Shown: positions 1-64,000 of the stretch, one piece after another
How the letters are laid out: each line of letters begins with the position of its first letter
How positions within the stretch are numbered: the stretch's first letter is position 1
Notes under the pieces: generated by a model
Told to the model about the DNA's origin: nothing
Database searches by the model: none
The model's input: only the letters and a program-made list of their open reading frames with translations
Made by a program: the position numbers and the translations under genes
Origin: Arthrobacter gandavensis
GTDB lineage: Bacteria; Actinomycetota; Actinomycetes; Actinomycetales; Micrococcaceae
Reading direction: 5' to 3'
Assembly: GCF_015355785.1 (NCBI RefSeq)
Contig: NZ_JADKYW010000006.1
Location: forward strand, 124,001-188,000
DNA: 64,000 bases

Positions 1-372
1 AACCCCAGCACCCGCCTGGGCACGGCCACCGGGATCGTGAACATCGGCGGGTTTACTGCCTCGCTGATCTCGATGTACCTCGTGGGCCTGGTCCTCGATG
101 TCCTGCTCAACACGGGGTTCTCCGGCGGTGACCTGTATGACATGGCAGCCTTCCGCATCGCCCTGGCCGTGCAGTTCCTGGTGACGGTTGTGGGGGTGGC
201 CGGCATCCTGGCCAACCGCAGAAGGGTCCGGGCGGCCCTGGCCGATGAAGGACGGCGCCTGCCGCCGCTGCGGGATGCGCTGGCCCGGGAGCGCCGCCGC
301 CGCCGCGAGGAGCGCAGGGGCGCCGGGTCCGGGGAAGGCGGGCACTCAGCCCAGGAACCGGCAGCGGACTAG
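1..372 (+). CDS. MFS transporter, C-terminal fragment (runs off the left edge)
   Basis: The reading frame is open from base 1, so the start lies outside the window. The visible 123 residues contain two hydrophobic segments. The first has the small-residue pattern TATGIVNIGGFTASLIS, typical of the late transmembrane helices of major facilitator transporters. The second is FRIALAVQFLVTVVGVAGIL. A basic, Arg-rich cytoplasmic tail (LARERRRRREERRG) follows and ends at a TAG. The substrate cannot be judged from this piece. The family call rests on the helix style only, so it is moderately secure. Confidence 0.6.
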   Translation, partial: NPSTRLGTATGIVNIGGFTASLISMYLVGLVLDVLLNTGFSGGDLYDMAAFRIALAVQFLVTVVGVAGILANRRRVRAALADEGRRLPPLRDALARERRRRREERRGAGSGEGGHSAQEPAAD

Positions 373-493
373 CTCATTCCTCCACAGCTTCCTTCCTCCA
401 CACCGAAGCCACCATCCGGTTCTGCGGGGCCGTTGTCCCCCGAAGACAGGGTGCCGGGACCGGTGTGCCGCCCGCGGAGGCAGGCTGGTGCGC

Positions 494-1846
494 ATGAACG
501 AATCCCAGAAAGCAGGACATGCTTCCGGCGGCGCCCGGCCCGGACGCCGCCGGCCCGACCGGCCCGCCGCTGCAGGACGCGGTGGTCCGGCCCCTGATAC
601 CTCCGGAGCAGGGATGCCTGAGGTGCTGCGCGCCGGCACCCCGCAGGACATCCTGGCCTTCGTACCCCACAGCCTCGGCTTCCAGCCGCAGGAGTCGCTG
701 GTGCTCCTCGGGCTGCGCGGGACACGGCTTGGGGCGACACTTCGCCTTGACCTGCCGGGTGCGTCCTGCTCGGGGGACAGCCCAGGCCCGGACAGTCTTG
801 AGCTGCTTTCCGGCTATGTTTCCCGGGCTGCCTCGCTGCTGTCCCATGATGCGGACACAGACGGGGTGCTGGCAGTGCTCTTCACGGACCTTCCCCTGGC
901 CGAAGGCGGCCCCCCGCCCTACAGCGCCCTGATGGAAATGCTGGGCAGGGAACTGGAAGAGAACGGCCTGGTTCTGCGCGACGCCTGGCTGACGGGAAAC
1001 GGATCATGGCGCGCCTACTTCTGCACGGACGCCGCCTGCTGTCCCTGGCCCGGGCATCCGGCTGACAGGATCACCGAGAGCAGGCTCAGTGCAGAACTGG
1101 TTTATCGGGGCAGTGCCTACGCCCCCTCGCCGGGTGGTTCGCTGGACGGACCGCTGCACGTGGCCGGAATCCTGCGGACCGCTGCGCTGGATCAACGCGT
1201 TGAAGAAGTCCGCCGCCGCATGGAGGGCACGTGGGGCGCCCCTGGAGTCTTCGACGAAGTGCTCGCAGCCTGGGACCGCCGGATCTGCTCAACACCTCGG
1301 CAGGTCCCTCCCGCGTCCGATGTCCCGTATCCCGGACATGACGGGCTTGAACGGGACGCCCTGCTGCTCGCCAGCCTGGAATCCAAGCCTGTTCGGGACA
1401 CCGTCCTGGTTCTCGCTGCATCGGGACTGGCTGCCGCCGCAAACGGGGTACGTCAATGGCTGCACCCTGCACCGGAGTCGATGCCGGCAACGGGAAGCGC
1501 AGACCAGTCAGCTCCCGCCCTCGCAGGCCAGCAGTTCAGGTCCATCCTCATTGGACGCAGCCGCACCGCCCCGGACTGGGAACGGCTGGACCGCACCCAC
1601 TCAGTATTCAGTGACCTCCTGCAGCGGGCGGCAGGTGAGCCGGCTGCCGCCCTGCTGACCCTGCTGGGGTGGGTTGAGTGGGCGCGGGGACGCAGTTCCC
1701 GTGCAGAGGTCTGCCTCTCAGCAGCCCTTCGCGAGGAACCCGGATACCGCCTCGCCGCGCTGCTTCGGGAACTGCTGCGCCGGGGAGAGCTGCCGCAGTG
1801 GGCATTGTCCCCGCTGACCGCGTGGCGCGGCGGTCCGCGGACCTGA
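494..1846 (+). CDS. DUF4192 domain-containing protein
   Basis: A 450-residue protein of unknown function. The conserved start of the DUF4192 domain is visible as MPEVLRAGTPQDILAFVPHS followed by LGFQPQESLVLLGLRG, near residues 41-80. This family is found almost only in Actinobacteria. The ATG at 494 is chosen; the frame stays open upstream to 188, but that part is Arg/Pro-rich and unlike the family. A second possible start is the ATG at 614, directly at the domain boundary. The C-terminal part (residues about 360-440) is Leu/Ala-rich and helical. It precedes sigA on the same strand with a 276-bp gap, so it is probably not co-transcribed with it. Confidence 0.75.
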   Translation: MNESQKAGHASGGARPGRRRPDRPAAAGRGGPAPDTSGAGMPEVLRAGTPQDILAFVPHSLGFQPQESLVLLGLRGTRLGATLRLDLPGASCSGDSPGPDSLELLSGYVSRAASLLSHDADTDGVLAVLFTDLPLAEGGPPPYSALMEMLGRELEENGLVLRDAWLTGNGSWRAYFCTDAACCPWPGHPADRITESRLSAELVYRGSAYAPSPGGSLDGPLHVAGILRTAALDQRVEEVRRRMEGTWGAPGVFDEVLAAWDRRICSTPRQVPPASDVPYPGHDGLERDALLLASLESKPVRDTVLVLAASGLAAAANGVRQWLHPAPESMPATGSADQSAPALAGQQFRSILIGRSRTAPDWERLDRTHSVFSDLLQRAAGEPAAALLTLLGWVEWARGRSSRAEVCLSAALREEPGYRLAALLRELLRRGELPQWALSPLTAWRGGPRT

Positions 1847-2122
1847 ACGGGCCTGCAGGCCGGCGGAGGAGCAACAGGTATCCGTGTCCGGTGGTGGCAC
1901 TGTGCCAAAGCATGCGACAATGGGAACCGAGACCCGGTTGGGTTCGTGTACCTAGTGTCGTTCCATGCTTTCCGCTCACGCGGGGAATAGGAACAGGACG
2001 CGATGTGTTTCCATCAGGAACTGCGTCGCGTACAAAACACTGGTTATGGCACGGACTTGACAGGGTCATAGTGGTGTTGCCCCCATGGCGGCGCCGCAGC
2101 CCGCCGTATTGAAAGGTTTTCT

Positions 2123-3379
2123 GTGTCCGCGAGAAAGACAACTGCTGTCAAAGAGACTGACACTGTGACTGCCGAGGTTGCTGAGGCCGCGCCCGCCGCA
2201 GCCACCAAAACGGCGGCCAAATCCGCCCGCAAGCCTTCCACCCGGAAGGCACCGGCCAAGGCCTCCGCGGCAAAGACCACCGCCAAGAAGGCAACCGCGC
2301 CCGCTGAGGACGCTGAAAGCAACACCGATGAGACCGAAGCGGAGCCCACCGAGGTGGACGTTGAGGTCGTCGAGGCGGACGCTCCGGAAGCGGCGCCGAC
2401 CGGTTCCGGCTTTGTTTACTCCGACGCCGACGACGACGACGCTCCTGCCCAGCAGGTCGTCTCCGCTGGCGCTACCGCGGATCCCGTCAAGGATTACCTG
2501 AAGCAGATCGGCAAGGTTGCCCTGCTGAACGCTGAGCAGGAAGTTGACCTGGCCCTGCGCATTGAAGCGGGCCTCTACGCCGAAGAGAAGATCGCCGCGG
2601 ATCCGGACATGGATCCCAAGCTCAAGCGGGACCTGCAGCAGATCATCCACGACGGCAAGCGCGCCAAGAACCACCTGCTGGAGGCCAACCTGCGGCTCGT
2701 CGTGTCGCTGGCCAAGCGCTACACCGGCCGCGGCATGCTGTTCCTGGACCTGATCCAGGAAGGCAACCTGGGCCTGATCCGCGCTGTGGAGAAGTTCGAC
2801 TACACCAAGGGCTTCAAGTTCTCCACCTACGCCACCTGGTGGATCCGCCAGGCCATCACGCGTGCCATGGCCGACCAGGCCCGCACCATCCGTATCCCTG
2901 TGCACATGGTGGAAGTCATCAACAAGCTGGCCCGCGTCCAGCGCCAGATGCTCCAGGACCTGGGCCGCGAGCCCGCCCCGGAAGAGCTGGCACTGGAACT
3001 GGACATGACCCCCGAAAAGGTCGTTGAGGTCCAGAAGTACGGCCGTGAACCCATCTCCCTGCATACCCCCCTCGGCGAGGACGGAGACTCCGAGTTCGGT
3101 GACCTCATTGAGGACTCCGAGGCCGTTGTTCCCGCTGACGCGGTGAGCTTCACCCTTCTCCAGGAACAGCTCCACTCCGTCCTGGACACCCTGTCCGAAC
3201 GTGAAGCGGGCGTTGTTGCCATGCGCTTCGGCCTCACTGACGGCCAGCCGAAGACCCTGGACGAGATTGGCAAGGTCTACGGCGTGACCCGTGAGCGGAT
3301 CCGGCAGATCGAGTCCAAGACCATGTCCAAGCTGCGCCACCCCTCGCGTTCGCAGGTCCTGCGGGACTACCTCGACTAG
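2123..3379 (+). CDS. sigA: RNA polymerase principal sigma factor (SigA/HrdB/RpoD type)
   Basis: A 418-residue primary sigma-70 factor that directs RNA polymerase to housekeeping promoters. The first 110 or so residues are a low-complexity Ala/Lys/Glu extension ([19 protein letters not shown]) typical of actinobacterial SigA. Then come region 1.2 ([20 protein letters not shown]), region 2 ([20 protein letters not shown], then [20 protein letters not shown]), region 3, and region 4 with the helix-turn-helix [12 protein letters not shown] near the C-terminus. The start is a GTG preceded by GAAAGG about 7 bases upstream. A strong hairpin terminator follows the stop. Length and domain order are normal for the family. 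Confidence 0.97.
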
Positions 3380-3422
3380 GACTCCGCAGCCCCGGCGTAC
3401 CTGGAGCCGGCGTACTACCCAA

Positions 3423-3465
3423 AAAAGGCAGTGCCCCCGCGTCGCAAGCGGGGGCACTGCCTTTT
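3423..3465. terminator. Perfect hairpin terminator after sigA
   Basis: An 18-bp perfect stem (AAAAGGCAGTGCCCCCGC at 3423-3440 and its complement at 3448-3465) encloses a 7-base loop. The arms end in AAAA/TTTT, giving a T run for the + strand and an equivalent one for the - strand. It can therefore stop sigA and possibly also the opposing transcript. Confidence 0.88.
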
Positions 3466-3547
3466 GGTCCACTTGGCAAACGCCCCTTTCCCGGATACTG
3501 CCTGGATTCCGGAACCGGTGTGCCGCCAGACCCGTGCGCGGACAGAA

Positions 3548-3578
3548 CGAAGGCCCCTCCACATCGGAGGGGCCTTCG
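3548..3578 (-). terminator. Hairpin terminator after the DUF7455 gene
   Basis: The arms CGAAGGCCCCTCC (3548-3560) and GGAGGGGCCTTCG (3566-3578) are perfectly complementary around a 5-base loop. It sits 28 bases beyond the stop of the minus-strand gene at 3607 and faces the sigA terminator. No long T run follows, so efficiency is uncertain. Confidence 0.6.
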
Positions 3579-3606
3579 CCAAGTCTTGGACTGCTGGTCT
3601 TCGGAA

Positions 3607-3828
3607 TTAGTCTTCCGGAGAAGCGGCCTTCTGGTGCAGACGATCACTCTCGTCAAGCCACTCAGACGTCAGGGGGCGAAGGTTGGCCTCCACCGCCCGT
3701 GCATGATGAGCGCAGAAAAGCAGTTCACCACCGGAGGATTCCAGTACCGCGCGCACGTAAGCCTGAGCGCCGCAGCGGTCACAGCGGTCCAGCGCATTGA
3801 GTTGACGTGTAGCAACTGCTGCTGTCAT
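3607..3828 (-). CDS. DUF7455-type small Cys/His-rich protein
   Basis: A 73-residue protein with the pattern CDRCGAQAYVRAV then LLFCAHHARA. The two CxxC-like cysteines, a third cysteine and the HH pair suggest a small zinc ribbon or treble-clef-like metal site. I recall this family (DUF7455) as a conserved actinobacterial single-domain protein encoded beside the principal sigma factor, as here. Its function is not known. The ATG start is preceded by a purine-rich AAGGAGG-type sequence on the minus strand (complement of GCCTCCTT at 3833-3840), a good ribosome-binding site. Confidence 0.75.
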   Translation of the reverse strand: MTAAVATRQLNALDRCDRCGAQAYVRAVLESSGGELLFCAHHARAVEANLRPLTSEWLDESDRLHQKAASPED

Positions 3829-4131
3829 GAGTGCCTCCTTAGGGGTGTTGATACTTCATATAACCACCTTTGACCGCCCCGCCTTTCAATTGGGGCCCGC
3901 CTTTCGCTCTGCGCGTACCAATGGGCAGCAGCTCACATCCGTTACCGGGCAGGGGCACCTCTTCCTTTTTGCCGGCCGGAAGGTTTTGGACGGGCCGGTG
4001 CTGCTGAGTCGCTGGCGGCCTCTGTCACCCGCGGGCATTAACCTTAAGGGAAGGCCGGTTTCCGCCGCCTGCCCAGCCGCAAGGCATCCGTCGCATAAGA
4101 AGGCCCTTTCCGGCCCTAGGAGTTCAGCACC
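3829..4131. other. Divergent intergenic region between the DUF7455 gene and parE
   Basis: 303 bases with no credible coding frame. It must carry the minus-strand promoter of the DUF7455 gene and the plus-strand promoter of parE. An AT-rich patch at about 3850-3866 (CTTCATATAACCACC) is a possible -10 area for the minus-strand gene. A CTAGGAG near 4116-4122 is the likely ribosome-binding site for parE. No operator was recognised. Confidence 0.5.
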
Positions 4132-6258
4132 GTGGTCCCCCTGGATACTGAGTACAACGCCCGGCACCTTTCCGTTCTGGAAGGCCTCGAGGCTGTCCGG
4201 AAGCGCCCTGGCATGTATATCGGGTCCACCGACTCCCGCGGGCTGATGCACTGTCTCTGGGAGATCATCGACAACTCCGTCGATGAAGCCCTGGCGGGGT
4301 ACGGACAGAGCATCCGGATCATCCTGCACGCGGATAACTCCGTGGAAATCCATGACGACGGCCGCGGCATTCCGGTGGACATCGAGCCCAAGACCGGGCT
4401 TTCCGGCGTTGAGGTGGTCTTCACCAAACTCCATGCCGGCGGCAAATTCGGCGGCGGCTCGTACGCAGCTTCCGGCGGACTGCACGGTGTGGGCGCCTCC
4501 GTAGTCAATGCGCTCTCATCCCGTCTGGACGTGCAGGTGGACCGTGCTGGGAAGACCTACCAGATGACCTTCCGCCGCGGCGAGCCCGGCGTATTCGCGG
4601 ACAGCGGCTCCAAGCCCACCCCTGATGCAAAGTTCACCCCGTTCCTGGACAGCAGCAAGCTAGAGGTGGTTGGCAAAGCGAAGCGCGGTGTCACCGGCAC
4701 CCGCATCCGGTACTGGGCAGACCGGCAGATCTTCACCCCGGACGCCAAGTTCTCCTATGCGGAACTTGAGGCCCGGGCACGCCAGACCTCCTTCCTGGTG
4801 CCTGGCCTGCGGATCACGCTGCGCGACGAGCGCCGCCTGCCCGGGACTCCCGGCGAAGACGGACCGGTAGAGGAGGTCTTCCAGCACGACGGCGGCATCT
4901 CCGAATTCGTTGAATTCCTCGCAGCAGATGCGCCGGTTACTGACATTTGGCGCCTGCACGGAGCCGGGAAGTTCAAGGAGTCCGTCCCGGTCCTGGACGA
5001 GCGAGGGCACAGCAAAGTCACCGAGGTTGAACGCGAGTGCGAGGTGGACATCGCCCTTCGGTGGGGGATTGGCTACGAGACCAGCATCCGCAGCTTCGTC
5101 AACATCATCTCCACACCCAAGGGCGGCACCCATCAGGCCGGTTTCGAGCAGGCGCTGCTAAAGACCTTCCGCAAGGTCATTGAGAGCAATGCCCGCAAGC
5201 TGAAGGCCGGCAACGACAAGATCGAGAAGGACGACGTTTTTGCCGGCCTTACCGCCGTGCTGACCGTCAGGCTGGCCGAACCGCAGTTCGAAGGCCAGAC
5301 CAAGGAGATCCTCGGCACGTCCGCGGTGCGGTCGATCGTGTCCAAGGTCGTCGAAAAGGAGATCTCTGCCAGGCTCAACTCAACGGCCCGCGGCGACAAG
5401 GCCCAGACGGCGCTGCTCCTGGAAAAAGTGGTGTCGGAGATGAAGTCACGTATCTCTGCCCGGGTGCACAAGGAAACCCAGCGCCGGAAGAACGCACTGG
5501 AAACCTCGTCCATGCCCGTAAAGCTGGCCGACTGCCGGATTGATGACAACGAACGGTCCGAACTCTTCATCGTGGAGGGGGACTCGGCCCTGGGCACTGC
5601 CAAACTGGCACGGTCCTCGGATTTCCAGGCGCTGCTGCCCATCCGGGGCAAGATCCTCAATGTGCAGAAGGCATCCGTCTCCGACATGCTTTCCAACGCC
5701 GAGTGCGCAGCCCTGATCCAGGTGGTGGGTGCCGGTTCCGGCCGAAGCTTCCAGCTGGATGCGGCGCGCTATGGCAAGGTGATCTTCATGACCGATGCCG
5801 ACGTCGACGGCGCGCACATCCGTACGCTGCTGCTGACCCTGTTCTTCCGGTACATGCGCCCGCTGGTTGAAGCTGGCCGGGTATATGCCGCCGTGCCGCC
5901 GCTGCACCGCGTGGAAGTCATCAACCACGGCTCCAAGGCCAACGAGATGGTTTATACGTACAGCGAGAAGGAACTCCACCAGCTGCTGGAGCGGCTGGAG
6001 AAGGAAGGCAAGCGCTACAAGGAGCCCATCCAGCGCTACAAGGGCCTGGGTGAGATGGACGCGGACCAGCTGGCCGAAACCACTATGGACCCCCGCCACC
6101 GCACGCTGCGCCGAATCCGGCTCAGCGAAGCGGAGGAAGCTGAACGCCACCTGGATGAGGCAACGTTTGAACTGCTGATGGGCAGCGATGTTGCTCCGCG
6201 CAAAGAGTTCATCATCGCCGGTGCCGCAATGCTGGACCGGGACCGCATCGACGCCTAG
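4132..6258 (+). CDS. parE: DNA topoisomerase IV subunit B (ParE, GyrB family)
   Basis: A 708-residue type IIA topoisomerase ATPase subunit that drives ATP-dependent strand passage with ParC, decatenating chromosomes. The N-terminal GHKL ATPase is clear: LWEIIDNSVDEAL (Asn/Glu of the N box), DDGRGIPV and GGLHGVGASVVNALS. The TOPRIM domain follows with EGDSALGTAKLARSSDF, LLPIRGKILNVQKA and MTDADVDGAHIRTLLL. The EGDSALGTAK variant differs from the EGDSAGGSAK usual in GyrB, which favours a topo IV assignment. The start is GTG with a CTAGGAG site upstream. Its partner subunit A lies 15.7 kb away on the opposite strand (21971-24460), not adjacent as in many bacteria. Confidence 0.92.
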   Translation: MVPLDTEYNARHLSVLEGLEAVRKRPGMYIGSTDSRGLMHCLWEIIDNSVDEALAGYGQSIRIILHADNSVEIHDDGRGIPVDIEPKTGLSGVEVVFTKLHAGGKFGGGSYAASGGLHGVGASVVNALSSRLDVQVDRAGKTYQMTFRRGEPGVFADSGSKPTPDAKFTPFLDSSKLEVVGKAKRGVTGTRIRYWADRQIFTPDAKFSYAELEARARQTSFLVPGLRITLRDERRLPGTPGEDGPVEEVFQHDGGISEFVEFLAADAPVTDIWRLHGAGKFKESVPVLDERGHSKVTEVERECEVDIALRWGIGYETSIRSFVNIISTPKGGTHQAGFEQALLKTFRKVIESNARKLKAGNDKIEKDDVFAGLTAVLTVRLAEPQFEGQTKEILGTSAVRSIVSKVVEKEISARLNSTARGDKAQTALLLEKVVSEMKSRISARVHKETQRRKNALETSSMPVKLADCRIDDNERSELFIVEGDSALGTAKLARSSDFQALLPIRGKILNVQKASVSDMLSNAECAALIQVVGAGSGRSFQLDAARYGKVIFMTDADVDGAHIRTLLLTLFFRYMRPLVEAGRVYAAVPPLHRVEVINHGSKANEMVYTYSEKELHQLLERLEKEGKRYKEPIQRYKGLGEMDADQLAETTMDPRHRTLRRIRLSEAEEAERHLDEATFELLMGSDVAPRKEFIIAGAAMLDRDRIDA

Positions 6259-6276
6259 CGGGCCGTTCCCGGCCGG

Positions 6277-7251
6277 CTATCCGTGAATCAGGCCGGGGGC
6301 GAACAGCAGCACCGTGGGGACGGCCAGCAGCAGTACGGCAGCGGCCTGGATGAGGATGCTGGCCCAGCGGGACAGCGGCGGCTGCGGTGTGAGCAAACGG
6401 CTGAGCCGGGCTGCCATTCCGGTTTCGTCCTCCCTGCCGCCGCCGGCAACGACGGGAACCGAGGAACCTGGTAGGCCGGAGGACGGGTCACCGACGGCGC
6501 CGGAGGCAGAACCGACGATTGCCACCGCACGGACCAGGGTTGGGCGGTCCACCTTCTTCAGTGCCTCGTCGTCAGCCAGCATCTCAATCAGTTCGTTCAC
6601 GGACCGCTGCGCGAGCTGTGAGGTGGGCAGCCACGGTAGGGCCGCCCGCCAGGCGGCAAACGCCCACAGCAGCAGGTGGTGGTGCTGGCTGAGGTGTGCC
6701 TTCTCATGCGTCAGCACACCGGAGAGCTCTTCCTCGGAGAGGATATCCATCAGTCCGTCCGAAAGGACGGTGACCGAGTGCGCCCCGCCCGGAAGGCAGT
6801 ATGCAACAGGTGAGGGATGGGGGATGACGAGCGTTGCCGGTGTGTTCAGCGAGGGGGAACTAAGGAGATTCAGCATGTCCCGGTGGCGGCGCCTACCGGA
6901 GACTATGCGGTAGTAGGTGAGCAGCAGCGTGAAGACAAGATGCACAGTCAGCAGAACGGCCGCGCTGATCGCAAACACGTGGACCAGGCCCAGTGCTTCG
7001 ACGGACTGCCGCTGCAGCAGGATGTTCCAAAGGCCCGTGAGGCCCTGGCCAAGGTTGTCCGCGATCGGCTCCAGTCCCCAGGTCAGCATGGCGCCGATCA
7101 TGGACAGCCCGCCGGCCAGGGCGATCGACTGCCACAGCACCATGGCGGTGAACGGTGACCGTGCCGTCCACCTGGCGCGTGAGAGCAAAACCGGCACCGG
7201 CCAGGCGAGGATTACCGCAAGTGCAGCGAGAAAGTAGGAGGCCCAGAACAT
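6277..7251 (-). CDS. M56-family membrane metallopeptidase (BlaR1-like, no sensor domain)
   Basis: A 324-residue polytopic membrane protein. Several hydrophobic helices (residues about 1-25, 35-60, 90-115 and the last 30) surround a cytoplasmic loop with the gluzincin motif HEKAHLSQHH, an HExxH zinc site, around residue 190. Further downstream is ELIEMLADDEALKK, which probably supplies the third ligand. M56 enzymes of this type cleave or relieve BlaI-family repressors in response to a membrane signal. It lies directly downstream of the BlaI-type gene (20-bp gap, same strand), as is usual for the pair. There is no penicillin-binding sensor domain, so the signal is unlikely to be a beta-lactam by the BlaR1 route. 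Confidence 0.85.
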   Translation of the reverse strand: MFWASYFLAALAVILAWPVPVLLSRARWTARSPFTAMVLWQSIALAGGLSMIGAMLTWGLEPIADNLGQGLTGLWNILLQRQSVEALGLVHVFAISAAVLLTVHLVFTLLLTYYRIVSGRRRHRDMLNLLSSPSLNTPATLVIPHPSPVAYCLPGGAHSVTVLSDGLMDILSEEELSGVLTHEKAHLSQHHHLLLWAFAAWRAALPWLPTSQLAQRSVNELIEMLADDEALKKVDRPTLVRAVAIVGSASGAVGDPSSGLPGSSVPVVAGGGREDETGMAARLSRLLTPQPPLSRWASILIQAAAVLLLAVPTVLLFAPGLIHG

Positions 7252-7271
7252 GCGGGGCGCAGACCGGGGGC

Positions 7272-7652
7272 CTAGGCGCCGTCGAGCAGCCTGCGCAGGG
7301 TTTGCGCTTCGGTTGCCGAGACGGAACCGACGAAGCGGGCCAGCACCGCTTCACGGTCGTTGGCCGAGCCGAGAACCTCGTGCATCAGCTCGGCGGTGTG
7401 TTCGGCGCGGGTGGTCACCGCGCGGTAGCGGTGCGGGCGGATATCGCGTTCACGCGCCACGAGGGCCTTCTTTTCGAGCCGGGAAAGCACGGTCAGGACC
7501 GTGGTCACGGCCAGTCCTTTGGCGTCCGGGCGGCCGGCATCGTTCTGGGCCAGCCGTTCGCGGAGTTCGTTGGCGGTTAAAGCCTGGGGTGCCTCCCAGA
7601 GGAGGTCCATCATCGCCCGCTCAAGCTCTCCGAGAGTCGCCATAGTCCGCAT
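7272..7652 (-). CDS. BlaI/MecI/CopY-family transcriptional repressor
   Basis: A 126-residue winged-helix repressor. LGELERAMMDLLWEA begins the domain and TANELRERLAQ plus LAVTTVLTVLSRLEKKALV form the helix-turn-helix. The C-terminal third (AEHTAELMHEVL) is the helical dimerisation part. It is followed by the M56 protease gene, which is expected to inactivate it. It is divergent from cydA, and the shared 214-bp intergenic region carries three copies of TCTAC-N5-GTAGA, its most likely operators. The size is normal for the family. The target beyond itself is inferred from position. Confidence 0.9.
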   Translation of the reverse strand: MRTMATLGELERAMMDLLWEAPQALTANELRERLAQNDAGRPDAKGLAVTTVLTVLSRLEKKALVARERDIRPHRYRAVTTRAEHTAELMHEVLGSANDREAVLARFVGSVSATEAQTLRRLLDGA

Positions 7653-7768
7653 CTTCCTTTGTTTTCGGTTCCTGTCCGGGAGGTCGCCCCGGGCCGGTTT
7701 GTCCCGGCCGCTTGCGCCGGAGCCGGCTGCGTCGGGATGCTTAACAATACCGAGATTCAGGGAAGTTC

Positions 7769-7841
7769 TCTACATCACGTAGAAACATGTCGCCAAGGTG
7801 TTCTACGATGCGTAGAAGAAGGTTTTCTACGGCCTGTAGAA
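7769..7841. promoter_or_regulatory. Three tandem palindromic operators (TCTAC-N5-GTAGA) between the BlaI-type gene and cydA
   Basis: Three inverted repeats share TCTAC-N5-GTAGA. The sites are 7769-7783 (TCTACATCACGTAGA), 7801-7817 (TTCTACGATGCGTAGAA) and 7825-7841 (TTCTACGGCCTGTAGAA). Centres are 33 and 24 bases apart. The dyad resembles the TACA/TGTA-type sites of BlaI/CopY-family repressors. The most cydA-proximal site is only 26 bases from the cydA start, well placed to block transcription. That the neighbouring BlaI-like protein binds here is inference. Confidence 0.75.
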
Positions 7842-7866
7842 CATTGACATAGCTAAGGACCTGCAC

Positions 7867-9498
7867 GTGGAAGCATTGGACATTGCCCGCTGGCAATTCG
7901 GCATAACAACCGTGTATCACTTCCTGATGGTCCCCCTGACCATCGGACTGGGGCTGGTTGTGGCCGCCCTGCAGACCGCGTGGGTCCGCACGGGCAAGGA
8001 AGAGTACCTTCGCCTGACCAAGTTCTGGGGCAAGCTGTTCCTGATCAACTTCATCATGGGCGTGGCCACCGGCCTGGTCCAGGAATTCCAGTTCGGCATG
8101 GCCTGGAGCGAGTACAGCAGGTTCGTGGGCGATGTTTTCGGCGCGCCGCTGGCGCTTGAATCGCTGCTCGCGTTCTTCACCGAGTCAGTGTTCCTGGGCC
8201 TGTGGATCTTCGGCTGGAACCGCCTTCCCAAGAAACTTCACCTGGCCACCATCTGGCTGGCGACCGGAGCCTCGGCACTCTCTGCCTACTTCATCCTCGC
8301 GGCCAACTCGTGGATGCAGCATCCCGTTGGCGTTGAGCTTGTGGATGGCCGGGCCGTCATGACGGACATCTGGGCTGTGCTCACAAACAACACCCTGCTG
8401 GTTGCGTATCCGCATACCATTGCCGGTGCCTTCGCCGTGGCCGGCGGCTTCCTGCTGGGTATTTCCTGGTACCACCTGTGGAAGCGGCGCCGCGACGGCA
8501 TCGACACGGTGGACGCGGACGGCCGCGTGATCGTGGGCGAAAACGCCGCGATCGGCCGGGACAAGACAGACCACGCGGTCTGGATCAAGGCACTGCGCAT
8601 CGGTGCGGCCGTGGCAGTTGTCGCGTTCGCCGGCACCGCTGTCACCGGTGACCTGCAGGGGAAGCTGATGTTCGAGCAGCAGCCCATGAAGATGGCTGCC
8701 GCGGAAGCAGCCTGCCACAACGGCACCTCTTTCTCGATCCTTTCCGTTGGCGACGTGGGAGCCCGCAACTGCGACGACGTCAAGACGCTGATCGAGGTTC
8801 CCGGGGTCCTGTCCTTCCTGGCGAACGGCGACTTCAATACTCCGGTCGACGGCGTGAACACCCTGATCCCGGAATACCAGGAGAACTACGGCACCCACCT
8901 GCCGGATGACCCGATGTACGGCGAACAGGCCGGCCAGGAAATCGACTACCTGCCGGTTATGGCCGTGACCTATTGGGGCTTCCGCATCATGATCGGCTTC
9001 GGAGGCATTGCGGCAGTGGCGGCCGCGGTGGCCCTCTGGGTCACCCGCAAGGGGACCGTCCCGCAGTCCAAGGGGCTCATGCGCCTGGCCGTCTTCGGTA
9101 TCCTGGCCCCCTTCGGGGCCAACAGCGCCGGCTGGATCTTCACCGAAATGGGCCGCCAGCCCTTTGTCGTGGTGCCGAACCCGAGCTTCACCGGCATCGA
9201 CAACGTGTTCATGTTCACCGCCGCGGCGGTGTCCCCGGGGGTAAGCAGGGCCGAACTGCTGTTCTCCGTCATTTCCTTCACGGTCATCTACCTGGCCCTG
9301 CTGGTGGTGGAAGTCGGCCTGCTGGCGAAGTATGTCCGCGGCGGCGTCCCATCGGCGATGCCCGAACTGCTGCCCGCCAACGGACACGGCGGCGACGGCC
9401 CCGACGGCCCCGACGGGCCGGACGGGCCGGACGGCACCGGCAGCGACGGCCGGTCCGGCGGGCGCAAGTCCGACGACGTCCTCGATTTCGCCTACTAG
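7867..9498 (+). CDS. cydA: Cytochrome bd quinol oxidase subunit I
   Basis: A 543-residue integral membrane subunit carrying the haems b558, b595 and d, which oxidises quinol and reduces O2 to water. Seen directly are the N-terminal ARWQFGITTVYHFLMVPLT (His haem ligand in VYH), PHTIAGAFAVAGGF (second axial His) and GWIFTEMGRQPFVVV (Met ligand region). The Q-loop region is short, as in Gram-positive enzymes. The C-terminus carries four GPD triplets in a row plus Gly/Ser/Asp filler, not part of the catalytic fold. The GTG start is preceded by AAGGA. It is the first gene of cydA-cydB-cydDC and lies downstream of the triple operator. Confidence 0.97.
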   Translation: MEALDIARWQFGITTVYHFLMVPLTIGLGLVVAALQTAWVRTGKEEYLRLTKFWGKLFLINFIMGVATGLVQEFQFGMAWSEYSRFVGDVFGAPLALESLLAFFTESVFLGLWIFGWNRLPKKLHLATIWLATGASALSAYFILAANSWMQHPVGVELVDGRAVMTDIWAVLTNNTLLVAYPHTIAGAFAVAGGFLLGISWYHLWKRRRDGIDTVDADGRVIVGENAAIGRDKTDHAVWIKALRIGAAVAVVAFAGTAVTGDLQGKLMFEQQPMKMAAAEAACHNGTSFSILSVGDVGARNCDDVKTLIEVPGVLSFLANGDFNTPVDGVNTLIPEYQENYGTHLPDDPMYGEQAGQEIDYLPVMAVTYWGFRIMIGFGGIAAVAAAVALWVTRKGTVPQSKGLMRLAVFGILAPFGANSAGWIFTEMGRQPFVVVPNPSFTGIDNVFMFTAAAVSPGVSRAELLFSVISFTVIYLALLVVEVGLLAKYVRGGVPSAMPELLPANGHGGDGPDGPDGPDGPDGTGSDGRSGGRKSDDVLDFAY

Positions 9499-9513
9499 CA
9501 GGAACGGACGAAC

Positions 9514-10530
9514 ATGGAACTCACAACATTCTGGTTCATGGTTATTGCCTTCCTGTGGGTTGGCTACCTCTTCCTGGAAGGGTTCGACCTGGGCGTGGGC
9601 ATGCTCATGAAGCTTTTCGCCCGCGATGAGCGAGAGCGGCGCGTCCTGCTCAACACCATCGGTCCCGTGTGGGACGGCAACGAAGTCTGGCTCATCACCG
9701 CCGGCGCGATGACCTTCGCGGCCTTCCCGTTCTGGTACGCGGCGTTGTTCTCCGCCCTTTATCTGCCGCTGACCCTGGTGCTGCTCGGCCTGATCTTCCG
9801 CGCAGTTTCCATCGAATACCGCGGCAAGCGGGACTCGGACCGCTGGCGCAACCGCTGGGACTGGGCCATGGCCCTGGGCTCCTTTGTCAGTGCCTTCGGC
9901 GTGGGTGCGGCCCTCGCGCTGACCTCCACCGGCCTGCCGCTGAACGAGAACGGAGACCGGGTGGGCGGAGCCTTCGCCTGGCTCACTCCCTGGGCAGTCC
10001 TCGGCGGCCTTGCCGTCGTCGGCTTCGCACTGGTTCACGCATGCGCCTTCCTGATGCTGAAAACCGGTGGCGAGATCCGTGCCCGGGCCCGCCGCGCCGT
10101 CGTGCGCTGGCTGCCCGTGGGCGTGCTGCCGCTGGCTGCCTGGGCCATCGGAGTGCAGTTCACCAGCGGCGAGCTGATGTCCCTGATCCCGCTGGCCGTT
10201 GCCGTGGCTGCCCTGGTGGTTGCCTGGCTCATGGCCTACAGGGGCAAGGAGGCGCTCTCCTTCGCAGCTTTGGGCGCGTTCCTCCTCTTCGGTGCGGTAT
10301 CGATCTTCGCGGCTATGTACCCCGTGGTCCTTCCGTCCTCGCTTGACGCAGCCTGGAACCTGACCATCGACAACGCTTCGTCCAGCCCCTACACGCTGAA
10401 AGTCATGACCTGGGTATCAGTGTTCGGCCTGCCCGTCGTGCTTGTCTATCAGGGGTGGACCTACTGGGTCTTCCGCAAGCGCGTCACGGCGGAGTCCATT
10501 CCCGGCGTGCACAAGGTAAAGGTTCAGTGA
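9514..10530 (+). CDS. cydB: Cytochrome bd quinol oxidase subunit II
   Basis: A 338-residue polytopic membrane protein, partner of CydA. The family N-terminus is recognisable: TFWFMVIAFLWVGYLFLEGF then DLGVGMLMKLFARDE. Further on come TIGPVWDGNEVWLITAGAMT and the C-terminal SSPYTLKVMTWVSVFGLPVV. It starts 15 bases after cydA and ends in a GTGA overlap with the fused transporter gene, so the three genes form one operon. Length is normal. Confidence 0.97.
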   Translation: MELTTFWFMVIAFLWVGYLFLEGFDLGVGMLMKLFARDERERRVLLNTIGPVWDGNEVWLITAGAMTFAAFPFWYAALFSALYLPLTLVLLGLIFRAVSIEYRGKRDSDRWRNRWDWAMALGSFVSAFGVGAALALTSTGLPLNENGDRVGGAFAWLTPWAVLGGLAVVGFALVHACAFLMLKTGGEIRARARRAVVRWLPVGVLPLAAWAIGVQFTSGELMSLIPLAVAVAALVVAWLMAYRGKEALSFAALGAFLLFGAVSIFAAMYPVVLPSSLDAAWNLTIDNASSSPYTLKVMTWVSVFGLPVVLVYQGWTYWVFRKRVTAESIPGVHKVKVQ

Positions 10531-13500
10531 AGCCGGTCCTGCCGGTCAGCGCCACCAGCCGCCGGGCGCTGTATCTGCTGGGACTCGTCGCCGCGGCAAA
10601 GGCCCTGGCCCTGGTGCTGCTGGCAACCGGCGTTGCCGCCGGAATTGCCGGCCTCGCCGCCGGCAGCCCGAACTGGGGATATGTCGCTGCGACGGGCATC
10701 AGCGGGGCGGTGCTGCGGTCCCTTGCCATGTGGACCCAGGAAACCGTGGCCCAGCGGGCCGCCGCGGGAGTTAAGGATGAGCTGCGCGGCCAGCTCACGC
10801 ATCGGGTGCTGGCCGACGGCGGCAGCGTGCCCGGCATGGGGCCCGGAGCACTCAGTGTCCTGCTGACCCGCGGTCTGGACGGCCTGGACAACTACTATGC
10901 CAAGTATCTTCCCGCGCTGGTGACCTGTGCGGTCCTGCCGCTGCTTGTGGGTCTCCGGATCCTCACCGCCGACTGGGTCAGTGCCGTCGTGGTTGTGCTG
11001 ACCGTGCCGCTGGTACCGGTGTTCATGATCCTCATCGGCCTGCACACCGGAGACAAGACAGCCAAGGCCATCGAGGCCCTGAACCGGCTCTCTGACAACA
11101 TGCTTGAACTCGCCAAGGGACTGCCCGTGCTGGTGGGCCTGGGCCGGGCCCGTGCCCAGACGCGGGCACTGCGCGACGTCGCCGACCGCTACCGCGTGAA
11201 AACCCTCGAAACCCTTCGCGTAGCCTTTATGTCCTCCCTGGCGCTTGAACTGATCGCCACGATCTCCGTGGCAGTGGTTGCCGTTTTCATCGGCGTGCGC
11301 CTTGTACATGGGGACATGTCCCTGGAGATGGGCCTCCTGGCGCTGATCCTGGCTCCCGAGTGCTATCAGCCGCTGCGGGACCTCGGCACGGCCCACCACT
11401 CCAGCGAGGACGGGCTGGAGGCGCTGAAGCGGGCCAACACCGTGCTTGACGCGCCTTCCGCCCGGCCGCTCGCCCGGGAACCGGAAGACAACGACGGCGG
11501 CGTCAGCGTGCGCGGACTGACCGTTCAGTATGAAGGACGCCCCGAACCGGTGGTCCGGGACCTTTCCTTCACCGTCCCGGCAGGGTCGATAACCTCACTC
11601 ACCGGGCCAAGCGGCAGCGGCAAGACCACCGTCCTGGAAGTGCTCGCCGGACTGCGCCGGGACGGAGCGGGCATGCGGATCAGCGGGAGCGCTTCCGGGG
11701 TGGACCGCAACCGGGTCGCCTGGATTCCGCAGCATCCGGTGCTCGTGGAGGACACCGTGGCGGCGGAGATCGGCCTCTACTCCGGCCTGGCCGATCCGGA
11801 TGGGCAGCGGACTGCAGCCAAGGACGCGCTGGCCGAGATCCGTTCACTGCACCTGCTCGATGCCCACACCGCGGACCTGAGCCCCGGTGAGCAGCGCCGG
11901 GTAGCCGTAGCCCGGGCCATCGCCCGGGTCCGCAGCGTTCCTTCGGTCCGCGTCCTGCTCGCTGATGAACCCACGGCGCACCTCGACGACGCCAGTGCCG
12001 GCGCGGTCCGTGCCGCGCTGGCCGGCCTCAGCCCCGAGTGCACCGTCCTGCTGGTCGCCCATGACCGCCGGACGGCTGCCATCGCCCGGACCGAGGTCCA
12101 ACTCGGTGACGGGGTGTCCGGTGCCGTACCGGTGCCTGACATCCGGCCCGCGGCCGCACCGGATGTCCCGGACGCGCTGCCTGAGTTCAGCGGCTCGACG
12201 GCGCAGACCGGCTACGCGCACCAGCCCCTGTGGAAGAACCTCCTGGTGCTGCGGCCCTGGAGCCCCCAGTTCCTGAAGGCACTTGCCTACGGAACGGGCG
12301 CAACCATCTTCGCCGTCGCACTCAGTGCCCTTTCCGGGTGGCTGATTGTCCGCGCCTCCGAGCAGCCTCCGATCCTGTACCTGCTCACCGCCATCGTCGG
12401 CGTCCGGTTCTTCGGCATCGGCCGCGCCGTCCTGCGCTACCGTGAACGGCTGCACCTGCACGACGCCGTCTTCCGCGCCACGAACTCGATCCGCATCCGG
12501 CTCTGGAACGGCCTGCTCAACCGCCCCGGAGGATGGCGCCGGCTGGCCCGCGGCGGGGGTGCGCTGGAACGGCTGGTGGGGGACGTCGACGAGCTGCGGG
12601 ACATCGCCCCCCGTGTGGTCTTCGCCCCGCTGACGGCCTTCGTCACTGCGGTAGCAGCCTGCGTTGCCACCTGGGTCCTGATTCCGGAAGCCATCTGGGT
12701 GCAGATCGGCCTGTGCCTCATTGGGCTCCTCGGCGCCCCGGCCGTTGCGCTCTGGGCCGACGCCGCGGCCCGTGCCCGCACGGTAACGCTGCAGTCGAGG
12801 GCCATGGCCTCCATGGCAAAGCTGCTTGGGGCAGCCAGGGACCTGGAAGCCAATACCTCCGCGACGCCCGTGGTTAAGCGCCAGCGGCTGCTGGATGCTG
12901 CCGCAGCCGGCGCCGCCCGGCGCAGCGCCTGGGCGCAGGGACTGGCGAACGCCCTGACGGCGCTGGCCTGCGCCGGCTCAGCGCTCTGGATCCTGGGCAT
13001 GGCCCAGGGGGTCCCGGCGACGGTCGCAGCGGTGATAGTACTCATGCAGCTGGCCCTGCTGGAGTGCTTCGCAGCAGTCAACGGGTCGGTCCAGCAGTTC
13101 ACTGCCTGGCGTGTCCTCGGCGACAAGGTGCTTCCGGACCTTGGTTCGGATTCTGTGGATCCCGGCGCGGAGAAGGATTTCGATACTGCCGTTTCCGCGG
13201 CTCCCCGTCCGGGCAGCATCGAACTGGCCGGAATCCGCTACCGCTACCCGGGTGGATCCCGGGACGTGCTCAGCGGCGTCGACCTCAGCCTGCAGCCGGG
13301 CGACTGGCTCGCCGTCACCGGGCCCTCCGGCAGCGGCAAGTCCACCCTGCTGGGCATCCTGCTCGGATTCCTGCAGCCGCAGGCCGGTACGTTCCGCATT
13401 GCTGGGCGCCCGGCGTCGGAGTTCAGCCGGGAAGCCCGCGGGATGGCCTGGTGCCCGCAGGAGGCACATCTGTTTGACTCAACCCTGCGCGGCAACCTGC

Positions 13501-13880
13501 TGATCGCCCGTGACCGTTCGCACGCCCCGGGCGAGGCCGAAATGCTGGCTGCCCTGGAGGCAGTAGGTCTGGGCGGACTCGTCGCAGATCTCGAGGACGG
13601 CATCGACACCCGGATTGGCAACGGCGGGCACCGGCTTTCCGGTGGCCAGCGCCAGCGCCTTGCGGTGGCGCGCGCCCTGCTGACGGAAGCTGGGATCGTC
13701 CTCCTTGATGAGCCTACGGCGCACCTGGACGCCGCAGCCGGACACCGGCTCATGGCAGACCTCGCTGCCGGGCTGGAAGGCAAGACAGTAGTGGTTGTGA
13801 CCCACAATCCGGCTGACGCCTCCTGGTGCGGCCGCAGGCTCTCGCTGGGTGCGGCCCAAAGCAGCCTTGCCCTACGCTAG
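10527..13880 (+). CDS. cydDC: Fused CydDC ABC exporter for cytochrome bd assembly
   Basis: A 1117-residue single polypeptide with two ABC exporter halves, equivalent to separate CydD and CydC. The first half has a membrane domain (residues about 15-310) and an ATPase with Walker A GPSGSGKTT near residue 360. The signature there is the weak LSPGEQRRVAVARA, and Walker B is VLLADEPTAHLD. The second half has Walker A GPSGSGKSTLL near residue 930, signature LSGGQRQRLAVARALL and IVLLDEPTAHLD. In E. coli CydDC exports reductant and is needed for bd oxidase assembly. The GTG start at 10527 overlaps the cydB stop (GTGA); an in-frame start at 10455 would overlap cydB by 76 bp and is unlikely. Such fusions are known in Actinobacteria. 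Confidence 0.95.
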   Translation: MKPVLPVSATSRRALYLLGLVAAAKALALVLLATGVAAGIAGLAAGSPNWGYVAATGISGAVLRSLAMWTQETVAQRAAAGVKDELRGQLTHRVLADGGSVPGMGPGALSVLLTRGLDGLDNYYAKYLPALVTCAVLPLLVGLRILTADWVSAVVVVLTVPLVPVFMILIGLHTGDKTAKAIEALNRLSDNMLELAKGLPVLVGLGRARAQTRALRDVADRYRVKTLETLRVAFMSSLALELIATISVAVVAVFIGVRLVHGDMSLEMGLLALILAPECYQPLRDLGTAHHSSEDGLEALKRANTVLDAPSARPLAREPEDNDGGVSVRGLTVQYEGRPEPVVRDLSFTVPAGSITSLTGPSGSGKTTVLEVLAGLRRDGAGMRISGSASGVDRNRVAWIPQHPVLVEDTVAAEIGLYSGLADPDGQRTAAKDALAEIRSLHLLDAHTADLSPGEQRRVAVARAIARVRSVPSVRVLLADEPTAHLDDASAGAVRAALAGLSPECTVLLVAHDRRTAAIARTEVQLGDGVSGAVPVPDIRPAAAPDVPDALPEFSGSTAQTGYAHQPLWKNLLVLRPWSPQFLKALAYGTGATIFAVALSALSGWLIVRASEQPPILYLLTAIVGVRFFGIGRAVLRYRERLHLHDAVFRATNSIRIRLWNGLLNRPGGWRRLARGGGALERLVGDVDELRDIAPRVVFAPLTAFVTAVAACVATWVLIPEAIWVQIGLCLIGLLGAPAVALWADAAARARTVTLQSRAMASMAKLLGAARDLEANTSATPVVKRQRLLDAAAAGAARRSAWAQGLANALTALACAGSALWILGMAQGVPATVAAVIVLMQLALLECFAAVNGSVQQFTAWRVLGDKVLPDLGSDSVDPGAEKDFDTAVSAAPRPGSIELAGIRYRYPGGSRDVLSGVDLSLQPGDWLAVTGPSGSGKSTLLGILLGFLQPQAGTFRIAGRPASEFSREARGMAWCPQEAHLFDSTLRGNLLIARDRSHAPGEAEMLAALEAVGLGGLVADLEDGIDTRIGNGGHRLSGGQRQRLAVARALLTEAGIVLLDEPTAHLDAAAGHRLMADLAAGLEGKTVVVVTHNPADASWCGRRLSLGAAQSSLALR

Positions 13881-13885
13881 GTGCC

Positions 13886-14890
13886 ATGGCCTCAACTAAC
13901 ACTGTGCAGTTGCCCGGACCGCAGACCCGGCTGGCGTGGCGTGCCATTACGGCTGCCGACCTCGATGACTGGCATGCCCTGATCCGCCGGATGGTGGAGG
14001 TGGACAAGCCGGGGTGGGCCGAAGACCGCGCCGATTTGGAGCACGCGCTGCAGCGGCAGGGTGATGACCCGCACCGGGACTCTCTCCTGGGCGTAGACGC
14101 GGACGGCGTGCCCCGGGCTTTCGGGCTGGTCAGCCTGAATCCCGGCTCGGTCCGGGCCACCGGATTTGGCGGGGTGGACCCGGCATGGCGGAGACGGGGG
14201 ATCGGTACGGCCGTCCACCGCTGGCAGGCTGCCCGGGCGCGTGAGCGGGTCCGGGAGCGGGATGGGGCGAACCCGGTGCTGCGCAGCTATGCCGAGTCCA
14301 ACAATCCCTCGCACCTGGCCCTGCTCGAATCAACGGGCGCCCGGGTGGTGCGGTACTTCACCGAGATGACGCGTCCGCTGGACGGGGACCTGCCCGACGC
14401 GCAGCTTCCCGACGGACTGGAGTTCCGGACCTTCTCCGAGGAGTTCTCCGAGCAGCTGCGGCAGGCTCACAACGAAGCCTTCCGGGATCACTGGGGGAGC
14501 GAACCCCGGGACGCCGAGAGCTGGAAGTTCACGGTGGGTCACCCGCAGTTCCGCCCCGACTGGAGCTTCGTGGCGGCAGACAAAGCCTCCGGGGACATAG
14601 CCGCTTACCAGCTGGCCAGCTATGACCCTGAGTCTCCGGCCATTTTCGGCTACTCAGAGGGATACACCGAGCTGCTGGGAGTGCTGCGGCCGTGGCGCGG
14701 CAAGGGAATAGCTCCGGCGATGCTGGCCGAGGCAATGCGGCGTTTCCGGAACTCGGGGATGCAGAACGCGGGCCTGGGTGTGGATACCGAGAATCCGTCA
14801 GGTGCCCTCCGGATCTATGAAAACCTGGGCTACAGCCCGGTCAGCCGGCAGGTCGTGTACGACCTGCCGCTGGAGAGGGAACCCGCTTAG
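13886..14890 (+). CDS. GNAT-family N-acetyltransferase, tandem domain
   Basis: A 334-residue protein with two GNAT-like halves. The N-terminal half has VDPAWRRRGIGTAVHRWQAA, the acetyl-CoA pyrophosphate-binding RxxGxG motif. The C-terminal half has LRPWRGKGIAPAMLAEAMRR and the typical end ENPSGALRIYENLGY. Tandem GNATs of this kind include mycothiol synthase relatives and aminoglycoside acetyltransferases, but the substrate cannot be read from the sequence. The ATG at 13886 is 5 bases after the cydDC stop with no clear Shine-Dalgarno, so translation may be coupled to cydDC. Its stop overlaps the stop of the convergent mntR-like gene by 3 bases. Confidence 0.85.
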   Translation: MASTNTVQLPGPQTRLAWRAITAADLDDWHALIRRMVEVDKPGWAEDRADLEHALQRQGDDPHRDSLLGVDADGVPRAFGLVSLNPGSVRATGFGGVDPAWRRRGIGTAVHRWQAARARERVRERDGANPVLRSYAESNNPSHLALLESTGARVVRYFTEMTRPLDGDLPDAQLPDGLEFRTFSEEFSEQLRQAHNEAFRDHWGSEPRDAESWKFTVGHPQFRPDWSFVAADKASGDIAAYQLASYDPESPAIFGYSEGYTELLGVLRPWRGKGIAPAMLAEAMRRFRNSGMQNAGLGVDTENPSGALRIYENLGYSPVSRQVVYDLPLEREPA

Positions 14891-15564
14891 GCCTGCACAA
14901 CCCAAATAGCTTCCGCAGCGGGAATTCCGAGCTCAACGCGTCCGCCGGCCCGTTCCAAGGTGAGGGTGCCGGCGTAGGCCTGCCGCTCCAGGACAATGAT
15001 TTCCGTGTCCAGGCCAAGTCCCATGCCCCCGAGGTAGCGGAGCAGCTCAGGACTGGTATCGGAAACCCTTGCTATGCGCAGCAGCCGCCCCGGTTCACTG
15101 TGGCTCAGCCGAGAAGCATCCAGTGCGGGAAGGCTGCCGTCCGGAGCCGGAATGGGGTCTCCGTGCGGATCACGGGCCGGGTTGCCCAGCCGCACCGCCA
15201 GGGCCTCGACCATCTTGTCCGAGACGGCGTGTTCCATGTTCTCCGCCTCATCGTGGACCTCGTCCCAGCCGTACCCGAGATACTCCACAAGGAAGGTTTC
15301 GATGAGCCGGTGCCTGCGTACCATCTTCACGGCAGCCTGCTCGCCGGCGGGAGTCAAAGCCACTGACCCGTAGCGTGCATGGGTCAGGAACCCCTGGGAA
15401 GCCAGCTTCTTCACGGCCTCCGAAACTGACGACGCAGAGAAACCCAGGTGCGCGGAGAGCGCAGAGACGGTCACCGGCGCGTCCGTCCATTCCTGTGCCG
15501 TCCAGATGACTTTGAGGTAGTCCTCCGCGGCGCTGGTCAGTGCTTTTTTTCCCACGCGTTCCAC
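14887..15564 (-). CDS. DtxR/MntR-family metal-dependent transcriptional regulator
   Basis: A 225-residue iron-dependent-repressor-family protein. The N-terminal winged helix (TSAAEDYLKVIWTAQEW, then SASSVSEAVKKLASQGFL) is followed by the metal-binding dimerisation domain with RRHRLIETFLVEYLGYGWDE, VHDEAENMEHAVSD and GNPARDPHGDPIP. The C-terminal FeoA/SH3-like domain ends the protein. The spacing of E, H and D residues matches manganese/iron sensors of the MntR/IdeR type. The SH3-like tail and the residue set do not allow a firm choice of metal. No transporter gene for Mn or Fe is adjacent. The gene is convergent with, and overlaps, the GNAT gene. Confidence 0.9.
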   Translation of the reverse strand: MERVGKKALTSAAEDYLKVIWTAQEWTDAPVTVSALSAHLGFSASSVSEAVKKLASQGFLTHARYGSVALTPAGEQAAVKMVRRHRLIETFLVEYLGYGWDEVHDEAENMEHAVSDKMVEALAVRLGNPARDPHGDPIPAPDGSLPALDASRLSHSEPGRLLRIARVSDTSPELLRYLGGMGLGLDTEIIVLERQAYAGTLTLERAGGRVELGIPAAEAIWVVQA

Positions 15565-15574
15565 CTTACGCCAG

Positions 15575-15610
15575 CGGCGTCCTTCGCCCGGAGCCGGGAA
15601 AAGGACGCCG
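15575..15610 (-). terminator. Nested hairpin after the betaine ABC operon
   Basis: An outer stem CGGCGTCCTT (15575-15584) pairs with AAGGACGCCG (15601-15610), and an inner stem CCCGG/CCGGG (15587-15591, 15594-15598) lies within it. It sits between the stop of the substrate-binding protein gene and the start of the mntR-like gene, both on the minus strand. There is no T run, so it may be a terminator or a processing/attenuation hairpin. Confidence 0.45.
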
Positions 15611-15622
15611 CCGGAGCCGGGA

Positions 15623-16519
15623 CTATTCCTGGGTCAGGGAATCCACGTAGTCGCGGTTCTCTTCGATCCAGGCCTCGACGGCATCCGAGTAGTCGTTGTT
15701 GCCGCCCTCGGTGTTGAACATTGCGTTCTCCAGGGAGAACAGGGTTTCCGAGTCCATGGTGAAGTCCCGGATCCATGCTGCCAGGACGGGGAAATCTTCC
15801 TCGAACGCCTTGCTGGCGAAGGAATGGATGCCCTCTGCCTCGCCCAGGGTGCCCTTGGGATCTGCGAGGTCCTTGATGGGGAAGGCATCGTATGCCCAGT
15901 GCGGACGCCAGAGCGTGACGGCGATGTTTTCACCGTTGGTCGTCGCGCTCTTGAGCTCCGAGAGCATGGCGGGCGTAGAAGAGGTCAGGTATTCCATTCC
16001 CTCAAGTCCGTAACCCGGAATCACCTCGTTGCTAGTCGCCTCGGTCAGGCCGGCTCCGGGTTCGATGCCCACCAGGCGGTTGCCGAACAGGTCAGCGTTC
16101 TCGGCAAGTTCCTCGAGGGAGTCGACGGGGGCGTCCTCGTTCACGGCAATGGTGAGTTTGGCGTCCTCATTCCAGGTTCCCAGGTCCACCATCTCCTCGC
16201 CATACTCCTCGAGGTAGCTGGCGTGGGTGATGGGGAGCCAGGTGTCGAGGGAGAGGTCATAGTCACCGCTTGCCAGTCCCGCGTAGACAGGAGCCGGGTC
16301 GGCATACTCAAGCTCGACGTCGTATCCCTTCTCTTTCAGGACGGCCTTCCAGAGTTCGGAGGCGGCGATGCCCTCGTCCCATCCGTTGAAGACCGCTATG
16401 GTGAGGTCCTTCCGGTCCCCGTTCTCCGGTCCGGAAGCATCTGCCTCGGCTCCGCACGCCGTAAGTGCCAGTGCCGCTGCCGCGGCGACGGCCGCCGCCT
16501 TGCTGAATTTCTGCATCAT
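15623..16519 (-). CDS. Glycine betaine/proline-type ABC transporter substrate-binding lipoprotein
   Basis: A 298-residue extracytoplasmic solute receptor of the quaternary-amine family. The N-terminus is a lipoprotein signal, MMQKFSKAAAVAAAAALAL, with lipobox LTAC. Aromatic residues that usually form the quaternary-amine cage are present in FNGWDEGIAASELWK, LDTWLPITHASYLEEYG and TLWRPHWAYDAFPIK. The ATG at 16519 has a GAAAGGA ribosome site and is chosen over the longer open frame that runs back into the permease gene. It is the last of three genes (ATPase, permease, receptor). Betaine is the best guess; choline or carnitine is possible. Confidence 0.88.
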   Translation of the reverse strand: MMQKFSKAAAVAAAAALALTACGAEADASGPENGDRKDLTIAVFNGWDEGIAASELWKAVLKEKGYDVELEYADPAPVYAGLASGDYDLSLDTWLPITHASYLEEYGEEMVDLGTWNEDAKLTIAVNEDAPVDSLEELAENADLFGNRLVGIEPGAGLTEATSNEVIPGYGLEGMEYLTSSTPAMLSELKSATTNGENIAVTLWRPHWAYDAFPIKDLADPKGTLGEAEGIHSFASKAFEEDFPVLAAWIRDFTMDSETLFSLENAMFNTEGGNNDYSDAVEAWIEENRDYVDSLTQE

Positions 16520-16560
16520 GGTGTTCCTTTCACTGCTGCGCCCGGGGGCGCAGGTTGGGT

Positions 16561-17418
16561 TTAGGTAGTTGAGGCGGCTGGTACACGCCGGCCGGCCCGG
16601 TTGCCAAGGCTGGCGGTGACACGGTCCAGGTACACGGCCAGGACGACGACGGCGATTCCAGCCTCGAATCCGAGTGCCGGATCCAGCCGGTTCAGGCTGG
16701 CAACGACGTCTCCGCCCAGTCCGCCGGCCCCCACCATGCCGGCGATGACCACCATGGAGAGAGCGAGCATGATGACCTGGTTGACGCCGGCCATGATGGT
16801 TGGCAGTGCGAGGGGAAACTGGATCTGGCGGAGAATCCGGCCCGGTGTGGAACCGAAGGCCGCCCCGGCCTCCACAACCTCGCGGTCCACGCTGCGGATG
16901 CCCAGTTCCGTGAACCGGACGCCCGGGGCCATGGCAAAGATGATGGTCGCAACGATGCCGGGAACGACGCCCACCCGGAAGATGATGAGTGCCGGGATGA
17001 GGTAGACCATCGCGGGCATGGTCTGCATGAAGTCCAGAATCGGGCGGATGACGGCGGAGGCGCTGCGGGATTTGGCTGCAAGTATGCCCAGCGGAATGCC
17101 GGCCAGGATGGCGACGATACTGGCCACCAGGACCAGGGACAGGGTTCCCATAGCGTTTTCCCACTGGTCCACGCCGTAGATGAGCACTAAGCTTGCCCCG
17201 GAGCCCAGCCCCAGTTTCCAGCCCCGGGCCAGCCAGGCCAGACCCGCCAGGACTAGAAGCACGGCCCAGAACGGCGGCGTCAGGAGCATCCACTCGATTC
17301 CGTCATAGGCGCCGCGGAAGAGCGTGCGGACAGCGTCGAAGAACGGACCAAAGGTTGAGGTAATCCACTCGAGTCCGGTGGCGATGGTGTCTCCAAGCGG
17401 AATGCGGAACCCGTTCAT
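16561..17418 (-). CDS. Glycine betaine/proline ABC transporter permease (ProW/OpuAB type)
   Basis: A 285-residue permease with about six membrane helices. The BPD_transp_1 core has the EAA-loop EAGAAFGSTPGRILRQIQF. The N-terminal extension PLGDTIATGLEWITSTFGPF is characteristic of ProW-like subunits. It begins within the last codons of the ATPase gene (4-bp overlap) and is followed after 41 bp by the receptor gene. Together they make a classical osmoprotectant importer. Confidence 0.92.
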   Translation of the reverse strand: MNGFRIPLGDTIATGLEWITSTFGPFFDAVRTLFRGAYDGIEWMLLTPPFWAVLLVLAGLAWLARGWKLGLGSGASLVLIYGVDQWENAMGTLSLVLVASIVAILAGIPLGILAAKSRSASAVIRPILDFMQTMPAMVYLIPALIIFRVGVVPGIVATIIFAMAPGVRFTELGIRSVDREVVEAGAAFGSTPGRILRQIQFPLALPTIMAGVNQVIMLALSMVVIAGMVGAGGLGGDVVASLNRLDPALGFEAGIAVVVLAVYLDRVTASLGNRAGRRVPAASTT

Positions 17419-18710
17419 GCCTTGCCTCCGTCAACATAGTCCAGCGCTGCGCTGACCAGTTTTTCCGGCAGTGGTGCCGGGGGATTTTCCACTACAGGTA
17501 TGCCTGTGGTGGAGGAAGGGACGTTGCCTAGGGCAGCAAGCAGCGTCACCCTGGGAATGGCTCCTACCAGCCGGCGCTGCCCGTCTATGACGGGCAGCGG
17601 AACCGGGCTTTCCACGGCCATGCCAAAGAGCTGGGCAAGGGGGGTGTCGCCGTCCACCGGAGTTCCGAGGCGAATGGCCGGGGTCAGCTCCGATTCGCGG
17701 CGTTCGACCAGTCCCATGGCATCGCGGTCTGAAACCGTGCCGAGGAACGTCCGCTTCCGGTCGACTACGAAGGCGGCTGAGGTCTGCAGGTCCCGCATGG
17801 TGCGCAGCGCGCCCCGCGGTCCTGCTGCCAGGTTCACAACGGAGCGTGCGGGTTCCATCACGCTTGCCGCGGTGAGCACACGGGTGCGGTCAACATCCTG
17901 CACGAACTGGGCTACGTAGTCTGTGGCGGGTGCGCTGAGGATCTCATCAGGGGTGCCGATCTGGACGATCGCGCCGTCTTTCATCATGGCAATACGGTCA
18001 CCGAGGAACATGGCCTCGTTGAGGTCGTGGGTGATGAAGATGATCGTCTTTCCAAGCTCCTGCTGCAGTGCGATCAGCTGCTCCTGCATTTCCCTGCGAA
18101 TCAGCGGGTCCAGCGCGGAGAACGCTTCGTCCATGAGCAGGATGTCCGTCCCCGCAGCCAGCGCCCGGGCCAGGCCCACCCGCTGCTGCATGCCGCCCGA
18201 GAGCTCGGCCGGAAACTTCGATCCCCAGTCCCCGAGGCCCACCAGGTCCAGGACACGGGATGCGGCAGCCAGCCGGCCGGAGCGCGGCGTGCCCTGGACT
18301 TCGAGGCCGTAGGCCGCGTTCTCAAGCACGGTGCGGTGCGGAAAGAGGGCGAAATGCTGGAATACCATCGAGATCCGTTTCTGCCGCACGGAGCGCAGCT
18401 CCCGGTCCGAGATGGCCGACAGATCGGTTCCCTGGACGTTCACGGAACCGGCAGTGGCAGGCTGAAGACCGTTCAGGGTGCGCAGCAGCGTCGATTTACC
18501 GGAACCGGACAGCCCCATGACCACGAAGATCTCGCCGGCCCTGACGCTGAAGGAGGCGTCGATCACTGCGGCTGTACCGAGGGGCGAGACCTCGGACCTG
18601 CTGGCGCCCTCCTTGAGCCTGCGCACTGCTTCGTTTGGCCGCTTTCCGAACACTTTGTAGACGTTGTCCACCTTCAGGACCACGTCCGCTTCGGTACCGC
18701 TCGTTGTCAA
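17415..18710 (-). CDS. Glycine betaine/proline ABC transporter ATP-binding subunit with C-terminal CBS domains (ProV/OpuAA type)
   Basis: A 431-residue ATPase. It has Walker A GLSGSGKSTLLRTLNG, signature LSGGMQQRVGLARALA and Walker B ILLMDEAFSALDPL, plus the ProV-type N-terminus VYKVFGKRPNEAVRRLKEGA. The last 160 or so residues form paired CBS domains (SAAFVVDRKRTFLGTVSDRD, then VPLPVIDGQRRLVGAIPR), which in OpuA sense ionic strength and gate transport. The start is a TTG at 18710 with GGGAGGG 8 bases upstream. The open frame continues upstream without family similarity. Confidence 0.9.
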   Translation of the reverse strand: MTTSGTEADVVLKVDNVYKVFGKRPNEAVRRLKEGASRSEVSPLGTAAVIDASFSVRAGEIFVVMGLSGSGKSTLLRTLNGLQPATAGSVNVQGTDLSAISDRELRSVRQKRISMVFQHFALFPHRTVLENAAYGLEVQGTPRSGRLAAASRVLDLVGLGDWGSKFPAELSGGMQQRVGLARALAAGTDILLMDEAFSALDPLIRREMQEQLIALQQELGKTIIFITHDLNEAMFLGDRIAMMKDGAIVQIGTPDEILSAPATDYVAQFVQDVDRTRVLTAASVMEPARSVVNLAAGPRGALRTMRDLQTSAAFVVDRKRTFLGTVSDRDAMGLVERRESELTPAIRLGTPVDGDTPLAQLFGMAVESPVPLPVIDGQRRLVGAIPRVTLLAALGNVPSSTTGIPVVENPPAPLPEKLVSAALDYVDGGKA

Positions 18711-18969
18711 TGTTCTTCCCTCCCATGGGCCCAGGCCGCAGCCCTGCCGCATGGCTTGGTATCTGCTTGATGTGTTATGAATCCTTCCGGCGGCGCTTGG
18801 ACCTGCCGGGATCGTTGGCAACCCTAACAACCCGCTGTTCGCTACGGGCTGAATTTTGGCCCATATAGTGCGTGCCTCCCGGCGGGCGAGTTGCCTCGAT
18901 GCCGCACGGGCAAAGGGAACCGTGGGAGTTACGGCATCGTGACCCCAAGCAGTCCATAGTCTGGACTTG
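18711..18969. other. Intergenic region between the betaine ABC operon and the copper operon
   Basis: Together with the CsoR operator block this is a 340-bp gap between divergent operons. It carries the minus-strand ribosome site (GGGAGGG) at about 18718-18724 and presumably the ABC operon promoter. I see no coding frame with family features, no strong hairpin and no recognisable operator outside the CsoR block. Confidence 0.45.
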
Positions 18970-19010
18970 GTACCCCCAGGGGGTACTTGACGCATACCCA
19001 TAGGGGGTAT
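18970..19010 (+). promoter_or_regulatory. Twin CsoR operators overlapping the csoR promoter
   Basis: Two copper-type dyads. GTACCCCCAGGGGGTAC (18970-18986) is a perfect palindrome, and ATACCCATAGGGGGTAT (18994-19010) is near-perfect. Both fit the G/C-tract TACCC-N-GGGTA operators known for CsoR. A TTGACG at 18987-18992 lies between them as a -35 candidate, and TATACG at 19008-19013 is a -10 candidate although the spacer is short (15 bases). Binding by CsoR would cover the promoter and be relieved by Cu(I). Confidence 0.85.
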
Positions 19011-19050
19011 ACGTTCAGAGTGTTGCCAGAGTCTACCGGGAGGACAAACC

Positions 19051-19386
19051 GTGGAAACCAACGCGTTGGAGGCGCTCGAAGCGGCAGAACCGGAGCGTGG
19101 TTACGCCAGTGACAAGGAGGCCTACCTTAGGCGGCTGAAGCGCATCGAGGGACAGGTGAGGGGCATAGCCCGGATGGTCGATGAGGACAAGTACTGCATT
19201 GACGTCCTGACCCAGGTTTCCGCCGTCACCAAGGCTCTCCACGCCGTCAGCCTCGGCCTGGTCCAGGACCACATTTCCCACTGTGTGGTTTCCGCGGCCA
19301 GGGAAGCGGAGGAGACAGGGGATCCGTCAATCGTGGAGACGAAGGTCCAGGAAGCAACAGACGCCATCGGCCGGCTCCTGCGCTAG
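19051..19386 (+). CDS. csoR: Copper-sensing transcriptional repressor CsoR
   Basis: A 111-residue all-helical repressor of the CsoR/RcnR family. The Cu(I) ligand triad is intact: Cys49 (DKYCIDVLTQ), His74 and Cys78 (VQDHISHC). This gives the same C-25-H-4-C spacing as M. tuberculosis CsoR. KRIEGQVRGIARM is the DNA-contacting N-terminal helix. The start is GTG with GGAGGAC upstream. It leads the csoR-copZ-copA operon and its own promoter holds two CsoR-type operators, so autoregulation is expected. Confidence 0.95.
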   Translation: METNALEALEAAEPERGYASDKEAYLRRLKRIEGQVRGIARMVDEDKYCIDVLTQVSAVTKALHAVSLGLVQDHISHCVVSAAREAEETGDPSIVETKVQEATDAIGRLLR

Positions 19387-19440
19387 CGGCGCGGAACCGG
19401 AGAACCGGCGGGGCGCGGCCCTGCCAGAGGAGGAGCACTT

Positions 19441-19653
19441 ATGGAAACCAAACTCAGCATTTCGGGCATGACCTGCGGGCACTGCGTCGCTTCGATCACC
19501 GAGGAACTTATGGCCGTCGAAGGCGTCCAGGACGTCAAGGTGGACCTGGTGGCCGACGGCGTTTCGACCGCAGTGGTCACCTCCAGGGAACCCATCGCGT
19601 CCGAGCTGCTCGGTGAAGCCGTTGCAGAAGCCGGCTACACCGTCGTGGGCTGA
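19441..19653 (+). CDS. copZ: CopZ-like copper chaperone
   Basis: A 70-residue heavy-metal-associated domain with ISGMTCGHCVASITEEL, the MxCxxC copper site. The ferredoxin-like fold signature VDLVADGVSTAVV follows. It delivers Cu(I) to the exporter CopA and is encoded between csoR and copA, with GGAGGAG as ribosome site. Ends 10 bases before copA. Confidence 0.93.
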   Translation: METKLSISGMTCGHCVASITEELMAVEGVQDVKVDLVADGVSTAVVTSREPIASELLGEAVAEAGYTVVG

Positions 19654-19663
19654 AAGGAGCACC

Positions 19664-21898
19664 ATGGCAACCCGTGAACAGCAGCACCTCGGCGCAGAGC
19701 GCGAGGTGTCGCTGGATATCCAGGGGATGACCTGCGCTTCCTGCGTCAACCGCGTTGAACGCAAGCTCGGCAAGATTGAGGGAGTCCAGGCCGCCGTCAA
19801 CCTTCCGCTGAACTCGGCATCGGTTCTGGTCCCTGCCGGCGTGACCGATGACCAGCTTGTAGCCAGTGTGGAAGCGGCCGGATACCAGGCGAAAGTGGCG
19901 GCGCCTGCGGGGCACGGCGGGCACGAGGACCACATGGCACACGGGGGCGCCGCGGCAGAGCTGCGCCCCCGCCTGATGGCCGCCGCCATCCTGACCGTTC
20001 CGGTGCTGCTTATTTCAATGGTGCCGGCGTTTGCGTTCCCGAACTGGGGCTGGGCCGCGGCAGCACTCTCGCTGCCGGTTGTCCTGTGGTCCGCGTGGCC
20101 TTTCCACCGCGCCGCGGCGGTCAACGCGCGCCACCTGGCCTCGACAATGGACACACTGGTCTCGATTGGTGTCAGTGCCGCCTACCTGTTCTCCCTCGGC
20201 CAGCTGATCGCAGATCCAGGGCTGACGGCTGATCCGGGCATGAGCGAAGCCCACCTGTACTTTGAGGTGGCTGCCGTGGTTACGACGTTCCTGCTGCTCG
20301 GCCGTTACCTCGAAGCCCGGGCCAAGACCAGCGCCGCGGATGCCCTGACCTCCCTGCTGAGCCTCGGAGCGAAGGACGCAGTGGTGCTCCGGGACGGGCG
20401 CGAGGTGCTCATTCCTGCCTCCGAACTGGTGCCCGGAGACGTGTTCGTGGTGCGTCCGGGGGAGAAGGTCGCCACCGACGGAACCGTGGTGGAGGGCGAG
20501 TCAGCCATTGATGCAGCCCTGATCACCGGTGAGTCCCTGCCGGTAGAGGTCCATCCCGGCGACCCCGTCACCGGCGCCACGGTCAACACGGCTGGAAGGC
20601 TGCTGGTTCGGGCCACCCGGGTTGGCCGCGAGACCACCCTGGCCCAGATGGGCGCGCTCGTCAGCGCGGCCCAGTCCGGCAAGGCTCCGATCGCCCGGCT
20701 CGCGGACAGGATCAGCGCGGTGTTCGTCCCGGTTGTCCTGGGCATCGCCGCAGTGACCTTCCTGCTCTGGCTGCTGCTCACCGGGGACCTGCAAAGCGCA
20801 TTCACCGCTGCCGTGGCGGTCCTGGTCATCGCCTGTCCCTGCGCCCTGGGGCTGGCTACCCCGGTAGGGCTGCTGACCGGCACCGGACGGGGCGCCCAGC
20901 TGGGCATCCTCATCAAGGGGCCGCAGGTACTCGAGGACACCCGCACGGTGGACACCATCCTGCTGGACAAGACCGGGACGGTGACCAGCGGCAGGCTCTC
21001 GGTGGCCCGGACAGTGCTGCTGCTTGGATTTGGAGCCGGGGATGAAGACGCGCTCCTGCGCGCCGCCGGCTCGCTCGAGAATGCCGGAGAGCATCCGATT
21101 GCCCGTGCCATCGCCGCAGCCGCGGAACACGGGCCCGGACTGGCACCCGTCAGCGGGTTCCGTTCTTCGCCAGGCGGCGGAGTCCGCGGCACGGTTGAGG
21201 GGCACAGCGTCGTCGCCGGGAGGCCAGGCTGGCTGGAGGAGAACGGGATTTCGCTCGATTCCTCTGCAGCGGACGTGCTTCGCCGGGAACAGGAAACCGG
21301 CGCCACCGCCGTCGTCGTAGCGCTCGACGGAACACCTGCAGGCATCATCAGCCTGCAGGACACCGTCAAGGACGGCTCCCGCCAGGCCGTGACCCGCTTG
21401 CGGGAACTGGGGCTGCGCCCGGTCCTGCTGACGGGTGACAACGCCGTCGTGGCGGCGGCCGTGGCACGGGAAGTCGGAATCGCGCCCGACGACGTGCTGG
21501 CCGACGTCCGCCCGGAGGGCAAGGTGGAGGCGGTGCGCAGGTTCCAGGAGCAGGGTGCCACCGTGGCCATGGCAGGGGATGGCGTGAACGACGCCGCCGC
21601 ACTGGCCCAGGCGGACCTTGGCATCGCGATGGGCTCGGGAACGGACGCGGCCATGGCCGCGGCGGACCTGACCGTGATGGGCAGTTCGCTGGGACAGGTT
21701 GCTTCGGCGATCGAACTCTCCCGGCGAACCCTGCGGACCATCAAGGTAAACCTGTTCTGGGCCTTCTTCTACAACACGGTGGGCATCCCGGTTGCCGCCT
21801 TTGGCCTGCTAAACCCGATGATCGCCGGCGCGGCAATGGCCGCGAGCTCGGTGCTGGTGGTCGCCAACTCGCTGCGGCTGCGGCGCTTCGGCACATAG
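19664..21898 (+). CDS. copA: Copper-exporting P1B-type ATPase
   Basis: A 744-residue Cu(I) efflux pump. In order: an N-terminal metal-binding domain (GMTCASCVNRVERKLG, residues about 20-90), a His-rich linker (GHGGHEDHMAHGG), membrane helices, actuator TGES, the membrane ion site CPCALGLATPVGLL, phosphorylation site DKTGTVTSG, nucleotide-binding ENAGEHPIARAI, and hinge GDGVNDAAALAQADLGIAMG. The C-terminal membrane motifs YNTVGIPVAAFG and MAASSVLVVANSLRL match copper-specific P1B-1 pumps. The ATG at 19664 follows AAAGGAG; an in-frame GTG at 19613 would overlap copZ. Last gene of the copper operon. Confidence 0.96.
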   Translation: MATREQQHLGAEREVSLDIQGMTCASCVNRVERKLGKIEGVQAAVNLPLNSASVLVPAGVTDDQLVASVEAAGYQAKVAAPAGHGGHEDHMAHGGAAAELRPRLMAAAILTVPVLLISMVPAFAFPNWGWAAAALSLPVVLWSAWPFHRAAAVNARHLASTMDTLVSIGVSAAYLFSLGQLIADPGLTADPGMSEAHLYFEVAAVVTTFLLLGRYLEARAKTSAADALTSLLSLGAKDAVVLRDGREVLIPASELVPGDVFVVRPGEKVATDGTVVEGESAIDAALITGESLPVEVHPGDPVTGATVNTAGRLLVRATRVGRETTLAQMGALVSAAQSGKAPIARLADRISAVFVPVVLGIAAVTFLLWLLLTGDLQSAFTAAVAVLVIACPCALGLATPVGLLTGTGRGAQLGILIKGPQVLEDTRTVDTILLDKTGTVTSGRLSVARTVLLLGFGAGDEDALLRAAGSLENAGEHPIARAIAAAAEHGPGLAPVSGFRSSPGGGVRGTVEGHSVVAGRPGWLEENGISLDSSAADVLRREQETGATAVVVALDGTPAGIISLQDTVKDGSRQAVTRLRELGLRPVLLTGDNAVVAAAVAREVGIAPDDVLADVRPEGKVEAVRRFQEQGATVAMAGDGVNDAAALAQADLGIAMGSGTDAAMAAADLTVMGSSLGQVASAIELSRRTLRTIKVNLFWAFFYNTVGIPVAAFGLLNPMIAGAAMAASSVLVVANSLRLRRFGT

Positions 21899-21911
21899 CA
21901 GCGCAACGCTA

Positions 21912-21958
21912 AACGGCAGGGGCCGGACCCGGAAGAACCAGGTCCGGCCCCTGCCGTT
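21912..21958. terminator. Shared hairpin terminator between copA and parC
   Basis: An 18-bp perfect stem (AACGGCAGGGGCCGGACC at 21912-21929, complement at 21941-21958) with an 11-base loop lies between the two convergent stops. It is probably bidirectional. Confidence 0.82.
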
Positions 21959-21970
21959 GGGCGGTGGGTG

Positions 21971-24460
<2,490 letters not shown>

Positions 24461-24570
24461 GGAGTTCTTGCGTCCTTGGGGTTGGTGTTGACTGGTCGGT
24501 GTTGGTGGGGAGTGGGTGCGGTGGAGAGGGTCAGTGGCGGGTTCTAAAAATTGCCCACTAGTCTGAGTCT

Positions 24571-27300
24571 ATGGCGGAGCAGGGACAATACCCCGAATAT
24601 TGGGAAGCTGATGTCGTTTTGCGGGACGGGCGCACGGGCCACCTGAGGCCTGTCTCCCCGGCGGATGCCGAGGCGCTGCAGGCTTTCCATATGCGGCAGT
24701 CCCAAAACTCCATCTATCTGCGGTTCTTCACCTACAAGGCTAAACTGAGCGGCCGCGAGCTGAAGCGCTTTACGAACGTCGACTACCGGGACAGGGTTGC
24801 GTTTGTCATCACACTCGGCTCCGAGATCGTGGGAATCGGCCGCTATGACCGCCTGGATGATCCCGCCGAGGCTGAAGTCGCCTTCAATATTTCCGACGAA
24901 CACCAGGGCCGGGGGATCGGCTCGATCCTCCTGGAACACCTGGCTGCCGCAGCCCGGGAGAACGGCATCCGCCGCTTCAGTGCCGAGGTGCTTCCGGAGA
25001 ACCGCAAGATGCTCAGCGTCTTCGCAGACGCCGGCTATGAGGTCCGCAGGGCGTTCGACGACGGCGTGATCGCCCTGGACTTCGACATCGACCCGACGGA
25101 AAAGTCCCGCGCCGTTATGGAGTCGCGCGAGCACCGCGCGGAGGCACGCAGCGTCGCGGACCTGCTGGCGCCGTCGTCCATCGCCGTTATCGGTGCCAGC
25201 CGCGAATGGGGCAGCGTGGGCTACCAGCTGATGGAACACATCGTCGAAGGCGGATTCACCGGCGGCGTCTACGCCGTGAACCCGGAGGCCTTCGAACTGG
25301 CCGGAATGGTGTCCTACGGCAAGATCTCCGAGATTCCCGAACCGGTGTCCCTGGCAGTCATTGCCGTTCCGTATGACCAGGTCCAGTGGGTGGCCGAGGA
25401 ATGTGCGGCCGCGGGTGTCAGGCACCTCCTGGTGGTCAGTGCGGGATTCGACGACGGCGAAACTGGCCTGGCGCGCCAGCGCCGCCTGGTGCGCTACGCC
25501 CGCGCCAACGGGATGAGGGTGCTTGGACCGGCATCACTGGGCCTGATCAACACCCGTCCCGACGTTTCACTGAACGCCTCCATGGCTCCGGCCCTGCCGC
25601 GCCGCGGGGGACTGGGCCTGTTCAGCCAGTCCGCTGCGATCGGCGTCCTCCTCTACGCGGCCGCCCAGCGCCGGCGCCTGGGACTGTCTTCCACCATCTC
25701 GGCAGGCAACCGGGCGGATGTCTCCGGCAACGACGTCATGCAGTACTGGGAAGACGACGCCGGAACCAAGGTGGTGGGCCTGTACCTGGAGTCGGTGGGC
25801 AACCCGCGCAAGTTCTCCCGCATCGCCCGCCGCCTGGCCTCAGGGAAGCCCGTCATCGTGGCCAAATCGGAGGTTACCGGGCTGCAGCTTCCCCCCGGGC
25901 ACTCGGTGCGGCTTACCCAGGCTCCGCAGGGGGCGCTGGATGCGATGCTTCGCCAGTCGGGGGTGATCCGGGTGGCAACCAACGAGCAGCTCATGGACGT
26001 GGCCCAGATCGCCTGCAGCCAGCCCCTGCCCCGGGGCAGGGGACTGGCGGTGCTGAGCAACTCCGCAGCACTTGGCCGGGTGCTGGCCGATGCTGCCGTA
26101 CCGCTGGACCTGGACGCCGTCCACCTGCGCATCGACCTGGACCTGGACCGCGGCCAGAGCGTTGCCCTGCCGGCGCTGCGCCGGGCCGTCGCGGAGGCCC
26201 TGGCGGATGAAGCCGTGCACAGCGCAGTGGTGACGCTGCTCCCGGCGCCGGGGCTGGACATTGATGCCGTTGCCGACACCCTGCTGGACTGTACGCTGGA
26301 GGCCGGAAAACCCGTGGTCGCGGTCTTCACCGGAATCATGGATCCGAGCCAGCTCGTTGAGGGAGTGCTGGCCGTCCGCGAGGTGGTCCGTCCGGAAGCG
26401 CCGGCAGAAGAAGGGCAGGACCAGGAACCGGGGCTGCCGTCGGGACTTCCCTGCTTCGCGAGTCCGGGTGCGGCAGTCAGTGCCCTCTCGGCGCTGGTCC
26501 GCTACAGCGAATGGGCGGGCCGGGAACACGGCCACTACGCGGAGCCGGCCGGTGTGGACACCGAGGCTGCGCAGGCGTTCATCGACGAGCAGATGTCCCG
26601 GGTGGCAAACACGGACCTCCTGCGCCTGGGCCCGGCCGAAACCTCACGGCTCCTGGACTTCTACGGGATCAGCGTTCTGCCTTCACTGCCCTTCCGCACC
26701 GAGGACGAGGCAGTGGAGGCGGCAGGCAAGCTGGGCTGGCCGGTGGTTCTCAAGACCATCGATGAGCACCTGCGCCACCGGCTGGACCTGGGCGGGGTGC
26801 GGCTGAACATCTCCTCCGAGCAGTCGCTTCGGAGCAATATTTCCGAGATGCGTACCGCACTTGAGCCGTACGGCCGCTTTGAACTCGAGGTGCAGTCAAT
26901 GGCGCCGTCAGGCCAGGGATGCGTGCTGCGGGCCATTGAGGACCCGCTGCTTGGTCCGGTCCTGTCTTTCGGGATAGCCGGGGACGCCGTGAACCTGCTC
27001 GATGACTGGGCCCATGGCATTCCGCCGCTGACGAGCGTGGATATTGCAGACCTAGTGAGGACGCCGCGTACCTCCCGGCGGCTCTTCGGCTACCAGGGGC
27101 TGCCCAGGGTGGACGTCGCCGCATTGGAGGACCTCATAGCCAGGGTGGCGCTGCTGAAGGACGAACACCCCGAGATTGCGCTGCTGGAGATCAATCCGGT
27201 GCTGGTTTCTGTGCAGGGCGTCACGGTGCTGAGCGCGGATATCCGGCTGGGCAACCCGCAGCAGCGCACCGACAGCGCACGCCGTGCCCTGCGTGACTAG
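24571..27300 (+). CDS. Acetyltransferase / NDP-forming acyl-CoA-ligase-like fusion (Pat-type protein lysine acetyltransferase)
   Basis: A 909-residue fusion. Residues about 10-175 are a GNAT domain (ISDEHQGRGIGSILLEHLAAA). Residues about 190-640 are the CoA-binding and ligase-like domains (LLAPSSIAVIGASREWGSVG, then LGLFSQSAAIGVLLY). Residues about 690-905 are an ATP-grasp domain (LGWPVVLKTIDEHLRHRLDL). GNAT-first order matches the actinobacterial PatA seen in Streptomyces, the reverse of E. coli PatZ. Such enzymes acetylate and silence acetyl-CoA synthetase. The ligase part retains a GHS at the position where active ligases have the phospho-His, so catalytic loss is not proven. It is divergent from parC. 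Confidence 0.87.
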   Translation: MAEQGQYPEYWEADVVLRDGRTGHLRPVSPADAEALQAFHMRQSQNSIYLRFFTYKAKLSGRELKRFTNVDYRDRVAFVITLGSEIVGIGRYDRLDDPAEAEVAFNISDEHQGRGIGSILLEHLAAAARENGIRRFSAEVLPENRKMLSVFADAGYEVRRAFDDGVIALDFDIDPTEKSRAVMESREHRAEARSVADLLAPSSIAVIGASREWGSVGYQLMEHIVEGGFTGGVYAVNPEAFELAGMVSYGKISEIPEPVSLAVIAVPYDQVQWVAEECAAAGVRHLLVVSAGFDDGETGLARQRRLVRYARANGMRVLGPASLGLINTRPDVSLNASMAPALPRRGGLGLFSQSAAIGVLLYAAAQRRRLGLSSTISAGNRADVSGNDVMQYWEDDAGTKVVGLYLESVGNPRKFSRIARRLASGKPVIVAKSEVTGLQLPPGHSVRLTQAPQGALDAMLRQSGVIRVATNEQLMDVAQIACSQPLPRGRGLAVLSNSAALGRVLADAAVPLDLDAVHLRIDLDLDRGQSVALPALRRAVAEALADEAVHSAVVTLLPAPGLDIDAVADTLLDCTLEAGKPVVAVFTGIMDPSQLVEGVLAVREVVRPEAPAEEGQDQEPGLPSGLPCFASPGAAVSALSALVRYSEWAGREHGHYAEPAGVDTEAAQAFIDEQMSRVANTDLLRLGPAETSRLLDFYGISVLPSLPFRTEDEAVEAAGKLGWPVVLKTIDEHLRHRLDLGGVRLNISSEQSLRSNISEMRTALEPYGRFELEVQSMAPSGQGCVLRAIEDPLLGPVLSFGIAGDAVNLLDDWAHGIPPLTSVDIADLVRTPRTSRRLFGYQGLPRVDVAALEDLIARVALLKDEHPEIALLEINPVLVSVQGVTVLSADIRLGNPQQRTDSARRALRD

Positions 27301-27391
27301 AGCCGGGACGACCCCGCTGCAAACCAGCCGGTTGTGCATCCACAGCGCGCCTTTTTAGGTGCTCAGGGCGCATCTGGGGGAAACTGGTTTC

Positions 27392-28063
27392 ATGTCGCCG
27401 CTACTTTCCGCTGAACGCCGCAGCCTTGACGCCTCCATCGAGCGCGCAGGCTTCTACCCCACGCTGCTGGCAGACGTTGTGCATGATGCCCTGGACGGGC
27501 GTGAGCCCCTCTCCCACCTGATCCATCTTGAAACGCATTTCGACCGGACCGAGGTGCACCGCCACATCACTGTCCTGGTGCTGACCGAGGACATGCTGGT
27601 GATCACCCACGTGGACGACCAGCAGCTTGATGAGGCCGGTGAGCAGATGATGGCGCAGGTGTCCACCGAGTCTGTTCCGGTAACCCAGATCCGCTCCGTG
27701 GTACTTGGCTACATGTACTCCCAGCCGCAGAACTACAAGCCGTCCGACCAGGCCCGCGAACTGACCCTCGCAATTGCGTGGTCCGGCGGACAGCGCCTGG
27801 ACATGGGCCCGGCGGGCTGTGCCGATCCGCAGTGCGAAGCCGATCACGGCTACACCGGAACCATTGCACAGGAAGACATCGTGCTTCGCGTGTCTGCCGA
27901 AGCCGACGGAATCCAGGCAGTGCAGAACGCCAAGGCGTTCGCCCGCGCCCTGCGCAAGGTCAACACGGACACGATGAATGTCCGTGCCCTGGAACCGGCC
28001 CTGGACCGGCAGCGGATGCCGGGCATTGGCAGCCGTTTCAACCGCGGCCACCACCAGCGGTAA
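27392..28063 (+). CDS. DUF5998 family protein
   Basis: A 223-residue conserved actinobacterial protein of unknown function. It shows LETHFDRTEVHRHITVLVLT, LVITHVDDQQLDEAG and VPVTQIRSVVLGYMYSQPQN, a mostly beta pattern without membrane segments or signal peptide. The Cys/Asp/Glu cluster GCADPQCEADHGYTG could bind a metal. ATG start at 27392. It is followed after 5 bases by the phosphodiesterase gene and then by tdk, which suggests a three-gene operon. Family assignment is by recall of the conserved neighbourhood and sequence style. Confidence 0.75.
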   Translation: MSPLLSAERRSLDASIERAGFYPTLLADVVHDALDGREPLSHLIHLETHFDRTEVHRHITVLVLTEDMLVITHVDDQQLDEAGEQMMAQVSTESVPVTQIRSVVLGYMYSQPQNYKPSDQARELTLAIAWSGGQRLDMGPAGCADPQCEADHGYTGTIAQEDIVLRVSAEADGIQAVQNAKAFARALRKVNTDTMNVRALEPALDRQRMPGIGSRFNRGHHQR

Positions 28064-28068
28064 GGGGC

Positions 28069-29247
28069 ATGGAAGCAGCACCTGCCTCCGAATCCCTGCC
28101 GCAGGCACCCGGTTACGGCCGCAGCTCCGTAGCGGAGGTCCTCACCAGTGCCGCAGGTGTCCTGCAGGTCCCCGGTTTCACCAATACCCTGGGGCTGCCC
28201 GCGGCGAAGCGGGTCTGCGTGGTCATGGTGGACGGACTCGGCCGGAGCCTGCTGAGGCAGCGCTCCGGACACGCGCCGTTCCTGCGGTCACTGCAGGACG
28301 GAGGGCGCACCCTGACCGCTGCCTTCCCCACCACGACGGCGGCGTCCCTCGCGTCGCTGGGAACCGGACTGCCGCCGGGGCAGCACGGCATGGTGGGCTA
28401 CGACGTCCTGGACCCGGAGCAGGACAAAGTGGTCAATATGCTGGGCAACTGGGACCCCGGGGTGGACCCCCTCCGCTGGCAGCCCTTCCCCACTGTGCTG
28501 GAGCGGGCAGCCGGGCATCTGCCCGTGATTACCACCAGCCTGCCGCAGTTCGCTGACTCCGCCATGACCCGGGCGGCCCTCCGCGGGGGCAGCCATGCCT
28601 CGGCAACAGGCATTCATGCGCGCGTTGAAGCTGCCCTGGGGGCGCTGTCAGCGGAGAAGCGCGTGCTCATGTACTTCTACTTCAATGAGCTGGACAAAGC
28701 CGGACACCGTTATGGCGCCCAGTCCCCGGAATGGGGAGGCGCCCTGGAGGAACTTGATTCGGCCCTGAAGCGGTTCACGGCCAAACTGCCTCCGGACACC
28801 CTGGTCCTTCTGACCGCAGACCACGGCATGGTGGACGCCGCTCCGGAACACCGGATCGACTATTCAGCCGTCCCGGCCCTGATTGAGGGCGTACGCCATA
28901 CTGCAGGGGATCCGCGCATGGTGCAGCTCCACCTTGAACCGGATGCGCCGTCCGGAACGCTGGAGCGGCTTACCGGCTCCTGGCAGCAGGCACTGGGTTC
29001 GAAGGCGTGGATCCTGACCCGGGACGAAGCTGTTGCGGCGGGCCTGTTTGGTCCGGTCCGCCGGGAGGTCCTGCCGCGCATCGGGGACCTGCTGGTAGCA
29101 GCCCGTGAACCGATTGCGCTCTTTGACGCCAGGCGGGCCAGCCCGTCGGCGCTGCAAATGGTGGGCCAGCACGGCTCACTCACCCGCGCCGAGCGCGAAG
29201 TCCCGCTGCTGACGCTGGCGCGGCCGGCCAAGAGCGGGCGGAAGTAG
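28069..29247 (+). CDS. Alkaline-phosphatase-superfamily phosphodiesterase/nucleotide pyrophosphatase
   Basis: A 392-residue protein of the type I phosphodiesterase family. Metal and nucleophile motifs are visible: VVMVDGLGRSLL (first metal Asp), FPTTTAASLASLGTGLPPGQ (nucleophilic Thr) and YFNELDKAGHRYG. LLTADHGMVDAAPEHR gives the second metal site (DH plus a later His). No signal peptide is seen, so it probably acts in the cytosol. The natural substrate is unknown. The ATG at 28069 lies 5 bases after the DUF5998 stop with a weak AAGGGG site, in line with translational coupling. It ends 3 bases before tdk. Confidence 0.87.
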   Translation: MEAAPASESLPQAPGYGRSSVAEVLTSAAGVLQVPGFTNTLGLPAAKRVCVVMVDGLGRSLLRQRSGHAPFLRSLQDGGRTLTAAFPTTTAASLASLGTGLPPGQHGMVGYDVLDPEQDKVVNMLGNWDPGVDPLRWQPFPTVLERAAGHLPVITTSLPQFADSAMTRAALRGGSHASATGIHARVEAALGALSAEKRVLMYFYFNELDKAGHRYGAQSPEWGGALEELDSALKRFTAKLPPDTLVLLTADHGMVDAAPEHRIDYSAVPALIEGVRHTAGDPRMVQLHLEPDAPSGTLERLTGSWQQALGSKAWILTRDEAVAAGLFGPVRREVLPRIGDLLVAAREPIALFDARRASPSALQMVGQHGSLTRAEREVPLLTLARPAKSGRK

Positions 29248-29250
29248 GAT

Positions 29251-29967
29251 ATGGCTGAACTGGTCTTCTTCTCCGGGACCATGGACTGCGGCAAGTCCAC
29301 CCTGGCGCTGCAGATGGACTACAACCACAGCGCCCGCGGACGCGGGGGAATACTCTTCAGCCGCAACGACCGTGCCGGAAACGCGATGATCTCCAGCAGA
29401 CTGGGGCTGCAGACCCGGGCCGTCGAGGTCAAGGACCACACTGATTTTTGGGACGAGGTCATCCTGACGCGTGGAACGGGGGACAGGGTGGATTACCTGA
29501 TCTGCGACGAAGCCCAGTTCTACAGCGAGGAACAGATCGAGCAGCTCGCCCGGATCGTGGACGAGATGGAAATCGACGTGTTCGCCTTCGGCATCGCCAC
29601 CGACTTCCGAACGCGCCTGTTCCCCGGGTCCCGGCGGCTGATTGAACTGGCTGACCGCATCGAGGTCCTGCAGGTCCGTGCGCTGTGCTGGTGCGGCCGC
29701 CGGGCCACCCACAACGCCCGCACCGTGGACGGAGTCATGGTGGTCACCGGTGACCAAGTTGTAGTGGGTGACGTGGACAAGCGCCCGGCAGACCCGGGCC
29801 CGGAAGCGCTCTTTGAGCCGGAGGATGCCGGAGCGCCGCCCGTTGTGGGGTACGAAACCCTGTGCCGGCGCCACTACATGCGCCGCATGGGCGCGCAGCA
29901 GGCAGCGCGCCATGCGGGAACGGGCGAAGACCCGGGCATCTGCGCTGTGGGCACAGTCCGCGCCTAG
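29251..29967 (+). CDS. tdk: Thymidine kinase
   Basis: A 238-residue type II thymidine kinase that phosphorylates thymidine to dTMP for salvage. The P-loop is GTMDCGKSTLALQ, the Walker-B-like segment is DYLICDEAQFYS, and the lasso domain carries a zinc site made from CWCGRRATHN and ETLCRRHYM. The C-terminal tail is longer than in E. coli Tdk (about 205 residues) and basic. It directly follows the phosphodiesterase gene, so the operon may combine nucleotide turnover with salvage. Confidence 0.93.
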   Translation: MAELVFFSGTMDCGKSTLALQMDYNHSARGRGGILFSRNDRAGNAMISSRLGLQTRAVEVKDHTDFWDEVILTRGTGDRVDYLICDEAQFYSEEQIEQLARIVDEMEIDVFAFGIATDFRTRLFPGSRRLIELADRIEVLQVRALCWCGRRATHNARTVDGVMVVTGDQVVVGDVDKRPADPGPEALFEPEDAGAPPVVGYETLCRRHYMRRMGAQQAARHAGTGEDPGICAVGTVRA

Positions 29968-30012
29968 GCTTCGCCGGCGGTCCGTGATTCTTCCGGACCC
30001 GCCGCGGGGGTG

Positions 30013-31227
30013 CTAGTCGCCCTTGGTGCCGAAGACGATTTCGTCCCAGCTGGGAACCGAGGAGCGCTTGGGCTTGATCCGCCGCTCCGTCACCGGTTCC
30101 TTGGCCTCCGGGGCCTCTGCCGATTCTTCCCCCTCCGCAGGGGGCTTTTCGGTGTCTTCGCCGCGTGATCCGCGCAGCGGCCGGGCCAGGATGCTGATTT
30201 CCCGCGTCGACGTACTGATGCCCTCATCAAGACGCAGCGGATCCACGGGAGCCTCTTCTTCCTCCGGGATCTCCGCGTCCTCCGGTGCGTCCGGCGGCAC
30301 AGGTGCCAGGCTCAGCTTGCCAGTGCGCGGCCGAAGCGCAGACTCGTCTTCAAGCTCAGCCTGACCTTCGCGCGGGTGGGCGGCCGGGATGCTGCCCTTT
30401 GCAAGCAGCGCAGCCAGGGCGTCGTCGCCGTCTTCATCCGTACCAAGTCGATGGCCGCGCCGGGAACGCAGGACGTTCAGCAGCTCATCCGTGTCCTCAT
30501 CCGAGACGGGAACCGGCTCCTCCGGGGCGGTGTCGGTTTCGAAATCGAAGACGCGGTCTGCGACGGCGGAAAGCCGGCGTGCAGGAACGGGGGAGTCCAC
30601 CGGCGCGAGCTCGCTGAGCAGCTGCGCCCACCGGTTGGCATTGGTCACCTGGCGGCGGAGTGGATTGTAGGTCCACCGGGCGGGAGGTTCCTCGCCGACG
30701 GAAACCCGCGAATCAGTGCCCAGGCTGAAACTGGCCACGACGTCCCAGGAGCCCTCGGGACGCCGCCAGGAATCCCAGACAACTGTCTCCGGATCCACGC
30801 CGAACGCGCGGAGGCGGTGGTTGACCATGTCGCCCAGGTTGACGGGAGAATCACCGAAGGCTGAGCGGTGGCTGTCCTGGGCAGGGCTCATGGGCGCTGC
30901 CACCTCGACGGACTGGGCCTGGCGCGCGATGTACTCGCGTTCGGCCAGGACCGGGCCCTCATACCGGCGGATATGGGCAAGGTCGTGTCCGGAGAGCTCA
31001 GCTACCTCCTCGGCGCTGGCACCGGACCGGATCCGCGCCTGGATGTCTCGGGGAGTCATGGAGGGCCCGGCCTCGGGCTCGGCGGCCTGCCCGGCGCGCC
31101 TGGCAGGGCGGGAAGCAGCAACGCGGAGGGCCTCGTCGATGCGGAGCCGGAACGTTTCGCCGCCCCGTCCGCTCAGCAGCAGATGTTCGCCGCCCTCATG
31201 GATACCCACGAGCCGTAGATCCTGCAT
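30013..31227 (-). CDS. sepH: Septation protein SepH
   Basis: A 404-residue actinobacterial cell-division protein that stimulates FtsZ assembly in Streptomyces and mycobacteria. The N-terminal DUF3071 domain begins MQDLRLVGIHEGGEHLLLSG and includes the helix-turn-helix-like MTPRDIQARIRSGASAEEVA and ELSGHDLAHIRRYEGPVLAE. The rest is a long, acidic, disordered tail (EEPVPVSDEDTDELLNVL, then EDAEIPEEEEAPVDPL) ending in the conserved KPKRSSVPSWDEIVFGTK. The ATG at 31227 matches the family start; the frame extends upstream but has no family features. A divergent gap separates it from the DUF4193 gene. Confidence 0.93.
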   Translation of the reverse strand: MQDLRLVGIHEGGEHLLLSGRGGETFRLRIDEALRVAASRPARRAGQAAEPEAGPSMTPRDIQARIRSGASAEEVAELSGHDLAHIRRYEGPVLAEREYIARQAQSVEVAAPMSPAQDSHRSAFGDSPVNLGDMVNHRLRAFGVDPETVVWDSWRRPEGSWDVVASFSLGTDSRVSVGEEPPARWTYNPLRRQVTNANRWAQLLSELAPVDSPVPARRLSAVADRVFDFETDTAPEEPVPVSDEDTDELLNVLRSRRGHRLGTDEDGDDALAALLAKGSIPAAHPREGQAELEDESALRPRTGKLSLAPVPPDAPEDAEIPEEEEAPVDPLRLDEGISTSTREISILARPLRGSRGEDTEKPPAEGEESAEAPEAKEPVTERRIKPKRSSVPSWDEIVFGTKGD

Positions 31228-31549
31228 GAAAAAATCCTCGCTATCGATAGCAACTCCTTCCTGAAACAATGCCATCCGTGCACTGGATTTCCTACCGTTT
31301 AGCCCGGTGTGGCGCGGATCCGGGGCGGGTGCCGGAAATGAATGTTGGCCTGCGGACACGATGGGACAGGCGCAGGCGTGGCTATTTCGTTCAGGGCGGA
31401 CAAAAATCTCTCTTCTGCGGGCACAAACACAGGGGCCGCGGCGTTGTCTACTCCGAGCCGCGCTGCGGTTCCGGGCCAGGCGCCCGGGACCGGCAGCACG
31501 TGCCTGGATTTACCCGTGAAGTACTGACACCGATGGTGGGATGAGAATC
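31228..31549. other. Divergent intergenic region sepH / DUF4193 gene
   Basis: 322 bases without a credible gene. A perfect 12-bp palindrome GCTATCGATAGC lies at 31240-31251, inside the likely 5' leader of sepH; its role is unknown. The rest should hold the promoters of both genes, but no clear -35/-10 pair was recognised. Confidence 0.45.
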
Positions 31550-31849
31550 ATGGCGACAGACTACGATGCGCCGCGCAAGGCCGAAGACGACGCCAGTGAA
31601 GAGTCAATCGAAGAACTCAAGACACGGCGGACGAACGTCCAGTCGGCAGTGGTGGACGAAGACGAAGCAGAGGCCGCGGACAGCTTCGAACTGCCGGGCG
31701 CGGACCTTTCCGGCGAAGAACTTATGGTCCGCGTACTTCCCGCGCAGCAGGATGAGTTCACCTGTGCTTCCTGCTTCCTCGTGCGGCACCGGTCGCAGAT
31801 TGCCAAAGAGAAGGACGGGCTCTACTACTGCATCGACTGTGAGGGCTGA
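31550..31849 (+). CDS. DUF4193 family protein
   Basis: A 99-residue acidic protein conserved in Actinobacteria. Residues 1-65 are rich in Asp and Glu (DAPRKAEDDASEESIEELKT). The C-terminus holds two CxxC pairs (FTCASCFLVRHRSQIAKEK and YYCIDCEG), which look like a zinc ribbon. The function is unknown; the acidic N-terminus plus zinc ribbon resembles small RNA-polymerase-associated factors, but that is speculation. ATG at 31550 is preferred over the in-frame ATG at 31541. Confidence 0.88.
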   Translation: MATDYDAPRKAEDDASEESIEELKTRRTNVQSAVVDEDEAEAADSFELPGADLSGEELMVRVLPAQQDEFTCASCFLVRHRSQIAKEKDGLYYCIDCEG

Positions 31850-31872
31850 CCCGCAGCTGCCCGCGGGCCGGA

Positions 31873-32346
31873 TTAGCTGCGCGCGGACTGAAGGGCGGCC
31901 GACAGCTTTTCCGGGTGGCGGGTGGAAGTCAGCCAGTACGGAGTCCGGTCTGCGGGATCGGTGATTTCCATCCTGACAACCGGACCTATCCAGCCGCGGA
32001 TGCACAGGTACGCGGTTCCGTTCAGGGCTGGTCCGCGCTGCTGCGTTGCGTCCTCGCCGCGGTATGCTGCCACCGCCCCGATCCACTTGCGTTCAATCTG
32101 GGCGCGTCCCACCTGCACGGTCTCTTCGGTCACCCGGATGACGGGTGTGGACATCAGCAGGAGCACGGTCAGGACCACCGCAGCCACCAGGGCAACCAGT
32201 ATTCCGACGAGCAGGCTGATGGGAATGAAGGCAAGGACGAAGGTGCCGGACAAGCCGGCTACGACCAGCCAGATCCAGAATGCCGGCAGCAGCCGCTCCG
32301 AATAGAGCACGGTCTGGGCAGGGCTGTGGGCAGCTGGTGTTGACAT
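31873..32346 (-). CDS. DUF3093 membrane protein
   Basis: A 157-residue protein with two transmembrane helices near the N-terminus (residues about 20-70: [20 protein letters not shown] and [20 protein letters not shown]). A soluble domain follows with [20 protein letters not shown] and [20 protein letters not shown]. The last motif, with its R-P-x-x-L, is the hallmark of DUF3093. It lies opposite dut, as I recall for other actinobacteria. Function unknown. ATG at 32346. Confidence 0.87.
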
Positions 32347-32520
32347 ACTCCTAGCTTTCCATCTTTGTTCCGCGTTTTCATCCTGCCTGCGGGCCGCCCG
32401 GACCGGGCCCGCGCGGCGGGACGGCGCCGGGCAGGCGCTACGCGCTACAGTATTCAAGGCGCTGCCGGCCGCTGGCCGCGGATGCCCCCAAACCGTTCCA
32501 GAAAGATCCCGGAGACAGCT

Positions 32521-32991
32521 GTGCAGCAAGCAGGACCCAGTGTGAAAGTCCAGCTGAAAATGCTCGACGACGGCCTCGAAGCGCCGTCCTACGCCCACCC
32601 CGGTGACGCGGGGGCGGACCTGCGTGCCCGCGTCGACGTCGAACTGGCACCGGGGCAGCGGGCCCTCGTGCCCACAGGCGTGTCCATCGCCCTGCCTTTC
32701 GGGTACGTGGCCCTGATCCACCCCCGCTCCGGTTTGGCCACCAGGCACGGCCTCACGATCGTAAATGCACCGGGTACCGTTGACGCGGGTTACCGCGGCG
32801 AAATTTCCGTCACACTGTTAAATACGGACGCGGCCGAACCCATTCGGCTCAACCGCGGGGACCGGATTGCGCAGATGGTGATCCAGCGCGTTGAAACTGC
32901 GGAGTTCGAGCCCGTTGCAGAACTTTCCGACTCGGTCCGAGGTGCCGGCGGATTTGGCTCCACCGGCGGATTCGGCACAGCAACGGCCTAG
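32521..32991 (+). CDS. dut: dUTP diphosphatase
   Basis: A 156-residue trimeric dUTPase that hydrolyses dUTP to dUMP, keeping uracil out of DNA. All five family motifs are present: [11 protein letters not shown] (1), [11 protein letters not shown] (2), [11 protein letters not shown] with the catalytic Asp and Tyr (3), [11 protein letters not shown] (4) and [10 protein letters not shown] (5, the P-loop-like tail). The start is GTG at 32521 with GGAG 7 bases upstream; GTG at 32542 is an alternative. It begins a run of four + strand genes with the DUF3710, OB-fold and DUF3159 genes. Confidence 0.95.
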
Positions 32992-33047
32992 GCCGCCACA
33001 CCCCGGGTTCACCTGCCCGGCAGCATAGAAGGAAAGAGGACCAGGCG

Positions 33048-33755
33048 ATGGCATTTGGACGCCGCAGGAAAGACCGGGCGGACTCGGGTTACGTGCCCGG
33101 GGAGCAGGACACCGCAGAAGAAGCTGCCGGTGCCGCGGACGGACCGGCCCAGGGCCCGTACGACGTGGCCGACCGGCCGTCGGAAGAGGGCTACGTAGAC
33201 CTGGGTGCGCTGCGCATTGCGGCCACGCAGGGCCTAGCGCTGCGCCTGGAGGTGGAGGAAAAGACCAAACGGGTAGTTGCCGTCACCCTTGACCTGGACG
33301 GATCCAGCCTCCAGCTGCAGGCCTTCGCCGCACCGAAGTCGGAGACGCTCTGGGAAGATATCCGCTCCCAGATCGTCAAGTCCGTTTCTTCCCAGGGCGG
33401 CACCGCGGACGAACTGGAGGGACGGCTGGGCACCGAACTGCTGGCCCGGGTACCGGCGCAGGCGCAGGACGGTTCCAAGGGCTACCGCGTGGCACGCTTT
33501 GTTGGGGTGGACGGTCCCCGCTGGTTCCTGCGCGGCGTCTTCGGCGGCCCTGCGGCCATGAACCCTGAGGCGGCCGGTCCGCTGGAGGACGTCTTCCGCA
33601 ACGTCGTGGTGGTCCGCGGAGATGCGCCGCTGCCTCCGCGGGACCTGCTGCAGCTGAATCTGCCCCGGGACGCGTCTCCGCTGCCCAAACGCGGTGAAGA
33701 GTCAGCCAAGCCGGAACCGCCCCAGCGCGGGCCGGAAATCACCACCATTGGCTAA
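33048..33755 (+). CDS. DUF3710 family protein
   Basis: A 235-residue actinobacterial protein of unknown function. It begins MAFGRRRKDRADSG, then an acidic linker, then the domain with LEVEEKTKRVVAVTLDLDGS, LQLQAFAAPKSETLWEDIRS and GVDGPRWFLRGVFGGPAAMN. No membrane segment or catalytic motif was recognised. It is downstream of dut and its end overlaps the TTG start proposed for the OB-fold gene, so translation is probably coupled. Confidence 0.9.
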   Translation: MAFGRRRKDRADSGYVPGEQDTAEEAAGAADGPAQGPYDVADRPSEEGYVDLGALRIAATQGLALRLEVEEKTKRVVAVTLDLDGSSLQLQAFAAPKSETLWEDIRSQIVKSVSSQGGTADELEGRLGTELLARVPAQAQDGSKGYRVARFVGVDGPRWFLRGVFGGPAAMNPEAAGPLEDVFRNVVVVRGDAPLPPRDLLQLNLPRDASPLPKRGEESAKPEPPQRGPEITTIG

Positions 33756-34107
33756 GCGGCCAACTCCGGCTGCAGCCGGTGCACCGGCCCGGCTCCGCAT
33801 TGCCGATCTTCCGGCCCGTGGACGCGCACACAGCACCGGCTACGTAGAATCAGTCACCCTGGTTCCTGCGGATTCGGCGCCCCGGTTCACCGCGGTCGTG
33901 GCGGACCTGCAGGGCGCCTACCGGGATCCGGCTGCCGCGCAGACCCGGCGGCGCGTCCGCCTGGTCTGGATTGGGCAGCGGCGCATTCCCGGCATAGTGG
34001 CCGGAACCCAGGTAGCGTTCGAGGGTATGGTCAGCAGCGTCGCCGGCCAGCCCACCATCTTCAATCCGCGGTACGAAATCATCGGACGTCCGGAAGGCGA
34101 AATATGA
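33748..34107 (+). CDS. OB-fold nucleic-acid-binding-like protein
   Basis: A small single-OB-fold protein, about 119 residues from the TTG at 33748. The strand pattern AHSTGYVESVTLVPADSAPR, RRVRLVWIGQRRIPGIVAGT and VAFEGMVSSVAGQPTIFNPR is typical of OB-fold proteins found between DUF3710 and DUF3159 genes in Actinobacteria. The start is uncertain; an in-frame GTG at 33694 would give a longer overlap with the upstream gene. It ends in a 4-bp ATGA overlap with the next gene. Nucleic acid binding is inferred from the fold only. Confidence 0.75.
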   Translation: MAKRPTPAAAGAPARLRIADLPARGRAHSTGYVESVTLVPADSAPRFTAVVADLQGAYRDPAAAQTRRRVRLVWIGQRRIPGIVAGTQVAFEGMVSSVAGQPTIFNPRYEIIGRPEGEI

Positions 34108-34808
34108 GCACCAGCCCAGAACCCGAAGGCAAGGGCCGCCCCGACGGCCAGCCTTCGATGAGCGAGCTGGCCGGACAGTACGCAGCCCGGTCCGGCGTCG
34201 AACGCGGCGATGACGGGCAGATAGACGTGCTGAAATCCGTCGGCGGCGTGCGCGGACTCGCGGAGGCAATCCTCCCCGGGCTGCTCTTCACACTGATCTA
34301 CACCATCACCGCCGGACTGTACCTCTCCCTTGGCGCCGCAGTGGTCGCCGCCGGTGCCTTCGCCGTGGCCAACCTGATCCAGAAGCGGCCGCTGGTCCAG
34401 TCCCTGACCGGCGTCATCGGCGTCGCAATCTGCGCCGTGTTTGCGCTGCGCAGCGGCAGCGGCACCACGTTTTTCCTCCCGGGCTTCTACCTCAACGCCG
34501 CGTACATCCTCGCCTTTACCGTCTCGGTTCTGGTCAAGTGGCCGGTTGCCGGACTGCTGTTTGGCTTCATCCGGGGCGAGAACCTGTCCTGGCGCAGTGA
34601 GCCAAAGCGCCTGCGCGCCTACTCCCTGGCCACCTGGATCATCATCTCCGTCTTCGCGCTCCGGCTCGCAGTGCAGCTTCCCCTTTACCTGGCAGACAAC
34701 GTGGCGGCCCTGGGCACCATGCGGCTGGCCATGGGCGTGCCGCTGTACGCGCTTGGCCTCTGGCTGGCCTGGGTCATTTCCCGGCCGGCAACCGTCCGCG
34801 CCTCCTAG
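34104..34808 (+). CDS. DUF3159 membrane protein
   Basis: A 234-residue protein with about five or six transmembrane helices from residue 45 on (LPGLLFTLIYTITAGLYLSL, AAVVAAGAFAVANLIQKRPL, FYLNAAYILAFTVSVLVKWP). The stretch ENLSWRSEPKRLRAYSLATW is a characteristic cytoplasmic loop of DUF3159. The soluble N-terminus (MSTSPEPEGKGRPDGQPSM) is disordered. Its function is unknown. It is the last gene of the dut-led group. Confidence 0.9.
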   Translation: MSTSPEPEGKGRPDGQPSMSELAGQYAARSGVERGDDGQIDVLKSVGGVRGLAEAILPGLLFTLIYTITAGLYLSLGAAVVAAGAFAVANLIQKRPLVQSLTGVIGVAICAVFALRSGSGTTFFLPGFYLNAAYILAFTVSVLVKWPVAGLLFGFIRGENLSWRSEPKRLRAYSLATWIIISVFALRLAVQLPLYLADNVAALGTMRLAMGVPLYALGLWLAWVISRPATVRAS

Positions 34809-34815
34809 GGTAAAG

Positions 34816-34838
34816 GCCGGCTGCAAAGCACAGCCGGC
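34816..34838. terminator. Short GC hairpin between the DUF3159 gene and ceoC
   Basis: GCCGGCTG (34816-34823) and CAGCCGGC (34831-34838) pair perfectly around a 7-base loop, between two convergent stops. No T run follows on either strand, so it is a weak or Rho-assisted terminator candidate. Confidence 0.5.
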
Positions 34839-34845
34839 GCAGGAA

Positions 34846-35508
34846 CTAGGACTTAGGGGACAGCAGGGCCCGCAGCTCATCTTCGGCCGCAATGGTCGTG
34901 ACGAAGAACAGCTCGTCGCCGCCTTCTATGACGTCGTCGCCGGTGAGGGTGATGGGAGCGTCGTCGCGCAGGATGGCAACCAGGGTTGAATCCTGCGGCC
35001 AGGGGACGGACCCCACGCGTGCCCCCAGCATGGGCGAGGCAGCCGGGACGGTGAACTCGACCATCGAAGCGACTCCGGTCTGCAGGGTCAGGAGCCGGAC
35101 CAGGTCACCGACCTCGACTGCTTCCTCCACCAGCGCCGTCATGAGGCGGGGCGTATTGACGGCAACGTCTACGCCCCAGGAGTCGTCGAACATCCAGTCA
35201 TTCTTGGGGTTGTTGACCCTGCCTACGGTCCGCGCCACTCCGAACTCTGTCTTGGCGAGCAGCGAAACCACCAGGTTCACCTTGTCATCGCCCGTTGCGG
35301 AGACCACCACGTCGGCGCTGTCCAGCCCGGCATCCTTCAGGGTGGTCAGTTCGCAGGCGTCGCCGATCAGCCACGCTGCACCGGTCAGTTCGCTCCGGCT
35401 CTCAGTTTCGGGTTTCTCGTCGATGAGGAGCACGTCATGTCCGTGGGAGAGCAGTTCGCGGGCAATCGAGGATCCGACACTGCCGGCTCCGGCAATTACT
35501 ACCTTCAC
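34846..35508 (-). CDS. TrkA-family NAD-binding potassium uptake protein (CeoC type)
   Basis: A 220-residue regulatory subunit with an RCK-N Rossmann domain (MKVVIAGAGSVGSSIAREL, GxGxxG) and an RCK-C domain (MLGARVGSVPWPQDSTLVAI). Such proteins bind NAD(H) or nucleotides and gate Trk/Ktr potassium transport. It overlaps the upstream paralogue by 4 bp, so the two form a pair like mycobacterial CeoB-CeoC. No integral membrane K+ channel gene is adjacent in this window. Confidence 0.9.
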   Translation of the reverse strand: MKVVIAGAGSVGSSIARELLSHGHDVLLIDEKPETESRSELTGAAWLIGDACELTTLKDAGLDSADVVVSATGDDKVNLVVSLLAKTEFGVARTVGRVNNPKNDWMFDDSWGVDVAVNTPRLMTALVEEAVEVGDLVRLLTLQTGVASMVEFTVPAASPMLGARVGSVPWPQDSTLVAILRDDAPITLTGDDVIEGGDELFFVTTIAAEDELRALLSPKS

Positions 35509-36179
35509 GGGTTCTCCTTCACTGGCGGAGCAGAAAGGATCCTGCTGATCTCCGCGGTTCGTCCTACCTGCATCATTGCGTGCAGGACGTCGCCCTGCTG
35601 GTAGCTGGTGTCTGCGCGGGGAAGCACGCCCTCACCGAAGCGGGTCAGGTACGCGATCCGCACGCCGGCGGCGGCCTCCACCTCGTGCAGCGGACGGCCC
35701 AGCCACGACGGCTCCAGCGACAGCTCGCCGAGGATGAGGCGGCCCGATGCTTCCCGGAAGTCGCCGTTGATGCTCTGTTCGGGCAGGATCCGGCGCAGCA
35801 CCTGGTCTGCACTCCAGCGCACGGCGGCAACGGTGGGAATGCCCAGCCGCTGGTAGATCTCGGCGCGTCCAGGATCATAGATCCGTGCCACGACGTGGGG
35901 CACATGGAAAGTCTCGCGTGCCACCCGCGTGGAAAGGATGTTCGAGTTGTCGCCGCTGGAAACCGCGGCGAACGCGTAGGCATCCTCGATGCCGGCCTGT
36001 TCCAGGGTGGTGCGGTCGAAGCCGACGCCGGTCACCCGGGAGCCGGTGAAGGACGGCCGCAGCCGCCGGAACGCCCGCGGATCCTGGTCAATGACCGCCA
36101 CGGTATGTCCGGCGTTGTCCAGGGTGTGGGCCAGCATGGCTCCCACCCTGCCGCAGCCCATGATCACGTAATGCGCCAC
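35505..36179 (-). CDS. TrkA-family NAD-binding potassium uptake protein (CeoB type)
   Basis: A 224-residue paralogue of the next gene. The Rossmann motif is HYVIMGCGRVGAMLAHTLDN, followed by VAVIDQDPRAFRRL, and the RCK-C domain has GRLILGELSLEPSWLGRPLH. It is first in the two-gene unit and divergent from the RNA methyltransferase gene with only 141 bp between them. From memory, related genomes carry an APC-type permease gene at this point; none is present here. Confidence 0.9.
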   Translation of the reverse strand: MAHYVIMGCGRVGAMLAHTLDNAGHTVAVIDQDPRAFRRLRPSFTGSRVTGVGFDRTTLEQAGIEDAYAFAAVSSGDNSNILSTRVARETFHVPHVVARIYDPGRAEIYQRLGIPTVAAVRWSADQVLRRILPEQSINGDFREASGRLILGELSLEPSWLGRPLHEVEAAAGVRIAYLTRFGEGVLPRADTSYQQGDVLHAMMQVGRTAEISRILSAPPVKENP

Positions 36180-36320
36180 CGTGTCCTACCTCATGTTCCT
36201 GGCGGGATTTCCCGCGTACTGCCGTATCCCGCTCCGGGCCAAAGGAAAGCATAGTCCGGTGCGCCGGTGAAATCGTGATGTGATGGTGTTTTAGCTCCAA
36301 CACGGAAGTTCGAACGCACT

Positions 36321-37673
36321 ATGACCCCCGAAACCCCGCAGGGCACACATGCTGCCGGCGATCTTGAACTGACCATCGGACCGGCCGCCCACGGCGGGCA
36401 CTTCGTCGCCCGTCACGAAGGGCGCGTCGTCTTCGTCCGGCACGGCCTGCCGGGGGAGCGCGTGCGGGCCAGGCTCACGGACGCAGGGGAGAAGGCCAGG
36501 TTCTGGCGTGCCGACGTCGTCGAGGTCCTGGAACCTTCGGCGGCCCGCGTGCCGCACTTCTGGGCGCCGGCAGACGCGCTGAAGGCCGCATCCCGCGGCA
36601 GGCTTCCGGTGGGCGGAGCTGAATTCGGGCACATCGAGCTGGCCGAGCAGCGCCGGCTGAAGGCCGGTATCTTTGCCGAACAGCTGCAGCGCCTGGGCGG
36701 CGTGGACCGTGAAATTACCGTCGAAACCCCGGCGGATGAGAGCCCCGACGGGCTGGGCTGGCGAACCCGGGCCAGCTTCTCGGTAGCTGCCGGGGGACAT
36801 CTGGCCATGCACCCGCACCGTTCGGAGGACCTCGTCCCGGTCCAGGAGATGCCGCTTGCCTCCGCCGCCGTCAACGCACTGAAGCTGTGGGAAGTGGACT
36901 TCACCGGCGCCGCCCGCGTCGAGGTTGCCGCACCCGCAGCAGGCGGTCCGCCGCTGGTCCTGATCATTCCCGCTGCGGGAACCCGTCCGCGGACACTGGC
37001 CCGCATCGCCTCCGAAATTGGTGCCGCCGCGGATGCGGGCGCCGGAGAGACCGTCTCGGTGGCAGCCTGGGATCCCGAAAGCCATGAGCTGACACGGCTG
37101 CGCGGCCGGACGTGGGTCCGGGAACACGCTGCCGGACACGAATACCGAGTCACCGGAGCAGGCTTCTGGCAGATCCACCGCAGTGCCCCCGGCACCCTCG
37201 TGCAGGCAGTCCTGCATGGCCTGGACATCCAGCCGGGTGAGCGCGCCGCAGACCTCTTTGCCGGTGCGGGCCTGTTCACCGCACCGCTCGCTGCTGCCGC
37301 CGGCACGGAAGGGCACGTGCTCTCCGTTGAAGGTTCGCCCGGCACCAGCCGCGATGCCCGCAAGAACCTGTTCGCACTGTCCCAGGTTGAGGTTGTCCAG
37401 GGCCGGGTGGACCGCGTGCTGCGCAACCAGGAAGGCCGCCTTGACGCAGTCCTCCTGGACCCGCCGCGGACCGGAGCCGGACGGGTGGTTGTTGACCAGA
37501 TCAGTGCGGCCGCCCCGCGGACGGTCGGCTACGTGTCCTGCGACCCTGCGTCCTTCGCGCGGGACCTGGCCTGGTTCCGCGAAGCCGGCTGGGAGCTGGA
37601 CGTACTGCGGGTCTTCGACCTGTACCCGCATACCCACCACATGGAGTCCTTCGCAGTCCTCAGGCGCCCCTGA
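36321..37673 (+). CDS. Class I SAM-dependent RNA methyltransferase (TrmA/RlmD-like, with TRAM domain)
   Basis: A 450-residue RNA m5U-type methyltransferase. Residues about 10-75 form a TRAM RNA-binding domain (RVVFVRHGLPGERVRARLTD). The central part has ADLFAGAGLFTAPLAAAAGT (SAM motif I) and LLDPPRTGAG. The catalytic cysteine lies in VGYVSCDPASFARDLAWFRE. The C-terminus LYPHTHHMESFAVLRR is typical. The usual N-terminal iron-sulphur cysteine cluster of RlmD is not evident. Target nucleotide (tRNA U54 or 23S rRNA) is not decidable from sequence alone. Confidence 0.92.
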   Translation: MTPETPQGTHAAGDLELTIGPAAHGGHFVARHEGRVVFVRHGLPGERVRARLTDAGEKARFWRADVVEVLEPSAARVPHFWAPADALKAASRGRLPVGGAEFGHIELAEQRRLKAGIFAEQLQRLGGVDREITVETPADESPDGLGWRTRASFSVAAGGHLAMHPHRSEDLVPVQEMPLASAAVNALKLWEVDFTGAARVEVAAPAAGGPPLVLIIPAAGTRPRTLARIASEIGAAADAGAGETVSVAAWDPESHELTRLRGRTWVREHAAGHEYRVTGAGFWQIHRSAPGTLVQAVLHGLDIQPGERAADLFAGAGLFTAPLAAAAGTEGHVLSVEGSPGTSRDARKNLFALSQVEVVQGRVDRVLRNQEGRLDAVLLDPPRTGAGRVVVDQISAAAPRTVGYVSCDPASFARDLAWFREAGWELDVLRVFDLYPHTHHMESFAVLRRP

Positions 37674-37840
37674 CACCGCCAGGAACGGTCGCCGGGCCGG
37701 TGTGTGGCGGCCCATAAGCCGGTATCCGGCGCGGTGAACGGTCCAGCGGACGAGCGTCCGGCTAGGATGGGAACAGTTGTCCGGCTCCGTGCCGAAGGGA
37801 TTCCCGCCATGTGTTTGCACGGCAGGGGGACTTGCCAGTC

Positions 37841-37902
37841 CGGGAAATCACCCACCATTTCCCGGCCGGGCCCAACAGCTGTGCCGGTTAGGAAATCCTA
37901 AC
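37841..37902. promoter_or_regulatory. Two inverted repeats upstream of acnA
   Basis: CCGGGAAAT (37841-37849) and ATTTCCCGG (37858-37866) are perfect 9-bp arms around an 8-base spacer. About 20 bases further on, GTTAGGAAATCCTAAC (37887-37902) is a perfect dyad with 7-bp arms. Both contain GGAAAT. The second ends 56 bases before the acnA ATG, suitable for an operator. The first could also be a hairpin ending the methyltransferase transcript. The binding protein is unknown. Confidence 0.5.
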
Positions 37903-37957
37903 TAGCGTGCGACGGATCACTGGACAAAGATAAAACGGTGGCGAGAGGAGTCCTGTT

Positions 37958-40783
37958 ATGAGTAATGTGGACAGCTTCGGATCCAAAGGCGTCCTTGACG
38001 TCAACGGAAACGAATACGAAATTTTCCGGCTGAATTCCGTCGAAGGCGCCCAGAGCCTTCCGTTCAGCCTCAAGGTCCTGCTGGAAAACCTGCTGCGCAC
38101 CGAAGACGGTGCCAACATCACCGCGGACCACGTCCGTGCCCTGGCCAAGTGGGACGCAAACGCGGAGCCCAGCACCGAAATCCAGTTCACTCCGGCCCGC
38201 GTGATCATGCAGGACTTCACCGGCGTTCCCTGCATCGTCGACCTGGCCACCATGCGCGAAGCAGTGGCGGATCTCGGCGGCGATCCCAAGCGCGTCAACC
38301 CGCTTGCACCGGCCGAAATGGTCATTGACCACTCGGTGCAGATCGATGCCTTCGGCAACGCCGGCGCACTCGAGCGCAACATGGAAATCGAGTACCAGCG
38401 CAATGGCGAGCGTTACCAGTTCCTGCGCTGGGGCCAGACCGCATTCGATGACTTCAAGGTTGTCCCCCCGGGCATGGGCATTGTCCACCAGGTCAACATC
38501 GAGTACCTGGCCCGCACGGTTATGACCCGCGAAGTTGATGGTGTGCTGCGTGCCTACCCGGACACCTGCGTCGGCACCGACTCCCACACCACCATGGTCA
38601 ACGGCCTGGGCGTGCTCGGCTGGGGCGTTGGCGGCATTGAGGCCGAGGCAGCGATGCTCGGCCAGCCCGTCTCCATGCTCATCCCGCGCGTCGTCGGCTT
38701 CAAGCTCACCGGTGAAATCCCGGCCGGCGCCACCGCCACCGACGTCGTCCTGACCATCACCGAGATGCTGCGCAAGCACGGCGTCGTCGGCAAGTTCGTG
38801 GAGTTCTACGGCGACGGCGTTGCCTCCGTGCCGCTGGCTAACCGCGCCACGATCGGCAACATGAGCCCCGAGTTCGGTTCCACCGCCGCGATCTTCCCGA
38901 TTGACGACGTCACCCTGGATTACCTGCGCCTCACCGGCCGCTCCGAGGAGAACGTGGCCCTCGTCGAGGCCTACGCCAAGGAACAGGGCCTCTGGCACGA
39001 TCCGTCCAACGAGGTCAAGTACTCCGAGTACCTCGAGCTGGACCTGTCCACCGTCGTTCCCTCGATTGCCGGCCCGAAGCGTCCGCAGGACCGTGTGGAG
39101 CTCACCAGCGCCAAGCAGCAGTTCCGCTCGGACCTGAAGAACTACGTCCACGAGACCGTGGAAGCGCAGAACGGCACCGTCGACGAAGCACTGGAAGAAA
39201 CCTTCCCGGCCTCCGACGCCCCGTCCTTCACCGAGGGCAGCACACAGGTCAAGGACGCCGAGCACGACCTGGTCAAGGAATCCGACGCTCCCGCCGAGCG
39301 CTCGGTGAACAAGGTTCCGGTCACCATGCCGGACGGCCGCAGCTTCGAGCTGGACCACGGTGCCGTGACGATCGCTTCGATCACCTCCTGCACCAATACC
39401 TCCAACCCGTCGGTCATGATGGCCGCTGCCGTATTGGCACGCAACGCCGTCGAAAAGGGCCTCGTCGCCCAGCCGTGGGTCAAGACCTCGATTGCTCCGG
39501 GTTCCAAGGTAGTCACCGACTACTACGAGAAGTCCGGCCTGATCCCGTACCTGGAGAAGCTCGGATTCTTCGTGGTCGGCTACGGCTGCGCCACCTGCAT
39601 CGGCAACTCCGGTCCGCTGGAGGACGAGATCTCCACCGCGATCAACGAAGCGGACCTGGCCGTTACCGCAGTGCTCTCGGGCAACCGCAACTTCGAAGGC
39701 CGCATCAACCCGGACGTGAAGATGAACTACCTGGCTTCCCCGCCGCTGGTAGTCGCTTACGCGCTGGCCGGCTCGATGGACTTCGACTTCGAGAATGACC
39801 CGCTGGGTCAGGACGCCGAGGGCAACGACATCTTCCTGAAGGACATCTGGCCGAACCCGGCGGAGGTCCAGGAGATCATCGACGCGTCCATCAGCCAGGA
39901 AATGTTCACGGATTCATACGCCACCATTTTCGAAGGTGACGACCGCTGGAAGTCCCTGCCCACCCCCGAAGGCGCGACCTTCGAGTGGGATTCGGAGTCC
40001 ACGTACGTCCGGAAGCCCCCGTACTTCGAGGGCATGAAGGCACAGCCGGAGCCCGTCTCGGACATCGAAGGTGCCCGCGTGCTGCTCAAGCTGGGCGATT
40101 CGGTCACCACCGACCACATTTCCCCGGCCGGTTCCTTCAAGTCCGATACCCCGGCGGGCAAGTACCTGCTGGAGCACGGCGTGGCCCGGAAGGACTTCAA
40201 CTCCTACGGTTCCCGCCGAGGCAACCACGAAGTAATGATCCGCGGTACCTTCGCGAACATCCGGATCAAGAACCAGCTCCTGGACGGCGTTGAAGGCGGC
40301 TTCACCCGCGACTTCACGCAGCCCGAAGGCCCGCAGAACACCGTGTACGACGCATCGGTGAACTACCAGGCTGCCGGCACCCCGCTGGTGGTCCTGGCGG
40401 GCAAGGAATACGGTTCCGGATCCTCGCGTGACTGGGCAGCCAAGGGCACCGCGCTGCTGGGCGTCAAGGCAGTCATTGCCGAGAGCTACGAGCGTATCCA
40501 CCGCTCCAACCTCATTGGCATGGGCGTCCTTCCGCTGCAGTACCCGGCCGGCACCAACGCCGAGTCCCTGGGCCTGACCGGCACGGAGACCTTCTCGGTT
40601 GAAGGCGTTACCGAACTGAACAACGGCACCACCCCGAAGACCGTCAGGGTCACCGCGGTGCCGGAGAACGGCGAAGCCATCACCTTCGATGCGGTCCTGC
40701 GCATCGATACCCCGGGTGAGGCTGACTACTACCGCAACGGCGGCATCCTGCAGTACGTACTTCGCCAGATTTCGGCAAAGTAG
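37958..40783 (+). CDS. acnA: Aconitate hydratase A
   Basis: A 941-residue iron-sulphur enzyme of the TCA cycle that isomerises citrate to isocitrate. The 4Fe-4S cysteines are in [16 protein letters not shown] and [14 protein letters not shown]. Substrate-binding segments include [19 protein letters not shown] near residue 210 and [20 protein letters not shown] in domain 4. The length is slightly above the 890-930 usual for AcnA, owing to an acidic insert around residues 390-445 ([20 protein letters not shown] and following). The ATG has GAGAGGAG upstream. A clear terminator follows, so it is monocistronic. Confidence 0.97.
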
Positions 40784-40806
40784 GCCTGCACAGCCACTGA
40801 GCACGG

Positions 40807-40846
40807 CGCCCCGTTTCCTTTCACATGGAAGGAAACGGGGCGTTTT
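40807..40846 (+). terminator. Rho-independent terminator of acnA
   Basis: CGCCCCGTTTCCTT (40807-40820) pairs with AAGGAAACGGGGCG (40829-40842) around an 8-base loop, followed directly by TTTT. It starts 24 bases after the acnA stop and separates it from dxs. Confidence 0.9.
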
Positions 40847-40943
40847 GCGTAAATGTTGAAACCCGGGGCGCGGGGCAGGCGTTAGAGTTAAAAGCTGTGA
40901 CGGTGCGTTTGCCCGTTGCCTATGACGCAAGGGAGGCGCCCTC

Positions 40944-42917
40944 TTGGGACTTCTGGAAACCATCCGTGATCCGCGGGACCTCAGCAAGCTGAGCAACTCC
41001 CAGCTCTCATCCCTGGCGGAAGAGATCCGGTCTTTCCTCATCACGAATGTGTCCCAGACCGGCGGGCACCTGGGACCTAACCTGGGCGTCGTTGAACTGA
41101 CCATGGGCATCCACCGGGTCTTCGATTCTCCGCGGGACAGCATCGTCTTCGACACCGGACACCAGTCATACGTGCACAAGATCCTCACCGGCCGGCAGGA
41201 TTTCTCCACGCTGCGCCAGCAGGGCGGGCTCTCCGGCTACCCGTCCCGGGCCGAATCGGTGCACGACGTCGTCGAGAGCTCGCACGCCTCGTCCTCGCTT
41301 TCCTGGGCCGACGGCATTTCCCGTGCCCGGCAGCTGAGCGGTGAAGGCGACCGCTACACCGTTGTGATGGTGGGCGACGGCGCCCTGACCGGCGGCATGG
41401 CCTGGGAAGCCCTGAACAATATTGCGGCCGACCAAAAGCGGCGCGTGGTGATCGTCGTCAATGACAACGGGCGTTCCTATGCACCGACCATCGGCGGCGT
41501 GGCAGACTACCTGGCCTCGCTGCGGCCAACCATCGACGCGGTACGCACCCACCACATGTATGAGAACACCATGGACTGGTGGAAGGGCAGGCTGCAGAAC
41601 GGCGGCCCGGTTGGCCGGTTCGCTTACCACAGCCTCCACGCAGCCAAGAAGGGCGTCAAGGACTGGTGGGCTCCCCAGGGCCTCTTCGAAGATCTCGGGA
41701 TGAAGTACGTCGGACCGATCGACGGCCATGACCTCGGAGCGGTGGAGCAGGCGCTGGAAAAGGCCAAGAACTTTGCGGGGCCGGTGATCGTCCACGCGAT
41801 CACCGAAAAGGGACATGGCTATGCCCCGGCCCGCGCCCATGAGGAAGACCAGTTCCACGCCGTCGGCATTATCGACCCGGAAACGGGCGCCCCGGTATCT
41901 GCCGGCGGAAAGCAGTCGTGGACCTCCGTGTTCGCCACCGAAATCGCTGACATCGCTGACGAGCGCAGGGACATCGTGGGCATCACGGGCGCAATGCTGA
42001 TTCCGGTGGGCCTGCACCGCATGGCCGAGAAGCATCCGGAACGGGTGTTCGACGTCGGCATCGCCGAGCAGCACGCGCTCACCTCCGCGGCCGGCATGGC
42101 TTACGGCGGCCTGCACCCCGTCGTCGCACTGTATGCCACCTTCCTGAACCGGGCCTTCGACCAGCTGCTGATGGACGTAGCCCTGCACAAGGCCGGCGTG
42201 ACTATCGTCCTGGACCGCGCCGGTGTCACCGGGCCGGACGGCGCCAGCCACCACGGCATGTGGGACATGTCCATGCTGCAGATCGTGCCCGGACTGCATC
42301 TTTCCGCACCGCGGGATGCCACCCGGCTCCGGGAGGAGCTCCGCGAAGCCGTCGCGATTTCCGATGCACCCAGCGTGGTGCGCTTCTCCAAGGGAACCGT
42401 AGGACCGGACGTTGGGGCCGAGAGCCGCACCGAAGACGGCGTGGACATCCTGGCCCGCCGTCCCTCCGGGGATGCCAGCAACGACGTCCTCATTGTCAGT
42501 GTTGGAGCCATGGCGGAGATGGCGCTCGAAGTTGCCGACCGTCTAGGTGACCAGGGGATCAGTTCCACCGTGGTGGATCCGCGCTGGGTCCTTCCGGTTC
42601 CGCGCTCGATTGTCCGCATGGCTGCTGAGCACCGGATCGTGATCGTCATCGAGGACGGCGTGCGGGCCGGGGGAGTTGGATCCCGGATCCGCCAGGAGAT
42701 GCGCGCGGCAGGAGTGGACACCGCACTGAACGAAGTTGGCCTGCCGGTCGAATTCCTGGACCACGGTACCCGCGCCGAGGTCCTGGAGCGCGTTGGCCTC
42801 ACCGCCCGGCAGGTGGCCAACGACGTCGTCGCCCAGGTGCTGGGAACGAAGGTTCCCTTCGCCCGGCCGCTGCCCGGACAACAGGCCCCTACAGGACAAA
42901 TACCGAAGATCAAGTAA
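40944..42917 (+). CDS. dxs: 1-deoxy-D-xylulose-5-phosphate synthase
   Basis: A 657-residue thiamine-diphosphate enzyme that condenses pyruvate and glyceraldehyde 3-phosphate, the first step of the MEP isoprenoid pathway. Visible motifs are [16 protein letters not shown], the ThDP-binding [20 protein letters not shown], the transketolase pyrimidine-domain segment [20 protein letters not shown], and [20 protein letters not shown]. The TTG start at 40944 has GGGAGG upstream and matches the expected N-terminus ([16 protein letters not shown]). Length is normal. Confidence 0.96.
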
Positions 42918-42949
42918 GCTCCGCAGGCCCGGCGGGGCAAGGAAAGCAG

Positions 42950-43822
42950 GTGGCGCCAATGCCGAACAACCTCCCTCCTCTCGCCATAACCGGAGCCACT
43001 GGTGCGCTTGGCGGTCTGGTGGCGCAGCTGCTGGCGGAACAGGGTGTACCCCTTCGCCTGCTGGCGCGGCACACTGCCCGGGTTCCGCAGCAGCCGGAGA
43101 CGCCCACCTTCGCTGTGTCCTACGCGGACAGGGAACATGCCGAGCGTGCGCTGAGGGGAACCCAGACCCTCTTCATGGTTTCCGCGGCAGAGAACCCCTA
43201 CCGCGCCCAGGACCAGCGCACGTTCGTCGACGCTGCGGTGGACGCAGGGTTAAGGCATATTGTCTACACGTCGTTCATGGGAGCCTCGAAGAATGACGTG
43301 TTCACCCTGGGCCGCGACCACTGGGACACTGAACAGTACATCCGCGAACGGGGCCTCGAGTTCACGTTCCTGCGCGATGCCTTCTACCAGGACATCCTTC
43401 CCTCCTTCGTGGGGCGCGACGGCGTGATCCGCGGCCCTGCGGGGGACGGGCGGTTCGCCCCCGTGGCACGGACCGACGTGGCCCGGGCGGCTGCCCGGAT
43501 CCTTGCCGACCCCGTGCCGCATGCCCGCCGGACCTACACGCTGACCGGGCCCCAGGCCCTGTCCATGGCGGAGGTAGCCGAAATCCTCTCCCGTGTGACG
43601 GGGGAGCACATCACCTACTACGCCGAAACCCTGGACGAAGCCGTTGAATCACGACTCGCGGCGGGAGCCTCGCAGTGGCAGGCACTGGCCTGGGCCACCA
43701 GTTATGCAGCCATCGCTGCCGGGGAGATGGACCGGGTGAGTGACGACGTCGCTGACCTCACCGGTGCGGCGCCCGAGAGCCTCGAAGACTACCTGCGCAG
43801 CGAAGGCAAGAGTTTACCCTAG
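42950..43822 (+). CDS. NmrA-like NAD(P)-binding protein (QorB-type atypical SDR)
   Basis: A 290-residue atypical short-chain dehydrogenase. The dinucleotide site is AITGATGALGGLVAQLLAEQ. After it come VSYADREHAERALRGTQTLF and the HIVYTSFMGASKNDVFTLGR region typical of NmrA/QorB proteins, which lack the classical YxxxK pair. Substrate unknown; relatives reduce quinones or only sense NADP. GTG at 42950 has AAGGAAAG upstream; ATG at 42959 is an alternative. It lies 32 bases after dxs and may be co-transcribed with it. Confidence 0.85.
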   Translation: MAPMPNNLPPLAITGATGALGGLVAQLLAEQGVPLRLLARHTARVPQQPETPTFAVSYADREHAERALRGTQTLFMVSAAENPYRAQDQRTFVDAAVDAGLRHIVYTSFMGASKNDVFTLGRDHWDTEQYIRERGLEFTFLRDAFYQDILPSFVGRDGVIRGPAGDGRFAPVARTDVARAAARILADPVPHARRTYTLTGPQALSMAEVAEILSRVTGEHITYYAETLDEAVESRLAAGASQWQALAWATSYAAIAAGEMDRVSDDVADLTGAAPESLEDYLRSEGKSLP

Positions 43823-43865
43823 GGACTCTTCCCAGCCGCAGGGGCGTGTGGCTAGTGTCGGAGGT

Positions 43866-44183
43866 ATGGAACAGGCACAATCCGGTCCCGTTACGGACTT
43901 TCTCCAGGAATGCACCATCACCGGACTTAGCGACAGCGAAGCCACCCCGGCCGCGGACCTGTACGGGATGTACATCATCTGGTGTGAACGGGGCAGGCAG
44001 GATCCTGTCTCCTCGACCATGTTCGCACGCCAGCTGCGCCAAAACGGGAACTCTCCCCGCCGCCGCAACCACGAGAGCATTTACCCCGGAATGCTTCCCA
44101 CCGGGCCCATTCCCATCCAGTACATCCTTGAGACGGACAAGCCGCCTAGCCCGAACGGACCCCTGAGCGCCTTCGGGTCCTAG
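43866..44183 (+). CDS. Small orphan protein resembling the winged-helix C-terminal domain of phage/plasmid primases
   Basis: A 105-residue protein without a catalytic domain. The pattern VTDFLQECTITGLSDSEATP, ADLYGMYIIWCERGRQDPVS and STMFARQLRQNGNSPRRRN follows F-x-x-x-C, LY-x-x-Y-x-x-WC and F-x-x-x-L. This is the pattern I know from the winged-helix domain after the helicase of D5/P4-type primases. Here it stands alone, with a C-terminal tail rich in Pro and Gly (YPGMLPTGPIPIQYILETDK). No phage genes are near. ATG at 43866. DNA binding is inferred from the resemblance only; function unknown. Confidence 0.6.
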   Translation: MEQAQSGPVTDFLQECTITGLSDSEATPAADLYGMYIIWCERGRQDPVSSTMFARQLRQNGNSPRRRNHESIYPGMLPTGPIPIQYILETDKPPSPNGPLSAFGS

Positions 44184-44229
44184 CCTGTCGCTGCCGGGGC
44201 AGCGCAGCGGCAATTGATACCGTGGCAGG

Positions 44230-45207
44230 ATGACCACCTATACGAGACTTGGCAATTCCGGCCTGACGGTTTCAACTGTCGGCCTTGGCTGCAACAACCT
44301 GGGCCGATCCGGCACTGCGACCGAATCCCAGGAGGGAACGGACGCCGTCGTTCATGCCGCGATTGACGCGGGCATCACGCTGTTCGACACGGCCGACATC
44401 TACGGTGCGGAACCGGGGCTGAGCGAAATTCGGCTGGGCAAGGCCCTGGGCCCGCGCCGCGGCGACGTTGTCCTGGCTACGAAGTTCGGCATGGACATGC
44501 AGGGTGCCAACGGCCCGGATTTCGGTGCGCGCGGATCCCGCCGTTACATCGTGACCGCCGTTGAGGCGTCCCTTCGCCGCCTGGGCACGGACTGGATCGA
44601 TCTCTACCAGTTCCACACTCCGGACCCGCTGACGCCCATCGATGAGACGCTGGCAGCCCTGGATGACCTGGTGACCAGCGGAAAGGTCCGCTACATCGGC
44701 CACTCCAACCGTACCGGCTGGCAGATTGCCGAGGCGGAGTTTACGGCTCGCATGAAGGGCAGCGCCCGGTTCATTTCGGCCCAGAACCACTACAACCTGC
44801 TGGACCGGCGTGCCGAGCTGGAAGTCACGCCCGCAGCCGAAGCCTACGGACTCGGCGTGCTGCCGTACTTCCCGCTGGCAAACGGGCTGCTCACCGGCAA
44901 GTACAGCTCCGGGCAGGCACCGGAAGGAAGCCGGCTGACGCACTCCCGCACCAACCTGCTGCAGAACGCCGACTTTGACCAGCTGCGCGTGTTCGGCGAC
45001 TTCGCCCGTGACCGCGGCCTGACCGAGGTGCAGGTCGCGTTCTCCTGGCTGGCCTCCCGCCCTTCGGTTGCGTCCGTGATTGCCGGTGCCACCAAGCCGG
45101 AACAGGTGCAGCAGAACGCCGAGGCTGCCTCGTGGGTGCCGTCGGAGAAGGACCTTGAGGAACTGGACCGGATCTTCCCGCAGACGCCGAAGGTTGCTCT
45201 GTTCTAG
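44230..45207 (+). CDS. Aldo/keto reductase
   Basis: A 325-residue NADPH-dependent TIM-barrel oxidoreductase of the YajO/Tas-like subgroup. The catalytic tetrad can be read: Asp and Tyr in LFDTADIYGAEPGLSE, Lys in VVLATKFGMD, and His in DLYQFHTPDPLTP. The C-terminal cofactor loop is SVASVIAGATKPEQVQQNAE. It reduces carbonyl compounds; the substrate is unknown. It follows the small orphan protein by 46 bp and is convergent with the MarR-family gene. Confidence 0.93.
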   Translation: MTTYTRLGNSGLTVSTVGLGCNNLGRSGTATESQEGTDAVVHAAIDAGITLFDTADIYGAEPGLSEIRLGKALGPRRGDVVLATKFGMDMQGANGPDFGARGSRRYIVTAVEASLRRLGTDWIDLYQFHTPDPLTPIDETLAALDDLVTSGKVRYIGHSNRTGWQIAEAEFTARMKGSARFISAQNHYNLLDRRAELEVTPAAEAYGLGVLPYFPLANGLLTGKYSSGQAPEGSRLTHSRTNLLQNADFDQLRVFGDFARDRGLTEVQVAFSWLASRPSVASVIAGATKPEQVQQNAEAASWVPSEKDLEELDRIFPQTPKVALF

Positions 45208-45291
45208 GCGTTCCTTCTGGAAGGCCGCAGGAGAGCTGCTTCGGGATGCCATGCCCGGAAACCAACCAGCGCAGGCGGAGGTTGTACGGCG

Positions 45292-45783
45292 TTATGCCTG
45301 GTCCAGGGTTGCCTCGATCCGGGCCAGCAGAGCGGCCAAGATGTCCCGTTCCTGCAGGCTTAGCCCTGCCAGGATCCTTTCCTCGGTCGCCAGATGATCC
45401 GGCAGGGCCCGGTCGATGAGGGCGAGTCCGTCCGTCGTCAGGGCTACCCGCTTTCCCCGCCCGTCCGAGGAGTTCCTGGTACGGGAGATCAGGCCGCGTT
45501 CCTCCAGCCGGTTCAGCCGCTGCGCGATCGCGGCAGAGGTGACCATGGTGCTGGCCGTCAGCTCCGTGGGGCTCAGGGTGTAGGGGGCGCCCGACCGGCG
45601 TAACGTAGCCAGGACGTCAAAGGCGGCGGCATCCAGCCCGTGTGCGGCAAAGGTCGCCGCGAGCCGGGCGTCCAGCTTCCTTGACACCCGCGAAATCCGC
45701 CCGACGACGGACATGGGGGAGACATCAAGGTCCGGCCGTTCCGCCGCCCACTGAGCCAGGATGTGCTCTATCTGGTCCTTCAT
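45292..45783 (-). CDS. MarR-family transcriptional regulator
   Basis: A 163-residue winged-helix regulator. MSVVGRISRVSRKLDARLAA forms the dimer helix; LDAAAFDVLATLRRSG, LTASTMVTSAAIAQRLNRLE and LISRTRNSSDGRGKRVALT make the HTH and wing with the conserved D-x-R-G/R-x-x-x-x-L. The ATG at 45783 is chosen, although the frame is open to 45891. It is divergent from the UvrA-like gene and an inverted repeat lies just upstream of its start, so it probably controls itself and that gene. Confidence 0.9.
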   Translation of the reverse strand: MKDQIEHILAQWAAERPDLDVSPMSVVGRISRVSRKLDARLAATFAAHGLDAAAFDVLATLRRSGAPYTLSPTELTASTMVTSAAIAQRLNRLEERGLISRTRNSSDGRGKRVALTTDGLALIDRALPDHLATEERILAGLSLQERDILAALLARIEATLDQA

Positions 45784-45787
45784 GGTT

Positions 45788-45806
45788 TCCAACTTATCCG
45801 TTTGGA
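45788..45806. promoter_or_regulatory. Possible MarR operator
   Basis: TCCAA (45788-45792) and TTGGA (45802-45806) form a small dyad just upstream of the marR ATG. The arms are short (5 bp), so this is a weak candidate. It lies in the 96-bp gap shared with the divergent UvrA-like gene. Confidence 0.35.
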
Positions 45807-45879
45807 CACCAATCACGCCGTTGGTGAAACCCAGGCGAATTCGGTGAACCGAAAGCAGGCTGCCTGTTAGCGTCAATGA

Positions 45880-48423
45880 GTGAGCACCCAACCCGCATCA
45901 GCTGCCCCGTCTGCTTCCAGCGCCGCCTCAGCTCCCGCCGCCAACGGCATGGTCCGTGTCCGGGGCGCCGCGGAGAATAACCTCCGCAGCGTCAACGTCG
46001 ACATTCCCCGCGACGCGATCGTCGCCTTCACCGGCATCTCCGGCTCGGGCAAGTCTTCGCTGGCGTTCGGCACCATCTACGCGGAGGCGCAGAAGAGGTA
46101 CTTCGAATCGGTTGCCCCTTACGCCCGGCGCCTGATCTCGCAGGGCCACAATCCCAAGGTGGAGGCCATCACGGGACTGCCTCCCGCCGTCGCGCTCCAG
46201 CAGCGCCGCGGTACGGCCAGTTCGCGCTCTACGGTCGGCACGCTCACCACGCTTTCCAACTCAATGCGCATGCTCTTCTCCCGCGGCGGTACGTACCCGG
46301 CCAACGCCCAGCCCGGCAGCCTGGACTCCGATGCCTTTTCACCCAACACCGCTGCCGGTGCGTGCCGTGAGTGCTCCGGGCTCGGCGTCGCGCACACCGT
46401 CACCGAAGAGTCCCTGGTTCCCGACCCGTCCCTGACCATCCGGGAGGGCGCCATCGCAGCCTGGCCAGGCGCGTGGCAGGGCAAGAACCTGCGGGACATC
46501 CTGATCCACCTGGGCTACGACGTCGATGTGCCCTGGCGGAAGCTGCCGAAGAAGGACCGCGACTGGATCCTCTTCACCGAAGAACAGCCGGTGGTCACCA
46601 TCACCCCGCAGCGCGACCGCGTCGCCAAACCGTACAAGGGCCGGTTCTGGAGCGCGCGCAGCTACGTCCTGCATACCCTCGCCGACTCCGGCAGCGCTAA
46701 GATGCGCGAGCGGGTCGTCGAGTACATGGTTTCCGGTCCCTGCCCGGTGTGCGGCGGAGCGGGCCTGCGTCCGGAGGCCCTGGCCGTCACGTTCGCGGGA
46801 CGGAACATTGCCGAGCTCAACGGTGCGACGCTCGGTGAACTGGCGGAAATCATCCGGCCGACGGCGGAACTCAAGGCGGCCGGCACGGCTTCCCGTTCCG
46901 CGGCATCGAACGAGGACACCGAAGTCGCCGTCACCATCACCCGTGACCTGCTTTCCCGGCTTGAGATCCTGATTTCACTGGGCCTGGGCTACCTCAGCCT
47001 GTCCCGTGCGACGCCGACGCTCTCACCGGGGGAGATGCAGCGGCTGCGGATCGCCACACAGCTCCGGTCGGGCCTGTTTGGCGTTGTCTATGTCCTGGAC
47101 GAACCGTCCGCCGGCCTGCATCCGGCAGACGCCGAACCGCTGCTGGCTGTCCTGCAGCAGCTCAAGGATGCCGGGAACTCGGTGTTCGTCGTCGAGCACA
47201 ACATGGACGTGGTGCGAAGCGCCGAGTGGATCGTTGATGTGGGCCCGCAGGCCGGCGACGGCGGCGGAACCGTGCTCTACAGCGGCCCGGTGGCCGGACT
47301 CGCGGAGGTAGCCGAGAGCGCAACCCGGCCGTTCCTCTTCGGTGGGGCGGAAGAAGCCGCTCCGGCGCGGCGGCAGCCCGAGCGCTGGCTGTCCCTCAAG
47401 GGCATCTCGCGGCATAACCTTCGCGAACTCGATGCAGACATTCCGCTCGGCGTGCTGACTGCCGTCACCGGTGTGTCCGGATCCGGCAAGTCCACCCTGG
47501 TGAGCCAGGTCCTCGCCGAAGCCGTCGGTACCGAAGTCAACGGTGCGCGCCCGGAAGCCGAGGATGACGACGACGCCGAGCAGAACAGCGACTCCGGTGT
47601 GCAGATGCGGCGCATTCAGGGCCTTGAGCACCTGGACCGGCTGGTGAAGGTTGACCAGCGTCCCATTGGCCGGACGCCGCGTTCGAACCTGGCAACCTAC
47701 ACAGGGCTTTTCGACCACTTGCGCAGGCTCTATGCCGGAACGGATGAGTCGCGGTCCCGCGGGTACAACGCCGGACGGTTCTCCTTCAACGTGGCCGGCG
47801 GCCGCTGTGAAACCTGCCAGGGCGAGGGATTCCTCGCCGTCGAACTGCTGTTCCTCCCTGGCACCTACGGTCCCTGCCCCGACTGCCACGGCGCCCGGTA
47901 CAACCAGGAGACCCTGGAGATTACTTACCGGGGCAGGTCCATCGCGGATGTCCTGGGCATGCGGGTTGAGACGGCCGCGGAGTTCCTGTCCGACGTTCCA
48001 GCGGCAGCCCGCAGCCTGAGCACACTGCTCGACGTCGGCCTCGGTTACCTGAGACTGGGCCAGCCGGCCACGGAACTCTCCGGCGGCGAAGCGCAGCGGA
48101 TCAAGCTCGCCACCGAACTGCAGCGCGCCCGGCGCGGCCACACCCTCTACCTGCTGGATGAGCCGACCACCGGCCTGCACCCGCAGGACGTCCAGCTGCT
48201 ACTGGCGCAGCTGAACCGGCTGGTGGATGCCGGCAATACCGTCGTGGTGGTGGAGCACTCGATGAACGTCGTCGCTTCCGCTGACTGGGTGATCGACATG
48301 GGGCCGGCCGGCGGCGACGACGGCGGACGGATCATCTGTTCCGGGACGGCTGATGAAGTGGCAGGCTGCGAGGCCTCGCGGACGGCGCCGTACCTGGCGG
48401 CTGCGCTCGAACGGCTGAGCTGA
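45880..48423 (+). CDS. Class II UvrA paralogue (UvrA2/DrrC-like ABC ATPase)
   Basis: An 847-residue duplicated ABC ATPase of the UvrA family. The two P-loops are GISGSGKSSLAFGTIYAE and GVSGSGKSTLVSQVLAEA; the signatures are LSPGEMQRLRIATQL and LSGGEAQRIKLATELQ. Zinc-type cysteines occur in CRECSGLG, CPVCGGAG and CETCQGEG/CPDCHGARY. It is about 100 residues shorter than UvrA1, as in class II proteins lacking the UvrB-binding domain. Homologues such as DrrC give resistance to DNA-intercalating drugs or act in DNA damage tolerance. The divergent MarR regulator fits inducible resistance. GTG start with no strong Shine-Dalgarno. A repeat element follows its stop. Confidence 0.9.
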   Translation: MSTQPASAAPSASSAASAPAANGMVRVRGAAENNLRSVNVDIPRDAIVAFTGISGSGKSSLAFGTIYAEAQKRYFESVAPYARRLISQGHNPKVEAITGLPPAVALQQRRGTASSRSTVGTLTTLSNSMRMLFSRGGTYPANAQPGSLDSDAFSPNTAAGACRECSGLGVAHTVTEESLVPDPSLTIREGAIAAWPGAWQGKNLRDILIHLGYDVDVPWRKLPKKDRDWILFTEEQPVVTITPQRDRVAKPYKGRFWSARSYVLHTLADSGSAKMRERVVEYMVSGPCPVCGGAGLRPEALAVTFAGRNIAELNGATLGELAEIIRPTAELKAAGTASRSAASNEDTEVAVTITRDLLSRLEILISLGLGYLSLSRATPTLSPGEMQRLRIATQLRSGLFGVVYVLDEPSAGLHPADAEPLLAVLQQLKDAGNSVFVVEHNMDVVRSAEWIVDVGPQAGDGGGTVLYSGPVAGLAEVAESATRPFLFGGAEEAAPARRQPERWLSLKGISRHNLRELDADIPLGVLTAVTGVSGSGKSTLVSQVLAEAVGTEVNGARPEAEDDDDAEQNSDSGVQMRRIQGLEHLDRLVKVDQRPIGRTPRSNLATYTGLFDHLRRLYAGTDESRSRGYNAGRFSFNVAGGRCETCQGEGFLAVELLFLPGTYGPCPDCHGARYNQETLEITYRGRSIADVLGMRVETAAEFLSDVPAAARSLSTLLDVGLGYLRLGQPATELSGGEAQRIKLATELQRARRGHTLYLLDEPTTGLHPQDVQLLLAQLNRLVDAGNTVVVVEHSMNVVASADWVIDMGPAGGDDGGRIICSGTADEVAGCEASRTAPYLAAALERLS

Positions 48424-48441
48424 GTTGTTCCGGGTTCGGCC

Positions 48442-48524
48442 GGAGGGTTCGGAACGGCGGCAACGAAACTCCTTAGCTCGCAGAGCTCACCAGGAGTATT
48501 AAAGCCGCCTAACCCGAACCCTCC
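48442..48524 (+). repeat. Structured repeat element, copy 1 (3' of the UvrA-like gene)
   Basis: The 66-bp core at 48451-48516 recurs at 53620-53685 on the other strand with 61/66 identical bases. Basal arms GGAGGGTTCGG (48442-48452) and CCGAACCCTCC (48514-48524) pair perfectly. Inside them, GGCGGC (48456-48461) pairs with GCCGCC (48504-48509) and ACTCC (48468-48472) with GGAGT (48493-48497). AGCTC (48475-48479) pairs with GAGCT (48483-48487) around a GCA loop. Between the second and third stems lies a symmetrical 6x6 loop, AACGAA opposite ATTAAA, identical in both copies. The element starts 19 bases after the upstream stop codon, in the sense direction. Confidence 0.85.
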
Positions 48525-48609
48525 CGCCGTCGGAATCCGTGGCTGGGGCTCTCGCATCGGCGCGGCGCCGGGGTATGGCTAAGAGCTCGTTTCGTTCGTG
48601 CTGGAGAAC

Positions 48610-49170
48610 TCAGAGGGCTCGGCTGACGGTGCTTCGGTGCCTCCGGGTTCGTAATCGCAGCGTGACCCTATCGGAGCCCAGGGAAACTTTAAGCAGGCGC
48701 ACGGCCACACGGGGTAGGTACAGACGCCCGGAGGGACAGCAGCCGGGAGGCCCCGCGGTGGAATCGTTCGTTCCCAGGCGCGGGGAATTGGTGTCCTGGT
48801 CCCAGAGGATGGTCTGGCGCAGGATCCGGCCCTGGACCCATACGTGCTCCGGCCCGGTACCCACGGTCGCAACCCAGAGGTCCCGATTCTGTTCTGAGGT
48901 GTTTACCTGGGTTCCGGATGCTGCCAGCGTGAAGGCGTCGACATTGAAGCGGCTGGTCTTTTCAAGTTTCTGGAGCTGGGACACCACATCGTTGTAGGTC
49001 AGGATGCTGGAGATGTTGGTGTTCCCGTTGGGGGACGGGAGATTGGCATCGGCGACAGCGGGTGCCGTCCCGCTAAAAGGAATAACGACGGCGAGGGCAG
49101 CGGCGGCGGCCAGCCCGCGCCATCGTCGGAGGGGTGTGGGGCTGCCGGTGCTTTGTGGTGAGTTGGTCAT
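48610..49170 (-). pseudogene. Truncated M14-type zinc carboxypeptidase
   Basis: The reading frame starts normally: ATG with a GGAGGAAACC site, then a signal peptide (RWRGLAAAAALAVVIPFSGT, probable cleavage after AVA). A segment typical of M14 prodomain and catalytic start follows (SSILTYNDVVSQLQKLEKTS, RDLWVATVGTGPEHVWVQGR). Where the family continues with the zinc motif HGNEP, this frame reads ILRQTILWDQDTNSPRLGTN and runs into Arg-rich sequence that ends after 186 residues; an intact enzyme is several hundred residues longer. No His/Glu zinc ligands remain. It reads as an internal or 3' deletion; whether the secreted stub is expressed is unknown. Confidence 0.7.
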
Positions 49171-49349
49171 GGTTTCCTCCGGTGAACGTCTGGGAAGACC
49201 AGGGACTGCTGCCTCCGTCGGAATCTTGAGTTTTGTCTCTCGTCTTGAGTAAAAATCGAGGAAAAATTTGGAATCGACGAATAGTTACGCATCAGGAATG
49301 ATCCGCCCGTGCGGTTGACAGCCGAAAGAGTCCTGACGAGCATTGCGCT

Positions 49350-49829
49350 ATGACTCAGCAGGAAGCACTGCCGCTCCGTCTTGTCCTGGTGGTCCTCGGA
49401 ATCCTTGCCCTGGGGTCGCAGACAGTGCTGCTGCCGCGCCTCGCGGGCGAGTACGCCACGGCGTATCCGCAGGTCGCGCACCTAGCCGTCCCTTACACCG
49501 TCGCGGCGATCGCCGCAGTTGTCGGTTTCGAAGCGGCGCTGCTGGCGGCGTGGCGGATGCTCAGCATCGTTGTGGCAGAGGGCTCGCTGACCCTGGGCGC
49601 AGCCGGGCCGGCAAGCCTTATGGCAGTCTCGCTCGGCCTGTCCGGCGTAACTTTGGCCGGGATCTGCGCGCATGCCGGGTCCGTAGCAGGGGTCGGCGGT
49701 CCCGCGATGCTGCTGGGACTGCTTTGCGGACTGGCGCTGGTTCCCGCTGCCGTGGGGCTGCGGAACAGGATCCTGCGAGCCGGCATGGAACCCGCCGCAG
49801 ACCTGGACGGGCGCTACCGCTGGATGTGA
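49350..49829 (+). CDS. DUF2975-like membrane protein
   Basis: A 159-residue protein with four predicted membrane helices (LRLVLVVLGILALGSQTVLL, YTVAAIAAVVGFEAALLAAW, ASLMAVSLGLSGVTLAGICA and AMLLGLLCGLALVPAAVGLR). The segment QTVLLPRLAGEYATAYPQVA resembles the start of DUF2975 proteins, often paired with a Cro/CI-type regulator; no such regulator follows here, only the decayed gene. Function unknown. Confidence 0.65.
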   Translation: MTQQEALPLRLVLVVLGILALGSQTVLLPRLAGEYATAYPQVAHLAVPYTVAAIAAVVGFEAALLAAWRMLSIVVAEGSLTLGAAGPASLMAVSLGLSGVTLAGICAHAGSVAGVGGPAMLLGLLCGLALVPAAVGLRNRILRAGMEPAADLDGRYRWM

Positions 49830-49843
49830 AAGGAAGCAGCGGC

Positions 49844-50007
49844 ATGGCCCCGACAGGCGCCAGGAACACGGTCGATGAGGTGATGTAGCAGCTGGCCGCC
49901 CTCGAGGATCCAAAACGCGGGCGGGGGGACCTGCGCGTCGCCTGGTTCGCACCCGCCCTGCGCTCGTCTGGATTGCTGAGATGGTCCGCAGGCATGAAGG
50001 GAAATGA
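49844..50007 (+). pseudogene. Remnant of an AlkD-like DNA alkylation repair gene
   Basis: The start region reads ARNTVDEVM, a TAG stop at 49886-49888, then QLAALEDPKRG in the same frame. This resembles the conserved N-terminus I recall for AlkD-type proteins (TVDEV-QLAALEDPK). About 50 bases later the frame reads PALVWIAEMVRRHEGK and a stop at 50005-50007, which resembles their C-terminus. The 200 or so residues between are missing. A ribosome site (AAAGGAAG) still precedes the ATG. Both ends of one gene joined by a large internal deletion plus a nonsense codon is the simplest reading. Confidence 0.5.
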
Positions 50008-50010
50008 AGC

Positions 50011-50622
50011 ATGGGAACAGTATCGCTTGACTTGTTTATGACCCTTGACGGCATCTACCAGGGACCCGGAGGCGCCGGGGAGGACACCTCCGGAGGGTTC
50101 ACACTTGGTGGCTGGCAGGCGGCCTTCGCCGACGCTGAATCCGGCGCCGCGATCATGGCGGGCATCAATCGGATGGACGCGCTGCTGCTTGGCCGCAGGA
50201 CCTACGACATCTTCGCCGGGTACTGGCCGCAGCTGGGGAACTCCAATCCCATAGCGGCAAAGTTCAACTCAATGGACAAGTACGTAGTGTCCCGGGCCCT
50301 GGAAGAAGCCGGCTGGGACGGGACCACCGTGCTGTCCAGCGCAGAAGAGACGGCGCAGCTCAAGGACCGACACGAAAACATCCACGTAGTGGGCAGCGGG
50401 GACCTTGCAGGTTCGCTGCTGGCGGCCGGAATCCTGGACCGGTTGAACCTGTTCCTGTATCCGGTAACGCTGGGCTCGGGAAAGCGGATCTTCTCCGGCG
50501 ACGGCGGCCTCCCGGCAGCCTTCACCCTCGCTGAGCCGCCGCAGGCTTTTCCGGCCGGAGTCCTTCGCTTGGTTTATGACCGTAACGGCGTTCCGGTAAC
50601 GGGACTCGACGCCGGCTCGTAG
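50011..50622 (+). CDS. Dihydrofolate reductase family protein (RibD C-terminal-like)
   Basis: A 203-residue protein with the DHFR/RibD-C fold: MGTVSLDLFMTLDGIYQGPG at the start, DALLLGRRTYDIFAGYWPQ in the middle, and ENIHVVGSGDLAGSLLAAGI plus LFLYPVTLGSGKRIF near the end. These are widespread, poorly characterised reductase-like proteins; there is no evidence that it is the essential FolA. The ATG is 3 bases after the remnant of the AlkD-like gene, whose last codons now provide the ribosome site AAGGGAAATGAAG. Confidence 0.88.
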   Translation: MGTVSLDLFMTLDGIYQGPGGAGEDTSGGFTLGGWQAAFADAESGAAIMAGINRMDALLLGRRTYDIFAGYWPQLGNSNPIAAKFNSMDKYVVSRALEEAGWDGTTVLSSAEETAQLKDRHENIHVVGSGDLAGSLLAAGILDRLNLFLYPVTLGSGKRIFSGDGGLPAAFTLAEPPQAFPAGVLRLVYDRNGVPVTGLDAGS

Positions 50623-50645
50623 CGGCTGCCGGAGGACCAGGCACT

Positions 50646-51311
50646 TTACGCGCCGGGACGGGCCTTGTCCTCTAACCGGCCTGTTAGGGGACCAAGCACC
50701 AGCAGAGATGCCCACACCAGGCGTCCGGGGCCGGGGCCGGCCAGGAAGGTCACCGGAATAGACGCGAGGAACACCGCGGGCACGGTGGCATGGGGGAGTG
50801 CTTGCGCCAACCGGATAAGGGTCCGGGCGCCCGGCACACGGCCTTGCCGGCGGGCGGAGAGGCGGAGCGCCGCCTGGGCCAGAGAGGCCAGCGCGATGTT
50901 CGCCGCGTATAGAGCGGTGGGCAAGGCAAAGTCGGAGGTGCCGGGATCGCTGGTCCCCTGGGTGGTGAACGGCAGCAGAACGATGAAAAACGCCGCTACC
51001 GTGTTCCAAACGATGACGGGTGGCGTCATCAGGAGAATTCCGGCCGTAATTCGGTAGTTGACCCGCCAGAACACGGCGATGACCACGAAGCTGAGCAGGA
51101 AACCGAAAATCTGGGAAATCAGCCCGGAGTCCAGCAGCGCGGACATACTGGACCACGACCGTGCCGGCGGCAGGTCGATATTCGTAACGAGCAGGGTAAT
51201 GGCGAAGCCGTAGATTGCGTCGAAGAAGGAGACGCTCCGCCCGAATTCGACCGAGCTGCGGTCGAAGGCCTCGCCTGGCCGCTGCGGTCCATGTTCAGGG
51301 CTTGCTCCCAT
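50646..51311 (-). CDS. TMEM175-family (DUF1211) potassium channel-like protein
   Basis: A 221-residue protein with about six membrane helices. The first helix carries RSVSFFDAIYGFAITLLVTN, a variant of the R-x-x-x-FSD selectivity motif of TMEM175 channels with FFD in place of FSD. Helices 2-4 include ISQIFGFLLSFVVIAVFWRV and WNTVAAFFIVLLPFT. Bacterial members conduct K+. A long hairpin lies between its start and the end of nhaA. Confidence 0.85.
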   Translation of the reverse strand: MGASPEHGPQRPGEAFDRSSVEFGRSVSFFDAIYGFAITLLVTNIDLPPARSWSSMSALLDSGLISQIFGFLLSFVVIAVFWRVNYRITAGILLMTPPVIVWNTVAAFFIVLLPFTTQGTSDPGTSDFALPTALYAANIALASLAQAALRLSARRQGRVPGARTLIRLAQALPHATVPAVFLASIPVTFLAGPGPGRLVWASLLVLGPLTGRLEDKARPGA

Positions 51312-51326
51312 GCCGGGAGGCTAGCA

Positions 51327-51373
51327 CGCCGGACTGGCCTGGACAGCAGAATGCCGTCCAGGCCAGTCCGGCG
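51327..51373 (-). terminator. Long perfect hairpin downstream of nhaA
   Basis: CGCCGGACTGGCCTGGAC (51327-51344) pairs with its exact complement at 51356-51373 (18 bp, 11-base loop), 21 bases after the nhaA stop. There is no T run, yet its position fits the terminator of nhaA. Its loop is ordinary and shows none of the repeat core seen at 48.4 and 53.6 kb. Confidence 0.65.
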
Positions 51374-51393
51374 TACCCAGCAGGGCCGGGGGA

Positions 51394-52698
51394 TCAGCGC
51401 AGGCGGGACTCGACGGCTTCCTCGCTCGTGGATGCTGCGGCCCGGTAGTGACGGTTCCGGGTTGCCAGGATCGCAGCGCCCATAGTCGCGGAGATGATGG
51501 ATCCAACGATCACGCCCACCTTCATATGGTCCGAAGCGGCACTCGCGGCGTCGTAGGACAGCTCGCCCACCAGGAGGGACACGGTGAACCCGATGCCGGC
51601 AACGAAGGACATTCCCAGGATGTCGATCCAGGCCAGGGACTTGTCCACCGTGATGCCGCGGAGCCTGGTGACAAGGAAGGTGCCCGCGGTAATGCCGATC
51701 GCCTTGCCGAGGACCAGCCCGCCGATGATTCCCAGGGCGATGCTGCTTCCCAGCGCATCGAACAGGCCGCTGAAGCCGCCGACTGTGACGCCTGCGGAGA
51801 AGAACGCGAACACCGGTACCGCGACGGCACTGGAAAAGACGGACCACTTGTCCGCGAAGTGTGCGGCCATTCCTTCGAAGAGGGGCTCGCCGTCGCCCCT
51901 GGTCCCAACTCGGACCTTGGCCCGGCCCTTCGCAACGACGGGAACCATAAAGCCAAGCAGGACGCCGGCGACTGTCGCATGAATTCCCGAGGCGTGGATG
52001 AGGGTCCAGACCGTGACGCCAAGGGGGATCAGGATCCACCAGGAGCGCACGCCGCGCTGCACCAGGACGGCAAAGACTGCCAGCGGCACCAGGGCGGCAA
52101 GCAGCGGAACGAAACCAATGCCGTTGGTGTAGAAAACGGCGATGATGGAGATGGCCAGCAGGTCATCCACTACGGCGAGTGTCAGCAGGAATGTCCTCAG
52201 TGCAGGGGGGAGGAACCGTCCGACAACAGCAATGACAGCCACGGCGAAAGCGATGTCCGTGGCCGCGGGGATCGCCCAGCCGTTGAGCGCGTCACCGCCG
52301 GCGTTGCGGTTGATGAGGGCGAAGATCAGCGCAGGAACCGCGACGCCGCCGATCGCCGCGACGATGGGCACCAGTGCCGTGCGCGGATCACGGAGCTTGC
52401 CGGCCACGAACTCTTCTTTCAGCTCGAGACCGACGACGAAGAAGAACACGGCAAGCAGACCATCTGCTGCCCATGCTGCGACGCTGAGGTTCAGGTGGAG
52501 CACTTCAGGCCCGAAGGAGAATTCGCGTACCTGCTCGTAGACGCCCGAGAGCGCGGAGTTGGCCAGAAGAAGAGCCAGGACGGTGGCACCCAGCAGCAGG
52601 GCGCCGCCCGTGGTGTCCTTGGCGAGGGTTTGATGGACGCCGCGCCAGATTGAATGCGGGCGCTGGTTATCTGGCAGGGCATTGGAGGATGAGGACAT
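51394..52698 (-). CDS. nhaA: Na+/H+ antiporter NhaA
   Basis: A 434-residue membrane antiporter that expels Na+ in exchange for protons. It has the family landmarks LLAVFFFVVGLELKEEFVAG in the first third and the ion-binding Asp pair in [20 protein letters not shown]. The unwound helix-11 region is ILGMSFVAGIGFTVSLLVGE. The start MSSSSNALPDNQRPHSIW is a normal soluble N-terminus. Monocistronic with its own hairpin. An NhaR-type regulator is not adjacent. Confidence 0.95.
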   Translation of the reverse strand: MSSSSNALPDNQRPHSIWRGVHQTLAKDTTGGALLLGATVLALLLANSALSGVYEQVREFSFGPEVLHLNLSVAAWAADGLLAVFFFVVGLELKEEFVAGKLRDPRTALVPIVAAIGGVAVPALIFALINRNAGGDALNGWAIPAATDIAFAVAVIAVVGRFLPPALRTFLLTLAVVDDLLAISIIAVFYTNGIGFVPLLAALVPLAVFAVLVQRGVRSWWILIPLGVTVWTLIHASGIHATVAGVLLGFMVPVVAKGRAKVRVGTRGDGEPLFEGMAAHFADKWSVFSSAVAVPVFAFFSAGVTVGGFSGLFDALGSSIALGIIGGLVLGKAIGITAGTFLVTRLRGITVDKSLAWIDILGMSFVAGIGFTVSLLVGELSYDAASAASDHMKVGVIVGSIISATMGAAILATRNRHYRAAASTSEEAVESRLR

Positions 52699-53023
52699 GG
52701 GGAGATCTTTCGTGCGCTGTACCTGACATGGGCATAGTGCACCTGCGGATCCGGGATGTGGTCAGGCAGGTGCGGGTCAGGAGCGTGGCGGCGGGCAGCC
52801 GGCGATCTCGCCATGTGCGTTGGTGCCCCAGGAACTCATCCAGCCGTTTGTTCCGCTGGCCCGCTTGGCCAGCAGCAGGCGCTTGAGGTACGCCGAAAGA
52901 GCCTGCGTGGAGGCAGGCACAACGGAGCGGCGTCGGGCAGTCATAGCTCCAAGTTTAGCAAGGATGCTGATGATGCCCTCACTCGTGACGCCGGCTTCCA
53001 GTGCCGGGGAGACGGCAGCGTGT
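52699..53023. other. Intergenic region upstream of nhaA
   Basis: 325 bases between nhaA and the DUF2231 gene, both minus-strand. It should contain the nhaA promoter. One low-confidence small frame (52777-52944, minus) is listed separately. No strong hairpin and no recognised operator or riboswitch was seen. Confidence 0.4.
52777..52944 (-). CDS. Possible small basic protein (55 aa), unrecognised
   Basis: ATG followed by TARRRSVVPASTQALSAYLK and RLLLAKRASGTNGWMSSWGT, ending PPPRS. GGAG lies just 2 bases before the ATG, closer than ideal. It matches no family I know. The frame is open for another 50 codons upstream, which in this high-GC DNA means little. It may be real or a chance frame. Confidence 0.25.
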   Translation of the reverse strand: MTARRRSVVPASTQALSAYLKRLLLAKRASGTNGWMSSWGTNAHGEIAGCPPPRS

Positions 53024-53557
53024 TCAGCGCCGGGACACCCCGCGGCTGAGAGCCAAATAGCCACCAAGGAATCCGGCCGCGGCCGCGGAGACATTTGCTG
53101 CCAGGCCCAGCAGCACGCCGGCCCTGTGCCTGCCGCGCAGGCGCGCCGCGAGCGACGCTGTCATAAGGATCGTCGCAGCGTCCGTGCCCAGGGCGTGTAC
53201 TCCTCCGATCCGCCTGTCTGCTCCCGAAAGAGCCGTCCAGTCATTGGCCCCGGCCAGGGCCGTCGGTACGGAAGCGCATAGCCCGGCGGCCACCAGCAGC
53301 GTGGCACTGCGCCGGGCGCGTACTCCGCCGACGAGGTCCAGCACCGTGGCGCTGAGCCAGCAGCCAAGCGGCAGATCCGTGAGGACGGGATGCAGGGAAT
53401 GACCTGCTACGTGCCCGTTGAACGGCGTACCACGGACCCATCTGAGGATGGGGCCGTACAGGTACTCTTGGGACCGGGCGATGCCCTCAGACGCCGGACT
53501 CTCACCGACCGCCTTGACGACACGCTCCGAAACTGTGGAAGTTTTCACGTGCGCCAA
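53024..53557 (-). CDS. DUF2231 membrane protein
   Basis: A 177-residue protein with about four membrane helices. The diagnostic motif is GHSLHPVLTDLPLGCWLSAT; related families coordinate haem or metal with such His residues, but no function is established here. Later helices include SATLLVAAGLCASVPTALAG and GVLLGLAANVSAAAAGFLGG. ATG start at 53557. Repeat copy 2 lies 50-142 bases upstream, between this gene and fadB. Confidence 0.85.
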   Translation of the reverse strand: MAHVKTSTVSERVVKAVGESPASEGIARSQEYLYGPILRWVRGTPFNGHVAGHSLHPVLTDLPLGCWLSATVLDLVGGVRARRSATLLVAAGLCASVPTALAGANDWTALSGADRRIGGVHALGTDAATILMTASLAARLRGRHRAGVLLGLAANVSAAAAGFLGGYLALSRGVSRR

Positions 53558-53606
53558 GGTACGCCCATTCCGAACTGCGGCCTAGAGAAGCGGCACAAAA
53601 GGCAAA

Positions 53607-53699
53607 GCGCCGGACGGACCGGGTTAGGCGGCTTTAATACTCCAAGCGAGCTCTGCGAGCGTAGGAGTTTCGTTGCCGCCGTTCCGGTCCGCCCGGCGC
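53607..53699 (-). repeat. Structured repeat element, copy 2 (3' of fadB)
   Basis: Read on the minus strand, the core 53685-53620 is 61/66 identical to copy 1. The basal stem is a different sequence: GCGCCGGACGGACCGG (53607-53622) opposite CCGGTCCGCCCGGCGC (53684-53699), 16 bp with a single G-T wobble. The conserved GGCGGC/GCCGCC and ACTCC/GGAGT stems and the AACGAA/ATTAAA internal loop are unchanged. All five base differences lie in or beside the apical hairpin, which still folds as GCTC-GCA-GAGC. It begins 21 bases after the fadB stop in the sense direction and ends in a T-rich stretch (TTTGCCTTTTG), as a terminator would. Confidence 0.85.
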
Positions 53700-53720
53700 G
53701 TGCCAGGCGACTAAGACGGA

Positions 53721-55862
53721 CTAGGCTGCGGCCACGGGTACAGCACCAGCGTTGAACAGCTTTCCGTTCACCCGCTCAGAGGCACCCACGCGGTCCAGGT
53801 ACGGGGTGATGCCGCCGAGGTGCATCGGCCAGCCCGCGCCCAGGATGACGCAGAGGTCGATGTCTTCCGGTCCGGCGACGACACCTTCATCCAGCATCAT
53901 GCCGATCTCCTCGGCGAGTGCGTCCTGCGTCCGCCGCAGCACTTCCTCCGAGGTGGACGGTGAGTCGCCGAAGGTCAGCAGGTCAAGGGTTGCCTGCGGC
54001 ACGTACGGCTTGCCGTCCTCGTCCTTCTGCCAGAGCGACTTGACGCCGCCGTCGATCAGCTTCTGCGAGTTCTCCGAAACGTGGAACCGGTCGCCGAAGG
54101 CTGCGTGCAGGGATTCCTGCACGTGCTGCCCAACCGGCAGTCCCACCAGGGCCAGCAGGTTGAACGGAGTCATCGGCAGGCCCATGGGGCGCAGCGCGTT
54201 GTCCGCGGTCGCGGCGTCGGTGCCTTCATCGAAGACCTTCGTGATCTCACCGAACATGCGGCCGAGGATGCGGTTGACCACGAACGCTGCGGCATCCTTG
54301 ACCAGTACGGCGGTCTTCTTCAGCTGCTTGGCCAGGACGAACGCGGTGGCAAGCACGGCGTCGTCGGTCTTCGGGGCGCGCACAATCTCCAGCAGCGGCA
54401 TCACGGCCACCGGGTTGAAGAAGTGGAACCCCACCACGCGCTCGGGGTGCTGCAGGTCCGCCGCCATTTCGGTGACGGACAGTGAGGACGTGTTGGTGGC
54501 AAGGATGCATTCGGGTGATACCACTGCCTCCACCTCGGCGAAGACCTGCTTCTTGACGGACATTTCCTCGAAGACGGCCTCAATAACGAAGTCGGCGTCG
54601 GAGAAGGCCTCCTTGGAGACGGATCCGGTAACCAGGGCCTTGGTGCGGTTCGCGGCGTCCGGGGAGATGCGGCCCTTGTCCAGCAGCTTGTCCACCTCGG
54701 CGTGGACATAGCCCACGCCCTTGTCCACGCGCGCCTGGTCGATGTCCGTCATCACAACGGGAACCTTGAGCTGCTTGGCAAACAGGAGTGCGAGCTGGCT
54801 GGCCATCAGCCCTGCGCCGACGACGCCGACCTTGGTCACCGGACGGGCCAGCTTCTTGTCCGGAGCGCCGGCGGGACGCTTGCCGCGCTTCTGCACCAGG
54901 TCAAGGAACGCGTACACGGTGGCCTGGAACTGCGGTGTCTGCATCAGTTCGGCCAGTGCGGCGCACTCTGCTTCGCGTGACTGTTCGCGGGTCCAGTCCT
55001 TGCCGGCTTCGAAGATGTCCAGCACCTTTGCGGGTGCGGGAGCGGCGTTGGAGGTGCGTGCCTCGACGAAGGCCCGGCCGGCTGCCACGGCGGCATCCCA
55101 CCGGTCGCCCACCTCGGCGGGCTCGACGGCGTTGGGCCGGGTAACCGTTTCCTCGCCCGTGATGACCCGGGAGGCCCAGGCAAGGGACTGCTCCAGGAAA
55201 TCGGCCGGCTCGAACAGCGCATCGGCGATCCCGAGCTTGTAGGCCGCCGGACCGGAGAGCGTACGGTTGTTGCTCAGCGGGTTCTCGATCATCACCTTGA
55301 CGGCATTTTCGGGTCCGATCAGGCGCGGCAGCAGGTACACGCCGCCCCAGCCGGGGACCAGGCCAATGAAGGCTTCCGGCAGAGCCAGGGCGCCGGCGCC
55401 GGTGGAGACCGTGCGGTAGTCCGACTGCAGGGCGATCTCCAGCCCGCCGCCGAGCGCAACGCCGTTGATGAACGCGAAGGTGGGAACGCCCAGCGTGCCG
55501 AGCTTGCCGTAGACCTCGTGGCCCAGGGCTGCCATGGCGACGCCGTCCTCGTACTCGGCCAGTGTCTTCACAGCCGAAAGGTCCGCACCGGCCACCAGGT
55601 AGTGCGGCTTGCCGGTCACTCCGACGCCCACAATCTCGCCCTTGCCGGCGCGTTCCTTCAGCTCGTCCAGCACACCGCCGAGCTCCAGCAGGGTGTTCGG
55701 GCCCAGCGTGGTCGGGCGGGAATGGTCGACGTCGTTGTCCAGCGTGATGAGGGCGAAGGTGCCGGCACCGCCGGGCAGCCCAATGTCGGAAACGTAGGAG
55801 TGGGTGACGACCTCGTTCGGGAAAAGCCCGGCCAGGCGCTGGTAATCAGGTGCTGCGGTCAT
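53721..55862 (-). CDS. fadB: Fatty-acid oxidation multifunctional enzyme: enoyl-CoA hydratase / 3-hydroxyacyl-CoA dehydrogenase
   Basis: A 713-residue FadB/FadJ-like protein. The N-terminal crotonase domain has VAGADLSAVKTLAEYEDGVA and the oxyanion segment FINGVALGGGLEIALQSDYR. The dehydrogenase part has the Rossmann motif KVGVVGAGLMASQLALLFAK, catalytic VVGFHFFNPVAVMPLLEIV, and the C-terminal 3HCDH domain (VNRILGRMFGEITKVFDEGT). It carries out the second and third steps of beta-oxidation with FadA. Its ATG overlaps the fadA stop by one base (TAATG), so translation is coupled. An upstream in-frame start within fadA is rejected. Confidence 0.93.
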   Translation of the reverse strand: MTAAPDYQRLAGLFPNEVVTHSYVSDIGLPGGAGTFALITLDNDVDHSRPTTLGPNTLLELGGVLDELKERAGKGEIVGVGVTGKPHYLVAGADLSAVKTLAEYEDGVAMAALGHEVYGKLGTLGVPTFAFINGVALGGGLEIALQSDYRTVSTGAGALALPEAFIGLVPGWGGVYLLPRLIGPENAVKVMIENPLSNNRTLSGPAAYKLGIADALFEPADFLEQSLAWASRVITGEETVTRPNAVEPAEVGDRWDAAVAAGRAFVEARTSNAAPAPAKVLDIFEAGKDWTREQSREAECAALAELMQTPQFQATVYAFLDLVQKRGKRPAGAPDKKLARPVTKVGVVGAGLMASQLALLFAKQLKVPVVMTDIDQARVDKGVGYVHAEVDKLLDKGRISPDAANRTKALVTGSVSKEAFSDADFVIEAVFEEMSVKKQVFAEVEAVVSPECILATNTSSLSVTEMAADLQHPERVVGFHFFNPVAVMPLLEIVRAPKTDDAVLATAFVLAKQLKKTAVLVKDAAAFVVNRILGRMFGEITKVFDEGTDAATADNALRPMGLPMTPFNLLALVGLPVGQHVQESLHAAFGDRFHVSENSQKLIDGGVKSLWQKDEDGKPYVPQATLDLLTFGDSPSTSEEVLRRTQDALAEEIGMMLDEGVVAGPEDIDLCVILGAGWPMHLGGITPYLDRVGASERVNGKLFNAGAVPVAAA

Positions 55863-57103
55863 TACTTCGAAGCCTCCGTGGACTCGGTGTTGTACTCGGG
55901 GTGGTTGGGGTTCTCCCAGATGACGGTGGCGCCCATGCCCAGGCCGATGCACATGGTGGTCATGCCGTAGCGGACCGAGGGATCTTCTTCGAACTGGCGG
56001 GCCAGCTGGGTCATCAGGCGCACGCCGGAAGACGCCAGCGGATGCCCGACGGCGATCGCGCCGCCGTAGCGGTTCACGCGGGGATCGTCGTCGGCAATGC
56101 CGAAGTGGTCCAGGAAAGACAGCACCTGGACGGCGAAGGCCTCGTTGATTTCGAACAGGCCGATGTCCTCGATGGACAGGCCGGTCTGTTTCAGGGCCTT
56201 TTCGGTGGCGGGTACCGGGCCAATGCCCATGACCTCGGGCTCGACGCCGGCGAAGGCGTAGCCGACCATGCGCATCTTTACGGGAAGGCCGAGTTCCTCA
56301 GCGGCATCCGCGGACGCAAGCAGGGCCGTGGTGGCGCCGTCGTTCAGGCCGGAGGCGTTGCCCGCGGAGACCCGGCCGTGCGGGCGGAAGGGCGTGCGCA
56401 GGGTCGCCAGGTCTTCGACGGTGGTTCCGGGGCGGGGGCCTTCGTCAACCGTGCTGAGGGTCCAGCCGGCGCCGGCTTTTTTGGTGGCTACGGGAACCAG
56501 GTCCGGCTGGATCTGGTTGCCGGCGTAGGCCTTGGCGAGCTTTTCCTGGCTGGCGGCGGCGTACGCGTCAGTGCGTTCCTTAGTGATGTCCGGGAAGCGG
56601 TCGTGCAGGTTCTCGGCGGTGTTGCCCATGTTCAGGGCGGCCGGGTCCACGAGGCGCTCGGTGACGAAGCGCGGGTTGGGATCCGCGCCGTCGCCCATCG
56701 GGTGGTGGCCCATGTGCTCCACGCCGCCGGCGATGACGACGTCATACGCGCCGAAGCCGATGCCGGAGGCAGTGGTGGTAACGGCAGTCATGGCACCGGC
56801 GCACATGCGGTCAACGGCAAAGCCGGGAACGGTGCGGGGGAGCCCGGCCAGGAGCGCCGCGGTACGGCCGATGGTCAGGCCCTGGTCTCCAGTCTGGGTG
56901 GTGGCGGCAATGGCAACCTCGTCCACCCGTTCGGGCGGCAGGGAGGGGTTGCGGCGCAGGAGTTCGCGAATGCACTTGACCACCAGGTCATCGGCGCGGG
57001 TGTCGGCGTACATTCCCTTCTCGCCGGCGCGTCCAAAGGGGGTCCGAACGCCGTCGACGAAAACGACGTCCCTGATCTGCCGTGCTCGGCTCTGTGGGCT
57101 CAC
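55862..57103 (-). CDS. fadA: Acetyl-CoA C-acyltransferase (beta-ketothiolase)
   Basis: A 413-residue thiolase. The acylated cysteine lies in GFAVDRMCAGAMTAVTTTAS, the His site in INEAFAVQVLSFLDH and GGAIAVGHPLASSGVRL, and the second cysteine in TMCIGLGMGATVIWEN. It cleaves 3-ketoacyl-CoA in the last step of beta-oxidation. The start is GTG (GTGAGCCCACAG) with GAGGAG upstream. First gene of the fadA-fadB operon; no FadR-like regulator is adjacent. Confidence 0.95.
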   Translation of the reverse strand: MSPQSRARQIRDVVFVDGVRTPFGRAGEKGMYADTRADDLVVKCIRELLRRNPSLPPERVDEVAIAATTQTGDQGLTIGRTAALLAGLPRTVPGFAVDRMCAGAMTAVTTTASGIGFGAYDVVIAGGVEHMGHHPMGDGADPNPRFVTERLVDPAALNMGNTAENLHDRFPDITKERTDAYAAASQEKLAKAYAGNQIQPDLVPVATKKAGAGWTLSTVDEGPRPGTTVEDLATLRTPFRPHGRVSAGNASGLNDGATTALLASADAAEELGLPVKMRMVGYAFAGVEPEVMGIGPVPATEKALKQTGLSIEDIGLFEINEAFAVQVLSFLDHFGIADDDPRVNRYGGAIAVGHPLASSGVRLMTQLARQFEEDPSVRYGMTTMCIGLGMGATVIWENPNHPEYNTESTEASK

Positions 57104-57230
57104 GTACTGCTCCTCGTTGCGATGTGGATTAGCTCACGCTCAATGTTACTCGCGGGTAACTTAGGCTGCAAGGGGCTGCTGCGTGCCGCGGGCGAATCCC
57201 CAGCCCAGCAAACTCCGGCTTAAACTGCAA

Positions 57231-57261
57231 GGCCCGGAACCACGCTGTGCGGTTCCGGGCC
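57231..57261 (-). terminator. Hairpin after the CNNM gene pair
   Basis: GGCCCGGAACC (57231-57241) and GGTTCCGGGCC (57251-57261) form a perfect 11-bp stem with a 9-base loop, 19 bases beyond the stop of the minus-strand CNNM gene. No strong T run. Confidence 0.6.
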
Positions 57262-57280
57262 CTCGGGCAGCCTGGCAGGG

Positions 57281-58321
57281 CTAGACGGTTGTCGCGTCCT
57301 GGACTTCGCCCACCAGCTCTTCAATGATGTCCTCGAGGAACAGGACGCCGGTGGTGTTGCCGTCCGCGTCGAATACCCGAGCCACGTGCGAGCCGGTGCG
57401 GCGCATCGTATCCAGGGCGTCCTCCAGCTCGCTGCCGCGGAACGCCGAGGCGAGGCGGCGGATGCGCTTGGGCGGAACCGGGGCGTTGAACTTCTCCGCA
57501 GTGTTTAGGTCCATGACGTCCTTCAGATGAAGGTAGCCCGTCAGCCCGCCGTCGGCGTCGGCCAGGATGTAGCGGGAGTAGCCGTGGCTGCCCACCGCTT
57601 CCTGGATGTCAGCCGGGGTGGGCTGGGCGGGGACCAGGACCATCTCTGCCAGCGGCACCTCGACGTCGGCCACCGTCTTGGAGGTGAACTCAAACGCATT
57701 GGTCAGGGCGCCCGTGGCGTCGTCCAGCACGCCTTCGCGGGTGGACTGCTCCACAATGGTGGCCACCTCATCCAGCGTGTAGGTGCTGGTTGCCTCATCC
57801 TTCGGCTCCACCTTGAACAGACGGAGCACGCCGTTGGCGATGGAGTTCAGTGTCCAGATGACTGGCTTAAAGATCCTGGCCACGAGCACCAGCGGGGGAG
57901 CCAGGAGCAGGGCCGCGCGGGTGGGAACCGAAAAGGAGATGTTCTTGGGAATCATCTCGCCTGCCACCACGTGCAGGAAGGTGACCAGCAGCAGCGCCAC
58001 GATGAAGGCCGTGATGCTGATGGCCTCCGGGGTGAGCGGCGTGTTGGCCAGCGGGATCTCCAGCAGGTGGTGAATGGCAGGTTCGGACACGTTCAGGATC
58101 AGCAGTGAACAGACGGTGATGCCGAGCTGGCTGGTGGCCAGCATGAGAGTGGCATGTTCCATCGCCCACAGCGTGGTCTTGGCAGCCTTGCTGCCCTCTG
58201 CCGCCTTGGGTTCAATCTGGGAGCGGCGGGCGGAGATCACGGCGAATTCGGCACCCACGAAGAAGGCGTTCACGGCCAGCAGCACGAACAGCCAGATGAT
58301 GCCGGGCAGGTACTCACTCAT
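57281..58321 (-). CDS. CNNM-family (DUF21/CBS) transporter, second of a pair
   Basis: A 346-residue protein with an N-terminal DUF21 membrane domain of three to four helices (IIWLFVLLAVNAFFVGAEFA, LMLATSQLGITVCSLLILNV and others) and a CBS pair (VEQSTREGVLDDATGALTNA region, then GSHVARVFDADGNTTGVLFL). CNNM/CorC/MpfA proteins export Mg2+ or related divalent ions. It lacks the C-terminal CorC_HlyC domain of the first paralogue. It overlaps the preceding gene by 8 bp. Confidence 0.9.
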   Translation of the reverse strand: MSEYLPGIIWLFVLLAVNAFFVGAEFAVISARRSQIEPKAAEGSKAAKTTLWAMEHATLMLATSQLGITVCSLLILNVSEPAIHHLLEIPLANTPLTPEAISITAFIVALLLVTFLHVVAGEMIPKNISFSVPTRAALLLAPPLVLVARIFKPVIWTLNSIANGVLRLFKVEPKDEATSTYTLDEVATIVEQSTREGVLDDATGALTNAFEFTSKTVADVEVPLAEMVLVPAQPTPADIQEAVGSHGYSRYILADADGGLTGYLHLKDVMDLNTAEKFNAPVPPKRIRRLASAFRGSELEDALDTMRRTGSHVARVFDADGNTTGVLFLEDIIEELVGEVQDATTV

Positions 58322-59684
58322 GGATGGCTTCCTTCGTCAGGGTATCGACCAGGCGGTCATGCGCACTGCGCGGTGATTCCGAACCGGGGTTGGGGGTGAA
58401 GCGCAGCCGCTCGACATGCGTTCCGAGAACGCGCTCGACGCGCAGGACGCCCTCGTCGACTTCCACTTCGTCGCCCAGCTCGGGCATCCGGTCCAGGCTG
58501 TGCGTGACAAAGCCGGCCAGCGTCTCGTAGTCCTCTCCTTCCGGGACGGTGATTCCCGCGCGGTCCAGCAGTTCGTCCGGGCGCAGGGAGGCATCGAAGG
58601 TCACCGATCGTCCGGTACGGACGACGCCGACGCGCGCGCGGTCGTGTTCGTCCTCCAGCTCGCCGACGATTTCTTCCACCAGGTCCTCCAGAGTGACGAC
58701 GCCGGCGGTACCGCCGTGTTCATCGGTCACCACTGCGATCTGCAGTCCCTGGCTGCGCAGGATGCCGAGCAGGGAATCAACACCCATCGACTCGGGAACC
58801 CGCAGCGGGGCAACCATCACCTCTGCCGCCGTCGTGCTGGCACGTGCGGCCAGGGGCAGGGCGAAGGCCTGCTTGACGTGCAGTACGCCAAGAATGTCGT
58901 CCGAGTCCCGGCCGATGACCGGGAAGCGGGAGTAACCGGTAGTTACGGCGGTGGCGATGATGTCCTCTGCCGTATCGGTTGCCGGGACGCCCACCATACG
59001 CACGCGCGGGGTCATGACGTCCTCGGCGGTGTGGTCGCTGAAGCGCAGCGTTCGGTGCAGCAGCTCCGCGTGGTCCTGGTCCAGGACTCCTTCCAGGGCC
59101 GACCGCCGGACCAGGAAGCTGAGCTCCTCGGCACTGCGGGCACCGGAGAGCTCTTCCTTCGGTTCGATGCCGAAGGAACGGATAACCTTGTTGGCCGTGT
59201 TGTTGCAGATCAGGATGACGGGCTTGAAAACCGTGGTGAACAGGGCCTGGAACGGGACAACCACCTTGGCGGTTGCCTTAGGCAGCGCCAGGGCGAAGTT
59301 CTTGGGGACCAGTTCGCCAATGATCATTGAAAGCAGGGTCGCGACGGCGATGGCGATCACTGCGCCGGTGCCGCCGACGACTGCCTCGGGTACGCCGGCA
59401 CCGAGCAACGGTCCGCGGAGGAGTGCGCTGATGGCCGGCTCAAAGGTGTAACCGGAGAGCAGGGTGGTGAGGGTGATGCCCAGCTGGGCACCGGAAAGAT
59501 GGGTCGAGGTGATCTTCAGGGCCTTGATGGTGGGACCAAGACGCTTTTCCCCGGCGGCCTGTCTGGCCTCCAGGTCGTTGCGGTCAAGGTTGACCAGGGC
59601 GAATTCGGAAGCCACAAAGAGGCCGGTGCCGACGGTCAGCAGGAGGCCGACGCCGATCATGAGCCATTCATACATGTCATTCAA
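58314..59684 (-). CDS. CNNM-family (DUF21/CBS/CorC_HlyC) transporter, first of a pair
   Basis: A 456-residue divalent-cation transporter-like protein. Residues about 1-195 are the DUF21 membrane domain (LLLTVGTGLFVASEFALVNL, HLSGAQLGITLTTLLSGYTF). Next is a CBS pair (RFPVIGRDSDDILGVLHVKQ, VVTDEHGGTAGVVTLEDLVE). A CorC_HlyC domain ends the protein (DASLRPDELLDRAGITVPEG onward). The Shine-Dalgarno AGGAGGG lies 8 bases before a TTG at 59684, so that TTG is the preferred start; ATG at 59675 is the alternative. The same Shine-Dalgarno is part of a stable hairpin. Confidence 0.9.
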   Translation of the reverse strand: MNDMYEWLMIGVGLLLTVGTGLFVASEFALVNLDRNDLEARQAAGEKRLGPTIKALKITSTHLSGAQLGITLTTLLSGYTFEPAISALLRGPLLGAGVPEAVVGGTGAVIAIAVATLLSMIIGELVPKNFALALPKATAKVVVPFQALFTTVFKPVILICNNTANKVIRSFGIEPKEELSGARSAEELSFLVRRSALEGVLDQDHAELLHRTLRFSDHTAEDVMTPRVRMVGVPATDTAEDIIATAVTTGYSRFPVIGRDSDDILGVLHVKQAFALPLAARASTTAAEVMVAPLRVPESMGVDSLLGILRSQGLQIAVVTDEHGGTAGVVTLEDLVEEIVGELEDEHDRARVGVVRTGRSVTFDASLRPDELLDRAGITVPEGEDYETLAGFVTHSLDRMPELGDEVEVDEGVLRVERVLGTHVERLRFTPNPGSESPRSAHDRLVDTLTKEAIHE

Positions 59685-59690
59685 CGGGGC

Positions 59691-59730
59691 TGCCCTCCTA
59701 GAACCAAGTCGTCTGGCACACAGGAGGGCA
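59691..59730 (-). promoter_or_regulatory. Hairpin sequestering the CNNM ribosome-binding site
   Basis: In the minus-strand transcript TGCCCTCCT (59730-59722) pairs perfectly with AGGAGGGCA (59699-59691) across a 22-base loop, itself able to form a small CCA/TGG stem. The second arm is the Shine-Dalgarno of the CNNM gene that starts at 59684. When folded the ribosome site is buried, as in translational riboswitches or RNA thermometers. The ligand or trigger is not known; divalent cations would be a logical one. Confidence 0.5.
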
Positions 59731-59776
59731 TGGGTTTATGAGAAGGATCGTCCATAGTAGCCAAGATCTTACGGCT

Positions 59777-59790
59777 TTTTCCTAGGAAAA
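59777..59790. promoter_or_regulatory. 14-bp perfect palindrome in the divergent CNNM / oxidoreductase region
   Basis: TTTTCCTAGGAAAA at 59777-59790 is a perfect dyad in otherwise GC-rich DNA. It is 93 bases upstream of the first CNNM gene and 51 bases upstream of the ECF41-type -35 element. It is probably an operator for one of the two directions; it does not match a binding site I know. Confidence 0.45.
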
Positions 59791-59840
59791 TCCTGAAAAC
59801 GCCTAGCCAGAGCGTGGATGGTAAAAATCTGCCCGGCTGC

Positions 59841-59867
59841 TGTCACAAAACCGCTGCCACTGGTGTC
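59841..59867 (+). promoter_or_regulatory. ECF41-type promoter
   Basis: TGTCACA at 59841-59847, a 16-base spacer, then TGTC at 59864-59867. The published ECF41 consensus is TGTCACA-N16-CGTC; only the first base of the -10 differs. Transcription would start about 45 bases before the oxidoreductase GTG at 59920. The ECF41-type sigma factor encoded next in the operon presumably uses it. Confidence 0.72.
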
Positions 59868-59919
59868 CTATGTGCGACCGCAAATACAGTGCAGCATCGA
59901 TGCGCAGGAGGAAGATCCA

Positions 59920-61044
59920 GTGGAGACCACAGCAGTAATCCTAGGCGGCGGTTACGCCGGTGTGATGGCAGCCAACCGGCTGGCAGGACAGGGCGTGAGC
60001 GTGCGCCTGGTCAGTCCCGAAGAGCGTTTTACGGAGCGCATCCGGCTGCACGAGTTCATGGCCGGAACCAGGGCGGACCCAACCGTCCCCTTTGAATCCC
60101 TCCTGAATCCGGATGTTGAGCTGGTGCACGCGGCCGCGGAGCATATCGATCCGGCGTCGTCCCGGGTGCAGCTTTCCGGCGGAGCGTATCTGGATTATGA
60201 CTGGCTGATCTACGCAGTGGGCAGCGGAAGCGGCTCCGTGCCGAGCGGAGCGGAAGCACCCGACCGTCTGTCCGGTGCCGGTTCGGCGCGGCAGAAGCTA
60301 CATGACCTGTTGCCCGGCGATCCGGTGGCAGTGGTGGGCGGAGGGCTGACTGCTGTCGAGGTGGCTGCCGAAACGGCGTATGCCTATCCGCGGAATCCCG
60401 TCACGATCTATGCCGCCGGGCCGCTGATTGGCCACTTCGCGGACAGCACGCGGCAGCGCGTGCTGCGCAGCCTGGCACGGGCTGGGGTGCGGGTGCGGAT
60501 CCAGCGCGTGGACCCGCAGCACCTGCCGGACGCCGCTGCCGTGCTGTGGTGTGCCGGTTTCACCGTTCCGGATCTGGCGGCCCGCAGCGGACTGCCGGTC
60601 GACGCCGCGGGCCGGCTGATGGTTGATTCCCGCCTGCGGGCACAGGGGCATGCCCGGATCTTCGGTGCCGGCGATGCTGCTGTCTTCACGGATCCCGGTT
60701 ACGGATATCTTGCCCAGACCTGTGCTACGGCCATGCCAATGGGTGCCGAAGCGGCGTCGAACATCCTGCGCGGCCTTGCCGGCGAGCCGCTGCCGCCGCA
60801 CAACAGCGGCTTCCAGGCCCAGTGCGTTTCCCTCGGCCGGCGCGGCGGAGCCGTGCAGTTCCTGGATCCGGGTTACGTTCCGCGACCCTTCCATCTGCAC
60901 GGCAGGAGCGCAGCCCTGCTAAAGGAAGTAATCTGCCGCATGACGCTGCGGTGGATCCGCGGTGAAGCCAAGCGAAGCGGAGGATACACATGGCCGGCCG
61001 GACCCCCCATGAAGCCGACGTCACCGGTGCTGCAGGAGACGTGA
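59920..61044 (+). CDS. NAD(P)/FAD-dependent oxidoreductase (NDH-2-like)
   Basis: A 374-residue flavoprotein of the pyridine nucleotide-disulphide family. The FAD-binding N-terminus is TAVILGGGYAGVMAANRLAG, the NAD(P) site is PVAVVGGGLTAVEVAAETAY, and the second FAD contact is HARIFGAGDAAVFTDPG. It has no redox-active CxxC. Related proteins are membrane NADH dehydrogenases or carotenoid- and quinone-linked reductases; the substrate is unknown. GTG start with AGGAGG 8 bases upstream. It is cotranscribed with the ECF41 sigma gene, whose start lies within its 3' end. Confidence 0.87.
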   Translation: METTAVILGGGYAGVMAANRLAGQGVSVRLVSPEERFTERIRLHEFMAGTRADPTVPFESLLNPDVELVHAAAEHIDPASSRVQLSGGAYLDYDWLIYAVGSGSGSVPSGAEAPDRLSGAGSARQKLHDLLPGDPVAVVGGGLTAVEVAAETAYAYPRNPVTIYAAGPLIGHFADSTRQRVLRSLARAGVRVRIQRVDPQHLPDAAAVLWCAGFTVPDLAARSGLPVDAAGRLMVDSRLRAQGHARIFGAGDAAVFTDPGYGYLAQTCATAMPMGAEAASNILRGLAGEPLPPHNSGFQAQCVSLGRRGGAVQFLDPGYVPRPFHLHGRSAALLKEVICRMTLRWIRGEAKRSGGYTWPAGPPMKPTSPVLQET

Positions 61045-61916
61045 GCGAAAAGCGGGAACAGGAGTTCCTGGCGCACCGCAGCCTGGTCTTCACCATTGCT
61101 TACGACGTGACGGGTTCCGTCTCGGACGCCGAGGACGTGGTGCAGGAAACCTGGCTGCGTTATTCAGCCATTTCCGGTGCGCCGGTCAACCCGCGGGCAT
61201 ACCTTGCCCGGATAGCTTCCCGGCAGGCGCTGAACGCCGTCCGTGCCGCAGCGCGGCGGCGGGAAGAGTACCAGGGGGAGTGGCTGCCGGAACCGCTGCC
61301 CACCGGACAGGATGCGGCGGACGCATACGATCCGGAGGCGTCAGCGCTGACCGGGGCTGATGTGTCCACCGCCATGCTGGTGCTGCTCCAGCAGCTGGGC
61401 GGACCCGAACGGGTGGCCCTGGTGCTACGGGACGTCTTTGGTTTCAGCTACGCGGAAATAGCGGAGATGCTCGATGCCTCCCAGGCATCCGTCCGCCAGA
61501 CGGTGCACCGGGCCCGCGAAAGGGTGCGGTCCGGCACCCGGCGGAACCAGCCGGACAAAGCCGAACACCGTGCCGCCGTCGAGCGTTTCCTGGAAGCGGC
61601 GCTGACGGGACAGACCCACGCGCTGCTGGAAGTGCTGGCGCCGGAAGTGGTGCTGCACTCCGACGGCGGCGGAAAGGTCAGCGCAGCCCGCCGGCCGGTC
61701 TACGGCCAGGAGAAGGTCGCCGCGCTGCTCCTTGGGCTGGCTGCCAAGTTCGGTGCGGGAGCGGCCCCGGAGTTCATCGAGCTGAACGGGCTGCCGGCCG
61801 TGGCCTTCCGGGAACAGGGTACGGTCACCACCGTCTTCCAGCTGGAGCGGCAGGACGGCCTGGTGACCGGGGTTTTTGCCATGCGGAACCCCGACAAGCT
61901 CCTGCACCTGCAGTAG
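60990..61916 (+). CDS. ECF41-group sigma factor (SigJ-like) with fused C-terminal SnoaL-type regulatory domain
   Basis: A 308-residue ECF sigma factor. Region 2 is RSLVFTIAYDVTGSVSDAED plus VVQETWLRYS; region 4 is LRDVFGFSYAEIAEMLDASQ and ASVRQTVHRARERV. A SnoaL/NTF2-like C-terminal extension carries HSDGGGKVSAARRPVYGQEK, with the DGGGK motif, and ends MRNPDKLLHLQ, with the NPDKL motif. Both motifs are hallmarks of ECF41, which needs no separate anti-sigma factor. ATG at 60990 has GGAGG at good distance and overlaps the oxidoreductase by 55 bp; GTG at 61041 is an alternative with poorer spacing. It abuts the convergent RNase D gene with no gap. Confidence 0.93.
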   Translation: MAGRTPHEADVTGAAGDVSEKREQEFLAHRSLVFTIAYDVTGSVSDAEDVVQETWLRYSAISGAPVNPRAYLARIASRQALNAVRAAARRREEYQGEWLPEPLPTGQDAADAYDPEASALTGADVSTAMLVLLQQLGGPERVALVLRDVFGFSYAEIAEMLDASQASVRQTVHRARERVRSGTRRNQPDKAEHRAAVERFLEAALTGQTHALLEVLAPEVVLHSDGGGKVSAARRPVYGQEKVAALLLGLAAKFGAGAAPEFIELNGLPAVAFREQGTVTTVFQLERQDGLVTGVFAMRNPDKLLHLQ

Positions 61917-63200
61917 CTAGTCCTTTTCCGAATCCTTCTCCGGCAGCGGGTCCGGGTCCAGGAAGGCCACGGTGAGCACGGCAGCGGTCTGCTGGATCTG
62001 CCATTCGCGGGCGCCGAGTTCCCGCAGGGCCGCAGTGACGGTATCCAGATCGATCACCGACGGCGGACGCCAGGCCAGCCGGCGCAGGTGGTCCGGGGTC
62101 AGCAGGTTCTCCACCGGCATGTCCAGCCGTTCCGCCACGGCGGCGAGGCGCGGCTTGGCGGTGTGCAGGCGGGCAGCCGCTGCCGGATCATTCCGGGCCC
62201 AGACCCGCGGCGGCGGAGGGGAGTTGGTGGGAATGTGGAGCGGCGGGAGGTCCTTCGTTTCCCGGGCCGCGGCAATGCAGCGCAGCCAGCGCGGAGCTTC
62301 CTTGTGGGCCGCCCGGCCGTGGAATCCCGGTGTGGACAGCAGCTGCGGCACCGTGGAGGGCATCGCCCTGGCCGCGGCAACAATGGCAGCGTCCGGGATC
62401 AGCCGGCCCGGCGCAGTGTCGCGGCGCTCGGCGAGGTGCTCGCGTTCCTGCCACAGCTCGCGCACTGCCGCCAGCTGGCGGCGGTCGCGCAGCTGGTGCA
62501 TGCCGGACGTGCGGCGCCAGGGATCGGTGCGGGGCGGCGCCGGATCGGCCGTCCGGATAGCCTCGAACTCCTCTTCCGCGAAGGCAAGCTTCCCGTCTGC
62601 TTCCAGGAGTTTGATCAGCTCCTCGCGGAGTTCGGCCAGCACCTCCACGTCCAGAGCGGCGTAGCGCAGCCAGGGCTCGGGCAGGGGACGGGTGGACCAG
62701 TCCGCGGCGGAGTGTTCCTTGGCGAGGCTGAAGCCGAGGAGGTTCTCGATCACCGCGGCAAGTCCCACGCGGGGCAGGCCGGCGAGGCGGGCGGCAAGTT
62801 CCGTATCGAAGAGCTTGTCCGGCCACATACCCAGCTCCGACAGGCAGGGCAGGTCCTGGGTGGAGGCGTGCAGGATCCATTCGACGCCGGAGAGGGCTTC
62901 GTTGATGATGCTCAGGTCCCGCAGGGGTTCCGGATCAATGAGCCATGTTCCTGCACCCTCGCGGCGGATCTGGACCAGGAACGCCCGCTGCCCGTAACGG
63001 AAGCCTGAGGCCCGTTCGGCGTCCACGCCGGCAGGGCCGGTGCCGGACGCGAGTGCACGGGCAGCGCGCTCGAGCCCGCTGAAGGTGTCGATGACAAGCG
63101 GGACACCCTCACGCGGAGCATCAAGGACGGGAAGGGGAGCAGCAACAGGTTCGTCTGCGGACAGCTCTGAAGCCGGATTGCCGGAAGTTTGCGCGGTCAT
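61917..63200 (-). CDS. rnd: Ribonuclease D-like 3'-5' exonuclease with HRDC domain
   Basis: A 427-residue DEDD exonuclease. Acidic motifs are visible: VDAERASGFRYGQRAFLVQI (D-x-E), HASTQDLPCLSELGMWPDKL and FDTELAARLAGLPRVGLAAV, then YAALDVEVLAELREELIKLL. The HRDC domain follows (RRQLAAVRELWQEREHLAER, DTAPGRLIPDAAIVAAARAM). RNase D trims tRNA and other stable RNA 3' ends. The N-terminal 40 residues are a nonconserved acidic extension. The neighbouring DUF3000 gene on the same strand is conserved beside it in Actinobacteria by my recollection. Confidence 0.93.
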   Translation of the reverse strand: MTAQTSGNPASELSADEPVAAPLPVLDAPREGVPLVIDTFSGLERAARALASGTGPAGVDAERASGFRYGQRAFLVQIRREGAGTWLIDPEPLRDLSIINEALSGVEWILHASTQDLPCLSELGMWPDKLFDTELAARLAGLPRVGLAAVIENLLGFSLAKEHSAADWSTRPLPEPWLRYAALDVEVLAELREELIKLLEADGKLAFAEEEFEAIRTADPAPPRTDPWRRTSGMHQLRDRRQLAAVRELWQEREHLAERRDTAPGRLIPDAAIVAAARAMPSTVPQLLSTPGFHGRAAHKEAPRWLRCIAAARETKDLPPLHIPTNSPPPPRVWARNDPAAAARLHTAKPRLAAVAERLDMPVENLLTPDHLRRLAWRPPSVIDLDTVTAALRELGAREWQIQQTAAVLTVAFLDPDPLPEKDSEKD

Positions 63201-63256
63201 AAGGAGTTCAGTCTATCGAGAACTGGCGGTTTACCTGTTTTTCCGGCTGGCCGAGG

Positions 63257-63892
63257 CTAGTTCAGCCGCCTCCGCGGCAGCGGGGACACGCCATCGGGCA
63301 GCGGCGGAAGGCCGGCGAAAGTGCACACCATGTCCGACCACGCTTCGAGATGGGCCTGCACATCGGCGTCGGCCGGGGTCCAGGAGGCCCGCAGCTCAAT
63401 ATCTATGGCGTCGCTGCGTCCTGCAAGGGTTCCGTAGCTCTCGGAGAGGATCCGGGTTGCGGTGCCTCCGGCAGCTGAGTAGCGGGCGCCGTGTTCCTGC
63501 AGGGCATCCACCAGCCAGGTCCAGGCCACGGACCCGAGCATCTGGTCATTTCCCATGTCAGGCTCAAGCTCAGCCCGGATGTAGGTCACGATCCGGAAGG
63601 TGCCGTTCCAGACGTCGCTTCCCTCCGGATCGTGCAGCAGGATGAACCGGCCGGTGGCAAGTTCCCGGCTTTCGGGCAGGACAGGCCCAACGGGGCCATG
63701 GAAGGTTCCGCTCACCGGCTGGGGTCCTGACGCCGTAACGTCCGCGGCAAGGGAAACGGCAAACGGAGCCAGCCTGGTGGGGGCCGGAATCTCTTCCAGC
63801 CGGAGCTCCGGGCGGCATTTCGCCCGGCGCAGAGCCCCCAGGGCTGTCAGGAAATCCGGGGGCACCTCTGACAGGTCACCAATCGCACTCAC
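63257..63892 (-). CDS. DUF3000 family protein
   Basis: A 211-residue actinobacterial protein of unknown function. It shows PPDFLTALGALRRAKCRPEL, RLEEIPAPTRLAPFAVSLAA, GRFILLHDPEGSDVWNGTFR and a conserved end AHLEAWSDMVCTFAGLPPLP. There is no membrane segment or signal peptide. It precedes the RNase D gene (56-bp gap, same strand), so they are probably an operon. Confidence 0.9.
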   Translation of the reverse strand: MSAIGDLSEVPPDFLTALGALRRAKCRPELRLEEIPAPTRLAPFAVSLAADVTASGPQPVSGTFHGPVGPVLPESRELATGRFILLHDPEGSDVWNGTFRIVTYIRAELEPDMGNDQMLGSVAWTWLVDALQEHGARYSAAGGTATRILSESYGTLAGRSDAIDIELRASWTPADADVQAHLEAWSDMVCTFAGLPPLPDGVSPLPRRRLN

Positions 63893-64000
63893 CCTCGAAG
63901 GTTACGGCGGTCCCGCCCGCGGGTATTGCAGGCTCGCCGGTGTGTCCTATTCGTTACGTGGGTACACCTTACGCACGCGCGGCCCCGCACCGAAAGTAGG
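63893..64000. other. Promoter region at the right edge
   Basis: 108 bases upstream of the DUF3000 gene. It should contain the promoter of the minus-strand pair and perhaps that of a divergent gene beyond the window. No coding frame or operator was recognised. Confidence 0.35.

Follow-up and report, generated by a model that had tools for sequence, protein, structure and literature searches.

Palindromic intergenic elements with a near-invariant internal loop in Arthrobacter and close relatives: a candidate REP-like family

Two inverted copies of a structured sequence in a 64,000-nucleotide stretch of the Arthrobacter gandavensis genome (contig NZ_JADKYW010000006.1, positions 124,001–188,000; hereafter the window) are best read as members of a REP-like family of palindromic repeats of Arthrobacter and its close relatives. 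The similarity noticed originally, between 48451–48516 and the reverse complement of 53620–53685, holds exactly as claimed (61/66 positions identical), and Pfam agrees with the names given to the upstream genes, which encode a UvrA-type ATPase and a FadB-type 3-hydroxyacyl-CoA dehydrogenase. Both copies lie in the sense direction behind a stop codon, as the initial annotation had it, but not at the distance of about 20 bases given there: the 48451–48516 stretch follows the TGA of the uvrA-like gene by 27 nt, and the 66-nt stretch of copy 2 follows the TAG of fadB by 35 nt. The nested fold described for both copies was recovered, with a stability above that of shuffled sequences (z-scores -6.4 and -6.0; 0/200 shuffles as stable as copies 1 and 2), and the opposite strand of copy 1 folds equally well (z-score -6.6). 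Absent from the earlier description was an outer arm of at least 11 bp on each side, the sequence of which differs between the copies (GGAGGGTTCGG/CCGAACCCTCC vs GGGCGGACCGG/CCGGTCCGTCC) and which is paired in both (Table 1).

Table 1. Features of the window; positions are counted from its first letter.
Feature	Position	Strand	Basis or remark
Element copy 1 with both arms	48442–48524	+	Fold, covariance model
Copy 1, arms and linkers	Left arm 48442–48452, linker 48453–48455; linker 48510–48513, right arm 48514–48524	+	
Copy 1, core	48456–48509	+	Model R2, 76.6 bits, E 6.1e-18 (score not independent, the copy being a row of the R2 alignment)
Copy 1, stem P2	48456–48461 / 48504–48509	+	
Copy 1, stem P3	48468–48472 / 48493–48497	+	Small apical hairpin between the P3 sides
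Internal loop, left side AACGAA, near-invariant	48462–48467	+	
Internal loop, right side ATTAAA, near-invariant	48498–48503	+	Alignment of copies
Element copy 2 with both arms	53612–53694	-	Paired arms extend a few bases beyond
Copy 2, arms	Left 53684–53694, right 53612–53622	-	
Copy 2, core	53627–53680	-	Model R2, 79.6 bits, E 9.8e-19 (score not independent, the copy being a row of the R2 alignment)
uvrA-like gene, upstream of copy 1	45949–48423	+	Gene caller and Pfam
fadB-type gene, upstream of copy 2	53721–55862	-	Gene caller and Pfam
Stretch between the two convergent copies	48527–53609	.	Gene content varies by species
RibD_C-domain protein	50038–50622	+	Pfam; in the stretch between the two copies
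NhaA-type Na+/H+ antiporter	51394–52698	-	Pfam; in the stretch between the two copies

Each unit spans about 90 bp. The arms are outermost and a short linker joins them to stem P2; a 6x6 internal loop (AACGAA/ATTRAA) separates P2 from stem P3, which is capped by a small apical hairpin. The linkers include AAC and TAAC, TTCCT, TTAT and others, and together with the arms they set the subfamilies. P2 occurs as GGCGGC, GCGGCC, GGGGCC or GACGGC, each with its matching partner; many of the copies located between rpoB and rpoC in a second genus (g53) carry GCGGCC/GGCCGC or GGGGCC/GGCCCC, and one genome of a third genus (G032) carries GACGGC/GCCGTC. The covariation analysis of P2, P3 and the apex in 35 varied copies (33 distinct) identified 54 cells changed on both sides, as compared with 14.3 (sd 3.1) in shuffled alignments, with 0/500 shuffles as high; when the partner was slid out of register, the fraction of paired cells fell from 93 to at most 50%. 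For the arms, the pairing score in 165 copies was 10.09 with the own partner and 5.69 (sd 0.13) with partners dealt among copies. Thus, both sides of the stems change in concert and the fold is maintained. The internal loop is the least variable part of the unit: the third letter of its left side is C in 197/199 copies and T in 2, with the other letters constant, a count affected by the search pattern, in which most of these letters are prescribed; exceptions exist between rpoB and rpoC, where the copy of the A. gandavensis genome reads GTCAAA and that of another genome (G012) AATGAA. The loci L121–L234 were located by the exact core pattern, so the conservation of the core is partly built into this set, and less biased estimates come from the searches with rpoC described below. 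The combination of a near-unchanged unpaired stretch with stems that change in matched pairs suggests a putative protein that would recognize folded DNA or RNA. Tandem half-elements accompany some of the 183 copies analyzed in this respect, with the left arm repeated upstream in 14 and the right arm repeated downstream in 33 (controls: 2 and 2). At the sites of L314, L318, L324, L343, L189 and their relatives the left-half tandems lie upstream and the right-half tandems downstream, as if the palindrome grows outward.

The exact core pattern has 8 matches in the A. gandavensis genome and none when written backwards, and a covariance model built from these 8 copies identified 11 copies in the same genome; chance can thus be excluded. 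Searches of 59 genomes with the covariance model gave matches in 30, i.e. in 29/29 genomes of the genus, 1/8 of other genera of the family and 0/22 of other families of the order, with 2–21 copies per genus genome. The exact pattern, applied to 295 genomes of the family, matched 35: 24/24 within the genus and 11/271 outside it, the latter distributed among 4 further genera (backwards control: 0 matches). At least 114 stretches with the element were found in named genomes, and among the 80 matches listed one is from Paenarthrobacter and the rest are from Arthrobacter. No matches were found in viral contigs (exact pattern), plasmids (copy 1 as the query) or phages (copy 2 as the query). Rfam 15, searched at gathering and relaxed thresholds, contains no relevant match to the element, and the first annotation had likewise not recognized it as a described RNA family. 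Literature searches on Arthrobacter palindromic repeats, structured RNAs and rpoB–rpoC hairpins yielded no description of the family; the genome table of a survey of REPs (PMC12306157) includes Arthrobacter livingstonensis, with a count that may or may not include the element.

None of the 199 distinct copies, which represent at most 53 sites, falls inside a gene called by codon usage; 53 is an upper bound, since the clusters are over-split (fadB, icd and the aldo/keto reductase gene each account for more than one). Counted by site, 28 are convergent, 16 tandem sense, 7 tandem antisense and 2 divergent, copies too near the end of a locus having been left out of both these and the mismatch counts below. 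A co-directional gene is located upstream of 175/199 copies; its stop codon is no more than 150 nt away for 168 of these and precedes stem P2 by a median of 57 nt. At the 32 sites with convergent copies, 23 have the copy nearer to the sense stop and 9 nearer to the antisense stop. The sense orientation proposed initially as conserved is therefore a real bias, yet by site a moderate one (16:7 tandem, 23:9 convergent). Many positions of the element are common to several species. Among 19 genus genomes, it is present in 15 next to fadB (lenient pattern), in 12 next to the aldo/keto reductase gene (decayed in 3 more) and in 2 next to icd, where a terminator of normal appearance precedes it. Inside an operon, it occurs between grpE and dnaJ in four loci of other genera (3 sense, 1 antisense). 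In one genome (G005) the core at fadB is replaced by GGCGGCATTCCTGCCGCC, with the arms retained. Another copy 3' of fadB (L253, genome G009) shows a near-perfect stem instead of the internal loop, followed by a T-run, as template-switch correction might produce. Near a further copy lies a fluoride riboswitch (RF01734, 40.9 bits, L173 314–392, + strand).

The gap between rpoB and rpoC was analyzed in loci identified by rpoC searches, without reference to the element. Within the genus, 22/29 genomes have it there (20 sense, 2 antisense) and the other 7 have a plain GC hairpin. For the second genus, rpoC was found in 37/38 genomes and 30 loci were examined, 29 of which have the element (23 sense, 6 antisense); it is absent from this position in the 8 other genera of the family and the 3 genomes of the order that were examined. 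Between genus genomes (190 pairs of sense copies), the 25 letters of P2 and the loop are 0.980 identical, as compared with 0.878 for third codon positions of the neighboring genes. The 2 antisense copies of the genus retain 25/25 core letters, and the antisense copies of other genera show a mean core identity of 0.987 (in loci found by the exact pattern), with single core changes in the antisense copies of L202 and G308. Whether or not the element is present, the rpoC leader ACATTCAGATTTAGAGAACAAGAGAGAACAGGGACC hardly varies within the genus (L081–L109). In a tree of 60 rows (43 sense, 8 antisense, 9 without the element), the 8 antisense rows require 8 changes, of which well-supported branches force 7. 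Every antisense row is a tip and none has another antisense row as its sister, a pattern also compatible with selection for the sense orientation. One pair of sister rows (L123 and L152) shows opposite orientations of the interior between similar arms. In two other genomes the gap contains a sense copy and, adjoining it, an apparent shrunken antisense copy (L375 in G336, L385 in G127); because these genomes seem to hold opposed copies, some of the "flips" may represent differential loss rather than inversion, and exchange between species can also contribute to the changes of orientation. A purely selfish element is expected to decay at old positions. Presence in 22/29 and 29/30 loci with few changes in the loop calls for either a function for the host or repeated re-insertion.

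The strand in which the fold is made can be assessed from the mismatches, as a folded RNA tolerates G.U pairs and does not tolerate A.C. As yardsticks for this comparison we used tRNAs and terminators of the same genus. The tRNAs (19 distinct, some of them from other families of the order) gave 46 cases of the G.U type vs 0 of the A.C type, a ratio that leans on the G.U preference of ARAGORN itself, and the icd terminators of 19 genus genomes, which are independent of that preference, gave 13 vs 1. For the element, 226 copies were evaluated, with each position of a site contributing a single case; the arms yielded 40 G.T vs 35 A.C cases (p 0.64), and P3 yielded 1 vs 18 in its first five pairs (p 7.6e-5). 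The apical hairpin yielded 13 vs 6 (p 0.17) in 199 copies, and a separate count of P3 over seven pairs gave 1 vs 25; these two counts leave out most copies of the GCGGCC type, which are mostly included in the 226-copy set. Therefore, the arms behave like a palindrome of DNA, P3 like a stem of the opposite strand and the apex weakly like a sense-strand structure. The initial annotation had recommended a search for further copies, their placement after stop codons and covariation, and all of these were found (11 copies in the genome, a co-directional gene upstream of 175/199 copies, strong covariation). This combination is a trap, as it resembles an RNA of the 3' untranslated region, yet for the arms and P3 the comparison of G.T with A.C gives no support to an RNA of that strand. 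The function at the RNA level suggested initially is not borne out by the tests that distinguish RNA from DNA: T-tracts are scarce (at least 4 T among the first 8 nt past the stem in 3/155 copies), the orientation between rpoB and rpoC changes repeatedly, and the sense G.U signature is lacking in the arms and reversed in P3.

The other suggestion made at the outset, a structure-dependent mobile element, is the closer reading, although a transposase, a target duplication and a clean empty site were not found. The Y1 transposase (PF01797; RAYT, IS200/IS605) was detected in 0/29 genus genomes by a search that was positive in 5/14 controls, and a comparison by eye of six sites with their empty relatives, none of which gave exact boundaries, revealed neither a target-site duplication nor a clean empty site. 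As a MITE would, the unit has terminal inverted repeats, namely the outer arms. It appears to have spread, because genomes of the genus differ in their number of copies (2–21) and the arms are common to the members of a subfamily; with transposase, duplication and empty site lacking, copy number and subfamilies are the features from which we infer mobility. Such common arms also suggest that arms and core move as one. Of 12 places in the A. gandavensis genome that match the 17-nt left core with at most 2 mismatches, 11 are full elements and 1 is unrelated. Insertion of the core into the loops of pre-existing hairpins was considered and rejected: the commonest arms of this genome, with a gap of 3–33 nt, occur at 3 places, none of them repeated. 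Element-free species with a plain hairpin at the same place are seen at rpoB–rpoC and in G008.

Two loci with species-variable genes are each bounded by an inverted pair of elements approximately 0.8–7 kb apart (L063, L067, L069–L080 and 48439–53697 of the window). One lies between fadB and either the uvrA-like gene or an aldo/keto reductase gene, the other between xthA and nadE; for xthA, nadE and the aldo/keto reductase these are presumed names, judged from the starts of the proteins. The idea that such pairs bound exchangeable cassettes was rejected, as the members of the pairs adjoin conserved genes and many copies are single.

The explanation that we tentatively prefer, at somewhat less than even chances, is that of a REP-like palindromic DNA element, the loop of which would be recognized by a putative protein. 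The hairpin would be formed by DNA, in a cruciform or while single-stranded during replication. Template switches from one arm to the other could keep them complementary and at times invert or delete the interior; homogenization of arms and inversion of the spacer by template switching between inverted repeats have been described in yeast (PMC8604942), and template-switch mutations at quasipalindromes in E. coli (PMC7202029). The Arthrobacter element would be like such quasipalindromes in arm homogenization and spacer inversion, and differs from them in being a dispersed family with a loop that mostly resists homogenization. The loop may be the recognition site of the putative protein, which would spread the element or put it to use at a small number of fixed sites, rpoB–rpoC among them. 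Copies would persist between genes, chiefly near gene ends, because they are least harmful there, and within an mRNA they might act at most as passive 3' hairpins. Against a DNA element stands the bias for the sense orientation by site (16:7 and 23:9), which is unexplained without a strand preference, and against a strand-neutral one the ratio of 1 vs 18 in P3, with the apex leaning the opposite way. A more specific proposal, namely a RAYT-less system of hairpin recognition in which the putative protein would read the 6x6 loop, the stems would be free to vary, the interior would turn over and flip between closely related species and the rpoB–rpoC copy would be near-fixed in two genera, is conceivable, if rather doubtful.

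A role of the sense-strand RNA is a serious rival. According to it, a protein or nuclease would recognize the loop of a cis-acting RNA, in the 3' untranslated region or between cistrons, and process or stabilize the upstream mRNA. We regard this as unlikely on balance, although the co-directional upstream gene in 175/199 copies at a median of 57 nt, the sites inside the rpoB–rpoC and grpE–dnaJ operons, the covariation around a near-invariant loop, the confinement of antisense rpoB–rpoC alleles to tips and the excess of G.T over A.C in the apical hairpin (13 vs 6) all speak for it: the arms lack the G.U signature and P3 reverses it while the controls are positive, antisense copies keep the core too, and the flanking genes appear unrelated (by eye). 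The element is like the RNA motifs of Rfam that occupy such regions in its conserved unpaired loop, covarying stems and position at gene ends; it differs from them in lacking an Rfam 15 match and the sense wobble signature in arms and P3, and in changing its orientation at an orthologous place. The reversed ratio in P3 could alternatively mean that the fold is made from the opposite strand, either as an antisense RNA or as single-stranded DNA of that strand. The latter would be as in attC sites of integrons, which are folded sites of variable sequence with matched arms, small conserved parts and one active strand, and which the element resembles as a variable folded site with matched arms and small conserved parts. 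The 18 C.A/A.C cases vs 1 G.T are wobble pairs on the other strand, and the arms of the rpoB–rpoC copies of the second genus lean likewise, with 12 vs 2, non-independent cases as they were counted per copy. Such a strand preference is nonetheless improbable, given the overall ratio of 40:35 in the arms and the apex that leans the other way (13:6), and the C.A in P3 could instead reflect an A bulged out next to a C run.

Ordinary intrinsic terminators with a common sequence would account for the high stability of the GC hairpins behind stop codons, for the 28/53 sites in convergent gaps, for the few T that follow the outer stem in some fadB copies (by eye), and for what is seen at fadB in the four genomes that lack a matching copy, namely a different hairpin in three and a shortened form in one (by eye). 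With a T-tract in so few copies, an element conserved between rpoB and rpoC, an icd copy placed behind another terminator, and an internal loop conserved with no need for it in termination, we consider this very improbable. Least credible of all is a known REP moved by a RAYT transposase, or the ends of an IS200/IS605 element. Short palindromic intergenic repeats with tandem half-repeats around some copies would be in line with it; the Y1 transposase is absent from the genus, on which ground the identity with RAYT-associated REPs was rejected, and the GTAG/CGTC tag of REPs (described in PMC3733652) occurs at no common offset (at best, CGTC in 46/199 and GTAG in 10/199 copies). REP-like is thus meant as a likeness: as in REPs, REPINs and BIMEs, the Arthrobacter repeats are short, intergenic and palindromic, fall into several subfamilies and form tandem arrays around some copies, and the REPs of Stenotrophomonas also have preserved palindromes that suggest complementary mutations (PMC2817692). 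They differ from REP/REPIN/BIME systems in having neither RAYT nor tag, and from REPs in their number of 2–21 per genus genome, where REPs usually exceed 100 (PMC2817692), and in their unit, which measures about 90 bp and contains a near-invariant internal loop.

The element adds to Actinomycetota a clearly delimited family of structured intergenic repeats, which is not accompanied by the transposase that accounts for REPs elsewhere. One copy is near-fixed at the rpoB–rpoC junction, at which a strong terminator would be expected to do harm, and it makes the function of the element amenable to direct experiment.
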